From Bacteroidia bacterium (GTDB lineage: Bacteria; Bacteroidota; Bacteroidia; J057; JANWXU01), in NCBI GenBank assembly GCA_025057395.1, contig JANWXU010000013.1:1-48852 (forward strand): DNA of 48,852 bases, in the 5' to 3' direction. This document shows positions 1-48,852 of the stretch, piece after piece. Each line of letters opens with the position of its first letter. The stretch's first letter is position 1. The position numbers and the translations under genes were made by a program. The notes under the pieces are model-generated. The model did not search any database. It worked only from the letters and a program-made list of their open reading frames with translations, and had not been told where the DNA came from.

Positions 1-3000
1 TAATTACTAATTCCCCTTATGAATTTTTGATAGAAGATATTACTACTACAACAACCTTTTATTTAGATTCTTATAATTCCATTACAGGCTGTAGTAGTGC
101 TTCACGCGCTACTGCCATAGTACGCATAGAACCGTTACCTTCGCCGCCTATAGCCCAGGAAGTCTTAAGATGCGGAGGGGGCGAAGCTACAATTACAGCA
201 ACTATGGGACCCAACCCGGGTACTGAAATACGATTATACAATACGGAGTTTGATGAGGTGATTTTAGCACGCGATGTTAGTTCTCCTTTCATTTTAGTCA
301 CTCCAAGTGTTAGTACTACTACTACTTTTTATCTCTCTACTGTTCGAGGTAATTGTGAGAGTTTACGGCAAGCTGCCGTAGTAAACGTTCGTTTAGAGCC
401 ATCCTCGCCCCTTACTGAAAATGTTATTCGTTGTGGCACAGGTATTGTCACTTTTACAGCTAGAATGGGAGGAATTCCAGGTACAGAGGTTCGTCTTTTT
501 ACTTCACCCAATAACCTTACCCCTATTGCTCTAGCTACTAATGAGCCCTACCGCCTAACGGTACCAAATTTAACTACTACTACTACTTTCTACATGGCAG
601 CTGTAAGTATTTTGCCAGAAGGGATTTGTATTAGCGATAGAATACCAGTAATTGCTACTATTAATCCTAACCCAAGTGTACCTAGTGCAACAAATGTTTT
701 TCGGTGTGGGGCTGGGCCCGTTACTTTTACCATAAATCGAGGGAATACTACTGTTGGGGAGGTACGCTTTTATGAACAGCCTAGCGGCGGCAGTGCAATA
801 GGTACTGCTGATGGTGCGCCTGCAATATTTACTACAGGGGTATTAACTACTCATACTACCTATTTTGTTGCTAATGCTATAGGGGTGTGTGAGAGTCCTA
901 GGATACGTGTCGTAGCTAATATTCGTCCCCAGCCTGGAGCTATTAGTTTATCTCCGGTGGTGCGTTGCGGAGTGGGTCCTGCGACTTTTACAGTAGAAGT
1001 TGCTAGTTTTCAGAATACAGATATTCGCTTATACGATTCTCCAGAGGGCGGAAGTTTAGTTGCTGTTGCAAATGTTTTTCCTTATCGCCTTACAGTACCC
1101 TTAGTGACAACAACTACTACTTTTTATGCTACTAATTATCTAGATGATTGTGAATCGGCAAGAGTTGAGGCAATAGTAAATGTGGTTAGCAATCCTGTGG
1201 CTCCAAGGGCTTCTAACGTAAATCGTTGCGGGAGTGGCTCTGTTACTTTTACAGTAGAAGCAGCTACCCAACCAGGCTTAATTATTAGTTTATACTCTAC
1301 TACCTCGCAGGGTACTCCTTTAGCCAGCACTTCTACTTTTCCTTACTTCTTAGAAATAAATGAAGTTATTACTACTACAACCTATTATTTGGAAGCGAGA
1401 ATTGGAGAGTGCTCAAGCACTCGTTCAAGTACAGTAGCAACTATTTCTCCTGCCCCTTCTAGTCCACAGCTAGTTGCCCAATCGCGGTGTGGAAGTGGTT
1501 TAATTACTATTACCGCTCAAATGGGTAATGTAAGGGGGAATGAAATACGATTTTTTGATACAAATGGTAATTTACTGGCTATTGATAATACAGAGCCTTA
1601 TACTTTTACTACTTCGATTAATAGCGGCATTCAAACATTTTTTGCTACTGCTAGTTTACCTGCTTGTGAAAGTCCTAGAGCAAGTATAGAGGTTTCTGCA
1701 GGTATTGTGCCTACTCCACCCCAGGCCTCGAATTTTGAGCGTTGTGGCAGCGGGAGAGTAATTACATTGACTGCAACTATGGGCCTAATACCAGGTAGAG
1801 AAATTAGATTATATGATAAGCCTCAAGGCGGAGGAGTAATTGCTATTGCTACTAGTGAGCCATATTTATTAACTATTCCAAATGTAGCTACTGGTACTAC
1901 TACCTTTTACCTAAGTAGCGCTATTAATACTGCCGAGGGAACCTGCGAGAGTACACGCACACCTGTGACAGTAACTATCAATCCTTCTTTATTACCACCG
2001 GTAGTTCGAACTGAAAGTCGCTGTGGAGAAGGGAGAGTTGTTTTTACAGTTTCTCACGCAAACTCTTCTAATGTTGAAGTTCGGCTATATACTCAGCTAA
2101 CCGCCTCTATTCCTATTCAAATTGAAAGAGGACAAAATTTATTTATTACTTCGCCTTTTATTAATGCCACTACTACTTTTTACTTCTCAACTTTTGCTAA
2201 TGGTTGCGAAAGTGAGCGAGTATCTGTAACGGCTGTTATTTTGCCTGTACCGAGTCTTCCTGCTAGCCAAGATGTATTTTTGTGTGGTAGTGGGAGTGCA
2301 ACTTTTACAGTTATTCCAGGGGCAGTACCTGCCACAGAGTATCATCTTTATGCTTCTGAGGAGAGTCAATTGCCAGTTGCTATAGCTACGCAAGCGCCTT
2401 TCCGCTTAACGGTTCCCTTTGTGAGTACTACCACTACATATTACATACAAGCAGTGAATAATACTTCTTTAGGGCGGTGTAGCAGTTCTAAGGTACTGGT
2501 AAGGGCAGCAGTAGGGCAAGTATTGCGAGCAGCTTCTATTCCCTTACAAAATAGCTGTGGTGCTAGTATCTTTAGTTTTAATCTAAATCCGGAAAATATT
2601 AATGGTGTTGAGATTAGGATTTATACGAATGCCCAATCGAATATACCTATAAGTGTTCTCAATCAAAATCCTTATATCTTCACTACTCCTCTTTTAACTA
2701 CTTCAACTACCTACTTTTATAATACATCGCTAGGAGGCTGTCAAAGTAATCGTGTTGCTTTTGAAGCAATAGTAACGCCCTTACCCCCCACGCCTTTAAT
2801 AAGAAGTAGCGCATCGAATATTTGTGGTTCCGCTAGTGTTACTTTTACTATACAAGCTTTACAAGGAAACACAACAGGTTTAAGGCTATATGATAGTGTT
2901 GGGCGCTTAATTGAAACCTTTAATGCAAGGGAAGCTATATATGTTGCTAGCTTAACTACTACCACTACGTTTTTTGTTTCTGCTTTGAATGGTAACTGTG

Positions 3001-5735
3001 AAGGTAGTCGAGAAGGAGTAGTAGTAATTTCTTCTCGAACTCCTGCACCCGAGCCCAAAACTTTTGCAACTTGTGCAGGTCAAACTGTTTCATTTACTAT
3101 TGAAGACTTAACTCCTAACCGCGAATACCGCCTTTATCCTGATATTACAAGTACTTCGGTGGTGGCATTAGCGAATTTACCGCCCTATACTATTACTACT
3201 CCTGCTATTCAAACCAATACTACTTTTTACCTCACGAATTTTGAAAATAATTGTGAAAGTAGCCGGGTACCTATTACTGTAAATTCTACTTTAGTTCCTT
3301 CTGCACCTTCGGCAAGTAGTGAACGCAGGTGTGGTGCGGGGGCAATAACTATATCTGCTGCTATGGGTAGTTTAGCTGGTACTTCGATGCGCCTCTATGA
3401 TGCTGCCCGGGGAGGTAATTTAGTAGACGTTGCAAATAGTTTTCCTTATATTTTTACTGTTACTCCTCCTGTTATAGGTACTTTTACCTATTATGTTTCT
3501 GCTGCAATAGGAAATTGCGAAAGCTCAAGAGTACCTGTGGTAGTTTCGGCGGGCCAAGAGCCTAGTGCACCCATAGTGCAGGAGCAATTCCGGTGCGGAG
3601 CAGGTAGTTTAAGTTTTACAGTTTTGATGGGTAATATTAAGGGCGAGAGTATTCAAGTGTATGATACTCCGCAGGGCGGAGCTCCTATAGCTACTTTGCA
3701 GGTAGCACCATATATATTTGTTACTCCTACTTTAAGTAATACGACTACCTATTATTTTGCAAGTATTGGGCAAGGGTGTGTAAGTTCAAGAGTTGCTGCA
3801 GTAGCTACTATTACCCCTCAACCTTCTGAACCACTAGCTTTGCCCGCTTGTGGTAATGAGCAGGTTATTTTTACTGTAAGCTCTGGATCGGTAGCGGGTG
3901 AAGAATTTCGGTTATATACCCAGCCCACAGGTAATGTGGCACCTATTATAGCGGTGCCTAGCACACAAAATCGTATAGTAGTCAATAATCCTACCCAGAC
4001 TACTTACTACCTTAGTGCTGCTAATAGTCGTTGTGAAAGTCAGAGAGTGAGGGTGGAGCGAATAATAGGGGTTTCGCCTATTATTAGTTTTAATACTTCT
4101 GCTGAAAGTTGCTTTAATTTCGGGAGTATCACTGCCAGTGCTTCTGCTGGTGCTGGAGGATATGCCTATGAGCTTTATCAGGGGAATACTCTTATTGCCA
4201 CTAATCGTACGGGTGAGTTTACTGCTATTAGGGGAGGGGTCTATCGTTTGGTAGTTCGAGATGGAAATGGATGTTTTGCGGAGGTAAATGCAAGGGTGGC
4301 TTCTATTCCAACCCCTGTGTTTACAAGTAATCCTACGGTAACTTCTAGTACTGCAACTATTAATTGGAGTGCTGTTCCTGGGGCTCAGAATTATATTCTA
4401 CAATATCGTGCTTTGCCCGATGGTACTTTTACTACCCTACCGCCCATAAGAGCAGAACAAACAGGCATTACAATTACTGGTTTACAGCCGAATGCGCTTT
4501 ATGAGGCGCGAGTACAAGCTGTTTGTACAGGGGGTAGAAACTCGGATTTCTCGCCTCCTATTTCATTTCAAACTTCAGATATTTCCTCTACCTCCTGTAG
4601 TTCTCCTACACGCCTTAGAGCTGATGTTGCGGTTAATACTGCTACTTTAAGTTGGGAGGCAGTAAATGGAGCTATTGGTTATAATATTTTGTATCAGAGG
4701 CTACCTGATGGAGCTGTTCAGCAAGTTACTAATCTCAGTAGTACTACTTTTATTCTAAGGGATCTTGTAGAAAATACTGAATATGCATTTCAGGTGCAAG
4801 CTGTGTGCAGAGGGGGCTTAACCTCAGCTTTTTCAGCGCGCCAGGTTTTTGTTACGGGAAATACCTCCGCAGTGTGCGCTATTCCTCAGAATGTAAGAGC
4901 AGAAGCAGGAATTAATGAGATATTAGTATTGTGGAATGCAGTGCCTAATGCTGTGAGTTATACCCTTCAATATAGAGAATTGCCAGGTGGAGCTCCGCAG
5001 TTAGTTACAGGAATTACTAGCACGAATTACCTAATAGGGAACTTAGAGGGAGAAAAGACTTATGAGGTAAGGGTACGGGCTAACTGTTCTAGTGGAATTT
5101 TTTCTGAATATTCTCAGGGTGTAGCTGCTACTGTGAGGTCTGGGGGTAGCGGGAACTGTGGTATACCAACGGGTTTATCTGTTAGTTTTCGTCCGGGGAA
5201 TGTTGCCTTTTTGAGTTGGCAGCCTGTGACAAATGCCTTGTGTTATATTGTTTCGGTAGGTATTAAAGGACAACCTACTGATACATGGATTGATTACCTA
5301 GTTCCTGCACCAGGCACTTCCTTGGAAGTATTTAATTTGATACCAGGGAGAGAATACAGTGCTCGAATTCGCTCTAATTGCAGTTTATGTTCTATTAGAA
5401 CAGGGCTTCGCTCAAGCTTCAGCGGTATTTTGGATTTTACGATGCCTCTAGCTCGTCAAGATCTAGAAGCAATAGCTTTAAGAGAAGTGGAGGCTTATCC
5501 TAACCCGAATACAGGAATTTTTCAAGTTTACTTTAATAAATCTAAAGATAGGATAAATGATTTGCAGTTTAAGGTTATAGATATGAGTGCGAGAGTAGTT
5601 TTGAAACGAGGAATTGCTCAAAAGGTTACAGAAAATAGTTGGCTATTGGATGTAAGGAACTTAGAGCCCGGAGTGTATATAGTAGAGCTAATAGCGGGAG
5701 ATGGTGTAGAGCGAGTTCGAATTGTTAAAAATTAA
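1..5735 (+). CDS. Giant T9SS-secreted Ig-like/FN3 repeat adhesin, 5' end outside window
   Basis: The reading frame is open from base 3, and the first eight residues before the TTG at 27 already fit the repeat, so this is the 3' part of a longer gene and the TTG is not its start. About fifteen repeats of roughly 80-90 residues follow. Each has an RCG(S/A)G motif, an E(I/V)RLY strand, a TTTTFY strand and a closing CES-R motif. A SprB-like glycine-rich unit lies near 4070-4305, then about four FN3-like domains (4305-5440), and last a type A T9SS sorting domain that begins AYPNPNTG and ends RIVKN. The protein is inferred to be exported across the outer membrane by T9SS and attached or released at the surface, possibly for adhesion or gliding. 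The ligand is unknown. No enzymatic domain is visible. The type and secretion route are secure; the role is inferred. Confidence 0.88.
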   Translation, partial: ITNSPYEFLIEDITTTTTFYLDSYNSITGCSSASRATAIVRIEPLPSPPIAQEVLRCGGGEATITATMGPNPGTEIRLYNTEFDEVILARDVSSPFILVTPSVSTTTTFYLSTVRGNCESLRQAAVVNVRLEPSSPLTENVIRCGTGIVTFTARMGGIPGTEVRLFTSPNNLTPIALATNEPYRLTVPNLTTTTTFYMAAVSILPEGICISDRIPVIATINPNPSVPSATNVFRCGAGPVTFTINRGNTTVGEVRFYEQPSGGSAIGTADGAPAIFTTGVLTTHTTYFVANAIGVCESPRIRVVANIRPQPGAISLSPVVRCGVGPATFTVEVASFQNTDIRLYDSPEGGSLVAVANVFPYRLTVPLVTTTTTFYATNYLDDCESARVEAIVNVVSNPVAPRASNVNRCGSGSVTFTVEAATQPGLIISLYSTTSQGTPLASTSTFPYFLEINEVITTTTYYLEARIGECSSTRSSTVATISPAPSSPQLVAQSRCGSGLITITAQMGNVRGNEIRFFDTNGNLLAIDNTEPYTFTTSINSGIQTFFATASLPACESPRASIEVSAGIVPTPPQASNFERCGSGRVITLTATMGLIPGREIRLYDKPQGGGVIAIATSEPYLLTIPNVATGTTTFYLSSAINTAEGTCESTRTPVTVTINPSLLPPVVRTESRCGEGRVVFTVSHANSSNVEVRLYTQLTASIPIQIERGQNLFITSPFINATTTFYFSTFANGCESERVSVTAVILPVPSLPASQDVFLCGSGSATFTVIPGAVPATEYHLYASEESQLPVAIATQAPFRLTVPFVSTTTTYYIQAVNNTSLGRCSSSKVLVRAAVGQVLRAASIPLQNSCGASIFSFNLNPENINGVEIRIYTNAQSNIPISVLNQNPYIFTTPLLTTSTTYFYNTSLGGCQSNRVAFEAIVTPLPPTPLIRSSASNICGSASVTFTIQALQGNTTGLRLYDSVGRLIETFNAREAIYVASLTTTTTFFVSALNGNCEGSREGVVVISSRTPAPEPKTFATCAGQTVSFTIEDLTPNREYRLYPDITSTSVVALANLPPYTITTPAIQTNTTFYLTNFENNCESSRVPITVNSTLVPSAPSASSERRCGAGAITISAAMGSLAGTSMRLYDAARGGNLVDVANSFPYIFTVTPPVIGTFTYYVSAAIGNCESSRVPVVVSAGQEPSAPIVQEQFRCGAGSLSFTVLMGNIKGESIQVYDTPQGGAPIATLQVAPYIFVTPTLSNTTTYYFASIGQGCVSSRVAAVATITPQPSEPLALPACGNEQVIFTVSSGSVAGEEFRLYTQPTGNVAPIIAVPSTQNRIVVNNPTQTTYYLSAANSRCESQRVRVERIIGVSPIISFNTSAESCFNFGSITASASAGAGGYAYELYQGNTLIATNRTGEFTAIRGGVYRLVVRDGNGCFAEVNARVASIPTPVFTSNPTVTSSTATINWSAVPGAQNYILQYRALPDGTFTTLPPIRAEQTGITITGLQPNALYEARVQAVCTGGRNSDFSPPISFQTSDISSTSCSSPTRLRADVAVNTATLSWEAVNGAIGYNILYQRLPDGAVQQVTNLSSTTFILRDLVENTEYAFQVQAVCRGGLTSAFSARQVFVTGNTSAVCAIPQNVRAEAGINEILVLWNAVPNAVSYTLQYRELPGGAPQLVTGITSTNYLIGNLEGEKTYEVRVRANCSSGIFSEYSQGVAATVRSGGSGNCGIPTGLSVSFRPGNVAFLSWQPVTNALCYIVSVGIKGQPTDTWIDYLVPAPGTSLEVFNLIPGREYSARIRSNCSLCSIRTGLRSSFSGILDFTMPLARQDLEAIALREVEAYPNPNTGIFQVYFNKSKDRINDLQFKVIDMSARVVLKRGIAQKVTENSWLLDVRNLEPGVYIVELIAGDGVERVRIVKN
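3..4070 (+). repeat. Tandem ~255-bp coding repeats (Ig-like modules)
   Basis: About fifteen degenerate copies of a repeat of roughly 250-270 bp encode the Ig-like modules of the adhesin. The best conserved DNA in each copy is an ACT-rich run encoding TTTTFY, for example near 310-330, 570-590 and 1110-1125. The RCG motif opens each module. The copies differ at many positions, so this is an old expansion and not a recent perfect duplication. Confidence 0.85.
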
Positions 5736-5737
5736 TT

Positions 5738-5768
5738 AAAATCCCCGCTAGCGTAGCGGGGATTTTTT
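5738..5768 (+). terminator. Rho-independent terminator after the first adhesin
   Basis: A perfect 13-bp stem (5738-5750 with 5754-5766) encloses a GCG loop and runs directly into a T tract. It lies two bases after the adhesin stop codon. The stem core is GC-rich in an AT-rich region. It separates the adhesin from the membrane protein genes that follow. Confidence 0.93.
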
Positions 5769-5828
5769 ATTTGTATTGGTATTTTGGTAGGGAGTAAATA
5801 TATTCGGGTTAGAATAAATCAAAAAGAT

Positions 5829-6512
5829 ATGCTTACTAAATTGAATTTATATGTTTACTATTCTACATTAGCAATGGCGTATTTGGCAACTTTGCCGTTT
5901 ATTCCCTATGCAGGGAGTTTTATTTTAAAGGTTTTACCTATATACCTATTAGCTTTTTTTATTTTTTACCAAAAGCGGTTGCCAGGAAGCTTTTTATTAC
6001 TGGGGGGGGTATTATTTTGCTCTTTGGGGGATATTTGGTTGGAATTAGACTCAAAAAAATATTTTTTATATGGCCTTAGCTCTTTTTTGGTAGGGCATAT
6101 TTTGTATGGGCTTTGTTTTTTTAGAAATTGGCAATATCGAGCTTCTAAAGTTTGGGGTATTGCCGTCATTTTCCTTTTTGGAATAGGCATGCTCTGGGTA
6201 ATAAAACGCAATTTAAGTATACCCATGGAGCCTTTTTTCTTACCAATAGTTTTTTATGTTTTGACTATTTGCTTAATGAGTATTTTTGCTTTGTTTCATA
6301 GAGGAGATGAGTATAAATATATTTTTTCTGGTGCTTTAGTCTTTATGATTTCTGATAGCTTAATTGCCATAGATATGTTTATTTTTCGCCTTCCCAACCC
6401 TATGGGTTCATTTATAATAATGGTAACTTACTATCTAGCCCAGTATTTAATTGTTTGGGGCTTTTTTCAACAGAGTGAATTAGAAACTTCTGTTAAAAAC
6501 TCTGCAGCATAA
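5829..6512 (+). CDS. YhhN/TMEM86-family integral membrane protein
   Basis: This 227-residue protein consists almost entirely of hydrophobic helices, about seven or eight. It carries the family's signature region: a glycine-rich helix with GD (LFCSLGDIWL, around residues 60-75) followed by a second helix with GHILY. Characterised eukaryotic relatives (TMEM86) are lysoplasmalogenases; bacterial members are mostly uncharacterised, so a lipid ether hydrolase role is only a family inference. The ATG at 5829 is preferred over a TTG at 5784 because it places the first helix normally and leaves a leader after the terminator. A run of eight G lies at 6002-6009 inside the second or third helix. The next gene starts 30 bp downstream on the same strand. 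Confidence 0.72.
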   Translation: MLTKLNLYVYYSTLAMAYLATLPFIPYAGSFILKVLPIYLLAFFIFYQKRLPGSFLLLGGVLFCSLGDIWLELDSKKYFLYGLSSFLVGHILYGLCFFRNWQYRASKVWGIAVIFLFGIGMLWVIKRNLSIPMEPFFLPIVFYVLTICLMSIFALFHRGDEYKYIFSGALVFMISDSLIAIDMFIFRLPNPMGSFIIMVTYYLAQYLIVWGFFQQSELETSVKNSAA

Positions 6513-6542
6513 GTTGGAATAAATAAAGGTTAGTAAAGAAAT

Positions 6543-8585
6543 ATGAAAAAAGCAGTAAAAAAAAAAGAAGTATCTCAAAATTTAGGTAAAGTTGAAAAAG
6601 AATTAAAAGAATTATCTACTAATAATGGTGAAGGTAAAAAGTTTTCTTTTTGGGAAGAGAGGGTACAAATTATTTTTTTTATTCTTCTTTCTCTAATTTG
6701 CTACGGGAATACTATTAATCATGAGTATGCTGTTGATGATAAAAATGTAATTTTTCAAAATCAGTATACTAAAAAAGGAATTGCGGGTATTAAAGACCTA
6801 CTTACAAAAGATAGTTTTCAGGGAGTGTATGGAGATAATCCGCAATTTTTACAAGGAGGTCGATACCGTCCTTTATCTCTAGTGATGTTTGCTATAGAGC
6901 AAGAAATATGGCCGGATACGGTAGAAAAACCTCGAAAACCCCATCCAGGGCATATTATTAATGTGCTTCTTTTTACGTTGTGCTGTATTATTATTTACCG
7001 GCTGCTAAGAGACTATATAGTGCCTTATTCTCCTAAAATTGTTTTTTTGACTACATTGCTTTTTGTAGTACACCCCATTCATACAGAGGCTGTAGCTAAC
7101 ATAAAAGGGAGAGACGAAGTGCTTTCTATGTTATTTTTAATGCTTACACTTTATACCTCGTTAAAATTTGTTAGAGAAAAACAATATAGATACTTACTGA
7201 TAAGTTTAGTTGCATTTTTCTTAGGTTTACTTTCTAAAGAAAATGGATTAACTTTTATTGCAATATTACCTCTTACTTTATATTTTTTTGTTCCTCGCTT
7301 GACTTTAAGGCAGATTCTCAATCACTTTCTGCCCTTTTTGGGAGTTATTGTTTTATATTTGATTCTTCGCATTTCTTTTACAGGCTTAAATTTACAAGAA
7401 GACCCCAATGACGTTTTGAATAATCCTTTTTTGAATAAAAGTTTTGGAGAAAAGTACGGTACAATAATGTACGTGCTATTATTCTACATCGGTTTATTAT
7501 TTTATCCTCATCCTCTTTCTTGGGATTATTCTTATAAACAAACTCCTTATTACCATTTACTGGATTTACCTTCGATAGCTTCTATTTTGTTGCATGTTGC
7601 AGCTTTAGGATTTGCCATTTATGGGTTGCGTAAAAGGAGCTTATATAGCTTTAGTATATTATTCTACTTATTTTCTATATTTATTGTATCTAATATTCTT
7701 ATCAATATTGGGGGTTTTTTAGGCGAGCGTTTTTTATTTCAAGCTTCTCTAGGTTTTTTTCTTCTTTTTGTAAAGTTTTTAGTTGATATAGAGGAGTTTG
7801 CTCAATTTCGTTTCTTAAGGCAGCTTGGTTTTTCTATTGTAGTAATTGCTATTCTTAGTGTACCTTGCATTGCAAAGACAATTAGCCGTAACCAAGATTG
7901 GTATAATAATAAAGTAATTTGCTTAAAAGATACAAAAGCATGTCCTAATAGTGCGAAAATTAACGCAGCAGCAGGTAATACGCTGATTGAAATTGCTTTA
8001 GGAGAAAAAGATTCAATGGAGCGGATAAGAAAATTTAAATTAGCAGCTTATTATTTAGGTAGGGCAGCCGAAATATTACCTTCTTGGATAGAAGTGTATA
8101 AGGACTATGGAATGGCTTTGGCGATGAGTAAACAATATGAAAAAGCTGAAAGAGCTTGGCTTTCGGGTATTGCTCAAAATCCGAGTAGCCTTATAGTGCG
8201 GGACCTGAAAGCTAACCTTTCTATTTTGTACTATGAACGTGCGGTGGCGAAAATGAGTTCTAAGAATAATTTAGAGTTTTTGCAAGCTGAGCCTTTACTT
8301 CTAAAGTCTTTAGAATACAACCCACAGAATGAAATTGCACTTGATGCGCTAGGTAAATTTTATTTTTTACAAAAGGATTATACTAAAGCTATTTTATATT
8401 TCAAAAAAGCAGTTGCTTTGAGAAGTGAAAATCATGAGTTTTATTATAACCTAGGGGCAGCTTACCTAAATAGCGGTTACGTAGATTCGGCACAAGCTAC
8501 ATTTGAGAGAATTTTACGAGCTTATCCACAACATGCAGGAGCCCAGCAAGGACTAGCTATTATTAAAAATAGGAATAAAAAGTAA
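6543..8585 (+). CDS. TMTC-like GT-C membrane protein with C-terminal TPRs
   Basis: The 680-residue protein has a short charged N-terminus, about ten membrane helices up to residue ~460 and a TPR region from ~490 to the end. The first periplasmic loop carries an aspartate pair (AVDDKNV), as in GT-C glycosyltransferases using polyprenyl-phosphate sugars. A conserved HPIHTEAVANIKGRDE segment and SKENG after a helix match the DUF1736/TMTC architecture. Eukaryotic TMTCs are O-mannosyltransferases; whether this protein transfers mannose or another sugar is not shown. At least three TPR units are visible (for example FYNLGAAYLNSGYVDSA). It follows the YhhN gene by 30 bp and may share its transcript. 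Glycosylation of exported T9SS proteins would be a plausible job, but that is inference. Confidence 0.75.
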   Translation: MKKAVKKKEVSQNLGKVEKELKELSTNNGEGKKFSFWEERVQIIFFILLSLICYGNTINHEYAVDDKNVIFQNQYTKKGIAGIKDLLTKDSFQGVYGDNPQFLQGGRYRPLSLVMFAIEQEIWPDTVEKPRKPHPGHIINVLLFTLCCIIIYRLLRDYIVPYSPKIVFLTTLLFVVHPIHTEAVANIKGRDEVLSMLFLMLTLYTSLKFVREKQYRYLLISLVAFFLGLLSKENGLTFIAILPLTLYFFVPRLTLRQILNHFLPFLGVIVLYLILRISFTGLNLQEDPNDVLNNPFLNKSFGEKYGTIMYVLLFYIGLLFYPHPLSWDYSYKQTPYYHLLDLPSIASILLHVAALGFAIYGLRKRSLYSFSILFYLFSIFIVSNILINIGGFLGERFLFQASLGFFLLFVKFLVDIEEFAQFRFLRQLGFSIVVIAILSVPCIAKTISRNQDWYNNKVICLKDTKACPNSAKINAAAGNTLIEIALGEKDSMERIRKFKLAAYYLGRAAEILPSWIEVYKDYGMALAMSKQYEKAERAWLSGIAQNPSSLIVRDLKANLSILYYERAVAKMSSKNNLEFLQAEPLLLKSLEYNPQNEIALDALGKFYFLQKDYTKAILYFKKAVALRSENHEFYYNLGAAYLNSGYVDSAQATFERILRAYPQHAGAQQGLAIIKNRNKK

Positions 8586-8633
8586 TAAGAAAAGTACAGA
8601 ATATTAGGTAATAAAAAATAATTTAATAAAATA

Positions 8634-8641
8634 TATATTTG
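8634..8641 (+). promoter_or_regulatory. Possible Bacteroidota -7 element before the sensor kinase gene
   Basis: TATATTTG matches the Bacteroidota -7 consensus TAnnTTTG exactly and lies 18 bp before the kinase ATG. No convincing TTG-type -33 box is found at the usual distance, and the region is very AT-rich, so a chance match is possible. Confidence 0.3.
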
Positions 8642-8659
8642 TTGATGTAAATATTTTCG

Positions 8660-11600
8660 ATGCGTAAAACCGGTTTTTGGGATTGGATAATAAGTTTAAC
8701 AACATTTTTTGTATGTGCGCTTTCAGCAGTGGCGCAAGGGGGGCTGGAGCAGTACTATGAGGCCGGTTTGCCATATATACGCTACTTTTCGCCCAAAGAA
8801 TACGGCTATATGCCCAAAAATTGGTCGATTATTCAAGATAATAGAGGGGTCATTTATGTTTCCAATGAAGGGCATATGATTTTAGAGTATGATGGGGTTG
8901 CGTGGCGTTCTTTGGCTGCAGGTAATGCAGACGTATATTCGCTAGCATGCGATACTAAGGGAAGATTGTACTATGGAGGGGTAGGTCAATTTGGACTCTT
9001 AGAACCTAACACACTAGGAAATCTGAAAGAAGGCGTTCCTTTATCAAGTGTGTTATTAGAGGAGTTTCCAGAAGAAATTAAAAATTTTCGAGAGGTTTGG
9101 AGTACTTATTTTTTTCAGGGGGGGGTTTTTTTTCAAACCGATAAAGTTTTGTTTTATCTCAAAGAAAGTAGTTCTAAAAAAAAAGATTTCTTTACAAATA
9201 CGAATACTTCTTCTTCCAGTTTAGATAAAATTAAAGCTAAAGCTAAAGTTCAGTGGGAGCTTAAGTACTTTAAACCTTTATCACAGTTTTATTTATCTTA
9301 TTTAGTAGGGGATCGTTTTTTTATACATGATAAGTACATTGGTCTCTTTGAGTTTTATAATGACCAACTGAACTTAGTTCCGGGCAGCGAGATTTTTGCA
9401 GACCTCCAAGTTGCTACAATGCTTCCTTTTGATGCCTATAGAATACTAATTGGTACGCGAGAGAAAGGATTTTTTATATGGGATGGAAATTCATTTTTAC
9501 CTTTTCGAACGGCTGCTGATAATTATCTACTAGAAAATTCTTTATACCATGGAACGGTGTTGCGAGAAGGGGGCTTTGCTTTTGCTACTTTGTTTGGAGG
9601 AGTGGTTATTATCAATAAGGAAGGATTTGTAAAACAATTTATCAATAAAAGCGTGGGGCTACCCGTAAACCAGGTGCACTGTACATTTGAAGATAAGGAA
9701 GGGGGATTATGGATTGCTTTAAGCAATGGAATTGCTCGAGTAGAATTACCTTCCATGCTTTCTCGTTTTAATAACCATTGGATGGAATGCACTCCATTTG
9801 AAATAGAAGGGTGCCGTGATATTGTTCGCCATAAGGGAAAGCTGTTTGCAGCTACTACGCAGGGTATTTTTGTATTCCATTCTACTCTTATAGCTAAAAA
9901 TAATAGCCCTACAGTATTTATAAAACCACGTTTTGAGTTTATTGGGCAAAATAAGATTGAATGTTGGGACTTACTTTCTACTCATTCTTCGATATTAGCT
10001 GCTACTAAAAATGGGGTTTTTATAGTACAAGAAAAAGGAATTGAGGAGCAACCTATTATCGAAAGCTACGCTCGCAAGTTATTTCGTTCTGAAAAAGATA
10101 CTAACTTAGTTTACGTAGCTACAAATAGTGGGGAGCTTTTTTTGCTTCAATATGAAAGGGGAATATGGAAAAATCTAGGCTTAGTTTCCATATTTGAATC
10201 AGTTATAGAGGTTATGACTGAAGATGTGCAAGGGCGGCTGTGGGTATCTACTAAAAGTCATGGCCTGGCAAGAATTACCCTAAACCTGAAAAAGTTACAA
10301 AGTTCTGCTATAGAATATTTTACTGTAGAACACGGCTTGGATGATAATAATGGTAATGTAGTTACTAGAATTGGTAAAGATATTTTTATTAGTAATACTG
10401 TTTTGTATGGTATTTTAATTTTTGATGAGGCTAAATACCAAGCTTTTTTGAGGGATAAAAAAACACGGCCTATCTATAAAACTAATTTTTTTGGAAGTAT
10501 ATTTGGAGCAGGTTCTGATTATGTGATTTTCAAGATTCACGTAGATCACGAAAATAGAGTTTGGTTTTTTTCAACGGATGGTAAAGATAGCAAGTTTAAG
10601 ATTCATTTAGCGATTAAAAAGGAAAATGGTTCTTATTATGTTCGTGAGCTTTTGTATAATAATTTTATTGATTTTTTGACTGAAGCTTTTTTGGTAGAAA
10701 AAGATGGAACAATTTGGTTTGGGGGCCTTCCGGGTATTGTTCGTCTTAATTCGCCAACTCCTTTTTTACGAAAAACTACATTTCCCGCTCTTTTGAGAGG
10801 AATAATGTTAATAGTTAATTCGGCTCGTAGAAGTGAAATAACAAAGGATAAGTATTACCCTTTTGAAGATAATTCTAGTTATATATTCAAAGGGTATATG
10901 ACTGAAAACTATAAGCCTATTCCTATAAAATATGAAGATCGTTCTATTAAGATTGAATATGCTCTTCCTAGTTTTGACCGCAAAGACGCTAATGAGTACC
11001 AGGTTTGGCTAGAAAGACCTCGCTCAATTTTTCATATTATTTATTCTTTTTTTGAAAAGTGGTTTGTAACTACATATTATTTACCCTCTGAATGGTCTGC
11101 GTGGGAGCCGGTAGCATTTAAGGAGTATGATAATTTGGATCCTGGAGAGTACACTTTTCATGTTAAAGCTAGGAATGTATACCAAAACATTAGTTCTGAA
11201 GCGACTTTTACTTTTGAAGTGTTGCCTCCTTGGTATCGTACTTGGTGGGCAACTACTTTGTGGTTAATTTTATCAGCGCTAGGAGTGTATGGTATTGTAA
11301 GATGGCGGACTCAAAGGCTAGAAAAAGAAAAGCAAATCTTGGAATTAAAAGTAGATGAGAGAACGCGAGAACTTAATCTTACCCTAGAAGATTTGAAAAA
11401 GACTAATGAAAAATTAGAAGCTGCTAATAATGAAATACAAGAAAAAAATATAGCTTTACAAAAGCAGAATGAGGAGCTAGAGCAAAAAAATAGGCAAATT
11501 GAAATACAAATCGAAGAAATTTCAAAACAAAATGCTGTTATTTTGGAGCAGTCTGCCATTATTGTGGAGTCGGAAAAAAAGAATGTCATGGCCGAGTTTA

Positions 11601-12517
11601 CTTCTATTGTGGCTCATGAGGTAAATACTCCTTTGAGTGCTTTTCAAGGCACAATTCGCAATGTTCGTAATGCAATAGAATACCTGATTCAACAGCAAAT
11701 TCAAAATCTCCACGTTAATGGTGCAGAGAAGCAATTGCTTCTAGAACTTTTAGAAAATGCTCAAAGGTCTTCTATAAAATTTTCCACTGCAGAGGAAAGA
11801 AAATTACGAAGGCAATATGAGAAAGTACTAGAAGAAGCAGGCCTAGAACAAGCTGAAGAAATAGCCCAAATGCTTATTCGCAATAAGTTTGTAGGAGATA
11901 TTATACCCCTTATACCTGTCTTTAGAGTTTTAGGTACTGAAGCAATTCACTTTATAGACTTTGCAGGAAATTTATGGAGAAATATAAATACACTTGACAA
12001 TTCTTCGGCAAAAGCATTAAAAATTGTAAGTATTCTACGAGAAATTGTAAAACCCGATACCGATAAGCCTATTGAAGTAAATATTGTTGAAACTATTCGA
12101 CATATTTTGACCCTTTATGAATATTATTTAGTACAGGGTATTACAGTAGAAACCCACTTTGAAGATTCGCTTACTATTTTAGGCTACCCGCAGGAACTAA
12201 TGCAACTTTGGAGCAATATCATTATGGCTGATATTAAAGCAATGAATAACCAAGGAGTACTCATTATTAATGCTTGTAAAGCCGAGGGGGGGATAAAAGT
12301 AGAGTTTGTTGATAATGGTCCTCAGATTCCCGAAGAAGTATTAAAGCGAATTTTTATGGTAGATACAATAGCTAGAAGAGCCCAAGATAACACTGGCAAA
12401 AGCCTTGCTTCGTGTAAAAATATTGTAGAAAAGCATAACGGCAAAATTGAAGTTACTAGCTCCCCTGAGCAAACAAAGGTTTTTGTATGGCTTCCCTTTG
12501 ACCCTGAGGCAGTGTAG
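8660..12517 (+). CDS. Reg_prop/Y_Y_Y sensor histidine kinase with divergent ATPase domain
   Basis: The 1285-residue protein has a signal peptide (residues 1-25), a large periplasmic region of propeller-type repeats with DxxGxLW-like motifs (~30-710), a Y_Y_Y domain (~770-850), one membrane helix (~861-881), a long coiled coil (~885-975), a phosphoacceptor helix with HEVNTP (His986) and a C-terminal HATPase. A ~150-residue helical insert separates the H-box from the ATPase. The N-box keeps Asn1186 but reads SNIIMADIKAM, where NAxxA is usual, and the D-box is DNGPQIP (Asp1218). The glycine-rich lid normally written GTGLGLA is NTGKSLAS. The family senses extracellular ligands, often glycans. No response regulator, HTH or receiver domain is encoded nearby. 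A G8T8 tract lies at 9118-9133 within the propeller. Kinase class is clear; catalytic competence is uncertain. Confidence 0.85.
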   Translation: MRKTGFWDWIISLTTFFVCALSAVAQGGLEQYYEAGLPYIRYFSPKEYGYMPKNWSIIQDNRGVIYVSNEGHMILEYDGVAWRSLAAGNADVYSLACDTKGRLYYGGVGQFGLLEPNTLGNLKEGVPLSSVLLEEFPEEIKNFREVWSTYFFQGGVFFQTDKVLFYLKESSSKKKDFFTNTNTSSSSLDKIKAKAKVQWELKYFKPLSQFYLSYLVGDRFFIHDKYIGLFEFYNDQLNLVPGSEIFADLQVATMLPFDAYRILIGTREKGFFIWDGNSFLPFRTAADNYLLENSLYHGTVLREGGFAFATLFGGVVIINKEGFVKQFINKSVGLPVNQVHCTFEDKEGGLWIALSNGIARVELPSMLSRFNNHWMECTPFEIEGCRDIVRHKGKLFAATTQGIFVFHSTLIAKNNSPTVFIKPRFEFIGQNKIECWDLLSTHSSILAATKNGVFIVQEKGIEEQPIIESYARKLFRSEKDTNLVYVATNSGELFLLQYERGIWKNLGLVSIFESVIEVMTEDVQGRLWVSTKSHGLARITLNLKKLQSSAIEYFTVEHGLDDNNGNVVTRIGKDIFISNTVLYGILIFDEAKYQAFLRDKKTRPIYKTNFFGSIFGAGSDYVIFKIHVDHENRVWFFSTDGKDSKFKIHLAIKKENGSYYVRELLYNNFIDFLTEAFLVEKDGTIWFGGLPGIVRLNSPTPFLRKTTFPALLRGIMLIVNSARRSEITKDKYYPFEDNSSYIFKGYMTENYKPIPIKYEDRSIKIEYALPSFDRKDANEYQVWLERPRSIFHIIYSFFEKWFVTTYYLPSEWSAWEPVAFKEYDNLDPGEYTFHVKARNVYQNISSEATFTFEVLPPWYRTWWATTLWLILSALGVYGIVRWRTQRLEKEKQILELKVDERTRELNLTLEDLKKTNEKLEAANNEIQEKNIALQKQNEELEQKNRQIEIQIEEISKQNAVILEQSAIIVESEKKNVMAEFTSIVAHEVNTPLSAFQGTIRNVRNAIEYLIQQQIQNLHVNGAEKQLLLELLENAQRSSIKFSTAEERKLRRQYEKVLEEAGLEQAEEIAQMLIRNKFVGDIIPLIPVFRVLGTEAIHFIDFAGNLWRNINTLDNSSAKALKIVSILREIVKPDTDKPIEVNIVETIRHILTLYEYYLVQGITVETHFEDSLTILGYPQELMQLWSNIIMADIKAMNNQGVLIINACKAEGGIKVEFVDNGPQIPEEVLKRIFMVDTIARRAQDNTGKSLASCKNIVEKHNGKIEVTSSPEQTKVFVWLPFDPEAV
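9118..9133 (+). repeat. G8T8 homopolymer junction inside the kinase gene
   Basis: Eight G are followed by eight T, encoding FQGGVFFQ in the propeller of the sensor kinase. The current length keeps the frame open. Gain or loss of one base in either run would truncate the protein before its membrane helix. Confidence 0.9.
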
Positions 12518-12539
12518 GCTAAATTATTTTCATATTTGC

Positions 12540-13799
12540 ATGAATTCTAAAAATACTCGAAAGTTAATTACTAACATTGGAGCCCTCCTGCAAGTAGAGC
12601 AAAATGTGTGGGTAGAAGGTAAAGATTTAGACGTAGTTCCTCATATTTATGATGCTTATTTATTAATTGAGGGAGAATTTATTAAAGATTATGGGTCTAT
12701 TTCCTCATGCCCCCGGGAGTATGATGAGCTGATTGATGCTAAGGGAGGATGGGTGCTTCCTACGTTTTGTGATTCTCATACTCATATTGTATTTGCGGGC
12801 AGCCGTGAAAATGAGTATGTGCAAAGAATTTTAGGAGCTTCTTACGAAGAAATTGCTGCTAAGGGGGGAGGAATATTAAACTCTGCAAAGTGGCTACAAC
12901 AGGCAAGCGAGGAAGAATTACTTTTAGGAGCTTTTGCTCGGGCCCAAGAAGTGATAAGTTATGGGACAGGAGCCATTGAAATAAAAAGTGGCTATGGGTT
13001 GACCGTTGAATCAGAGCTTAAAATGTTACGGGTAATTCAGCGTTTAAAGTCTTTATTGCCTATACCTGTCAAGGCTACTTTTTTAGGGGCGCATGCTATT
13101 CCTATAGAATATCAAACGGATAGAGCAGGTTATATTTCCCTTATCATTAATGAAATGCTACCTAGGGTGGCTGAAGAAAGATTGGCTGACTATTGTGATG
13201 TTTTTTGTGATAAGGGCTTTTTTACTCCACAGGAGACGGAGCTTATTTTAGAAGCGGCTTGGAAATATGGTTTGAAGCCTAAAATTCATGCTAATGAGTT
13301 AGATTTTTCTGGCGGGGTACAGGTAGGAGTAAAAATGCAGGCTCTTTCTGTAGATCACTTGGAATGCAGTGGGCAGGAAGAAATTGATATTCTTAAAGGC
13401 TCTTCCACTATACCCGTATTTTTGCCAGGTACTTCCTTTTTTTTGAATATTCCTTATGCTCCAGCAAAAAAATTTCAAGAGGCGGGCTTAGGGTTTGCCC
13501 TTGCTAGTGATTATAATCCTGGCTCCTCTCCAAGTGGCAATATGAAGTTTATACAAACACTAGCATGTTTGTATATGCATATAACCCCTGAAGCTGCTCT
13601 TAATGCTACTACAATAAATGGGGCTTATGCTATGGAAGTTGCTTCTGAATTAGGTTCCATTAGCAGAGGTAAAATGGCTAATTTAATACTTACTAAGCCT
13701 ATTCCTTCTTTAGCTTATATGAGTTATGCCTATACGCAGAATATCATAATGCATGTATTTTTAAAAGGGGAAATTTTTGTACCTCAAGCAGTAGGTTAA
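12540..13799 (+). CDS. hutI: Imidazolonepropionase
   Basis: HutI hydrolyses 4-imidazolone-5-propanoate to N-formimino-L-glutamate, the third step of histidine degradation. The 419 residues match the family length. Metal-site motifs of the amidohydrolase fold are all visible: DSHTHIVFAG (two His), GAHAIP, IHANELD and ALASDYNPGSSPS with the final metal-binding Asp. The ATG at 12540 is chosen because family similarity begins there; an upstream in-frame ATG at 12447 lies inside the kinase gene. The gene starts 22 bp after the kinase stop. Its stop shares a TTAA with the stop of the convergent AsmA-like gene. FtcD, which handles the product, is encoded at 46.0-47.7 kb. Confidence 0.96.
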   Translation: MNSKNTRKLITNIGALLQVEQNVWVEGKDLDVVPHIYDAYLLIEGEFIKDYGSISSCPREYDELIDAKGGWVLPTFCDSHTHIVFAGSRENEYVQRILGASYEEIAAKGGGILNSAKWLQQASEEELLLGAFARAQEVISYGTGAIEIKSGYGLTVESELKMLRVIQRLKSLLPIPVKATFLGAHAIPIEYQTDRAGYISLIINEMLPRVAEERLADYCDVFCDKGFFTPQETELILEAAWKYGLKPKIHANELDFSGGVQVGVKMQALSVDHLECSGQEEIDILKGSSTIPVFLPGTSFFLNIPYAPAKKFQEAGLGFALASDYNPGSSPSGNMKFIQTLACLYMHITPEAALNATTINGAYAMEVASELGSISRGKMANLILTKPIPSLAYMSYAYTQNIIMHVFLKGEIFVPQAVG

Positions 13800-16700
13800 T
13801 TAATGGTGGACTGGGGCTTAAGTTTGAAGCGATTTATTAAGTTATGAATTGCTTTTCTGGCATCGTATTGTAATTTGTAGGGGCGCTTACTTCCATGTAA
13901 GCGAAAGGTAAGCAGAGTTTTTCGAAAATCTTCTTTTTCAAATTTGTGGCTATAGATAATATCTATTTTATAATCGACGTACGATCCATGTACTCCTTGA
14001 ATATGTAACTGAGCAATGCTTGAGTGTAATATAATTTCAGGAATATGTAAAGTTTTATTATGAAAAAATAAGTTTTTTCCTACTATAGTAAAAGGAACCT
14101 GTTCTAGGTATTTCTTCCTTAATAAGCCCCTTAATTTCATTAATGTTTCAAAATTTTGTAAGTTGCCCTCTTCAATGGCAAAATTGAAGTGCATTTGCGT
14201 TTGTGAAAAATCATTTTTTAGCGTATAAGGTACTTTATCTGTTAGACGTACTTGTGCCGAGAATAGGCCGCTAATTTCATCGGCGGTAAGAAAATCTTGG
14301 TTAAAATTATTTAATCCGCGAAATAGTTCTTTGATTTCGATTTTATGAAACTGAATTTGGGTATAAAGGTGTATCGAATCTGTTTTACTTGCATCTATCT
14401 TTCCACTAATAGTGGCTGTGCCTTTACAAAATTCTGTTTCTAGGCTTTCTATTTCTACTATCTGATTCTTTAAGTTGGCTAGAAGTTGAATATTATGGAA
14501 GGTCAGGGAATCAAAATAGGCTTTTTTAATGTGCGCCCTGGCTACTAAATTAGCTTGAGCAGGTAGCCATAATTGAAATCCGGCTTCTGGTTTTTTTCGA
14601 TTTTTGCTAAGTATATTTCGAATGTTAACAAAGTGAGTCGAAAAAAAGAGTTTGGCATATAACATTTCTTTTTTCAAGTATAAATAAGGTAGTAGATTAG
14701 TAAGCGTCCCCCGTATTTCAAAAGGACTACCATCCATCCATCCCGTAAAAGAGTGTAAGTTAACACCCTTGCTATCAAAGTAGATTTCTGCATGTATATT
14801 TTCAAAAGGAAGATTCCTTTCTTTGAAAGAAAAAGATAAATCTTCTAATATTACTTTTCCTTTTTGAGGAGTATACAAAATAGAGTCTGATTGAGTAAAG
14901 TGCCTGAGCTTGCCAGCTAGCGCGATATTCATTTTGACTAGCCCTTTGTGAGCTTCGATCATAGGAAGAGAAAAATAGCTAAGAAATAAGGGTATACTAA
15001 TTTGAGAGTGTAGTTCTGCCTTTACATTTTGATCTATCCAGTTATCTATGTGAATAGCAGCGCTAAAAGAATAATTTTTTATTTTACCCGAGATAGAATC
15101 AATTAAAAAGGGGGTATTTTTGAAATTTTGCAAATGATTTTCATTTAGATTAACCCGAAAATTAAGATTGCGAATATTGAGCTTACTTTTAACTTTTTGG
15201 ATTTCCCAGTTTTTGAAATGTAACTCTAAGGTGGCCTTTTGTAATTTATTTTTTTTCCAGTGTGGCTCAAATTTTCCCTTTATTTCTATTTCGCCCTGAA
15301 GCTGTAGTGGAGAGGAAGAAGAATTAGTATAAGTGCTAGAGTTTATTTCTAAATTAGTAAATAACTTTTCAAGGTCGTTACTTGCTGTTTTTAGTTGTAG
15401 GAAAAGGGTAGGTTGAAAGTATTTAGTTTCATCCCACGTAAGTTGTGCTAGAACCATTTCTGAAGGATTGGTCATAAAAAGATTTTTGATTTGTAAAATT
15501 CTATTTTGCAATAAAATGTGCGCAGTGATATGGTCGAAGGTGAGGTTGCGGTAGGTGCAGTGTTGTGCCCGGAGTTGGATATTTAAAGATAGGCTATCGG
15601 GCAAATGAAACTCTTGATTTTTTTCTTTTTGGGGTATTTTTCTTTTTTTGCGTCTCTTTTTAGGAAGAGACTTCATTTTTTTTAATGTTTCTAAGAAGTC
15701 ATCAATATACCAATTACTAGCTTGTACATTAAGTTGCACTTCCAAAGTGGCTTTTTTACCAATAAGGTAAGGAATGATCTGATGGATTTTGCCCTTACAC
15801 AAAAAATTTTGATTGTTAATGGCGCCCTGAATTTTTTCAATAAGAATATCATTATTTTGAAATTGAAGTCTGCCCAATCCGTGTGAAATAGCAATTGGCC
15901 AATTTTCTGGCTTCAAATTAATGCTGTCTAAATGGATATAACCATCATAATGAAACTTATCAATAGCATTAGTATTAGCTAAGTTTTTGAAAGGGCCTTG
16001 GAAAGAAATATCCACTTGCGCAATACCACTAGCAGAGCTTTCGAGCGAAATACCCGCCAAGCGAAAAAGTTCTGCTATATCTAACTTTCCTTTGAGCATA
16101 CATTTTATTAATATTTGGTTAAAGTCATAGATACTAAATTTTCCGTGGAATAAATTTTGGGCAATTTCTCCTTGGAAATATTCAATAGATAAAGTTGTGG
16201 TAGCTAGGCTGTTATTGTTTCCATTCGTGTAATATCCTTTTAAAAAAAAGTTTTCTATCTTTCCCTGTGTTTTCAAATTTTTTATGCCTACTTTCTTGCA
16301 TTCAAAGTTTAGCTTAAAATTAGGGTTTTGTAAGCTATCGTATACGCCTTGGACGTAGCCCCAGAGTGTTAAATTTCCTTTGCTATGATAATTCATGAGT
16401 AACTCTTCAATATGAGAGGGCAATAAGCTGACAAGGGTTTGCAAATTTCCTGAATGTGAAGAAAGTTTTAGGTCGTATTCTTTTCTTCGAGGTAAGCTTT
16501 TGTATTTTCCTTGGATTATAATATTAGTTCCTACTAAATTTAGGGTAGAGGTAGGAAGAAAAATCAAAGTTTTACTTCTTTTGTGGTAATTAAGGCTTAA
16601 GGCTAAAGAATACGGCTTATTATAAAGCAGACTAAATTTGGGGGTAGAGTACCCTTGGGTGTAGCCATTTGCTAAAATGGTAAGGAGTGTGTTTTCTTTT

Positions 16701-17284
16701 TTATTGTGAATTTTGAATTTCGATTGCTGTATATATAATTGAATTTTACTTTTTTTAGGGACTGAAGCGAAAGCAAGAATTGAGTTTTGGATGGCTAGGG
16801 TATCAATAATTAGTTCTTTAGTAGGCTTAGACGGATTGATATTTTTTCTTTTGAAGAATTGATAGTTGGGAATCCAATTTTCATTAATCTTAAAATTAAA
16901 TTTTGCATTTTTTATTTGGATAGATTGAATTTTTTTAGGCGCTGCACCCTGAGCGAAAAAGAAGTGTAGAGGATGTATCTTAACATAGGCTTTTTCGACG
17001 AAGGCAGCTTTTTCTCTGATTTGAGGATCTGTACCGTAAATAATAACGTTATGTAGAGTAAGGATAGAAAGAGGAAAGTACTCAAAGCTAATATTAATTT
17101 GAGCCTCCTCCACAAAAACTTCTGTCTGAAAGATATTAGTAAGTAGAAGACTAGCTAAACGACTTTTTTGTGTATAAACTGAGGTTAGAAGTAAAATTAA
17201 AATACCAATGCTTATCCCACGAAGGGAAATAAAGGAAATAAAATATTTTAAAATTAAAATTTTTCTACTTAAACCCTTATGCAC
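13796..17284 (-). CDS. AsmA-like envelope protein
   Basis: The 1162-residue protein has an N-terminal signal-anchor helix (about residues 20-38), then an AsmA-type start in which amphipathic strands describe a long beta-rich periplasmic body. The C-terminal ~250 residues resemble AsmA_2-type regions (segments such as LTFHNIQLLANLKNQIVEIE and FNFAIEEGNLQNFE). AsmA/TamB-like proteins are bridge-like proteins linked to phospholipid transport and outer-membrane biogenesis; that function is inferred from the family. Start is a GTG at 17284, with no nearby upstream ATG; a lysine-rich stretch occurs near residues 540-560 (KKRRKKRK). It is convergent with hutI, and the stops overlap. It is separated from the divergent LRR gene by 207 bp. 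Confidence 0.75.
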   Translation of the reverse strand: MHKGLSRKILILKYFISFISLRGISIGILILLLTSVYTQKSRLASLLLTNIFQTEVFVEEAQINISFEYFPLSILTLHNVIIYGTDPQIREKAAFVEKAYVKIHPLHFFFAQGAAPKKIQSIQIKNAKFNFKINENWIPNYQFFKRKNINPSKPTKELIIDTLAIQNSILAFASVPKKSKIQLYIQQSKFKIHNKKENTLLTILANGYTQGYSTPKFSLLYNKPYSLALSLNYHKRSKTLIFLPTSTLNLVGTNIIIQGKYKSLPRRKEYDLKLSSHSGNLQTLVSLLPSHIEELLMNYHSKGNLTLWGYVQGVYDSLQNPNFKLNFECKKVGIKNLKTQGKIENFFLKGYYTNGNNNSLATTTLSIEYFQGEIAQNLFHGKFSIYDFNQILIKCMLKGKLDIAELFRLAGISLESSASGIAQVDISFQGPFKNLANTNAIDKFHYDGYIHLDSINLKPENWPIAISHGLGRLQFQNNDILIEKIQGAINNQNFLCKGKIHQIIPYLIGKKATLEVQLNVQASNWYIDDFLETLKKMKSLPKKRRKKRKIPQKEKNQEFHLPDSLSLNIQLRAQHCTYRNLTFDHITAHILLQNRILQIKNLFMTNPSEMVLAQLTWDETKYFQPTLFLQLKTASNDLEKLFTNLEINSSTYTNSSSSPLQLQGEIEIKGKFEPHWKKNKLQKATLELHFKNWEIQKVKSKLNIRNLNFRVNLNENHLQNFKNTPFLIDSISGKIKNYSFSAAIHIDNWIDQNVKAELHSQISIPLFLSYFSLPMIEAHKGLVKMNIALAGKLRHFTQSDSILYTPQKGKVILEDLSFSFKERNLPFENIHAEIYFDSKGVNLHSFTGWMDGSPFEIRGTLTNLLPYLYLKKEMLYAKLFFSTHFVNIRNILSKNRKKPEAGFQLWLPAQANLVARAHIKKAYFDSLTFHNIQLLANLKNQIVEIESLETEFCKGTATISGKIDASKTDSIHLYTQIQFHKIEIKELFRGLNNFNQDFLTADEISGLFSAQVRLTDKVPYTLKNDFSQTQMHFNFAIEEGNLQNFETLMKLRGLLRKKYLEQVPFTIVGKNLFFHNKTLHIPEIILHSSIAQLHIQGVHGSYVDYKIDIIYSHKFEKEDFRKTLLTFRLHGSKRPYKLQYDARKAIHNLINRFKLKPQSTIN

Positions 17285-17491
17285 CGAATGTTATAGATGG
17301 TTAATAACTAAAAATTTAAGCTTTGAATGTACTAGGAGTTACCAATATGGGCTAGCAACAAAAAATACATAAGACGTAATATAGATTGAGGAATAAAACT
17401 ATTATATTTTTTGCAATAATCTTAATTTGAGTGCAAATTTAAGGCTGTTAATGAGTTAGCGATTTTATCTATATAATTTTCAGACTTATCA

Positions 17492-18727
17492 ATGAATTCA
17501 AGCTACCCAATTAGTAAGTTTAGGGAATTTATTCAGAAACAAAGTAATACTATCTGGGAAGATCCAGTTGAATTTTTGCGCCTGCTCAATGAAACTATAA
17601 ATGACTCTGCTGAGAATGAGTTATTAGCCAAGGCACTAGATTTTTCACTGCCCCAAATGTTGAAAGCTGAGGCAAGAGAAGGAAGTAATAATCGGCTAGG
17701 TCTTATTCAAAAATTTACTTATCCACTAGCTAATAAATTGAATATTAGTGAGCAACAAGCTCAGTGGGTAGTTATGACTTGGGCAAGCGGCTTAGGGCTT
17801 ATAGAAGATTCTTTTACTAAGGAATATCAGCCTTTAAGTAAAGAAGAACTTCAAAAAAAAGCTAAGCTTTGGAAAAGCCTTCCTTCTATTTGGAAGGAAA
17901 TTTTTATAGAGCATTTAAATGCTACCATTTCAGAGTCTAATTTTGAAGCCCTTGAGCGTCTACATCACTTGCATAAAATAGATTGCACGGAAAAAAAGGT
18001 AAATGATTTAGAAGCTTTAGCCCTAACACCCTTCTTAACAGAGTTATATTTAGAGCATACTCGCATAGAGGACTTATCCCCTTTGAAGCACTTGCTTTAT
18101 TTGCGAGTCTTAGATATTGATGAAACTCAAGTTAGTAGTTTAGTTCCTTTGAAGGACTTAAAAAGTTTAAAGCATGTGTCTTTCAGTTATACTAGAGTTC
18201 ATAATTTGGAGCCCTTAGCTAGTTGTACAGAATTAGAAGTGATTGAATTTTGGGGTTGTAAAGTTAATACTTTGCAGCCTCTTGCTAACCTAAAAAAGGT
18301 ACAAGTACTTTATTGCTGTGAAACCGAAATTACTAGTTTAGAACCTCTTAGAGAGTGGAGGGAATTACGAAGGTTATATTGCTTCCTTACTAAGATAGAC
18401 TCAATAGAGCCTTTGCGGGGGCTACAAAATTTGGAGGAGCTTGATATTAGTAATACCATGGTGAGTAGCCTAGAACCGCTTCGTGGCATGCAAAAGCTTA
18501 AAACACTTAATTGTGGTGCAACTAAGATTACTTCCTTAGACCCTTTAGAGAATTGTTCAAATCTACAAAATTTGTACTTTGAGCAAAATGATATCGTAAG
18601 TATTGCGGCACTAAGAAATTTGAAAAAGTTGCAGGAAATTAACTGGTCTCATACTCTAATTACTAAAGCTGATAAAGAGTTCTTTTTAAGAAATAACCCC
18701 GATTGTAAGGTAGTAAATGTAAAATAG
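17492..18727 (+). CDS. Leucine-rich repeat protein, internalin-like 22-residue repeats
   Basis: The protein has 411 residues. The first ~170 form a helical, mostly charged region that I do not recognise. From about residue 173 to 392 there are ten consecutive 22-residue LRRs with the pattern L-PL--L--L--L----T-I-S, as in SDS22/internalin-type LRRs. No signal peptide, lipobox, membrane helix or sorting domain is visible, so it is predicted cytoplasmic, with the LRR solenoid as a protein-binding surface. Several repeats carry extra cysteines (for example LYCCETEITS). A 207-bp intergenic region before it is AT-rich and holds no other gene. Convergent with the helicase gene 33 bp downstream. The partner is unknown. 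Confidence 0.82.
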   Translation: MNSSYPISKFREFIQKQSNTIWEDPVEFLRLLNETINDSAENELLAKALDFSLPQMLKAEAREGSNNRLGLIQKFTYPLANKLNISEQQAQWVVMTWASGLGLIEDSFTKEYQPLSKEELQKKAKLWKSLPSIWKEIFIEHLNATISESNFEALERLHHLHKIDCTEKKVNDLEALALTPFLTELYLEHTRIEDLSPLKHLLYLRVLDIDETQVSSLVPLKDLKSLKHVSFSYTRVHNLEPLASCTELEVIEFWGCKVNTLQPLANLKKVQVLYCCETEITSLEPLREWRELRRLYCFLTKIDSIEPLRGLQNLEELDISNTMVSSLEPLRGMQKLKTLNCGATKITSLDPLENCSNLQNLYFEQNDIVSIAALRNLKKLQEINWSHTLITKADKEFFLRNNPDCKVVNVK

Positions 18728-18760
18728 CTTAAAGTAAAAAAGTATAAAGCATATAGGAAT

Positions 18761-21559
18761 TTAAAGAATGTGTAAAGCAAGTAAGCATTTAAGGTCGGGT
18801 ATTACTTGTTTAGACCATTCAAAATTTTGATTCCAACTTTCCATTTCTTTTTCTAACTTTTGACGGCGATATTCTCTAATTGAGAGGATGCCCACCTTTT
18901 GTAGCTGCTTTAGCTGAAATGCATAAGACTTTTCCTTATTGGTTTTTATTCTATCTGCATTTACAAGAAGGAGCTTTTCTTTTTCTTGAAATTGGGGCGC
19001 AAGTACTTTTTCAATAACTGTTTGCATTAAATAGAAGGCTTGGTTAGCTAATTGGTTAGGGTAAGCGGTTAATTTTTCAAAACAGCCTTCCTCCTCGGAT
19101 AGTTTTTCCCAAATGATTTGTGCTAAATTTAGATCTAGTTCGCCGGCTTCTGTTATGTAGAGTGGCTGTATAATCTGATGAGCTTCAAATTGATTTTTTA
19201 CTTCTAAACGCCATAGGCTCCAAAAACCAGGTAGAGCTTGAATACCGCTGAGCTTGACGCTAGGCATTACTTGACTTTCAGTATAAGGAGTGGCTTCAGA
19301 GAGAATATTTTGAATAATTTCATGTTGCAAAGATAGCGGCTCAAGTAAAGGATTTATTAGGCTTTCTTTAATATTGAAACTATAGATTTGTGGCTCTGCA
19401 TGAGTAGGGTAAGCGAATTTTATACCATTTAATAAATACTGGAAGGGTATATTTTTGCTTCTCAAATAATTAATAGTCATTTTTTCTAGCCATTCTGGCA
19501 AGACACTTTGTTGGATGGTTTCAGCTCTATCGGTAGGTAGCTGTTCTGTTAATACAGAAGGAAGGGCTCCTTCAGTGCTTTTGTATTGTTCTAATTTACT
19601 TTGAATTTCACTTAGCCAATTTTGACTTTGTTGTTCGAAGCGTGCTGGGTCTAGTAAGGAAGTGAGGTAAAGTTGGTTAAGACTATCTCGTTCAATAGTA
19701 CTATCTAGAACATCAGCGGTTTTATCGATGCCTAATTCTTCTAAGATTTGGTTAAGCTTTGTTTCTACCACTTCGTATACTCTGCGGTCTATAGAGTTAT
19801 CGAGCATAAAATTAAGGGCAAGTACTTCGTATTTTTGACCAATTCTATCTACCCTTCCAATTCGTTGTTCTACTATCATGGGATTCCATGGCATATCGTA
19901 ATTAATTACAATATGGGCAAATTGCATATTCAAAGATTCTCCAGCTGCATCTGTAGAAATCAAGATTTGAGCTTTTTCTTTGAAATTTTTTAATGCTTCT
20001 ACTCTCTCTTCAAATTCCATGGAGCCGTTGATGTAAACGCAGGTGTATCCGCCCTTTTCTTCTAAGACTTTTTTTAGCATGAATTGGGTGCTAGTAAATT
20101 CTGTGAATATGAGAAATTTAAGCTTAGGGTCTCTTTTTTGCCTTTTTAATTGTTTAAGGATTTCTAGTAGACGTTCTACTTTTGCATCCATTTCAGTCGC
20201 TAAAGTTTCCTGGGCAAGAGTAATTAGGTTTTCTAAGATCTCCAGCTCCATATCAAATTTAATTTTTGTTTCTTCCATTAAAGCCCCTATTTGGGCTTCA
20301 AAATCAGGGTCTAGCTGTCCTTCAAAGGTTAAATCTTCTAGATTGGAAAGTACTCCACCCCGAGTAGCTTCATTTTTTCTATCTCTTAAGCCGTTAGCCC
20401 TTCTTTGCATAGCATCTAGGATAGCTTGAGTGGAACTACTCATCATTCTTTGGAAGAGAACCATTACAAAACCATATTGCTTATTTTTGGTTTGTACCGC
20501 TAAATTGTAACCAGTTATTACGTAATTACTAACTGCCTCATATAATTCTATTTGTTTTTTATGACGAATAGGGTCGTAGGTGACAGTTACTTTTTCGGTT
20601 CTTCTTTTATTGAAAAGTGGTCTACCACTGTAATCGACAGCTTGTCTTTTTTCAGTGCGTATTACATAGGGTTCAAGTTCTGGGATAGTGGGCATTCCTT
20701 CTCCGGCAAAAGCATCTGCGTCTAATAGCTGTAAAATACGGCGAAAATGGTCGCTTTTTCCACGGTGAGGAGTAGCTGAAAGAAGTAGTACATTGGGAAT
20801 AGCATTACATAGTAAATCTGCCATTTTATAGCGGCTTACTGTTTGGTGGCTTCCGCCTACTTTATGGCATTCGTCAATAATAAGTAAATCGAAATCTGCT
20901 TCCACTACCATCTGAATTCGGAAGCGGTTGTGTTCCTCTAATTTTTCTTTACTCCACCCCTGGCGCATTTCTAGGGGCCTTAGTGCATCGAGCGGCACAA
21001 TGATTTGATTATTTTGTGTCCAAATATTAATCTCCGCCTCGGCTTCAATCTTAGAAAAGGTACGGCTCAAAGAATTAATAGCTTCGCTATCGTATATATG
21101 GAAAGTTTCATTAAAATGTTTTTTAAGTTCTTGTTTCCACTGCAATACTGCCGATTTGGGAACGATGATTAAGGTCCGTTTTACAATTCCTCTAAGTTTA
21201 AGCTCCTTCAAAATAAGTCCTGCTTCAATAGTTTTACCCATTCCTACTTCGTCTGCAATAAGAAAGCGGACGTATTGCCCAGACATTACTTTTTCTAGAG
21301 CTAAGATTTGATGAGGTAGCGGAATGACGTTGCACTCGAAAGGAGCTAATATATTTTTCGTATTCATTTCATTCTGAATACGGGCAGCCATTGCTCTAAA
21401 GGCAATTTCAAAAGCTGAGGGCAGACTTTCTTGGAGTTCTAGTTCAGATTCGGGTACATCAAGAATTTGCCCGCTGGAAAGGATACGAATTTGAACAATA
21501 CTTTTACCAAAAATTTTTTGTTTTTTGAGTATTTCGATGCTTTTGCCTTGGTATTTCAT
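18761..21559 (-). CDS. RapA/HepA-like SNF2-superfamily helicase
   Basis: This 932-residue SF2 ATPase has the Walker A segment DEVGMGKTIEAG near residues 100-115, Walker B as DECH (229-232), motif III LLSATPH, and a helicase C lobe with ISTDAAGESLN and IGRVDRIGQ. The arginine-finger motif QRIGRVDR is intact. The N-terminal ~70 residues form a small beta-rich region (GKSIVQIRIL) and the C-terminal ~300 residues resemble the accessory part of RapA/DrmD-type proteins. Such proteins translocate on double-stranded nucleic acid and remodel RNA polymerase or nucleoprotein complexes. DrmD of class 1 DISARM is a distant relative, but no methyltransferase, DrmA, DrmB or DrmC gene is near. It lies 75 bp downstream of the VWA-OmpA gene on the same strand. 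Confidence 0.85.
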   Translation of the reverse strand: MKYQGKSIEILKKQKIFGKSIVQIRILSSGQILDVPESELELQESLPSAFEIAFRAMAARIQNEMNTKNILAPFECNVIPLPHQILALEKVMSGQYVRFLIADEVGMGKTIEAGLILKELKLRGIVKRTLIIVPKSAVLQWKQELKKHFNETFHIYDSEAINSLSRTFSKIEAEAEINIWTQNNQIIVPLDALRPLEMRQGWSKEKLEEHNRFRIQMVVEADFDLLIIDECHKVGGSHQTVSRYKMADLLCNAIPNVLLLSATPHRGKSDHFRRILQLLDADAFAGEGMPTIPELEPYVIRTEKRQAVDYSGRPLFNKRRTEKVTVTYDPIRHKKQIELYEAVSNYVITGYNLAVQTKNKQYGFVMVLFQRMMSSSTQAILDAMQRRANGLRDRKNEATRGGVLSNLEDLTFEGQLDPDFEAQIGALMEETKIKFDMELEILENLITLAQETLATEMDAKVERLLEILKQLKRQKRDPKLKFLIFTEFTSTQFMLKKVLEEKGGYTCVYINGSMEFEERVEALKNFKEKAQILISTDAAGESLNMQFAHIVINYDMPWNPMIVEQRIGRVDRIGQKYEVLALNFMLDNSIDRRVYEVVETKLNQILEELGIDKTADVLDSTIERDSLNQLYLTSLLDPARFEQQSQNWLSEIQSKLEQYKSTEGALPSVLTEQLPTDRAETIQQSVLPEWLEKMTINYLRSKNIPFQYLLNGIKFAYPTHAEPQIYSFNIKESLINPLLEPLSLQHEIIQNILSEATPYTESQVMPSVKLSGIQALPGFWSLWRLEVKNQFEAHQIIQPLYITEAGELDLNLAQIIWEKLSEEEGCFEKLTAYPNQLANQAFYLMQTVIEKVLAPQFQEKEKLLLVNADRIKTNKEKSYAFQLKQLQKVGILSIREYRRQKLEKEMESWNQNFEWSKQVIPDLKCLLALHIL

Positions 21560-21634
21560 TCGTTTTTATACTGAATAGTCAATAGCTCAAAAGCTATTTG
21601 CCAAATCGAAAGAAGCTAAATTTTTTTTAAAAAT

Positions 21635-23167
21635 TTACTTTCCTGTAATTCGAATTTCTGTTCTTCGATTAATAGCTCTACCTTGGGGGGTGCTATTAGG
21701 AGCAATAGGAAAATCTTCTCCAAAGCCTACGGTAGTAAGACGATGGGGTTCAATGCCTCTACGTACCAGAGCTTTTTTTACGGCTTCGGCTCTTCTAAGC
21801 GATAGTTGTTTATTGTGTCGGTGGCTGCCTACGCTGTCTGTGTGGCCACGTAGTTCTATTGTTAGGGTGGGGTAGCGAGTCAGCAAATCAAAAGCTTTTT
21901 GTAAGGCTGTTTCTGATTCTGGTTTTAGAGTAGCTTTATCATGGTCAAAATAAACATCTAGCAGCAAGATTTGCCCTACTTGCGGCTCTTCGTTAGCAGA
22001 AACTGTATCGGTGGGATTTGTCTTCGGAATACTTGCTTTTGTGGAAGAAATAGGGTTTTCTGAATAGGCTTGAGCTATTGTGATGCTATCTGGCTTCCAG
22101 TCGGGTCTAGAATTATCGATTACAGTCTTTAGCTCTATTATTTTTTTATTAGGTAGGCAAAGTTTAATTATTATTTTTTGTATACCCCAATATTCTGGCT
22201 TAATTTCTAACAAATAGCCGTTGCTATACTTTTGGTAAATATCATTAAAAGCTGCTAGAAAGTCCTTACTGCTATAGATATGATAGAAGCTGCCTCCTGT
22301 TTGAGTAGCAATCGTTTGTAGTGTGTCGGCAGCAATATAGTGGCCAAAGCCAATTACGTTAATTGGAATTTTGTGGGTAGTAGCCAAATAGAGGGTAGTA
22401 TCTAGGGAAGTTTTAGAAGCATTATCCATTCCGTCGGTAAGTAAGATAACACTTTTCTTATAAAAGCCACTAGCTTTTATCATATCATTAATACCTACCA
22501 GGAGAGCATCTCGTAAAGCGGTTTTAAATCCAAATTTACCTAAGCCATTCATTCGAAATCGCTTTTTGATTTCTGCGTAAGGTTTAAGTAAGGGTACTTC
22601 TTGCTCTACTCGGTGGTCAAATTTAATGATAGAAACAGCATCATGGCTTTTTTTTATTTCTTTAAGAAAATTATCAGTAGCTTGTTGTAAGATTTTTGCT
22701 CTTTTATGCCCCATGGAACCGCTGTGATCTAGGATAATTGCAAAAGCTAAAGGAGTTTTAGGGTTAAAAGAGAATTCTTTGAGGCTATATTGCTTAATAT
22801 TTTTTTTATATTTATCATATTCAACTGTAACGCCGCACCATATGGCTCTATTGCTGGGGGTAGTAGCCCCTGCATACAGGACCCCAGCAGAATCTAGCAG
22901 ATGAAAGTAAATTTGAATTTTTTGAGAATCTACTTCTGTACGAGTAATTTGGGAAGCTTCACTAATAAGGGTAGGATTAGTTAAAGTTTTACGGCTAGAA
23001 AAAAACAAAGGCTTATAATCAGGGGGAATGGAATCCTTTACACATAAAGGTTCGCCTGCTTTGTAGGCAGCTTTTTGCGTAGTGTTACAACCGGCTAAAA
23101 TTATACTCACAAGGACAGGTGTAGTAAAAAATAGGCTAGCCATACGCTGAAAATAGATAGCAAGCAT
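21635..23167 (-). CDS. Lipoprotein with VWA domain and C-terminal OmpA domain
   Basis: This 510-residue protein starts with a lipoprotein signal ending in LAGC. A von Willebrand A domain occupies about residues 135-330 with an intact MIDAS start (DHSGSMG) and a later DGMDN. The final ~110 residues are an OmpA-like peptidoglycan-binding domain with FDHDKATL, RGHTDSVG and RRAEAVKKAL motifs. It is therefore inferred to be anchored in a membrane by lipid and to peptidoglycan by the OmpA domain, presenting the VWA domain to a partner. An alternative ATG at 23143 would give a shorter, equally good signal peptide. The partner is unknown. The gene precedes the helicase gene on the same strand, with no evidence of shared function. 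Confidence 0.9.
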   Translation of the reverse strand: MLAIYFQRMASLFFTTPVLVSIILAGCNTTQKAAYKAGEPLCVKDSIPPDYKPLFFSSRKTLTNPTLISEASQITRTEVDSQKIQIYFHLLDSAGVLYAGATTPSNRAIWCGVTVEYDKYKKNIKQYSLKEFSFNPKTPLAFAIILDHSGSMGHKRAKILQQATDNFLKEIKKSHDAVSIIKFDHRVEQEVPLLKPYAEIKKRFRMNGLGKFGFKTALRDALLVGINDMIKASGFYKKSVILLTDGMDNASKTSLDTTLYLATTHKIPINVIGFGHYIAADTLQTIATQTGGSFYHIYSSKDFLAAFNDIYQKYSNGYLLEIKPEYWGIQKIIIKLCLPNKKIIELKTVIDNSRPDWKPDSITIAQAYSENPISSTKASIPKTNPTDTVSANEEPQVGQILLLDVYFDHDKATLKPESETALQKAFDLLTRYPTLTIELRGHTDSVGSHRHNKQLSLRRAEAVKKALVRRGIEPHRLTTVGFGEDFPIAPNSTPQGRAINRRTEIRITGK

Positions 23168-23243
23168 AGGAAGTAGTACTTATGAGTATAATTTCTAACA
23201 AATTTAGTAACCTAGAACTATTTATTAATGTTGAATCTTTAAT

Positions 23244-23271
23244 TTTGGGTAATTAACTCCACTTAACTTTG
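23244..23271 (+). promoter_or_regulatory. Possible Bacteroidota promoter for anmK-lpxB-fabI
   Basis: A perfect TAnnTTTG element (TAACTTTG, 23264-23271) is preceded by TTTG at 23244-23247. The 16-bp spacing is slightly short for the lineage. It would give a leader of about 60 nt before the TTG start of anmK. Confidence 0.35.
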
Positions 23272-23337
23272 TAAAGTACTACGCAAACCTTTGGTAAAAA
23301 GTTCTTGGTGTTTGGGTAGCTTAAATAATAGAAAAAA

Positions 23338-24474
23338 TTGAAAAGTTATAAAGCAATTGGCGTAATGGCAGGTACCTCTCAAGACGGAATAGATTTAGCT
23401 GGGGTACTTTTTTATAAAGACAAAGCGGGAAAAGAATGGTGTTGGGAGTTAGTACATGCAGTTACAGTTCCATATTCACAAGAATGGTCTCTAAGGCTAA
23501 AGGAAAGCATTTCGCTACCCGGGGCCGAAGTTGCTAAATTGCATACTGACTATGGTCATTTGTTAGGGTTTGTTTTACGCCAGTTCATTATAGAAAGCGG
23601 CTTTGTTCCGGATTTTGTTGCTTCACATGGAGCTACTATTTTTCATCAGCCAGAACGTCATTTTACTTTTCAGCTCGGGTGTGGAGAGACGATAGTATCT
23701 TATTTAGAAGTACCCTTAATTTGCAATTTTAGAGCCCGCGATGTGGCTTTTGGAGGACAGGGTGCACCGTTAGTGCCAGCAGGGGAACGGGCTTTATTCA
23801 AAGAGTATTCTGTGTTTCTGAATTTAGGAGGAATTGCTAGTATTGGTGTGCATCATCCTACTCAGTTTGATATAATAACTTGGAAAGGGAAAATAGGGGA
23901 GGTTTTGGGGTGGGATATTTCACCCTGTAATCTGGTTTTGAATTACTTAGCCCAGAAGACAGGAGTCCTATTTGATAGAGACGGAGAGTTGGCTCGTAGC
24001 GGAAAAATAAACTCAGAGTTGTTACAGGCTCTAAAGGATGCGCCTTATTATGCCCTTTTTCCACCTAAAACTTTGGGTAGAGAATGGGTAGAAGAGAATG
24101 TATTTCCTATAGTTGACCGTTTTAATGTTAGAGACGGATTGCATACTTTTGTAGTACATTTAGCCCAGGTAATTCAAAATGAACTGGAAAAATTCAATAT
24201 TCAGAATACAAAAATATTAGTGACGGGTGGTGGAGCGTTTAATATTTTTTTGGTAGAGCAACTTAGGGCTGCTTTGGCAAAGTTGAATATAGAAGTTATT
24301 CTTCCTTCTAAGGAAATAATTGCTTATAAAGAGGCCATAATTTTTGCTTATTTAGGGTTGGCTTGTTTATTAAGAATTTCTAATGTTTGGGCAAGTGTTA
24401 CAGGGGCCAAACAAAATTCAATTGCTGGCAGTATTCATTTACCTAATAATTCCAAAATCAGTTTATTGTTATGA
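23338..24474 (+). CDS. anmK: Anhydro-N-acetylmuramic acid kinase
   Basis: AnmK opens the 1,6-anhydro ring of recovered anhMurNAc and phosphorylates it to MurNAc-6-phosphate, the substrate of MurQ (35.6-36.4 kb). The N-terminal phosphate-binding motif GTSQDGID lies at residues 12-19 and a GGGAFN motif occurs in the C-terminal half; the 378-residue length is typical. The TTG start is supported because the family's N-terminal strand (AIGVMAG) begins right after it and an in-frame TAG lies at 23329-23331 with no ATG between. The gene overlaps lpxB by 4 bp, which implies translational coupling. Confidence 0.95.
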   Translation: MKSYKAIGVMAGTSQDGIDLAGVLFYKDKAGKEWCWELVHAVTVPYSQEWSLRLKESISLPGAEVAKLHTDYGHLLGFVLRQFIIESGFVPDFVASHGATIFHQPERHFTFQLGCGETIVSYLEVPLICNFRARDVAFGGQGAPLVPAGERALFKEYSVFLNLGGIASIGVHHPTQFDIITWKGKIGEVLGWDISPCNLVLNYLAQKTGVLFDRDGELARSGKINSELLQALKDAPYYALFPPKTLGREWVEENVFPIVDRFNVRDGLHTFVVHLAQVIQNELEKFNIQNTKILVTGGGAFNIFLVEQLRAALAKLNIEVILPSKEIIAYKEAIIFAYLGLACLLRISNVWASVTGAKQNSIAGSIHLPNNSKISLLL

Positions 24475-25574
24475 AGTTCTACTGTGTTGCGGGAGAAAAT
24501 TCAGGTGATTTGCATGGTTCTTTTCTAGTAAAAGCGTTGCTAGACCAAATGCCAGGAATACATATTAGAGGGGTAGGGGGGGAGCGTATGCAAGCTGCTG
24601 GAATGGAGCTCTTTCTCAAGAATGATAGCCTTAATTTGATGGGATTTGTAGAGGTAATTAAACATCTACCCCATTTGCTTCATACGTTAGAAGCTGTAAA
24701 GAGGGATATTATTAATTTTCAACCCAATGCAGTAATATTAATTGATTATCCAGGTTTTAATTTGCGGCTAGCCAAGTATTTAAAGCGCCATGGGATAAAA
24801 GTGTATTACTACATTTCTCCGCAAGTTTGGGCGTGGAAAGAGAGTAGAATTAATATTCTCAAGGAGTGTGTGGATAAATTATTTGTGATACTACCCTTTG
24901 AGGTTGACTTTTTTGAGCGACATGATATTCTGGCGGAATTCTATGGACATCCCTTATTAGATGCTATTGCAAGCTATGTGCCTGCTCCCTTACCGCCGGA
25001 GGTGAATCCAGAAAATAAGTCCATCATTGCAGTTTTACCAGGGAGCCGTGCACACGTGGTACAAAGAATGTTACCTGCTTTTCTGTCTTTAATCCCTTAT
25101 TTTCGGGATTATCAATTTATTATTGCAGGTACTCATAATATCGATACTCGTTTTTATCAAAAATATATAGCCTCTACGCCGGCAACTTTGGTAGTGGGCA
25201 AAACTTATGATTTAATGAAAGCCGCCGATTTTGCTTTGGTTACTTCAGGAACTGCCACTTTGGAAACGGGCCTTTTTCAGGTTCCAATGCTAGTGGGATA
25301 TAAAGGAAATTGGCTTTCTATGGAGTTAGCAAAACGACTAGTCAAAGTGAAAAGTATTACTTTAGTAAATTTAGTATTGGACCAGCCCTTAGTACCCGAA
25401 TTTATTCAAAATGATCTGACGCCACGAAAGCTGGTACCTGTTATCAATCAATATCTTCGGTCTCCTACTTTTGCACAACAAACTAAATTAGCATTGGCAA
25501 AATTACCTGGCCTCCTGGGAGGAGTAGGTGTATCAGAAAGACTAGCAAAAAGAATTATAGCACTAAATATTTGA
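24471..25574 (+). CDS. lpxB: Lipid-A-disaccharide synthase
   Basis: LpxB joins UDP-2,3-diacylglucosamine and lipid X into lipid A disaccharide-1-phosphate at the inner membrane. Signature motifs are visible: GENSGDLHGS at the N-terminus, LIDYPGFNLRLA, SPQVWAWKESR, LPGSR, and TSGTATLETG near the UDP-sugar site. The 367 residues match the family. The ATGA overlap with anmK and the 3-bp gap to fabI indicate one operon. A G7 run lies at 24576-24582 in a GVGGE motif. This gene is direct evidence for an outer membrane with lipid A. Confidence 0.97.
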   Translation: MKFYCVAGENSGDLHGSFLVKALLDQMPGIHIRGVGGERMQAAGMELFLKNDSLNLMGFVEVIKHLPHLLHTLEAVKRDIINFQPNAVILIDYPGFNLRLAKYLKRHGIKVYYYISPQVWAWKESRINILKECVDKLFVILPFEVDFFERHDILAEFYGHPLLDAIASYVPAPLPPEVNPENKSIIAVLPGSRAHVVQRMLPAFLSLIPYFRDYQFIIAGTHNIDTRFYQKYIASTPATLVVGKTYDLMKAADFALVTSGTATLETGLFQVPMLVGYKGNWLSMELAKRLVKVKSITLVNLVLDQPLVPEFIQNDLTPRKLVPVINQYLRSPTFAQQTKLALAKLPGLLGGVGVSERLAKRIIALNI

Positions 25575-25577
25575 AAT

Positions 25578-26381
25578 ATGGCTTTTGGATTACTTCAAGG
25601 GAAAAAAGGAATAATTACAGGTGCTTTAGATGAGCAATCGATTGCTTGGCAGGTAGCTTTACTTGCTAAGGAGGAGGGGGCTGAAATAATATTAACCAAT
25701 GCACCGGTGGCAGTACGACTTGGTAAAGTACGCCAATTGGCAGAGCTTTTACAAAGTGAATTTATTCCTGCAGACTTAGTATCGGAGGAAGACATTATAC
25801 AGTTATATCAGAGGACGGTAGATACTTGGGGCAAGATTGATTTTCTTTTACATTCGGTAGGAATGTCGATGAATGTACGAAAAAATAAGCCCTACACAGA
25901 TTTGAATTATGATTTTTTCCATAAGACTTTGGATATCTCGGCTATTTCTTTACATCGCTTGTTACAAATTGGGCTCAAAATGGATATATTTAATGAATGG
26001 GGGTCGGTAGTAGCTCTTACTTATATTGCGGCTCAGAGATTTTTCCCTAAGTATAATGATATGACGGAAGCAAAAGCTCTTTTGGAGGCAATTACGCGGC
26101 ACTTTGGTTATTACTTAGGAAAAACTAAGAGGGTTCGAGTAAATACTATCTCTCAGTCGCCTACTCCTACTACAGCGGGTTTAGGTATTCCGGGATTTGA
26201 TAAAATGCTAGTATTTTCTGAGAAATTATCCCCTCTGGGAAATGCCACTGCTAGAGAGTGCGCAGGTCTAGTAATTTTTTTATTTTCTGATTTAAGCCGA
26301 AAGATAACTATGCAAAACATTTTTCATGACGGTGGTTTTTCTCAAACAGGCCTAACTGAGGAATTACTTGAGCTTTTGTAA
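25578..26381 (+). CDS. fabI: Enoyl-ACP reductase (NADH), Bacteroidota FabI type
   Basis: FabI reduces trans-2-enoyl-ACP in the last step of each fatty-acid elongation cycle. The 267-residue SDR protein begins with GKKGIITGALDEQSIAW, the glycine-rich nucleotide-binding segment of FabI. The catalytic residues fall at Tyr149, Tyr159 and Lys166, the E. coli positions plus three, within LTYIAAQRFFPKYND. The C-terminal SPTPTTAG and FHDGGFSQTG segments are also typical. The LQG/GALDE/YTDLNY signatures match the Bacteroidota subfamily. It ends the anmK-lpxB-fabI operon, followed by an inverted repeat. Confidence 0.96.
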   Translation: MAFGLLQGKKGIITGALDEQSIAWQVALLAKEEGAEIILTNAPVAVRLGKVRQLAELLQSEFIPADLVSEEDIIQLYQRTVDTWGKIDFLLHSVGMSMNVRKNKPYTDLNYDFFHKTLDISAISLHRLLQIGLKMDIFNEWGSVVALTYIAAQRFFPKYNDMTEAKALLEAITRHFGYYLGKTKRVRVNTISQSPTPTTAGLGIPGFDKMLVFSEKLSPLGNATARECAGLVIFLFSDLSRKITMQNIFHDGGFSQTGLTEELLELL

Positions 26382-26387
26382 ACTAAA

Positions 26388-26450
26388 TACTCCTACCTAA
26401 GTAATTTAGAAATTATTAGAAGGATTATTGGAATTACTTAGGTAGGAGTA
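26388..26450. terminator. Perfect 19-bp inverted repeat, likely bidirectional terminator
   Basis: Positions 26388-26406 and 26432-26450 are perfect reverse complements around a 25-nt AT-rich loop. It sits between the convergent ends of fabI and the small minus-strand gene. Downstream of the stem on the minus strand is a T-rich stretch (TTTAGTTT); on the plus strand there is no clear T tract. A terminator for the minus-strand genes is the best reading; a small mobile-element relic is possible. Confidence 0.6.
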
Positions 26451-26468
26451 CTGAAAGAGGAATAAGAT

Positions 26469-26978
26469 TTAGTTTTTCATGTCTTCTATAATTGCAAAGC
26501 TTTTTACTATTCTATCAAAGATAGGTTCATATTCAGCTTTTTTGTGGGCTCGGGTAGTAGTGATAATTTGATAAACATAAATTTCATCTAATAACATATA
26601 AACTTTTTGAAAAAAAACTTCATTTTTATTATTCTCATTCTCCTCTAGCCGAACGGATAGGCATTTGGCTTTTCTTCCGCCTATTTCTAAAGTCTCTTCA
26701 TGAAGAAGCTGATATTCTTTCCCCCAATTGATGGACTCTTTAAAGTCCTGATAAATTTCTTCTAAGGAGGGGGTAGATAAGTCTTCGGCTAGGTCTTGTT
26801 CGAATATTTCAATGTTTAGAAACTCAGCAAAGTTAGGATCTTTTTCCTGGGCAATAGGGTCATAAAAATCTAGTCCTGTAAATTCTTCTTCTTCCTCTGA
26901 GGGTTCTTCGCATATCCAATTTGCAGGTATTTCTATTGCAAAACAAAGGTCTTGATTAATATAAGGTACAAACTTCAT
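26469..26978 (-). CDS. Small soluble protein of PsbP/DcrB-like fold (function unknown)
   Basis: The 169-residue acidic protein lacks a signal peptide or membrane helix. The pattern of an N-terminal strand (FAIEIPANWICEE), a helical middle with SLEEIYQDFK, a strand with GGRKAKCLSVR and a final FDRIVKSFAI strand-helix recalls the PsbP/DcrB/Mog1-like fold seen in many small bacterial proteins. That match is by eye and tentative. The gene lies 16 bp downstream of the M16 protease gene on the same strand, so they may be co-transcribed. Confidence 0.6.
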   Translation of the reverse strand: MKFVPYINQDLCFAIEIPANWICEEPSEEEEEFTGLDFYDPIAQEKDPNFAEFLNIEIFEQDLAEDLSTPSLEEIYQDFKESINWGKEYQLLHEETLEIGGRKAKCLSVRLEENENNKNEVFFQKVYMLLDEIYVYQIITTTRAHKKAEYEPIFDRIVKSFAIIEDMKN

Positions 26979-26994
26979 AATAATGAATAACTTA

Positions 26995-29832
26995 TTAGTG
27001 GTTTTCTGGCATTAATATAACTTCAATTAAGTTTTGATGGTTAAAATAGAAGTTACTTTTTTCTTGTAATTCTTGTGTACTCAGGCTTTGAATGTAATCG
27101 GGTATTTTTAAAACTTCTTTAGGACTTAATTGATAGAAATAAATATTTTCTAGCAAGCCTAGCCAAAAACTATTTTTTTTGAGGGCAGTTTCTCTTTGTT
27201 TGATTTCCTGCTCCTTTACTTTTTTGAGATCTTGAGGATCAATACCGTTTTTCTTAATTTCATCAATTACTTGGTAGATAGTTTGTACGAGCTCGTCTAC
27301 TTTAGAAGGATCACAGCTGAAATAAATTTGAATTTGATAATAAGGATTAGGTAAAATTTGGGGTCGCAGGTAAGCTTGAATAGCATAGGTACCCGCTTTT
27401 TCTTCTCGGATAGCTTCCCTTAGTTTGATATTCATTACGCCTACCAAAACATTTACAGCCTGATGTTCACGGATTGTCCATTCAGTAGGACCATGAAAGT
27501 TGATATACACATTGCTTTTAGGGGCTAGACCTTTTTGAAATTTTATTTTTTTTACTCCCTTGATAGGATTAATATTTCGATTTTTCCAGTGGGAGGTACC
27601 AGGATAAGCAGGCAGAGAAGCAATATATTTTTCTACGTAGGGTTTGATTTTTGAGGGAGAAAAATTACCAACAAGAATAAAGGTAAAATTTTTAGCATTG
27701 CTAAAACGCTCCCTGAAGAAATGATAAGCCTCTGTAAATTTAACCTTTTCTAGCCTTTCTAGTGAGGGAGGAAGCATTCGAAAATGGCGATTATAAGTAA
27801 TTATGCGGATAGTATCATAAAATCTAGCTTCGGGGTTAGAAGCACGGTGAGCTAAGGCAGCTTGATTTCGTGCTTTGAACACTTCAAAGGCGGAACTATC
27901 CTTTCGAGGCTCTACGAACCAAAGATAAACAAGTTGAAATAGAGTTTCTAAATCTTGAGGGGAGGCATAGCCACTGAGACGCTCTTTTAGCTCTTCAATT
28001 TGAGGCGATACTTCTGCAATTTTACCGGATAAATATTTTTTTAGTTGAATATTAGATAGTTTCCCTATTCCGCATTCTTCCATTAATTCTCCGGCTACAC
28101 TGGCAGAGATAAAATTTTCATCTTCGGCTAGAGAAGATCCCCCAGCGCTAAAAGCAGCTAATAAAACTTCGTCTTCTTTAAAAGAAGTGGGTTTCAACAC
28201 TACGGTAGCTCCATTAGATAATTTCCATTCTATCGTACCTAATTCTTTATTTTTCTTTTCTGCTATTATTTTACCTGCCGTAGGGGAGGTTGATATCAGC
28301 TCTTTGGGTATTTCTTCTTCCGACTGCGCTACTAATGGTTCGTTTTTGATTTCCATAGCTATTTTTCTTAGTTCGGCTTCGGAAGGAAAAATATTTTTTT
28401 TGTCTTCCGGACCGCTAGCTAATACTACCTGATTTTGTTCTTGTATCCATTGTTGGGCAAGTTGATTAATTTCTTCTAAGCTAATAGTAGGGAGAAGAGC
28501 TTGGGCATATTTCAAGTTATCCTCGGGCCCCATATAGGGCTTTTGGTCTAAAAAATGATTCACTAGTTCTGCTGCTAATCGGGCAGATTCTGTTTTATCT
28601 TTTTCCTTGAAACTCGACTCATAATAGCGCAAAATTTCTTTTTTTTGTCTTTGTAGTTCCTCTTCTCGGAATCCAAATCTTTTGATGAGCTCTAGTTCTC
28701 TAAGAAGTGTTTGGTAGGCTTTTTGAAAATCACTATTTTTTAGGACTGTATATAACACAAGTGCATTTTTTTGATAACCCATATCCATAATGTGAGCATA
28801 GAACATTCCTAGCGGACTTTGAGGATCTTGAATGTGTACTTCTATCCTTTCTTGCAAGCATCCCTCAAAAACTGAGTACACGAGATTTTTACGAAAATCA
28901 GATAGGGTACCAGTAGGAATTTTATCAAATTTAAAAGCAATCATAAGGTTAATTGCGTCTGCCTCAGGGTCAGTAACTATCGAATATAAAGTTTGGGGAT
29001 GAAAAGGAATAGTATAGTACTTTCGCTCTTTAGCATTAGTAGGAGGGGGGAGTTTTGAAAAACGCTCTTTAATCTCTTTTTCAATGCTAGTAGGGTCGAT
29101 ATCTCCTACTACGATAATACCCATTAAGTCGGGTCGATACCAGTCCTTATAAAATTGAATAAGGGTTGAGTGGGGAAAATTTTGTAATACTTCTACTTTT
29201 CCAATTGGCAACCTTTCAGCATATCGGGAATTGAAGTAAAAGATTGGAAATTGCTTATTTTGAATTCTATAATCTGCTCCCAGATTTCCACGCCATTCTT
29301 CTATAATAACTCCTCGTTCCTTATCTATTTCTTCAGGTTCAAAACTTACTCTTGCAGCCCAGTCTTCTAGAACCAAAAGTCCTTTTTTTACAACTTCAGG
29401 CTTATTGGTAGGTAACTGTAACATGTAAACTGTTTCATCAAAACTAGTATATGCATTCAGGTGAGCCCCAAAGCGTGTACCGATAGACTCCAAGTAACTA
29501 ATAAGTTCTTGTTTTTTAAAATTTTGGGTTCCATTAAAGGCCATGTGCTCCACAAAGTGAGCTAAGCCTAATTGTTCCTCCGTTTCCAAAATAGAGCCTG
29601 CTTTTATAACTAGACGCAGCTCTACCCTCTGAGAAGGAAAAGGGTTTTTTTGTATAAAATAAGTGAGACCATTTTCTAGTTTTCCTTTCTTTACATTTGG
29701 ATTAAAGGGTAAAGAGGCATTTAGGTCCATGTTTTGCGAAAAGCCTGTATGAGCAGCGTTGATTATAAAACTAAAAATAAATATCTTTTGAAACCAGGTT
29801 ATTTTGTTTTTATAGTAAGAACAGATAAACAT
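26995..29832 (-). CDS. M16-family zinc metallopeptidase (insulinase/pitrilysin fold)
   Basis: The 945-residue protein starts with a secretion signal (about residues 1-32) and has the inverted zinc motif HFVEH at residues 92-96, with the downstream ERGVIIEEW glutamate of the M16 consensus. A second, non-catalytic M16 half follows (~residues 520-940), including AQQWIQ, EECGIGKLSN, LFQLVYLWF and the R/Y-type C-terminal motif AIQAYLRP. One chain with both halves is typical of periplasmic or outer-membrane-associated Bacteroidota M16 proteases that degrade peptides. Its substrate is unknown. The PsbP-like gene follows 16 bp later. Confidence 0.93.
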   Translation of the reverse strand: MFICSYYKNKITWFQKIFIFSFIINAAHTGFSQNMDLNASLPFNPNVKKGKLENGLTYFIQKNPFPSQRVELRLVIKAGSILETEEQLGLAHFVEHMAFNGTQNFKKQELISYLESIGTRFGAHLNAYTSFDETVYMLQLPTNKPEVVKKGLLVLEDWAARVSFEPEEIDKERGVIIEEWRGNLGADYRIQNKQFPIFYFNSRYAERLPIGKVEVLQNFPHSTLIQFYKDWYRPDLMGIIVVGDIDPTSIEKEIKERFSKLPPPTNAKERKYYTIPFHPQTLYSIVTDPEADAINLMIAFKFDKIPTGTLSDFRKNLVYSVFEGCLQERIEVHIQDPQSPLGMFYAHIMDMGYQKNALVLYTVLKNSDFQKAYQTLLRELELIKRFGFREEELQRQKKEILRYYESSFKEKDKTESARLAAELVNHFLDQKPYMGPEDNLKYAQALLPTISLEEINQLAQQWIQEQNQVVLASGPEDKKNIFPSEAELRKIAMEIKNEPLVAQSEEEIPKELISTSPTAGKIIAEKKNKELGTIEWKLSNGATVVLKPTSFKEDEVLLAAFSAGGSSLAEDENFISASVAGELMEECGIGKLSNIQLKKYLSGKIAEVSPQIEELKERLSGYASPQDLETLFQLVYLWFVEPRKDSSAFEVFKARNQAALAHRASNPEARFYDTIRIITYNRHFRMLPPSLERLEKVKFTEAYHFFRERFSNAKNFTFILVGNFSPSKIKPYVEKYIASLPAYPGTSHWKNRNINPIKGVKKIKFQKGLAPKSNVYINFHGPTEWTIREHQAVNVLVGVMNIKLREAIREEKAGTYAIQAYLRPQILPNPYYQIQIYFSCDPSKVDELVQTIYQVIDEIKKNGIDPQDLKKVKEQEIKQRETALKKNSFWLGLLENIYFYQLSPKEVLKIPDYIQSLSTQELQEKSNFYFNHQNLIEVILMPENH

Positions 29833-29920
29833 GTGGTATAGAAAAAAATATTAGCTTTACTGAATGCATTGTAAATTAAAGATAATTTAAGCTATAAATC
29901 AAAATTACTTAAAAGAAGCT

Positions 29921-30799
29921 ATGTCTACTACCTCACTTTTTCGCAAATATTTACTTGAGCAATCAGATTTCAGTAGTAGCCAAGAACCAGTGATTACCCT
30001 TTGCTATCAAACCATACCTTTTTGGGAGTCTGATTATCTTCAAAGTAACTGGTTAGAGTTATTTTCTTTGCCAGCCGCTGCCAATTCTTTACAAATCAAT
30101 GAAGAATCTAATTGGAAAAAACACTCTACTTTATTAATCAGTTTAGCTTGGCAAGAACATCGAGTGGACATCATAGGCCTGAAAGCCCCTTTACCTGACC
30201 ATACTTTTCAGCAGTGTGTGCAGGCAACTGGCTGGAATGAGAGCTTTAAACAAGCACTAAGTCAGACCCTTTGTTATATTAATTTAGCATACAGCGGTTA
30301 TTCGAAAGATCCTATACAAAAATACTTATTTCTTTACCAGATAGCCTCTACTTTTCCCCGGGAGCATTTGATTGGAATTATTAATGAGCCTGCTTTTCAT
30401 TGCCATCCTCCAGAAGCAATTGAAGATATTATTGATGAAAAGATGTTAGATATTGTGCACCACACTCCTCCCTTAATCTATTGGTGTGGCTTTTTGAGAG
30501 CTATTTTAGCAAAACAACAGTGGCTGCTTACGCGCGGACACCATTTATTTGGTATTCCTGATTTTGCTTTGGCATTTTATCCAGGAGTAGATCCTATATT
30601 AGTGCACCATATCTTTCAAGATATATTTTTGTACATGTATTTTGAAAATAAAGATATTCAACCAGGAGATGATATTGCTTTAAGTCAAGAACTAACCTTT
30701 CGGGTTGTGGCTCCTAATTTTGAACAAGAACCCCTTAAGGGCGCAGGCCAATTATTTATTTTCGAGCCTTGGAACTTTCAATCTCTTTGCTTTATTTAA
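29921..30799 (+). CDS. DUF4261-like protein of unknown function
   Basis: This 292-residue soluble protein shows no signal peptide. The C-terminal ~120 residues contain a DUF4261-like pattern: HTPPLIYWCGFLRA, LTRGHHLFGIPDFAL, then a helix with MYFEN and a GDDIA turn. The N-terminal part is mixed helix/strand and cysteine-containing. Roles of DUF4261 proteins are not established, and the assignment here is by eye. The PAS protein follows 35 bp downstream. It is divergent from the M16 gene, with 88 bp of AT-rich DNA between them. Confidence 0.5.
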   Translation: MSTTSLFRKYLLEQSDFSSSQEPVITLCYQTIPFWESDYLQSNWLELFSLPAAANSLQINEESNWKKHSTLLISLAWQEHRVDIIGLKAPLPDHTFQQCVQATGWNESFKQALSQTLCYINLAYSGYSKDPIQKYLFLYQIASTFPREHLIGIINEPAFHCHPPEAIEDIIDEKMLDIVHHTPPLIYWCGFLRAILAKQQWLLTRGHHLFGIPDFALAFYPGVDPILVHHIFQDIFLYMYFENKDIQPGDDIALSQELTFRVVAPNFEQEPLKGAGQLFIFEPWNFQSLCFI

Positions 30800-30834
30800 A
30801 AATACAGATACTAACTGTGGTAATATAGTTTAAT

Positions 30835-31221
30835 ATGAAAACGACAGTAAAAAATCCTATTAATTATAAAGGAGAATCATTAACTCCTGAAAGTTTACTA
30901 GAAAAGTATGAAAAGTTAGCTCTGTGTATTACTGATGAAAAAGGCTACTTTGTAGAGGTAAATGCTGCTTATTTGGAATTATATGGTTATCAGGAAAAGG
31001 AGCTTATAGGCAAGCATTTTACCATAGTGGTACCTGAAGAAAATAGGGCTTTTGCTGCAAAAGTGCACGATGAGTTTATAGCCGGTACTACTGAAATGCC
31101 AGCAGAGTGGACTGTACAAAGAAAAGATGGTGAACTTATACAAATACGTGCAGAGGCCATTCGCTGTGAAGACCCTAACGGAAGACCTGCTAAAATTACC
31201 ATTATCGAAAGAATTGCATAA
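30835..31221 (+). CDS. Stand-alone PAS domain protein
   Basis: The 128-residue protein is one PAS fold and nothing more. Visible pieces are the first strand (LALCITDEKGYFVEVN), the helix NAAYLELYGYQEKELIGK, and the C-terminal strands around EWTVQRKDGELIQI and IRCEDPNG. No output, kinase or DNA-binding domain is attached. It is likely a sensor or a protein interaction module acting in trans; the ligand is unknown. It is 35 bp after the DUF4261-like gene and is closed by a terminator. Confidence 0.85.
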   Translation: MKTTVKNPINYKGESLTPESLLEKYEKLALCITDEKGYFVEVNAAYLELYGYQEKELIGKHFTIVVPEENRAFAAKVHDEFIAGTTEMPAEWTVQRKDGELIQIRAEAIRCEDPNGRPAKITIIERIA

Positions 31222-31266
31222 ATTTTTAGAGTGTTTTTTATTTTAATAATATTAATAATACTCTAA

Positions 31267-31308
31267 TGCCTGCTGTTTCTTGTAAAAGAAAAATAGCAGG
31301 CTATTTTT
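31267..31308 (+). terminator. Rho-independent terminator after the PAS gene
   Basis: GCCTGCT (31268-31274) pairs with AGCAGGC (31295-31301), extended by TTTCTT with AAGAAA toward the loop, and is followed by TATTTTT. The arrangement is a standard terminator and ends the 30-31.2 kb unit. Confidence 0.85.
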
Positions 31309-31391
31309 GTTTGTTTGATAATCTATTAGGTGATTTTTAGCTTTCTAATAAATTAGTTACTTTAGTATTCTTATTTTTACTTATTTGAAAG

Positions 31392-31877
31392 ATGTCTTTT
31401 TTGCAAACTATTTTAGGTAGTGTAGGGCAGGTGCTTAGGCAAAATAATCTAGAATTTAGCGTAGAGGGTATTTCCAAAGCACTTGCCCAAGTAGATATGC
31501 AACAGGCCCAAAATTTTGTAATGCAGGCGCTTAATAATTTAGGTGGCGGCTCAGGTGTAAGTAATATTGAGCAAGCAAAAGATAAGATAATCCAGGCTTT
31601 GTTCGATGCTGCAGCAGATGGTGATATTTCTCTCACGGAAATGGCAGAAGTAAAGGGAATGCAAAAAATTTTGGGAATTAGTGATGCCCAGCTAGCAGAG
31701 ATGAAATTAAAAGTTTTGAATCAGTTAGCGCAAAAAGTTATTAGCGATAACCAAGTAAGCGATAATGAAATGCAAATAATCTTGGAAATTGAGAAAGACT
31801 TACAATTTTCTAGTAGTGAACAAGATTCCGTACGTCAGGTTTTAGAAAAAGTGAAAAGTCTTTATAAAAAGGCTTAA
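31392..31877 (+). CDS. Small helical TerB-like protein
   Basis: The protein has 161 residues. The C-terminal ~100 residues are all helical, with acidic turns (AAADGDISLTEMAE and VISDNQVSDNEMQI) spaced as in TerB/DjlA-like helical repeats or degenerate EF-hands; the glycine-rich segment GGGSGVS separates an N-terminal helical hairpin. No signal peptide or membrane helix is visible. TerB-like proteins are metal-binding or stress-response associated, but that label is only suggested by the pattern. No TerC, TerD or TerY gene is in the window. Confidence 0.55.
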   Translation: MSFLQTILGSVGQVLRQNNLEFSVEGISKALAQVDMQQAQNFVMQALNNLGGGSGVSNIEQAKDKIIQALFDAAADGDISLTEMAEVKGMQKILGISDAQLAEMKLKVLNQLAQKVISDNQVSDNEMQIILEIEKDLQFSSSEQDSVRQVLEKVKSLYKKA

Positions 31878-31923
31878 ATAGTAAAGCAATGCAGAAAGCG
31901 ATAATCATAGTAAAGTGAGCAAA

Positions 31924-31951
31924 AATGGCCCCCCTTGGGGGCTTTATTTTT
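31924..31951 (+). terminator. Terminator between the TerB-like and membrane-protein genes
   Basis: GCCCCC (31928-31933) pairs with GGGGGC (31937-31942) around a 3-nt loop and runs into TTTATTTTT. An ATG at 31925 lies within this hairpin, which argues that translation of the next gene starts later. Confidence 0.75.
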
Positions 31952-31963
31952 GGCTATATAAAA

Positions 31964-32470
31964 ATGAATCCGATTCAAATTCATCTTGTAACTAATCATA
32001 TTGCCATTGTTGGCTATATCTTTATCATACTTATTGGCTGCTTGGCTATTATTTTTAGAGTTGTACAGTACCGTTACTTGGTATATGGATTAACTTTAGT
32101 TTGTTCAGTAGTGGGGGGGCTTTCTTATTTTTCAGGGCAGAAAGCAATGGAACAAAAATATCAAATGGTTTTAGATAATACAGATTTAAGAGAAAATATT
32201 ATAAATCTGAAAACTAATTCTTATTTAAGGCAGGAGGAATGCTTTTCTAGAATAGCACTAGAGAAGCACGAGGCTATGGCAGAAATAGCTCTTATTTTTT
32301 TCAGTATGGATTTAATTTTAGCGTTTATAGGTATTGTAAGTTGCTTAAAATGGCCTATGCTAGAAAAATTTCTTTTTGGAATATTGCTGTTGCTTTTGAG
32401 CATTAGTACTTTCTGGATTATACAAATGGCTCACGAGGGTGGAAAAATTAACCACAGTGCGCTTAGATAG
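31964..32470 (+). CDS. Four-helix inner-membrane protein (function unknown)
   Basis: The 168-residue protein has four predicted membrane helices: around residues 13-32, 37-55, 100-122 and 128-148. The second and third flank a charged soluble segment (EQKYQMVLDN to RIALEKHE). The N-terminal motif NPIQIHLVTNHIAIVG resembles a recurrent start of small Bacteroidota membrane proteins with an LNHxP-V-G motif. The start is set at 31964 because the in-frame ATG at 31925 is inside a terminator hairpin. Function is unknown. Confidence 0.8.
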   Translation: MNPIQIHLVTNHIAIVGYIFIILIGCLAIIFRVVQYRYLVYGLTLVCSVVGGLSYFSGQKAMEQKYQMVLDNTDLRENIINLKTNSYLRQEECFSRIALEKHEAMAEIALIFFSMDLILAFIGIVSCLKWPMLEKFLFGILLLLLSISTFWIIQMAHEGGKINHSALR

Positions 32471-32512
32471 TATTATATGCAAGCTTCTTAGTAATTGATT
32501 TATTATTAGTTT

Positions 32513-32547
32513 TTTGAATTAGTAAAGTTTTGACTTTTTTAGTTTTG
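32513..32547 (+). promoter_or_regulatory. Candidate Bacteroidota promoter before the TPR-OB gene
   Basis: TTTG at 32513-32516 and a perfect TAnnTTTG match (TAGTTTTG, 32540-32547) are separated by 23 bp, within the loose spacing of Bacteroidota -33/-7 promoters. The start codon lies 43 bp after the -7 element. Sequence match only. Confidence 0.4.
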
Positions 32548-32589
32548 TAAAAGAATGCTAATTTTTGCTAGAAATATGATTTGAAGATT

Positions 32590-34098
32590 ATGATTTTTAC
32601 TAAGATTCAAGAGCTTCGAAAGGCAAATAAGTTAAAAGAAGCTTTGGAATTAGCCTCGGTAGCATTGGAAAAAGAACCCGAAAATATCTGGAATAAAAGA
32701 GCAGCCGGCTGGGTTTTCTATGATTTTTTGAAAGAAGCAAGCACACCTGAAAAGTTGGACATATTTTTACAAGAATTGAAAAATATAGCCAATTTACATT
32801 TGCCGCCTCAAGAGAATATAATTTTTGATAATTGTGCTTGGAAAATTGGCTCTATGCTCTATGCTCTTAGCAAACAAGCTCACCTAGATTTCAATAAACT
32901 TGATGAATTATTTGATATAATAAAAAACTTTCATTTTACTCGCTCTACTCAAGCTTATACTTTTCTTTATAAAGCTTTTCATCAGTTTAATGATAAATGG
33001 GATGGTTATTTAGCATTTGCCGATTGGTGGGGTTTTGAAAATTTTTGCCCTGAGGATTATGAAAAAACACAGGTAGGGGATAATAAAATTATGGCAATTG
33101 CTGAGCAAGCTTATTATGCCTATAGTAGGAAGTTAATTAGTGAGTGGAAAGCAGGAAAGAAAGCAAAGGAAGTTAAAGAAAAGATACAAGCTTTTTTGCC
33201 AAAACTTGATTCTCTTTTGCAGAAATACCCTCATTTTCAATTTTTGCCTTACTTCAAAACAAAACTAGAATTGATAACTGGTACTTCGCAAAATATTCTT
33301 TCCACTTTTTTGCCTTTTGCAAGACTCAAAAAGAATGAATTTTGGGTATGGGAATTGTTGGCTGAATTATTTCCTAAAGATAAAGAAATTCAGTTTGTTT
33401 GCTATTGCAAAGCACTGAGTTTAAAGGTTCCAGAGGAGTACTTAATTAACACACGTTATAAATTTGTACCTTTATTAATTGAAAAACAATTGTATAACGA
33501 AGCTAAAACCGAGATTAACAACATTATAAAAATACGAAAACAGCACCAATGGAAAATTCCAGAGGTTATACAGGATTGGCTAAAGGCGGATTGGTATCAG
33601 CGTGCTGTGGAAAAAAATAATAATTCAGACGTATATCAACCACACTTGAATAAGGCCGAAAAAATTTTATACCAAGATATTGCGGAGGAAATTGTAGTTG
33701 TTCAAAGTATTAATAGCAAAAAGTTTATTATAAACTTTATTCAAAATAAAAATAAAAAAGGCTTTTTTAAGTATGAAGGACTCCTAGACTCTCCACCAGA
33801 ACCAGGAGATGTTTTAAGGGTTCGATTTAAGGGGGATCCAAAAGAAGAGTACTATAAAGTTTTGACAATTGAAAAAGCGGGGGAGGAAGTCACTTCTGAA
33901 GCTTTACAAGATTTTGAGGGTATTATAAAAATAAATACGCATAGTGGCTTAGGATTTGTGAGAGACATATTTATTCCTCCTTCGTTAATAGAACATTATT
34001 TTTTAGTTGATGGAGAAAACGTTAAAGGGAGAGCTGTTCTTTCTTTTGATGAAAAAAAGAAAAAGTGGGGATGGAAAGCCGTAAAGGTAATAAAATAA
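32590..34098 (+). CDS. TPR protein with C-terminal OB/cold-shock-like domains
   Basis: The 502-residue protein begins with a TPR (KANKLKEALELASVALEKEPEN) and continues as helical hairpins to about residue 370. Residues ~380-440 and ~445-502 form two small beta-rich domains. The last has DFEGIIKINTHSGLGFV and ends KKKKWGWKAVKVI, the arrangement of a cold-shock/S1-like OB fold that binds nucleic acid. The ATG at 32590 is preferred over a TTG at 32581. There is no signal peptide. It looks like a cytoplasmic helical scaffold fused to RNA- or DNA-binding domains. I do not recognise a characterised homologue; any defence or RNA-metabolism role is unproven. Confidence 0.65.
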   Translation: MIFTKIQELRKANKLKEALELASVALEKEPENIWNKRAAGWVFYDFLKEASTPEKLDIFLQELKNIANLHLPPQENIIFDNCAWKIGSMLYALSKQAHLDFNKLDELFDIIKNFHFTRSTQAYTFLYKAFHQFNDKWDGYLAFADWWGFENFCPEDYEKTQVGDNKIMAIAEQAYYAYSRKLISEWKAGKKAKEVKEKIQAFLPKLDSLLQKYPHFQFLPYFKTKLELITGTSQNILSTFLPFARLKKNEFWVWELLAELFPKDKEIQFVCYCKALSLKVPEEYLINTRYKFVPLLIEKQLYNEAKTEINNIIKIRKQHQWKIPEVIQDWLKADWYQRAVEKNNNSDVYQPHLNKAEKILYQDIAEEIVVVQSINSKKFIINFIQNKNKKGFFKYEGLLDSPPEPGDVLRVRFKGDPKEEYYKVLTIEKAGEEVTSEALQDFEGIIKINTHSGLGFVRDIFIPPSLIEHYFLVDGENVKGRAVLSFDEKKKKWGWKAVKVIK

Positions 34099-34112
34099 GA
34101 TTTTTTTTGAGG

Positions 34113-35141
34113 TTATTCTTCTAAAGATTTTCTATCCAGGTTTTTTAGAAATTTTTGGGGGTTACGTTCGTATTGTAAGTATTGCCGGCAGAGATTGGCA
34201 ATAATTTTGGCAGATTTTCCTCCATTTTGAATGGGCATGAGTTTTTTCAACTCTTCAATATTAAAAAAAGAGTGTACTTCTTTACCCAAAGCTAAACCAA
34301 TATAAGCAACAGAAGACCATTGGGTGATTAATACATCACAATTGGCTATCATTTCTCCAGTGTTACCCTCTTGAAAGATTAAAGTTCCTGCAGGAGCGTA
34401 TTTTTCAATTTCTCGTTTAGCTCGCTCATACTTTTCATTAGGGTGCAATTTGAAAATAAGAGGCCGCCCTGCTGCTATTTTCACGCACTTTCGAATAAAT
34501 TTAGGACGATTTTCAAAATCAAAAGTTTCTCGAATATCGGAGGTGCAAACAAGTACATAATTTTTGTAGGGGAAATTATTGTTCAAAAATTCAGCTGCAT
34601 TATCAAAGTTAGGAATACCAGTGGCAATAGTTTTTTCAAGGTCTGTTCCCCACTTAGCAATACGGTGACGGTAGCCCTCAGAGGCCGTACAGTAAATATC
34701 ACATAAATTGCTGGCACCATTAAGAGAGGTGCCGAAGGCTAGGTAGCGCGGTAGCCCTAAAGCTTTTACTAAATAAGTTCCCCATGTAGCTCTATCTATC
34801 ATTCCCTCTTGTATCCATATGGACTTAGTTTCCCTAGCAACTTTGGGCATAATTAAGTCACTGCACATAAGTACTAGATCATATTTATTGTTATATTGCC
34901 GGGCGCGATAGTCATTTTTTAAATTATGGGCTGCCAAATACTCATCAGTGATTTTTTTCCATTTGTTCCCTAGGATTGTTCCTTCTAGGAGTTTATTGCG
35001 TATGCCCCATTGTATAAGGAAATGGTCTCCATAAAGTTGGCTAAAGTAGTGCTCGCATTCAGGTAGCTCATTTGCAATTTTATGCATTTGAGTAGTTTGG
35101 TTCATAGAACCAATTACAAATAATATTTTAGGCTTACTCAT
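34113..35141 (-). CDS. GT-B-fold glycosyl/glycerophosphotransferase-like protein
   Basis: The 342-residue cytoplasmic protein starts with a Rossmann-like strand (KPKILFVIGSMNQTTQM) and has a second lobe carrying FKLHPNEKYERAKREI and VLITQWSSVAYIGLALG. This layout resembles CDP-glycerol glycerophosphotransferase-like and UDP-GlcNAc 2-epimerase-like GT-B proteins of capsule or surface polysaccharide synthesis. A donor cannot be named. Start ATG at 35141 is preferred to the in-frame TTG at 35189. It is convergent with the TPR-OB gene, 14 bp between stops, and the next gene upstream begins a short distance away on the same strand. Confidence 0.6.
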   Translation of the reverse strand: MSKPKILFVIGSMNQTTQMHKIANELPECEHYFSQLYGDHFLIQWGIRNKLLEGTILGNKWKKITDEYLAAHNLKNDYRARQYNNKYDLVLMCSDLIMPKVARETKSIWIQEGMIDRATWGTYLVKALGLPRYLAFGTSLNGASNLCDIYCTASEGYRHRIAKWGTDLEKTIATGIPNFDNAAEFLNNNFPYKNYVLVCTSDIRETFDFENRPKFIRKCVKIAAGRPLIFKLHPNEKYERAKREIEKYAPAGTLIFQEGNTGEMIANCDVLITQWSSVAYIGLALGKEVHSFFNIEELKKLMPIQNGGKSAKIIANLCRQYLQYERNPQKFLKNLDRKSLEE

Positions 35142-35200
35142 TGAAGGAATTATGGCTTTTGAATAAAATAATTCAAAAGCTAAAGACAATGCTTAGGACC

Positions 35201-35536
35201 TTAGGACTTGGTAAGAACATAGACCACTATGTCTATCAGCGGACGATCTTGATGAGTTTTACCCTCGTAGGTGATAATTGCTCTTCTGCCCTCTGTTACA
35301 GCTATATCAAAGAAAAAGTCACTTGTGTGTCCTTCTTCGTGGTCAAAGTAGATCCCCGTTTTGAATTTTCCGTTTACATAAAAGTCTCTTATCGAAGCAG
35401 GATAAATTTTATTTTCACAGGCTACAAATATTTGGTCACTTGGCAGATTCAAATTTTGAGCAACACCGTTTAAGTCCTCTAGTAGAAAACATTGATTATG
35501 TACCTCAAATTTTGTAATATGTTTTTCAAATTTCAT
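35201..35536 (-). CDS. Small protein of unknown function (111 aa)
   Basis: The 111-residue protein has no signal peptide or membrane helix and is rich in beta strands (ITKFEVHNQCFLLED, KFKTGIYFDHEE, IAVTEGRRAIITYEG). A clean ATG and its own spacing make it a likely real gene. It lies between murQ and the GT-B-like gene on the same strand, 63 bp after the murQ-side gap. I do not recognise the family. Confidence 0.65.
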   Translation of the reverse strand: MKFEKHITKFEVHNQCFLLEDLNGVAQNLNLPSDQIFVACENKIYPASIRDFYVNGKFKTGIYFDHEEGHTSDFFFDIAVTEGRRAIITYEGKTHQDRPLIDIVVYVLTKS

Positions 35537-35599
35537 AATACTTAGGAATTAAAATGCCAAAATCAAAGATACAAAAAATTCTATAAGCATTTTTATGCT

Positions 35600-36433
35600 T
35601 TACTTCTTTACTGGGTAGTTTTCTAGGGCTTTGCGAACAGAACCCCAGTAGAGCAAAAGCTGGCGGGCCTCTTGCTTATTCAAACCTGTTTTTTTTACCA
35701 GAATCTGGGTTCCTCTTTCAATAAGTTTGTGATTAGATAACTGCATATCGATCATATCATTGCCTTTTACATGTCCTAATTTTATCATCACGGTAGTAGA
35801 TATCATGTTAAGCACCATTTTTTGAGCTGTTCCTGCTTTCATACGGGTGCTTCCTCTAATAATTTCTGGTCCTACTACTACTTCGATAGGATAGTCTGCT
35901 ATTTGTGCAATAGGAGAAGATGGATTGCAAACAATACAGCCGGTAGGAATTTTTTGTTTTTTTGCTTCCTGCAAGGCGCCAAACACATAAGGCGTTTTTC
36001 CACTCGCACTAATGCCAATAATAAAATCTTGAGCGCAAACATTATGTGTTACTAAATCTTTCCATCCTTGCTCAGTATTATCTTCTGCAAATTCTATGGC
36101 TTGAAACATTGCTGCCTTTCCACCCGCAATAATACCAATCACCTGATTGGAAGGTACACCAAATGTTGGGGGTAATTCTGCTGCATCTACAATGCCCAAC
36201 CGTCCACTCGTGCCGCTACCTATGTAAAATAAACGTCCTCCCTTTAGAAGCTGGTGGTAAATAGCTTCTATCAATTTTTCTATAGAAGCTAGTGCCTTTT
36301 CTACAGCATATGCTATTTTTTTATCTTCTTGATTAATTTCTTGCAAAATCTTTTTTGTGCTTAGTTTTTCTAGTTCGATATTATCGTTTCCGCTTTCAGT
36401 AACCAGAATTTCGTGTAGATAATTTTCTTGCAC
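35600..36433 (-). CDS. murQ: N-acetylmuramic acid 6-phosphate etherase
   Basis: MurQ cleaves the lactyl ether of MurNAc-6-phosphate to GlcNAc-6-phosphate and D-lactate, following AnmK in peptidoglycan recycling. The SIS-fold motifs are clear: FYIGSGTSGRLGIVDAAELPPTFG, with Glu86 at the catalytic acid position, and GSTRMKAGTAQKMVLN. The 277-residue length is near the family norm (about 300). The GTG start is supported because no in-frame ATG lies between it and an upstream TAA. The nearest same-strand genes are a DUF4159 protein and an M23 peptidase. Confidence 0.96.
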   Translation of the reverse strand: MQENYLHEILVTESGNDNIELEKLSTKKILQEINQEDKKIAYAVEKALASIEKLIEAIYHQLLKGGRLFYIGSGTSGRLGIVDAAELPPTFGVPSNQVIGIIAGGKAAMFQAIEFAEDNTEQGWKDLVTHNVCAQDFIIGISASGKTPYVFGALQEAKKQKIPTGCIVCNPSSPIAQIADYPIEVVVGPEIIRGSTRMKAGTAQKMVLNMISTTVMIKLGHVKGNDMIDMQLSNHKLIERGTQILVKKTGLNKQEARQLLLYWGSVRKALENYPVKK

Positions 36434-36450
36434 TTGATTTACTTATTTAT

Positions 36451-37149
36451 TTAGTGAGTTAGAACATATTGGATAATATTAGTACCCATTTGTAGAGCCT
36501 TAAGCCTTACCTCTTCAGGATCATTATGCACAGCGGGGTCTTCCCATCCATCCCCCAGGTCGCACTCATAGGTGATGAGGCAAACTAGCCTGCCTTCATG
36601 AATGATGCCAAAAGCTTGAGCAGGTTTGCCGTCATGCTCATGAATTTTAGGAAGGCCGTTTTCGAAGATATAATGTTGACGAAAAATAGGATGGCTGTGA
36701 GGCAATAAGACAGGCTCATGTTCAGGGAAAATTTTTTTTATTTCTCGCATAATGTATTTATGCATGCCGTAATTATCATCTGCAAACAAAAAGCCTCCTG
36801 CTAGCATATATTTTCTTAAATATTCTACTTCTTTCTCAGAAAAAAGTACGTTCCCATGGCCTGTCATATATAAAATAGGATACTGGAATATAGCAGGGTT
36901 ACTAGGTTCTACAAATACATCTTCGTACCCAATGGGGATACGTGTGTTTTTCCTGATAAATTCTACCAAATTCGGGATAGAAGTAGGGTTAGCGTAATAA
37001 TCTCCTCCACCTCCGTATTTTAATTTTCCAATCATAAAACTAGAGGGCATTCCTTGCACTCCTGCCCCACTTTTTATAGTCTGGGCATAGCATAAAAAGG
37101 CTATATGTAAAAATATAAAAATAATACTTAGGTAGGGCTGCATAGGCAT
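36451..37149 (-). CDS. DUF4159 domain protein, exported
   Basis: The 232-residue protein has an N-terminal signal peptide (about residues 1-22, ending CYAQ). The mature part matches DUF4159: LKYGGGGDYYANPTSIPNL, ILYMTGHGNVLFSEKEVEYLRKYM, and GGFLFADDNYG. DUF4159 proteins have a glutamine-amidotransferase-like flavodoxin fold, but their reaction is not established, so no enzyme name is given. It is 17 bp from murQ and 43 bp from the M23 gene on the same strand, and it may work with these envelope genes. Confidence 0.82.
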   Translation of the reverse strand: MPMQPYLSIIFIFLHIAFLCYAQTIKSGAGVQGMPSSFMIGKLKYGGGGDYYANPTSIPNLVEFIRKNTRIPIGYEDVFVEPSNPAIFQYPILYMTGHGNVLFSEKEVEYLRKYMLAGGFLFADDNYGMHKYIMREIKKIFPEHEPVLLPHSHPIFRQHYIFENGLPKIHEHDGKPAQAFGIIHEGRLVCLITYECDLGDGWEDPAVHNDPEEVRLKALQMGTNIIQYVLTH

Positions 37150-37192
37150 AAATTCAATTATTTTTACTTCAAAATAAGCTTGAAGTTGAAAT

Positions 37193-38125
37193 TCAATCCA
37201 TAGACTCGTTAAATTGTTGGGCGTTTTTCTTAAATTCTAAAAATTTCTCCGGAGTCAAATCCATGTAAAAGTAATCAATAGGGTCCAAGGGCCTGCCGTT
37301 TTTAATTACCTCATAGTGTAGATGGGGGCCCTTAGAAAGCCCGGAATTTCCGGAAAGAGCAATTACCTCGCCCCTTTTCACTACTTGTCCTCTATGTACA
37401 AGTACTTTAGAAAGCGCAGCGTACTTAGATTCAAAACCATAGCCGTGAGAAAGAATAATATATAGCCCCTGCCCTGAGGTGCTTGTACCTATTTCTTTAA
37501 CTATTGCGTCTGCTGTAGCTAGAACTTTTGTGCCAATGTCTGCCTTAAAATCAACACCTGTATGAAATTTATGTCCCCCGGTAACAGGGTTTTTTCTTTT
37601 TCCAAAACCACTAATAATTTCAGAGGCAACAGGCCGAATAGCCGGTATTCTTTTTAGTCCTTCTTTACTATTTTGGGTAATTGCCATTAGAGAAGCCTGA
37701 ATTTGTTGAGTTTGGTCTAGCATTTTATCCACTTTTTTTATTTTATCTAGGATGACTTCCATGTTTAGGGTATCTAGAGGAGGACTATTTGTAGCTTGAG
37801 TATCAATTTTTTCTGCGACTGGTTCTGCATTCAGAATTAAACGATACAAGTTAGTATCTTGTTTTTTTATAGAATCTAATTTAAGTCGTAGGCGTTGAAT
37901 TTCTTGCTCGAATTGGAGGGAGGATTGTGTCAAAATTTCTTTTTCCTTTTGCAAGTGTTTTACTGTTTTGCCATCAAAAAAATAAAGAGTTATAGCGATT
38001 ATTACTACGCTAATTCCGAGCACTGATAAACTCCAGTAGGTACCGTGCTTTAGGTAATATTTCCAGTTTCTTTCTTCTTTAATATAGGCACATTTTTCCT
38101 CATCATAATAGTAGGTTTCTTTCAT
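37193..38125 (-). CDS. M23-type LytM-domain protein with membrane anchor; catalytic His substituted
   Basis: The 310-residue protein has an N-terminal signal-anchor helix (~32-50), a periplasmic coiled coil (~58-100) and a C-terminal LytM/M23 domain. Zinc ligands are present: His188 and Asp192 in HTGVDF, and His270 in PHLHYEV. In the family motif Y-x-H-L-S the catalytic His is Ala: residues 235-239 read YAALS, so Ala237 stands in its place. His268 of the other pair is intact. Activity as a peptidoglycan endopeptidase is therefore uncertain; an amidase-activator or scaffold role is possible. It lies in divergent orientation to pth. Confidence 0.85.
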   Translation of the reverse strand: MKETYYYDEEKCAYIKEERNWKYYLKHGTYWSLSVLGISVVIIAITLYFFDGKTVKHLQKEKEILTQSSLQFEQEIQRLRLKLDSIKKQDTNLYRLILNAEPVAEKIDTQATNSPPLDTLNMEVILDKIKKVDKMLDQTQQIQASLMAITQNSKEGLKRIPAIRPVASEIISGFGKRKNPVTGGHKFHTGVDFKADIGTKVLATADAIVKEIGTSTSGQGLYIILSHGYGFESKYAALSKVLVHRGQVVKRGEVIALSGNSGLSKGPHLHYEVIKNGRPLDPIDYFYMDLTPEKFLEFKKNAQQFNESMD

Positions 38126-38147
38126 TTACTATCGGCGATAGAAAATT

Positions 38148-38155
38148 TATATTTG
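38148..38155 (+). promoter_or_regulatory. Possible Bacteroidota -7 element before pth
   Basis: TATATTTG matches TAnnTTTG and lies 41 bp before the pth ATG, within the 70-bp divergent region shared with the M23 gene. No clear -33 TTG is found at the right spacing. Weak evidence. Confidence 0.28.
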
Positions 38156-38195
38156 CAAAATTAAGACAAATTTTTTTTGAATAAGTTGGAAGTGC

Positions 38196-38759
38196 ATGAA
38201 GTGGTTAATTTTTGGCTTAGGAAATATTGGTAGGGAATATGAAAATACTCGCCACAATGTTGGTTTTATGGTGCTAGATGCTTTGGCTAAAGGACAAAAG
38301 TTTCGCGAAACACAATTAGCTACTACTTGTACCTTAAAGTATAAAGAATGTACTTTTTTGCTTTTTAAGCCCACTACTTATATGAATTTAAGTGGTAGGG
38401 CTGTACAGTACCACATGCACTGGCATAAAGTAACGCCTTCGCAAATTGTTGTGGTAACCGACGACATAGCTTTGCCATTAGGGGCAATTCGTTTACGCTC
38501 AAAAGGCTCAGATGGAGGACACAATGGCTTGAAAAGCATTCAACAACATATAGGTACTACTGAATATCCACGGCTAAGAGTTGGAATTGGAAAAAATTTT
38601 GAGTCTGGTGAGCAGGTAAAATACGTGCTTTCTCCCTTCTCAGAAGGAGAACAGGCGCTGCTCCAAAAGGTGATTAGTCACTGTTGTAACGCTTTGCTGG
38701 CAATTGCTGAAATACCCTTGGAAAAGGTAATGACTTTGTATAATCGAAAAATAGAATGA
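38196..38759 (+). CDS. pth: Peptidyl-tRNA hydrolase
   Basis: Pth releases the peptide from peptidyl-tRNAs dropped by ribosomes. The 187 residues carry FGLGNIG (Asn10), NTRHNVGF with catalytic His20, KPTTYMNLSG, DD at residues 89-90 aligned with the catalytic Asp, and SDGGHNGLKS with Asn110. All key residues are present and the length is typical. The gene is divergent from the M23 gene across a 70-bp promoter region, with the second adhesin gene starting 173 bp downstream. Confidence 0.97.
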   Translation: MKWLIFGLGNIGREYENTRHNVGFMVLDALAKGQKFRETQLATTCTLKYKECTFLLFKPTTYMNLSGRAVQYHMHWHKVTPSQIVVVTDDIALPLGAIRLRSKGSDGGHNGLKSIQQHIGTTEYPRLRVGIGKNFESGEQVKYVLSPFSEGEQALLQKVISHCCNALLAIAEIPLEKVMTLYNRKIE

Positions 38760-38932
38760 TTGCATAAATAAAATCTTGTATTTAATTCAAAATCAAGTAA
38801 TTATTTTGTAAATTAAACTTTTTCAATATGTATCTTGGTCTTATGTTTTCGTCTACCTAAGTTTTGGGGTATTTATTGTATATTCGCATGAATGAACTTT
38901 GGGTCACGATTTATAAATTTTTTTGAAAATTT

Positions 38933-41900
38933 ATGGCAATAAAAACATTTTTCGTTCAAAGCCTTGCTACATGGATTACCCTGTGGTTTTTTTCTGCTTG
39001 GATAGTAAAAGTAAATGCTCAACCTCCATGTCAGGTATTAGCCTCTTCTAATTCGCCCCGCTGTGCAGGAGATACTCTAGAGTTTAGTGCAACCTTTTTA
39101 GCAGGTGCTTCTTATAATTGGCAGGGGCCTAATGGTTTTATAGACACTACTCGAAGTCCTCAAATCATTAATGTGCAAGTAGATAGAAGCGGTATTTATA
39201 CTTTAACAGTTTCGGGCTCGGGGTGCAGCCCTTTTACAACTACTATTAGTGTTGAAGTAAATGCTCAACCTGTTGCTAAGGCTCGAACGAATGCTCCTAT
39301 CTGTGCAGGCGACCTTCTTCTTCTAACGGCGGATAGTAATCCCCTGGGTACCACTTACTTTTGGCAGGGCCCAAGTGGCTTTACTTCAACGGACCAAAAT
39401 CCCTTTATTTTTGGTGCAGCACCTTTTTATTCCGGAGATTTTATTTTACACGTGAACTATAAAGGTTGCCAACAAAGAGATACTATTAAAAATTTAATTA
39501 TTAATACACCCCCAAAAGCAATAGCCAGCTCTAATTCTCCTTTGTGTGTGGGGGCAACTCTTAGTTTAGTAGGTACTGAGGTTAGTAGTCAACAGCCTCT
39601 ATATGCATGGAGTGGTCCTAATAATTTTATTAGTACTTTGCTTTCTCCTAGTATTGTTTCCGTGGATACAATCCATCGTGGAAACTACAAATTTAAAGTA
39701 CAGGCTCCCGGCTGTAAACCTGATTCTACGTTCATTACAGTACAGGTTAATCCTTTACCTAATCCTACTCTTGCTAATTCTACAGTAGCTTGCCAGGGGG
39801 GTAATTTAGTTTTATCTGTGGCAGCTATACCTAATGCTTCCTACCTTTGGCAACTTGCAAGTGGAAAAACAAGCTCCTTGCGCGTAGCTACTTTTGCGAA
39901 TGTGGATAGTTTAGATGCTGGAGACGCTACGCTTAGTGTTACAGTGCCAGGCTGCTCCGCTGTTACACGAATTACTACTATTATTATTAATCGCCAACAT
40001 CCCCCTTTGCAGGTGCGTAATACAGGCCCTGTTTGTACAGGCAAGGTACTTCAATTAATAGGAGGAAATTCTTTTTCAGGAGCTACCTACCAGTGGCGAG
40101 GACCTAATAATTTTCAATCTGATTCGATAAATACTACCATAAACAATGTTTCAACTACCTACAATGGAGTTTTTACATTAACTGCTACTGTAAGCGGTTG
40201 TCCTCCTACTACTGCTACTACATTAGTACAGGTAGATAGTATTCCTAATCTTTTTCCAAGAACTAATTCTCCTGTATGCGTAGGAGGGGGGCTTGTTCTT
40301 TCAGCAGCTTTTATTAAAAATGCACGCTACACTTGGCGTACTCCCAAAAACGTAACCTACAACCAATTGGTTTCGGTAACTATTCCTAGTGTTGTACCTT
40401 CAGATAGTGGAGTATATTATGTAGAGGCTACGTTAGGTTCTTGTACGAGGAGAGACTCTGTAGTCGTGTCTATAAATATTCCTCCTACTAATCCTAATCC
40501 CTTCAGTAATGCTCCTATTTGCAGTGGCGATACCTTAAAATTAACTGTCACTTCTTTTCCTAAAGCAAGCTATTTATGGCAGGGACCTAATAATTTTTCT
40601 TCTACGCTAGTTTCTCCTACCATTCCGGATGTTAAAACGCTAGCAAGTGGTACCTACCGAGTTACAGTAACTGTGCCAGCTTGTTTACCTGTTACTGCAA
40701 CAACAAGTGTGGTAGTGACGCAACGTCCTAACCCAGCAATTACTACTAATAGTCCTGTTTGTGCAGGGAATACTCTTCAGTTAGCAGTTACTCCTATTGC
40801 TGGAGCTACTTATCTATGGCAAGGACCTAACGGCTTTCGCTCGGTTAATCCGACGGTAAATAGAACTAATGCTACAACAGCCTTCAGTGGTTTGTATAGG
40901 GTGAAAGTATCGGTAAGTGGTTGTGATACTACCGTAAGTGATAGTGTTATTATTAATCCTGCTATTAGCCGTCCAGCTTTAGCTTCGAATGCACCTATTT
41001 GTGTAGGCGATACTTTGCGCCTTACTGCTACTACTAATGCTCAGAGTATTCGCTGGCAAGGTCCTGCAGGATTTGAGTCTACAGAGAATACTCCACAGCA
41101 AGTGACTACTTCTACTACTAACGGAGGGTGGTATAAAGTAATTGCCACTACTCCAGGATGTGCTTCAGTACGTGATTCAATTTGGGTAACCGTAAATCAA
41201 ATACCCTCCTTTCGAGCTACTAGTAATAGTCCTATTTGCGAAGGAGCAACTTTAAACCTAGGAGCTACTATCAATAGTATTCCGGGGGCTCGTTATCGTT
41301 GGAACGGACCCAAAGGATTTTCTGCTAACTCCCTGGTGACTAGAATTTCAAATGTAGATACTACTCAGGCAGGGAGATATGCTCTTACTATAACTTTACC
41401 TGGATGTACTGCCACCGATACAATAAATGTTACTATTAGTGCCAAACCTATTGCTCCTAACCCAGGTAATAGTGGACCGGCTTGTCAGACCGATAGTATT
41501 GTTACTTTTAGTGCAATAGCTATTCCTAACGCTACTTACTTATGGAGTGGCCCCGCTGGTTTTAGCAGTACTTTGCAAAATCCCATACTTAGAAATCTTA
41601 ATTTGCAGAAGGCAGGTATTTATACTCTGACTGTAACTACACCTTTTTGCCCTCCTATTACTGCAACTACTACGCTGGTTATCAATCCAAGTTTGCAAGG
41701 AATCAAAACTGGTAACAATGCACCTTTATGTGCAGGGCAGACTTTAGAATTGTTTGCAACTTTTATTAGTGGAGCAAGTTATACTTGGCAAGGACCAGGC
41801 GGATTTATCGCCACAACTGCTAGAGCAACACGTCAAGATGTAACGCCGGTAATGGCAGGAAACTATACGCTTACTGTTACTATTCCAGGCTGTCCTACCT

Positions 41901-43882
41901 TTACTACAGTGGACTCAAATATTGTAATTAACCCTAGTGCTAATTTGCCCAATCCTAGAAATAATAGCCCTATTTGTGAGGGAACAACACTTATTTTTAC
42001 TGCTAACCCTACGCCAGGGGCAAATTACATTTGGCAAGGACCCAATGGTTTTAATGTTACAACTGACGTGCCTACTTATTCTATGAGCGAAGCTTCGTTG
42101 GCAGCGGTAGGTATTTATACAGTTTCTGTAGTATTAAATAATTGCCCACCCGTAACAGGTACTACTAGTGTAGCAATTCGTCCTAACCAAGCAGCAAGTG
42201 CAACGCTTGATTTTTTTGAAAAAACTATATGTGGTGAGCAAGACCTTACTCTCACTATATTTTTAGGTGGAACTCCCCCTTGGGAAATAGTGGTTGCCGA
42301 AAATGGTATACCTAAAATTCAAAGTACTGGAATTACTGCTTCTCCTTATCAATTAGTTGTTCCTTTCCCTGGTTTTGGTACCTTTAATTATACCCTAGTT
42401 TCGGTACGAGATGCAGCTATTTGCAGTAGCGGTACCGGCAGTGTGGGTGGTTTTGCTTCTGCTACTTTCCGAGATGCTACACCGGCACAAGCTACCCTTA
42501 GTTTAGGTGAAAATGCAAGTGGTTGTGGGGGGGGGAATAGTAGTGTGAGTCTTGTAGTCAACCTAACAGGAAGAGGACCGTGGAAATTTTCTTATCAGGT
42601 AAATGGAACTAATACAGTGGAAGTGGGTCCGATTAATCAAACTCCCTATATTTTTGAGGCTCCGATTCCTAATAGGGGTACCAATACTTATGAGCTTATT
42701 TCGTTAATTGATGGTAATAATTGCTCGAATACTCAAGTTAGAGGTAGAGTTAATTTTGAAGCTAATCCTGATTTTCGTTTGGAACTTCTTGAAAAGGTAG
42801 ATGGCGGCTGCAGTAATGGTAGAATTATTGTTCGTGGTTTAGGGGGCTTGGATAATTTTGTTACCTACTCTATAGATGGTTTAAATTTTACCAATACTAA
42901 TGGTGTTTTTGAGAATCTTGCGCCAGGTATCTATACAGTATATGCTAAAAATCGCAATTGTGTGGTATCGCAGAATGTGGTAATTGCTGGTGTTGAACCG
43001 CCAGTATTGAACCCTATTACTAATGTGGGTGAAAATACATTACTTTTAAGTTGGACCCCCACTCGTAATGCAGCGAGTTATACTCTTTCGTATCGTGTAG
43101 TGGGTACTTCACAGTGGTTATATATTTCAGATATTACAGGTACTTCCCGCTTAATTACTAGCGGATTGATGCCCAATACGCGCTATGAATTTCGAGTACA
43201 GGCGGTTTGTGCTAATGGTGTAACCAGTGTTTTCTCTAATATTCAACAGGGGGTTCCTAGCGAAAGTGGCGGAAGTGGAGGAATAGGAAATTGCGCAACG
43301 CCGCCTACTCTAAGGTTAACTAACCGTACTTCCACAAGTGCTACCCTTAGTTGGCTTGCAAATACATCGGGTGCTGTATGCTATGTAGTGGCTTTTGGAC
43401 CCGCTAATACCAATCCTGAAACGTGGAGTTCCGTATTTTTAGTACAGCATCCTACTAATTCAGTTACTATAAGTGGACTCAATCCTAATCAAAATTATGG
43501 AGTAAGAATTCGAACTAATTGCAGTGTATGTTCTAGCCGTAGTGGCACACTTACTACTTGGTCTGCACCTATTACTTTTACTACTCTTTCTAGCAGAAAA
43601 TTTGATTTTGATACAGAAGAGGAAAATTCTTTAATTGCAGCTATTTATCCTAACCCAGCCTCTACTACTGTTACTTGTGAAGTGAAAGTAGCTCAAGAGG
43701 AAATGGCGCATTTAATACTTGCTGACTTACAAGGCAAAACTTTATATACAGAGCAAGTATACTTAAGGGCAGGCGTAAATGAAAAATCAATAGATTTAAC
43801 AGAAATTTCTCCGGGTCTGTATCTTCTTAGGCTTGTTACTCCCAGCCAAGAATATCAAGCAAAATTGATTGTTAATAAATAA
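38933..43882 (+). CDS. Giant T9SS-secreted Ig-like/FN3 repeat adhesin
   Basis: The complete gene encodes 1649 residues. A signal peptide (1-29, ending VNAQ) precedes thirteen Ig-like repeats of ~80 residues with the pattern SPxC-G-TL-L, Y-WQGP-GF, S-xGxYT-TV and P-GC. Two further beta modules follow (~1075-1300, with TICGEQDL and CGGGNSS), an SprB-like unit, an FN3 domain (~1360-1440), and a cysteine-containing FN3-like domain. The C-terminus is a type A T9SS sorting domain (AIYPNPAS to KLIVNK). It is inferred to be surface attached. A G9 run occurs at residues ~1199-1201. Binding target and role (adhesion, gliding) are unknown. Confidence 0.93.
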   Translation: MAIKTFFVQSLATWITLWFFSAWIVKVNAQPPCQVLASSNSPRCAGDTLEFSATFLAGASYNWQGPNGFIDTTRSPQIINVQVDRSGIYTLTVSGSGCSPFTTTISVEVNAQPVAKARTNAPICAGDLLLLTADSNPLGTTYFWQGPSGFTSTDQNPFIFGAAPFYSGDFILHVNYKGCQQRDTIKNLIINTPPKAIASSNSPLCVGATLSLVGTEVSSQQPLYAWSGPNNFISTLLSPSIVSVDTIHRGNYKFKVQAPGCKPDSTFITVQVNPLPNPTLANSTVACQGGNLVLSVAAIPNASYLWQLASGKTSSLRVATFANVDSLDAGDATLSVTVPGCSAVTRITTIIINRQHPPLQVRNTGPVCTGKVLQLIGGNSFSGATYQWRGPNNFQSDSINTTINNVSTTYNGVFTLTATVSGCPPTTATTLVQVDSIPNLFPRTNSPVCVGGGLVLSAAFIKNARYTWRTPKNVTYNQLVSVTIPSVVPSDSGVYYVEATLGSCTRRDSVVVSINIPPTNPNPFSNAPICSGDTLKLTVTSFPKASYLWQGPNNFSSTLVSPTIPDVKTLASGTYRVTVTVPACLPVTATTSVVVTQRPNPAITTNSPVCAGNTLQLAVTPIAGATYLWQGPNGFRSVNPTVNRTNATTAFSGLYRVKVSVSGCDTTVSDSVIINPAISRPALASNAPICVGDTLRLTATTNAQSIRWQGPAGFESTENTPQQVTTSTTNGGWYKVIATTPGCASVRDSIWVTVNQIPSFRATSNSPICEGATLNLGATINSIPGARYRWNGPKGFSANSLVTRISNVDTTQAGRYALTITLPGCTATDTINVTISAKPIAPNPGNSGPACQTDSIVTFSAIAIPNATYLWSGPAGFSSTLQNPILRNLNLQKAGIYTLTVTTPFCPPITATTTLVINPSLQGIKTGNNAPLCAGQTLELFATFISGASYTWQGPGGFIATTARATRQDVTPVMAGNYTLTVTIPGCPTFTTVDSNIVINPSANLPNPRNNSPICEGTTLIFTANPTPGANYIWQGPNGFNVTTDVPTYSMSEASLAAVGIYTVSVVLNNCPPVTGTTSVAIRPNQAASATLDFFEKTICGEQDLTLTIFLGGTPPWEIVVAENGIPKIQSTGITASPYQLVVPFPGFGTFNYTLVSVRDAAICSSGTGSVGGFASATFRDATPAQATLSLGENASGCGGGNSSVSLVVNLTGRGPWKFSYQVNGTNTVEVGPINQTPYIFEAPIPNRGTNTYELISLIDGNNCSNTQVRGRVNFEANPDFRLELLEKVDGGCSNGRIIVRGLGGLDNFVTYSIDGLNFTNTNGVFENLAPGIYTVYAKNRNCVVSQNVVIAGVEPPVLNPITNVGENTLLLSWTPTRNAASYTLSYRVVGTSQWLYISDITGTSRLITSGLMPNTRYEFRVQAVCANGVTSVFSNIQQGVPSESGGSGGIGNCATPPTLRLTNRTSTSATLSWLANTSGAVCYVVAFGPANTNPETWSSVFLVQHPTNSVTISGLNPNQNYGVRIRTNCSVCSSRSGTLTTWSAPITFTTLSSRKFDFDTEEENSLIAAIYPNPASTTVTCEVKVAQEEMAHLILADLQGKTLYTEQVYLRAGVNEKSIDLTEISPGLYLLRLVTPSQEYQAKLIVNK
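39030..42190 (+). repeat. Thirteen tandem ~245-bp Ig-like coding repeats
   Basis: Each unit encodes a module with an N-terminal SPICxG, a central YxWQGPxGF and a closing GC. Copies are diverged at DNA level but keep the key cysteines and WQGP. This repeat family differs from that in the first adhesin, where RCG and TTTTFY are the marks. Confidence 0.88.
42527..42535 (+). repeat. G9 homopolymer inside the second adhesin gene
   Basis: Nine G encode three glycines (CGGGN). Any slip of one or two bases would end the protein early and remove its FN3 domains and sorting signal. Confidence 0.9.
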
Positions 43883-43911
43883 TGCTCGCATAGTATTTTA
43901 AAATTCTTTTG

Positions 43912-43961
43912 GAAACCAAGAACTTAACAAACTTATCCACAAGTTCTTGGTTTCTTTTTTT
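43912..43961 (+). terminator. Rho-independent terminator between the adhesin and dnaG
   Basis: A perfect 14-bp stem (43912-43925 with 43941-43954) encloses a 15-nt loop, then T7 (43955-43961). It follows the adhesin stop by 30 bp and ends the adhesin transcript. The loop contains most of a DnaA-box sequence (TTATCCACA, 43933-43941). Confidence 0.92.
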
Positions 43962-44021
43962 GTTTTATAGTGAGTTTTTTTTGATTTTAGCCTAGCACTG
44001 GTACTGGCTAAATAAAAAACT

Positions 44022-45989
44022 ATGCGAATTCCCCAATCCGTTATTCAAGAAATTTACAATAGGGCAGATATAGTGGAGGTAATTAGTGAGTATGTTCCTT
44101 TGAAAAAACGAGGTTCTAATTACTGGGCGCTATCACCCTTTAAACAAGAAAAGACTCCCTCATTTGCAGTTTCTCCTTCAAAAGGGATTTATAAATGTTT
44201 TAGTACGGGTAAGGGTGGAAATGTAGTCAATTTTTTAATGGAAATGGAGGGGTTTTCTTATTTAGAGGCTATTAAGCATTTAGCTCAGAAATATAATGTC
44301 GATATTAGTTCTTATGAGGCAGAAAACGGGGCAACAAGTGCAAAAAGTGAAGAAAACTATGAAAAAGCCGAAAGTTTACGAATCTTGCATAAATTTGCCT
44401 GCCAATATTACCAAAAGCAGTTAAAAGAGTCAGAAGAGGGGCAAAAGGAAGCTTTAGTTTACTTTCACAAGCGAGGCTTGAGCCATGAAACTATTGAATT
44501 ATTTCAGTTGGGGTATGCTAAGTCTGGGTTGCAAGAATTTACGCAGTATGCTTTACAGGCACAGTACCGTGAAGAAATATTAGTAGAATCAGGCTTGTGT
44601 ATAAAGTCGGAAAAAAATGGTAAGTTGTATGATCGTTTCCATGGGCGTATCATTTTTCCGTTAATAGACGTTTGGGGAAAGGTGGTGGGTTTTGCAGGTC
44701 GTTTAATCCAGGAAACTGCTGGGGCTCCTAAGTATTTAAATTCTCCAGAATCTCCTATCTACCACAAGGGTAGGTTCTTATTTGGCTTGCATTTGGCGAA
44801 GACTGCAATCCGAGAGCAAAATTTATGTTTCGTGGTGGAGGGGTATATGGATATGATTAGTTTATATCAGGCAGGAATCAAGAATGTAGTAGCAGTGGGG
44901 GGCACTTCTTTAACTGCAGAGCAATTACAATTACTCAAGCGATATACGAATTCTTTGATTTTGCTTTTTGATGGGGATGCTGCAGGAATTAAGGCGGCGC
45001 AGCGAGCAATTGCCCTAGCCCTAGAAAATAATATGCGTCTTTTAGTATTGCAGCTTCCTCAAGAGCAGGATCCCGATTCTTATATTCAACAATACGGTAA
45101 AGAAGCATTTTTGGAACTGGTAGCAAGTAATGCAAAAGATTTTCTAGGTTTTTACTTTGCAATTCGTAAGGATGAAATTCCTAAGTTTGATCCTTTTCAG
45201 AAGGTAGCTTTTATTCAGGAATTGGTTACTCTAATTGCAAAAATTCCTGACTCTCTGCAAAGAGCTTTATATATTCAGCAACTAGCAGAAGGCTTAAAAG
45301 TACAAGAAGAGGAGATAGCTAATAGGGTAGAAGAAGCTATTAGGCAAATACAGAAGGTAGAAGCTAAGGTAGCAACTCCTAACCAAAAACTAGATATTCA
45401 GGGTTTGGCAATTGCTACTCACCTGGAGTTTGCTTCTTACTCCTCTTCCGAAACTTGGGCGCAAGAAAGGGAGCTTCTTCGATTATGGCTCCTGTACGCA
45501 GAGGAGCAGATTGCATGGGAGGGTGAAATTTATCGCGTTGCCGATGTGCTGTATCAAAATTTACACGACGTGGAGTTTGAAAATCCTATTTTTCAGAAAA
45601 TTAAAAGTATTCTGGTTTTTGAATATGAACAAAATAATTTATTTGATACTAACATTATGTTTGGGCCTGATGTAGAGGAGGACATCCTTGGGGTAGTTAC
45701 CGACTTACAAGTACAAAAATATACTTTAAGTGAGAATTGGTTAAGGCACGATATTTTAGCTCCGCAGGAGGATAGTAATTTATCTAAATGTGTAGAAAGT
45801 GCATTAGATCATTTTCAGCTAAAAAAAATTAATCAGCTTCATAAGCAAAATCAAGAAAAAATAAAAGAAATAGCTCAAAAGCCAGAATGTTTTGAAGAGT
45901 TAATAAACTTAATGAAGCGGCAGCAAAGAATTGAGCAATTGCGGAAAGAATTGGCTCTCAAATTAGGCTTGGTAATAACGTCTTACTAA
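44022..45989 (+). CDS. dnaG: DNA primase
   Basis: DnaG synthesises RNA primers for replication. The 655 residues have an N-terminal zinc-ribbon fold (~30-68), the RNA polymerase/TOPRIM core (~115-360, with YDRFHGRIIFP, VVEGYMD containing Glu273, and DGDAAG from Asp317, then DPDSY), and a C-terminal helicase-interacting region (~430-655). In the zinc ribbon the family CPFH is SPFK (Ser38, Lys41), and the second knuckle keeps Cys59 but has Thr62 in place of the last Cys, so three of four ligands are missing. The core catalytic acids are intact. The gene starts 60 bp after the terminator T tract. Confidence 0.96.
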   Translation: MRIPQSVIQEIYNRADIVEVISEYVPLKKRGSNYWALSPFKQEKTPSFAVSPSKGIYKCFSTGKGGNVVNFLMEMEGFSYLEAIKHLAQKYNVDISSYEAENGATSAKSEENYEKAESLRILHKFACQYYQKQLKESEEGQKEALVYFHKRGLSHETIELFQLGYAKSGLQEFTQYALQAQYREEILVESGLCIKSEKNGKLYDRFHGRIIFPLIDVWGKVVGFAGRLIQETAGAPKYLNSPESPIYHKGRFLFGLHLAKTAIREQNLCFVVEGYMDMISLYQAGIKNVVAVGGTSLTAEQLQLLKRYTNSLILLFDGDAAGIKAAQRAIALALENNMRLLVLQLPQEQDPDSYIQQYGKEAFLELVASNAKDFLGFYFAIRKDEIPKFDPFQKVAFIQELVTLIAKIPDSLQRALYIQQLAEGLKVQEEEIANRVEEAIRQIQKVEAKVATPNQKLDIQGLAIATHLEFASYSSSETWAQERELLRLWLLYAEEQIAWEGEIYRVADVLYQNLHDVEFENPIFQKIKSILVFEYEQNNLFDTNIMFGPDVEEDILGVVTDLQVQKYTLSENWLRHDILAPQEDSNLSKCVESALDHFQLKKINQLHKQNQEKIKEIAQKPECFEELINLMKRQQRIEQLRKELALKLGLVITSY

Positions 45990-46018
45990 GAAAACTTTAA
46001 GCTAACAGAAAAAAATTT

Positions 46019-47710
46019 ATGCACGAATCTTCAATTATTGAATGTGTTCCTAATTTTAGCGAGGGGCGCGATTCCTCAAAAATTAATGCCATAGCGGAGG
46101 CTATTCGAGGAGTAGAGGGGGTGCAGTTATTGGATATTGACCCTGGAAAAGCTACGAATCGAACAGTAATGACATTTGTGGGCTCTCCCGAAAAAGTAGT
46201 AGAAGCTGCATTTGCAGCCATTCGATGTGCAAGTCAGATAATAGATATGCGCTTTCATCAGGGGGAACATCCGAGAATAGGGGCTACGGATGTTTGTCCG
46301 TTAATTCCTATTTCGGGTATTTCTATGCAAGAAACTGTAGAATATGCTAAGAAATTAGCCCAACGAGTAGGAGAGGAGCTAGGAATTCCTGTATACTTAT
46401 ATGCTTATGCTGCCCAAAAGCCTAATCGTGAAAATTTAGCTACCATTCGCGCAGGAGAATACGAGGGCTTAGCTCAAAAAATGCGAGACCCTGAGTGGAT
46501 CCCTGATTTTGGTCCTACAGAATTTAACCCCAGGGCAGGGGCTACAGTAATTGGAGCACGAGACTTACTAGTAGCTTACAATATTAATCTAAATACTCGC
46601 TCGGTAAGGAGAGCTAATTCGGTAGCCTTCGACCTACGAGAACAGGGTCGAATTTTAAGAAAAGGACATCCCGTACTAGGGGAAATTGTAAGAGATGAAA
46701 AAGGAGAGCCAGTTCGCCTACCTGGAGTGTTAAAGGCTGTCAAAGCCATCGGTTGGTACATAGAAGAATATGGTATTGCCCAAGTTTCTATGAACTTAAC
46801 TAATATTCGAGTTACGCCTATTCATGTGGCCTTTGAGGAGGCATGTAAAAGTGCAAGTGCTAGAGGTTTGCGTGTAACAGGCTCTGAATTAGTGGGAATG
46901 GTTCCTCTGGAGGCTATTTTAGAAGCGGGACGTTATTTTTTAAAAAAACAAGGGCTTTCAGCAGGAGCAAGTGATGAGGAGCTTATTCACATTGCAGTAA
47001 AAAGTTTAGGTTTAGACGAACTAGCCCCTTTTGACCCCCAAAAGAAAATTATTGAATATGCTATAGCCAAGCCGGAGGAGCACAAGCTGGTGAATATGAG
47101 CCTTAAACAATTTGCCGACGAAACAGCTAGGGAAACTCCTGCACCTGGCGGCGGCTCTATTTCTGCTTATGTAGGGGCTTTAGGGGCAGCTTTGGGTACC
47201 ATGGTAGCTAATTTGTCAGCTAGTAAAAGAGGGTGGGAAGAAAAATTAGATTTTTTTTCAAAATGGGCTGTTCAAGGTCAACAAATTAAAAAAAGTTTGG
47301 TAGCGCTAGTAGACCAGGATACTATGGCTTTTAATCAAATTATGCAAGCTTATGCTTTGCCTAAAAATACAGATGTTGAAAAGGAAGTAAGGCAGAAAAA
47401 AATACAAGAAGCTACGCGTATTGCTATTGAAATTCCTTACAATACCCTGAAACAAGCCTACAATAGTTTATCCCTATTAAAAAGCATGTTTTACGAGGGC
47501 AATCCTAATTCAATTACAGATGCAGCAGTGGGTATATTGTGTGCTCGTACGGCTATGGAAGGAGCTTACTTTAATATTAGGATAAATGGAGAAAACTATG
47601 AAGATAAAAATTGGCTAAATGAAATCATTGTGGAAGCATCCGGGATGATAGAAGAGGCCCAAAAATTAGAAAATGAAATTAAAAATTTTTTAGCTCAGCG
47701 TTGGGGCTAA
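46019..47710 (+). CDS. ftcD: Bifunctional glutamate formimidoyltransferase/formimido-THF cyclodeaminase
   Basis: FtcD moves the formimino group of N-formimino-L-glutamate (from HutI) to tetrahydrofolate and then deaminates formimino-THF. Residues ~4-300 are the transferase, beginning IIECVPNFSEGRD and including FHQGEHPRIGATDVCPL. Residues ~359-563 form the cyclodeaminase, starting QFADETARETPAPGGGSISA and rich in helices. The full-length fusion of both halves is the common Bacteroidota form. It follows dnaG by 29 bp and is convergent with ispE. Confidence 0.97.
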   Translation: MHESSIIECVPNFSEGRDSSKINAIAEAIRGVEGVQLLDIDPGKATNRTVMTFVGSPEKVVEAAFAAIRCASQIIDMRFHQGEHPRIGATDVCPLIPISGISMQETVEYAKKLAQRVGEELGIPVYLYAYAAQKPNRENLATIRAGEYEGLAQKMRDPEWIPDFGPTEFNPRAGATVIGARDLLVAYNINLNTRSVRRANSVAFDLREQGRILRKGHPVLGEIVRDEKGEPVRLPGVLKAVKAIGWYIEEYGIAQVSMNLTNIRVTPIHVAFEEACKSASARGLRVTGSELVGMVPLEAILEAGRYFLKKQGLSAGASDEELIHIAVKSLGLDELAPFDPQKKIIEYAIAKPEEHKLVNMSLKQFADETARETPAPGGGSISAYVGALGAALGTMVANLSASKRGWEEKLDFFSKWAVQGQQIKKSLVALVDQDTMAFNQIMQAYALPKNTDVEKEVRQKKIQEATRIAIEIPYNTLKQAYNSLSLLKSMFYEGNPNSITDAAVGILCARTAMEGAYFNIRINGENYEDKNWLNEIIVEASGMIEEAQKLENEIKNFLAQRWG

Positions 47711-47716
47711 AAAATT

Positions 47717-48526
47717 TTATTTTGCTTTTGCTTTAGTTTTGGGTTTAGGTTGCGGAAAAATGGCATAAATAGCGCTTCCGGTTCCTGTCATTTGGCAAAA
47801 AAGTGCACCTTTCTCATAAAGTTCAACTTTTATTTTTTTGAGTTGGGGAAGTTTGGAAAATACATAGTCTTCAAAGTCATTGACAATATGTTCTTTCCAC
47901 GTTTCGATTGGTTGCTTTATCCATTCTTTGAGTAGAATAGGTTCTCTTTCTGTTTTAATCTGAATATTTTTGTATGCCATAGTGGTATCTGAATAATAAG
48001 GAGAAGTTATTATTTCGATTCGTTCTTTAATTTCTAAATCTAGTGCTTCCAGTTCGTCTCCAATACCACAAGCATACATGGGTTTATTTTCCAAGAAAAA
48101 AGCAACGTCTGCCCCTACTGTTTTAGCTAGTTCGAACAAAGATTCTTGTGAGATAGGAAGATCGAATAATTCTCTTAAGCCCAGCATAGTAAAGGCAGCA
48201 TCAGAAGACCCACCACCTAAGCCAGAGCCAGCAGGTATATTTTTTTCTAAAATAATATCTACTCCTGGTAAGCCAGGATGTAGTCTTTTTATAGTATTGT
48301 AGGCTTTGACACAAAGATTTTTGGGGGGAGGAACATGTAAATGCAAACCTGAGACAACTAAATTGGGACCTTGGATATTAGGATTTTCTCGAATAGTAAG
48401 TTTATCTTTTAATGAAAAAATAGGATAATAGATTGTTTCAATATTATGGTAGCCGTCTTTTCTTTTGCTAATTACAAATAGTCCGATATTAATTTTTGCG
48501 TTAGGCTCAAATTCTATGCTTTTCAT
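47717..48526 (-). CDS. ispE: 4-diphosphocytidyl-2-C-methyl-D-erythritol kinase
   Basis: IspE phosphorylates CDP-methylerythritol in the non-mevalonate isoprenoid pathway. GHMP-kinase motifs are clear: PNAKINIGL at the start, the ATP-binding PAGSGLGGGSSDAA, and MTGTGSAIYA near the end. The start is set at the ATG at 48526 and not the upstream TTG at 48535 because the family begins at MKSIEFEPNAK. The protein has 269 residues and a lysine-rich tail (KPKTKAKAK). Its stop is 6 bp from the ftcD stop in convergent orientation. Confidence 0.96.
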   Translation of the reverse strand: MKSIEFEPNAKINIGLFVISKRKDGYHNIETIYYPIFSLKDKLTIRENPNIQGPNLVVSGLHLHVPPPKNLCVKAYNTIKRLHPGLPGVDIILEKNIPAGSGLGGGSSDAAFTMLGLRELFDLPISQESLFELAKTVGADVAFFLENKPMYACGIGDELEALDLEIKERIEIITSPYYSDTTMAYKNIQIKTEREPILLKEWIKQPIETWKEHIVNDFEDYVFSKLPQLKKIKVELYEKGALFCQMTGTGSAIYAIFPQPKPKTKAKAK

Positions 48527-48562
48527 TTTTAGCAATTCAATAATATAGCAAGGTAAATAATT

Positions 48563-48852
48563 TTATTTAACTAACATTTTCCTTTTAATGAGGTAATCTG
48601 TAAGAGCTTTATCGTAAGAAAATTTAACATCAATAGGATTGTATTCAATATTAAGCTCGCGGCATTTTCTTTTTATTTTATCTAGGTACTGGGCTATAAG
48701 TTTTTGATAGTGTTCTTTTACTTGGTCGGGTTGTATCCGAATTTCTGTACCAGTTTCTAGATCTTTGAGGATAAGGGGCTGATTGGGAAAATTAAATTGT
48801 TCTTCTGTTTCATTATCTAATAAATGAAATACAATTACTTCGTGTTTACTAT
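48563..48852 (-). CDS. DUF58 domain protein, C-terminal part only
   Basis: The frame is open to the window edge, so only the last 95 residues are seen. They begin HEVIVFHLLD and include FPNQPLILKDLETG, EHYQKLIAQYLDKI and NPIDVKFSYDKALTDYL, the usual C-terminal pattern of DUF58 proteins (MoxR-associated). DUF58 proteins act with MoxR AAA+ ATPases, whose genes would be expected beyond the window. The stop lies 37 bp before the ispE start on the same strand. Confidence 0.8.
   Translation of the reverse strand, partial: SKHEVIVFHLLDNETEEQFNFPNQPLILKDLETGTEIRIQPDQVKEHYQKLIAQYLDKIKRKCRELNIEYNPIDVKFSYDKALTDYLIKRKMLVK

Follow-up and report, generated by a model that had tools for sequence, protein, structure and literature searches.

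A probably zinc-independent ribbon in the DnaG primase of a Bacteroidia genome and its recurrence in bacteria and phages

Accounts of DnaG usually assign its zinc ribbon a part in reading the template. In a Bacteroidia genome, the dnaG gene carried on a contig of 48,852 nucleotides that was analysed at full length (hereafter, the window) encodes a ribbon in which three of the four zinc ligands have been replaced, raising the question of whether this domain is decaying, holds a metal through other residues, or works without one. The explanation that we consider likely is that the DnaG zinc ribbon has given rise, repeatedly, to a metal-independent ribbon that is closed by hydrogen bonds and still works.

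The window's dnaG gene and its altered ribbon

The ORF and its profile matches identify a complete dnaG gene on the forward strand (44022–45989) that encodes a DNA primase of 655 residues. The protein scores 469.4 bits against the bacterial DnaG primase model TIGR01391 (cut-off 283.6 bits), and its N-terminal ribbon domain (residues 1–97, 44022–44312) scores 118 bits against PF01807 (curated cut-off 24.9 bits), the single match to this profile in a search of the 4.08-Mb assembly. On the same strand follow the N-terminal part of the catalytic core (DNAG_N, residues 129–260, 44406–44801; PF08275, 129.5 bits), the TOPRIM part of the core (residues 270–355, 44829–45086; PF13155, 93.3 bits), and the DnaB-binding region (residues 391–426, 45192–45299; PF10410, 35.1 bits). 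The PF08275 and PF10410 scores both exceed their cut-offs, indicating that the core and DnaB-binding domains are present, and the TOPRIM acids E273, D317, and D319 are kept and are invariant in a 12-sequence alignment.

Within the ribbon, the Cys-His-Cys-Cys tetrad of the CHC2 family is replaced by Ser38, Lys41, Cys59, and Thr62, which face C, H, C, and C of A. aeolicus DnaG in an alignment to 2AU3. The first knuckle (44133–44144, forward strand) reads S38-P-F-K41 in place of C-P-F-H, with Ser38 encoded by TCA (44133–44135) and Lys41 by AAA (44142–44144). The second knuckle and the adjoining turn (44193–44219, forward strand) read K58-C59-F-S61-T62-G-K-G-G66 in place of K-C-F-G-C-G-K-G-G, with Cys59 encoded by TGT (44196–44198) and Thr62 by ACG (44205–44207), while the EKTPSF and GKGGN motifs are intact. 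A first-pass annotation of the window had read SPFK and CFSTG, with Cys59 the only ligand left of four and with EKTPSF, GKGGN, and the TOPRIM acids kept; the codons and the 2AU3 alignment confirm the first part, and our reading of the motifs together with the 12-sequence alignment confirms the second. The window's DnaG shares its domain order, catalytic residues, and predicted ribbon fold with the CHC2-ribbon DnaGs of B. stearothermophilus (1D0Q) and A. aeolicus (2AU3), but differs from them in the exchange of three ligands for Ser, Lys, and Thr and of Gly61 for Ser.

Wrong base calls at 44133–44210, which that annotation had named as a possible source of error, are excluded because the same loss is found throughout the window's order: 21 genomes were searched, one of which had no match and one of which gave no locus, and all 19 loci read are zinc-less. 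The intact ORF and this common loss likewise rule out a pseudogene. Judged from its sequence, the window's ORF is an ordinary chromosomal DnaG primase with a ligand-less ribbon.

Several observations on the surrounding genes were made by eye. An inverted repeat with 14-base arms (43912–43925 and 43941–43954) followed by a T run (43912–43961 in all) resembles a terminator and sits between dnaG and a large upstream ORF. This ORF (38933–43882, 1649 aa) ends 139 bases before dnaG and is one of two very large repeat proteins in the window (the other at 27–5735, 1902 aa), the C-terminal ends of which resemble a secretion-sorting tail. Elsewhere, the ORF at 12447–13799 looks like imidazolonepropionase and that at 46019–47710 like a glutamate formiminotransferase/cyclodeaminase fusion; these would be histidine-breakdown genes, lying far apart in one window.

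Spread, form, and origins of the zinc-less ribbon

We aligned the ribbons of the window and 201 further loci (202 rows); discarding three rows that repeated the window's gene and one from a duplicate genome left 198 Bacteroidota DnaGs. All four ligands are present in 107 of these and 91 are zinc-less, with no mixed state, a ratio that does not estimate frequency because the loci were chosen by similarity to the window and partly by a pattern spanning the second knuckle in both states. The suggestion of the first-pass annotation that other lineages may share the change is thereby borne out. Every zinc-less protein has lost both Cys38 and Cys62 and carries Asp or Cys at position 59; His41 is kept in three of the 91, all f29-type proteins. 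By eye we found no half-changed DnaG (Cys38 with Thr or a TCN-encoded Ser at position 62), the corresponding DNA pattern having matched 36 of 197 genomes.

The named zinc-less groups comprise all Flavobacteriaceae sampled, Mucilaginibacter, a Flammeovirgaceae MAG, and several Flavobacteriales MAGs. Zinc-type ribbons are found in Pedobacter, Sphingobacterium, Spirosoma, Hymenobacter, Chitinophagaceae MAGs, a Saprospiraceae MAG, the Bacteroidales and Marinilabiliales with the exception of one MAG (L149), and the f28 family, in which 12 of 12 DnaGs read CHCC. Three MAGs labelled Chryseobacterium gleum (L152), Chitinophaga pinensis (L159), and Thermoanaerobaculia (L185) have DnaGs that sit apart from those groups and are probably mislabelled or contaminated bins. 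Outside Bacteroidota, 11 replicons of a plasmid collection were read: those of Methylobacterium and Methylorubrum carry the zinc-less signature, and zinc-type ribbons are found in those of Paracoccus, Tistrella, Sphingomonas, Sinorhizobium, Rhizobium, Halomonas, E. coli, Neisseria, and Acetoanaerobium. No description of a zinc-less DnaG was found in the open literature by title or the start of the abstract, a scope outside which most subscription journals fall.

The replacements are stereotyped. Position 38 is Ser in 91 of 91 zinc-less DnaGs, position 59 is Asp in 66 and Cys in 25, and position 62 is Ser in 66 and Thr in 25. Position 61 is Ser in 90 of 91, as opposed to Gly in 102 of 107 zinc-type proteins; Lys64 and Gly65 are each present in 90 of 91 zinc-less proteins versus 75 and 49, respectively, of the 107. 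Position 41 is free, taking Ser, Thr, Val, Lys, Ala, His, and other residues. Mean entropy over positions 54–66 is 0.36 bits in the zinc-less set versus 0.69 bits in the zinc-type set. Furthermore, ribbon identity is 0.529 for zinc-less versus 0.478 for zinc-type pairs at a core identity of 0.40–0.45, and 0.641 versus 0.611 at 0.55–0.60, where the matched pairs are non-independent. Across six independent pairs, four columns (38, 41, 61, and 62, all in the ribbon) switch together with zinc state in 5.9–6 of the 6; columns 59, 35, 30, and 65 show the same tendency, and none of the core columns switches consistently, giving no sign of compensating core residues in these pairs. Neither positions 28–71 nor the columns tied to zinc state contain a new conserved Cys or His. 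The fixed replacements, the low entropy, and a ribbon identity that is not lower than in zinc-type pairs together indicate that the zinc-less ribbon is a second, tightly held state and not decay.

This state has arisen several times. An IQ-TREE phylogeny of 111 rows, built from residues 71–430 so that the ribbon knuckles were left out, requires 12 state changes (bootstrap range 12–14), six of which are forced by well-supported (starred) branches. Aligning Bacteroidota DnaGs and mapping the loss on a tree had been proposed in the first-pass annotation, and the answer is a repeated loss. A single ancient origin of the zinc-less type is rejected in a 36-row subset chosen by hand (dlnL 211, p-AU 1.5e-66). 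The codons for Ser38 also divide by group: TCN is used in the window's order (20/20), Mucilaginibacter (6/6), and a group from another class (5/5), and AGY in Flavobacteriaceae (37/37), a Weeksellaceae-type group (4/4), and the f21 group (6/6), while the mixed remaining Flavobacteriales have six AGY and one TCN. Each of TCN and AGY can be reached from the Cys codon TGY in one step, and a single step does not convert one into the other. The zinc state is likely ancestral, since solved DnaGs and those of other phyla are mostly zinc-type and the rebuilding of ligands would be improbable. The same replacement set has arisen repeatedly in separate lineages, and the two Methylobacteriaceae replicons mark a further origin of the signature. 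Recurrence of the same swap in related bacteria and some phages suggests that the domain can work without metal.

Primases of phages and prophages

Among 82 viral loci (80 from IMG/VR and two named), 74 read CHCC and eight are zinc-less with the same signature. Ten further named loci include three that are zinc-less (Flavobacterium phages 1H and 23T and Caulobacter phage Sansa) and seven that are zinc-type (five Porphyromonas phages, Leptospira LE3, and a Helicobacter prophage); the Rhodobacter RcRhea primase is also zinc-type. Relatives of the C-terminal part of the laban6-1 primase occur in 8 of 397 Flavobacteriaceae genomes, and all seven readable prophage ribbons are zinc-less, two of them read at the second knuckle only and the eighth cut by a contig end. 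One genome whose own DnaG reads CHCC (G590) contains three prophage primases, all zinc-type, and in the f28 family 7 of 394 genomes matched, with one of eight loci showing a DnaG ribbon, also zinc-type. Every flavobacterial phage or prophage primase examined is thus zinc-less, and those examined from zinc-type host groups keep zinc, an agreement that rests on few phage lineages and on host states mostly inferred from the host group and not from the same strain, the dnaG of Porphyromonas lying outside those read.

The flavobacterial phage primase-helicases (laban6-1, 1H, Ingeline, and prophage relatives) carry the same S-x-[CD]-[ST] ribbon signature as the window's DnaG but differ from it in their length of ~1,050–1,190 aa and an added C-terminal part. 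The primase is one long ORF in Flavobacterium phage 1H and three annotated ORFs in 23T. The zinc-less phages fall in several places on the phage trees (five changes, three of them forced), and their cores group with phages and not with host cores. Ser38 is encoded by TCN in laban6-1, 1H, and Ingeline and by AGT in prophage L337. As a separate observation, Sansa shares the zinc-less signature with Methylobacterium and Methylorubrum, while zinc-type ribbons were read from the other alphaproteobacterial replicons.

To us, the most interesting question that these data pose is why a zinc-less ribbon is common to whole bacterial groups and their phages. Phages that match their host group in zinc state point to a pressure on the cell as a whole, and tentatively, with somewhat less than even confidence, we propose cell-level selection for zinc-free priming, under which DnaG and the phage primase-helicases converged on S38, D/C59, S61, and S/T62. 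Such a pressure could be metal mis-loading, thiol oxidation at the ribbon, an inhibitor of zinc ribbons, or a shared replisome partner. Slightly more doubtful is that phages took the ribbon from their hosts by recombination, so that the agreement would reflect gene exchange and not shared pressure. The laban6-1 ribbon is indeed unusually close to that of Flavobacteriaceae (70% identical, versus 31–34% for the core), but ribbons are generally more conserved than cores, and the TCN codon of the three named phages, set against AGY in 37 of 37 Flavobacteriaceae, argues against simple capture.

How the ribbon may work without zinc

In zinc knuckles, the metal-bound cysteine accepts hydrogen bonds from backbone NH groups. 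In the zinc-less ribbon, Asp59 or an unliganded Cys59 would keep this acceptor, and side-chain hydrogen bonds of Ser38, Ser61, and Ser/Thr62 would close the emptied metal site, which would adjoin the retained G-K-G-G turn. The ribbon could then grip the template and contribute to start-site choice alongside the catalytic core with no zinc bound. In B. subtilis DnaG, stable binding to the template is lost when the zinc-binding domain is removed (PMC5429622), as would fit a domain that a primase has to retain. An AlphaFold2 run on residues 1–430 with 51 sequences predicts the window's ribbon with a pLDDT of ~96, and residues 1–99 superimpose on zinc-bound 1D0Q at 0.9 Å (Z 17.7, 99 residues); a zinc-type Pedobacter control gave a pLDDT of ~90 and 1.5 Å (Z 17.2, 99 residues). 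The prediction supports a metal-free fold and does not prove it, because the predictor, whose training probably included zinc-bound DnaG ribbons, may copy the family fold.

The ribbon site of the window's DnaG very probably holds no zinc, and the protein would be a metal-free variant of the known DnaG. The interpretation in the first-pass annotation is therefore supported as to a metal-free site and its presence in other lineages, while its proposal of different start-site rules is unsupported. In C. difficile primase, K70, a lysine adjoining the zinc knuckle, affects the CCC/CTA preference (PMC5204125); judged by its position beside the third ligand, this residue would correspond to K58 here. 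Lys58 is kept in every one of the 91 zinc-less DnaGs and in 100 of the 107 zinc-type ones, so that zinc loss alone gives no grounds for predicting a changed start rule. Searches of the open literature yielded no start-site data for any zinc-less DnaG.

Of the competing readings of the ribbon itself, the best placed, although improbable, is that the ribbon still binds zinc or a harder ion through Cys/Asp59 with Ser38, Ser/Thr62, or neighbouring residues. It would account for the invariable Asp or Cys at 59 and hydroxyl residues at 38 and 62 (91/91) and for the His41 of the f29-type proteins, and Cys59, where kept, could still touch a metal together with other residues. However, residue 41 is free, 25 Cys and 66 Asp make an odd mixture for one metal, and positions 28–71 have gained no conserved Cys or His. 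Less probable still is zinc economy, in which zinc-short cells shed zinc sites where possible, DnaG among others. Loss of zinc sites for this end is known for some ribosomal proteins, and the phage primases of flavobacterial hosts share the zinc-less state, but the DnaG change does not belong to a general loss of zinc sites, since the ribbons of PriA (8 Cys) and LigA (4 Cys) are intact in the same genome. That the ribbon is dispensable and lost its zinc by drift is suggested by the loss of three of four ligands in the window but is scarcely credible, being refuted in the main by identical replacements in separate lineages, tighter positions 54–66, and undiminished ribbon identity.

A metal-independent DnaG ribbon, our preferred reading, has partial parallels. 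In zinc-free "C-minus" ribosomal paralogues, a metal-free ribbon of the same fold stands in for a zinc ribbon; these are usually additional copies that come into use under zinc shortage, unlike the present case, in which the sole DnaG found is of the zinc-less type throughout an order. Animal Twinkle, a primase-helicase of the T7 gp4 type, is likewise primase-like with a changed primase part (PMC3610141), but it lost primase activity, whereas the core and TOPRIM acids of the window's DnaG are intact and its ribbon is strongly constrained. The all-or-none, stereotyped, repeated, and phage-shared nature of the change goes beyond the first-pass annotation and would mean that a metal-free DnaG ribbon is fixed in large groups, such as every Flavobacteriaceae DnaG read. 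Sister pairs such as Mucilaginibacter and Pedobacter offer a natural comparison for zinc's own role, and zinc-less bacteria should be insensitive to any inhibitor directed against the primase zinc site.

Two further observations concern zinc proteins of the window's genome. The recR gene (TIGR00615), with its zinc finger PF02132, was not found in the 96%-complete assembly, but its absence is uncertain, as such searches also miss it in some known genomes. A 375-aa frame (C189:34487-37564, L307) contains two paired-CxxC stretches that resemble two zinc ribbons.
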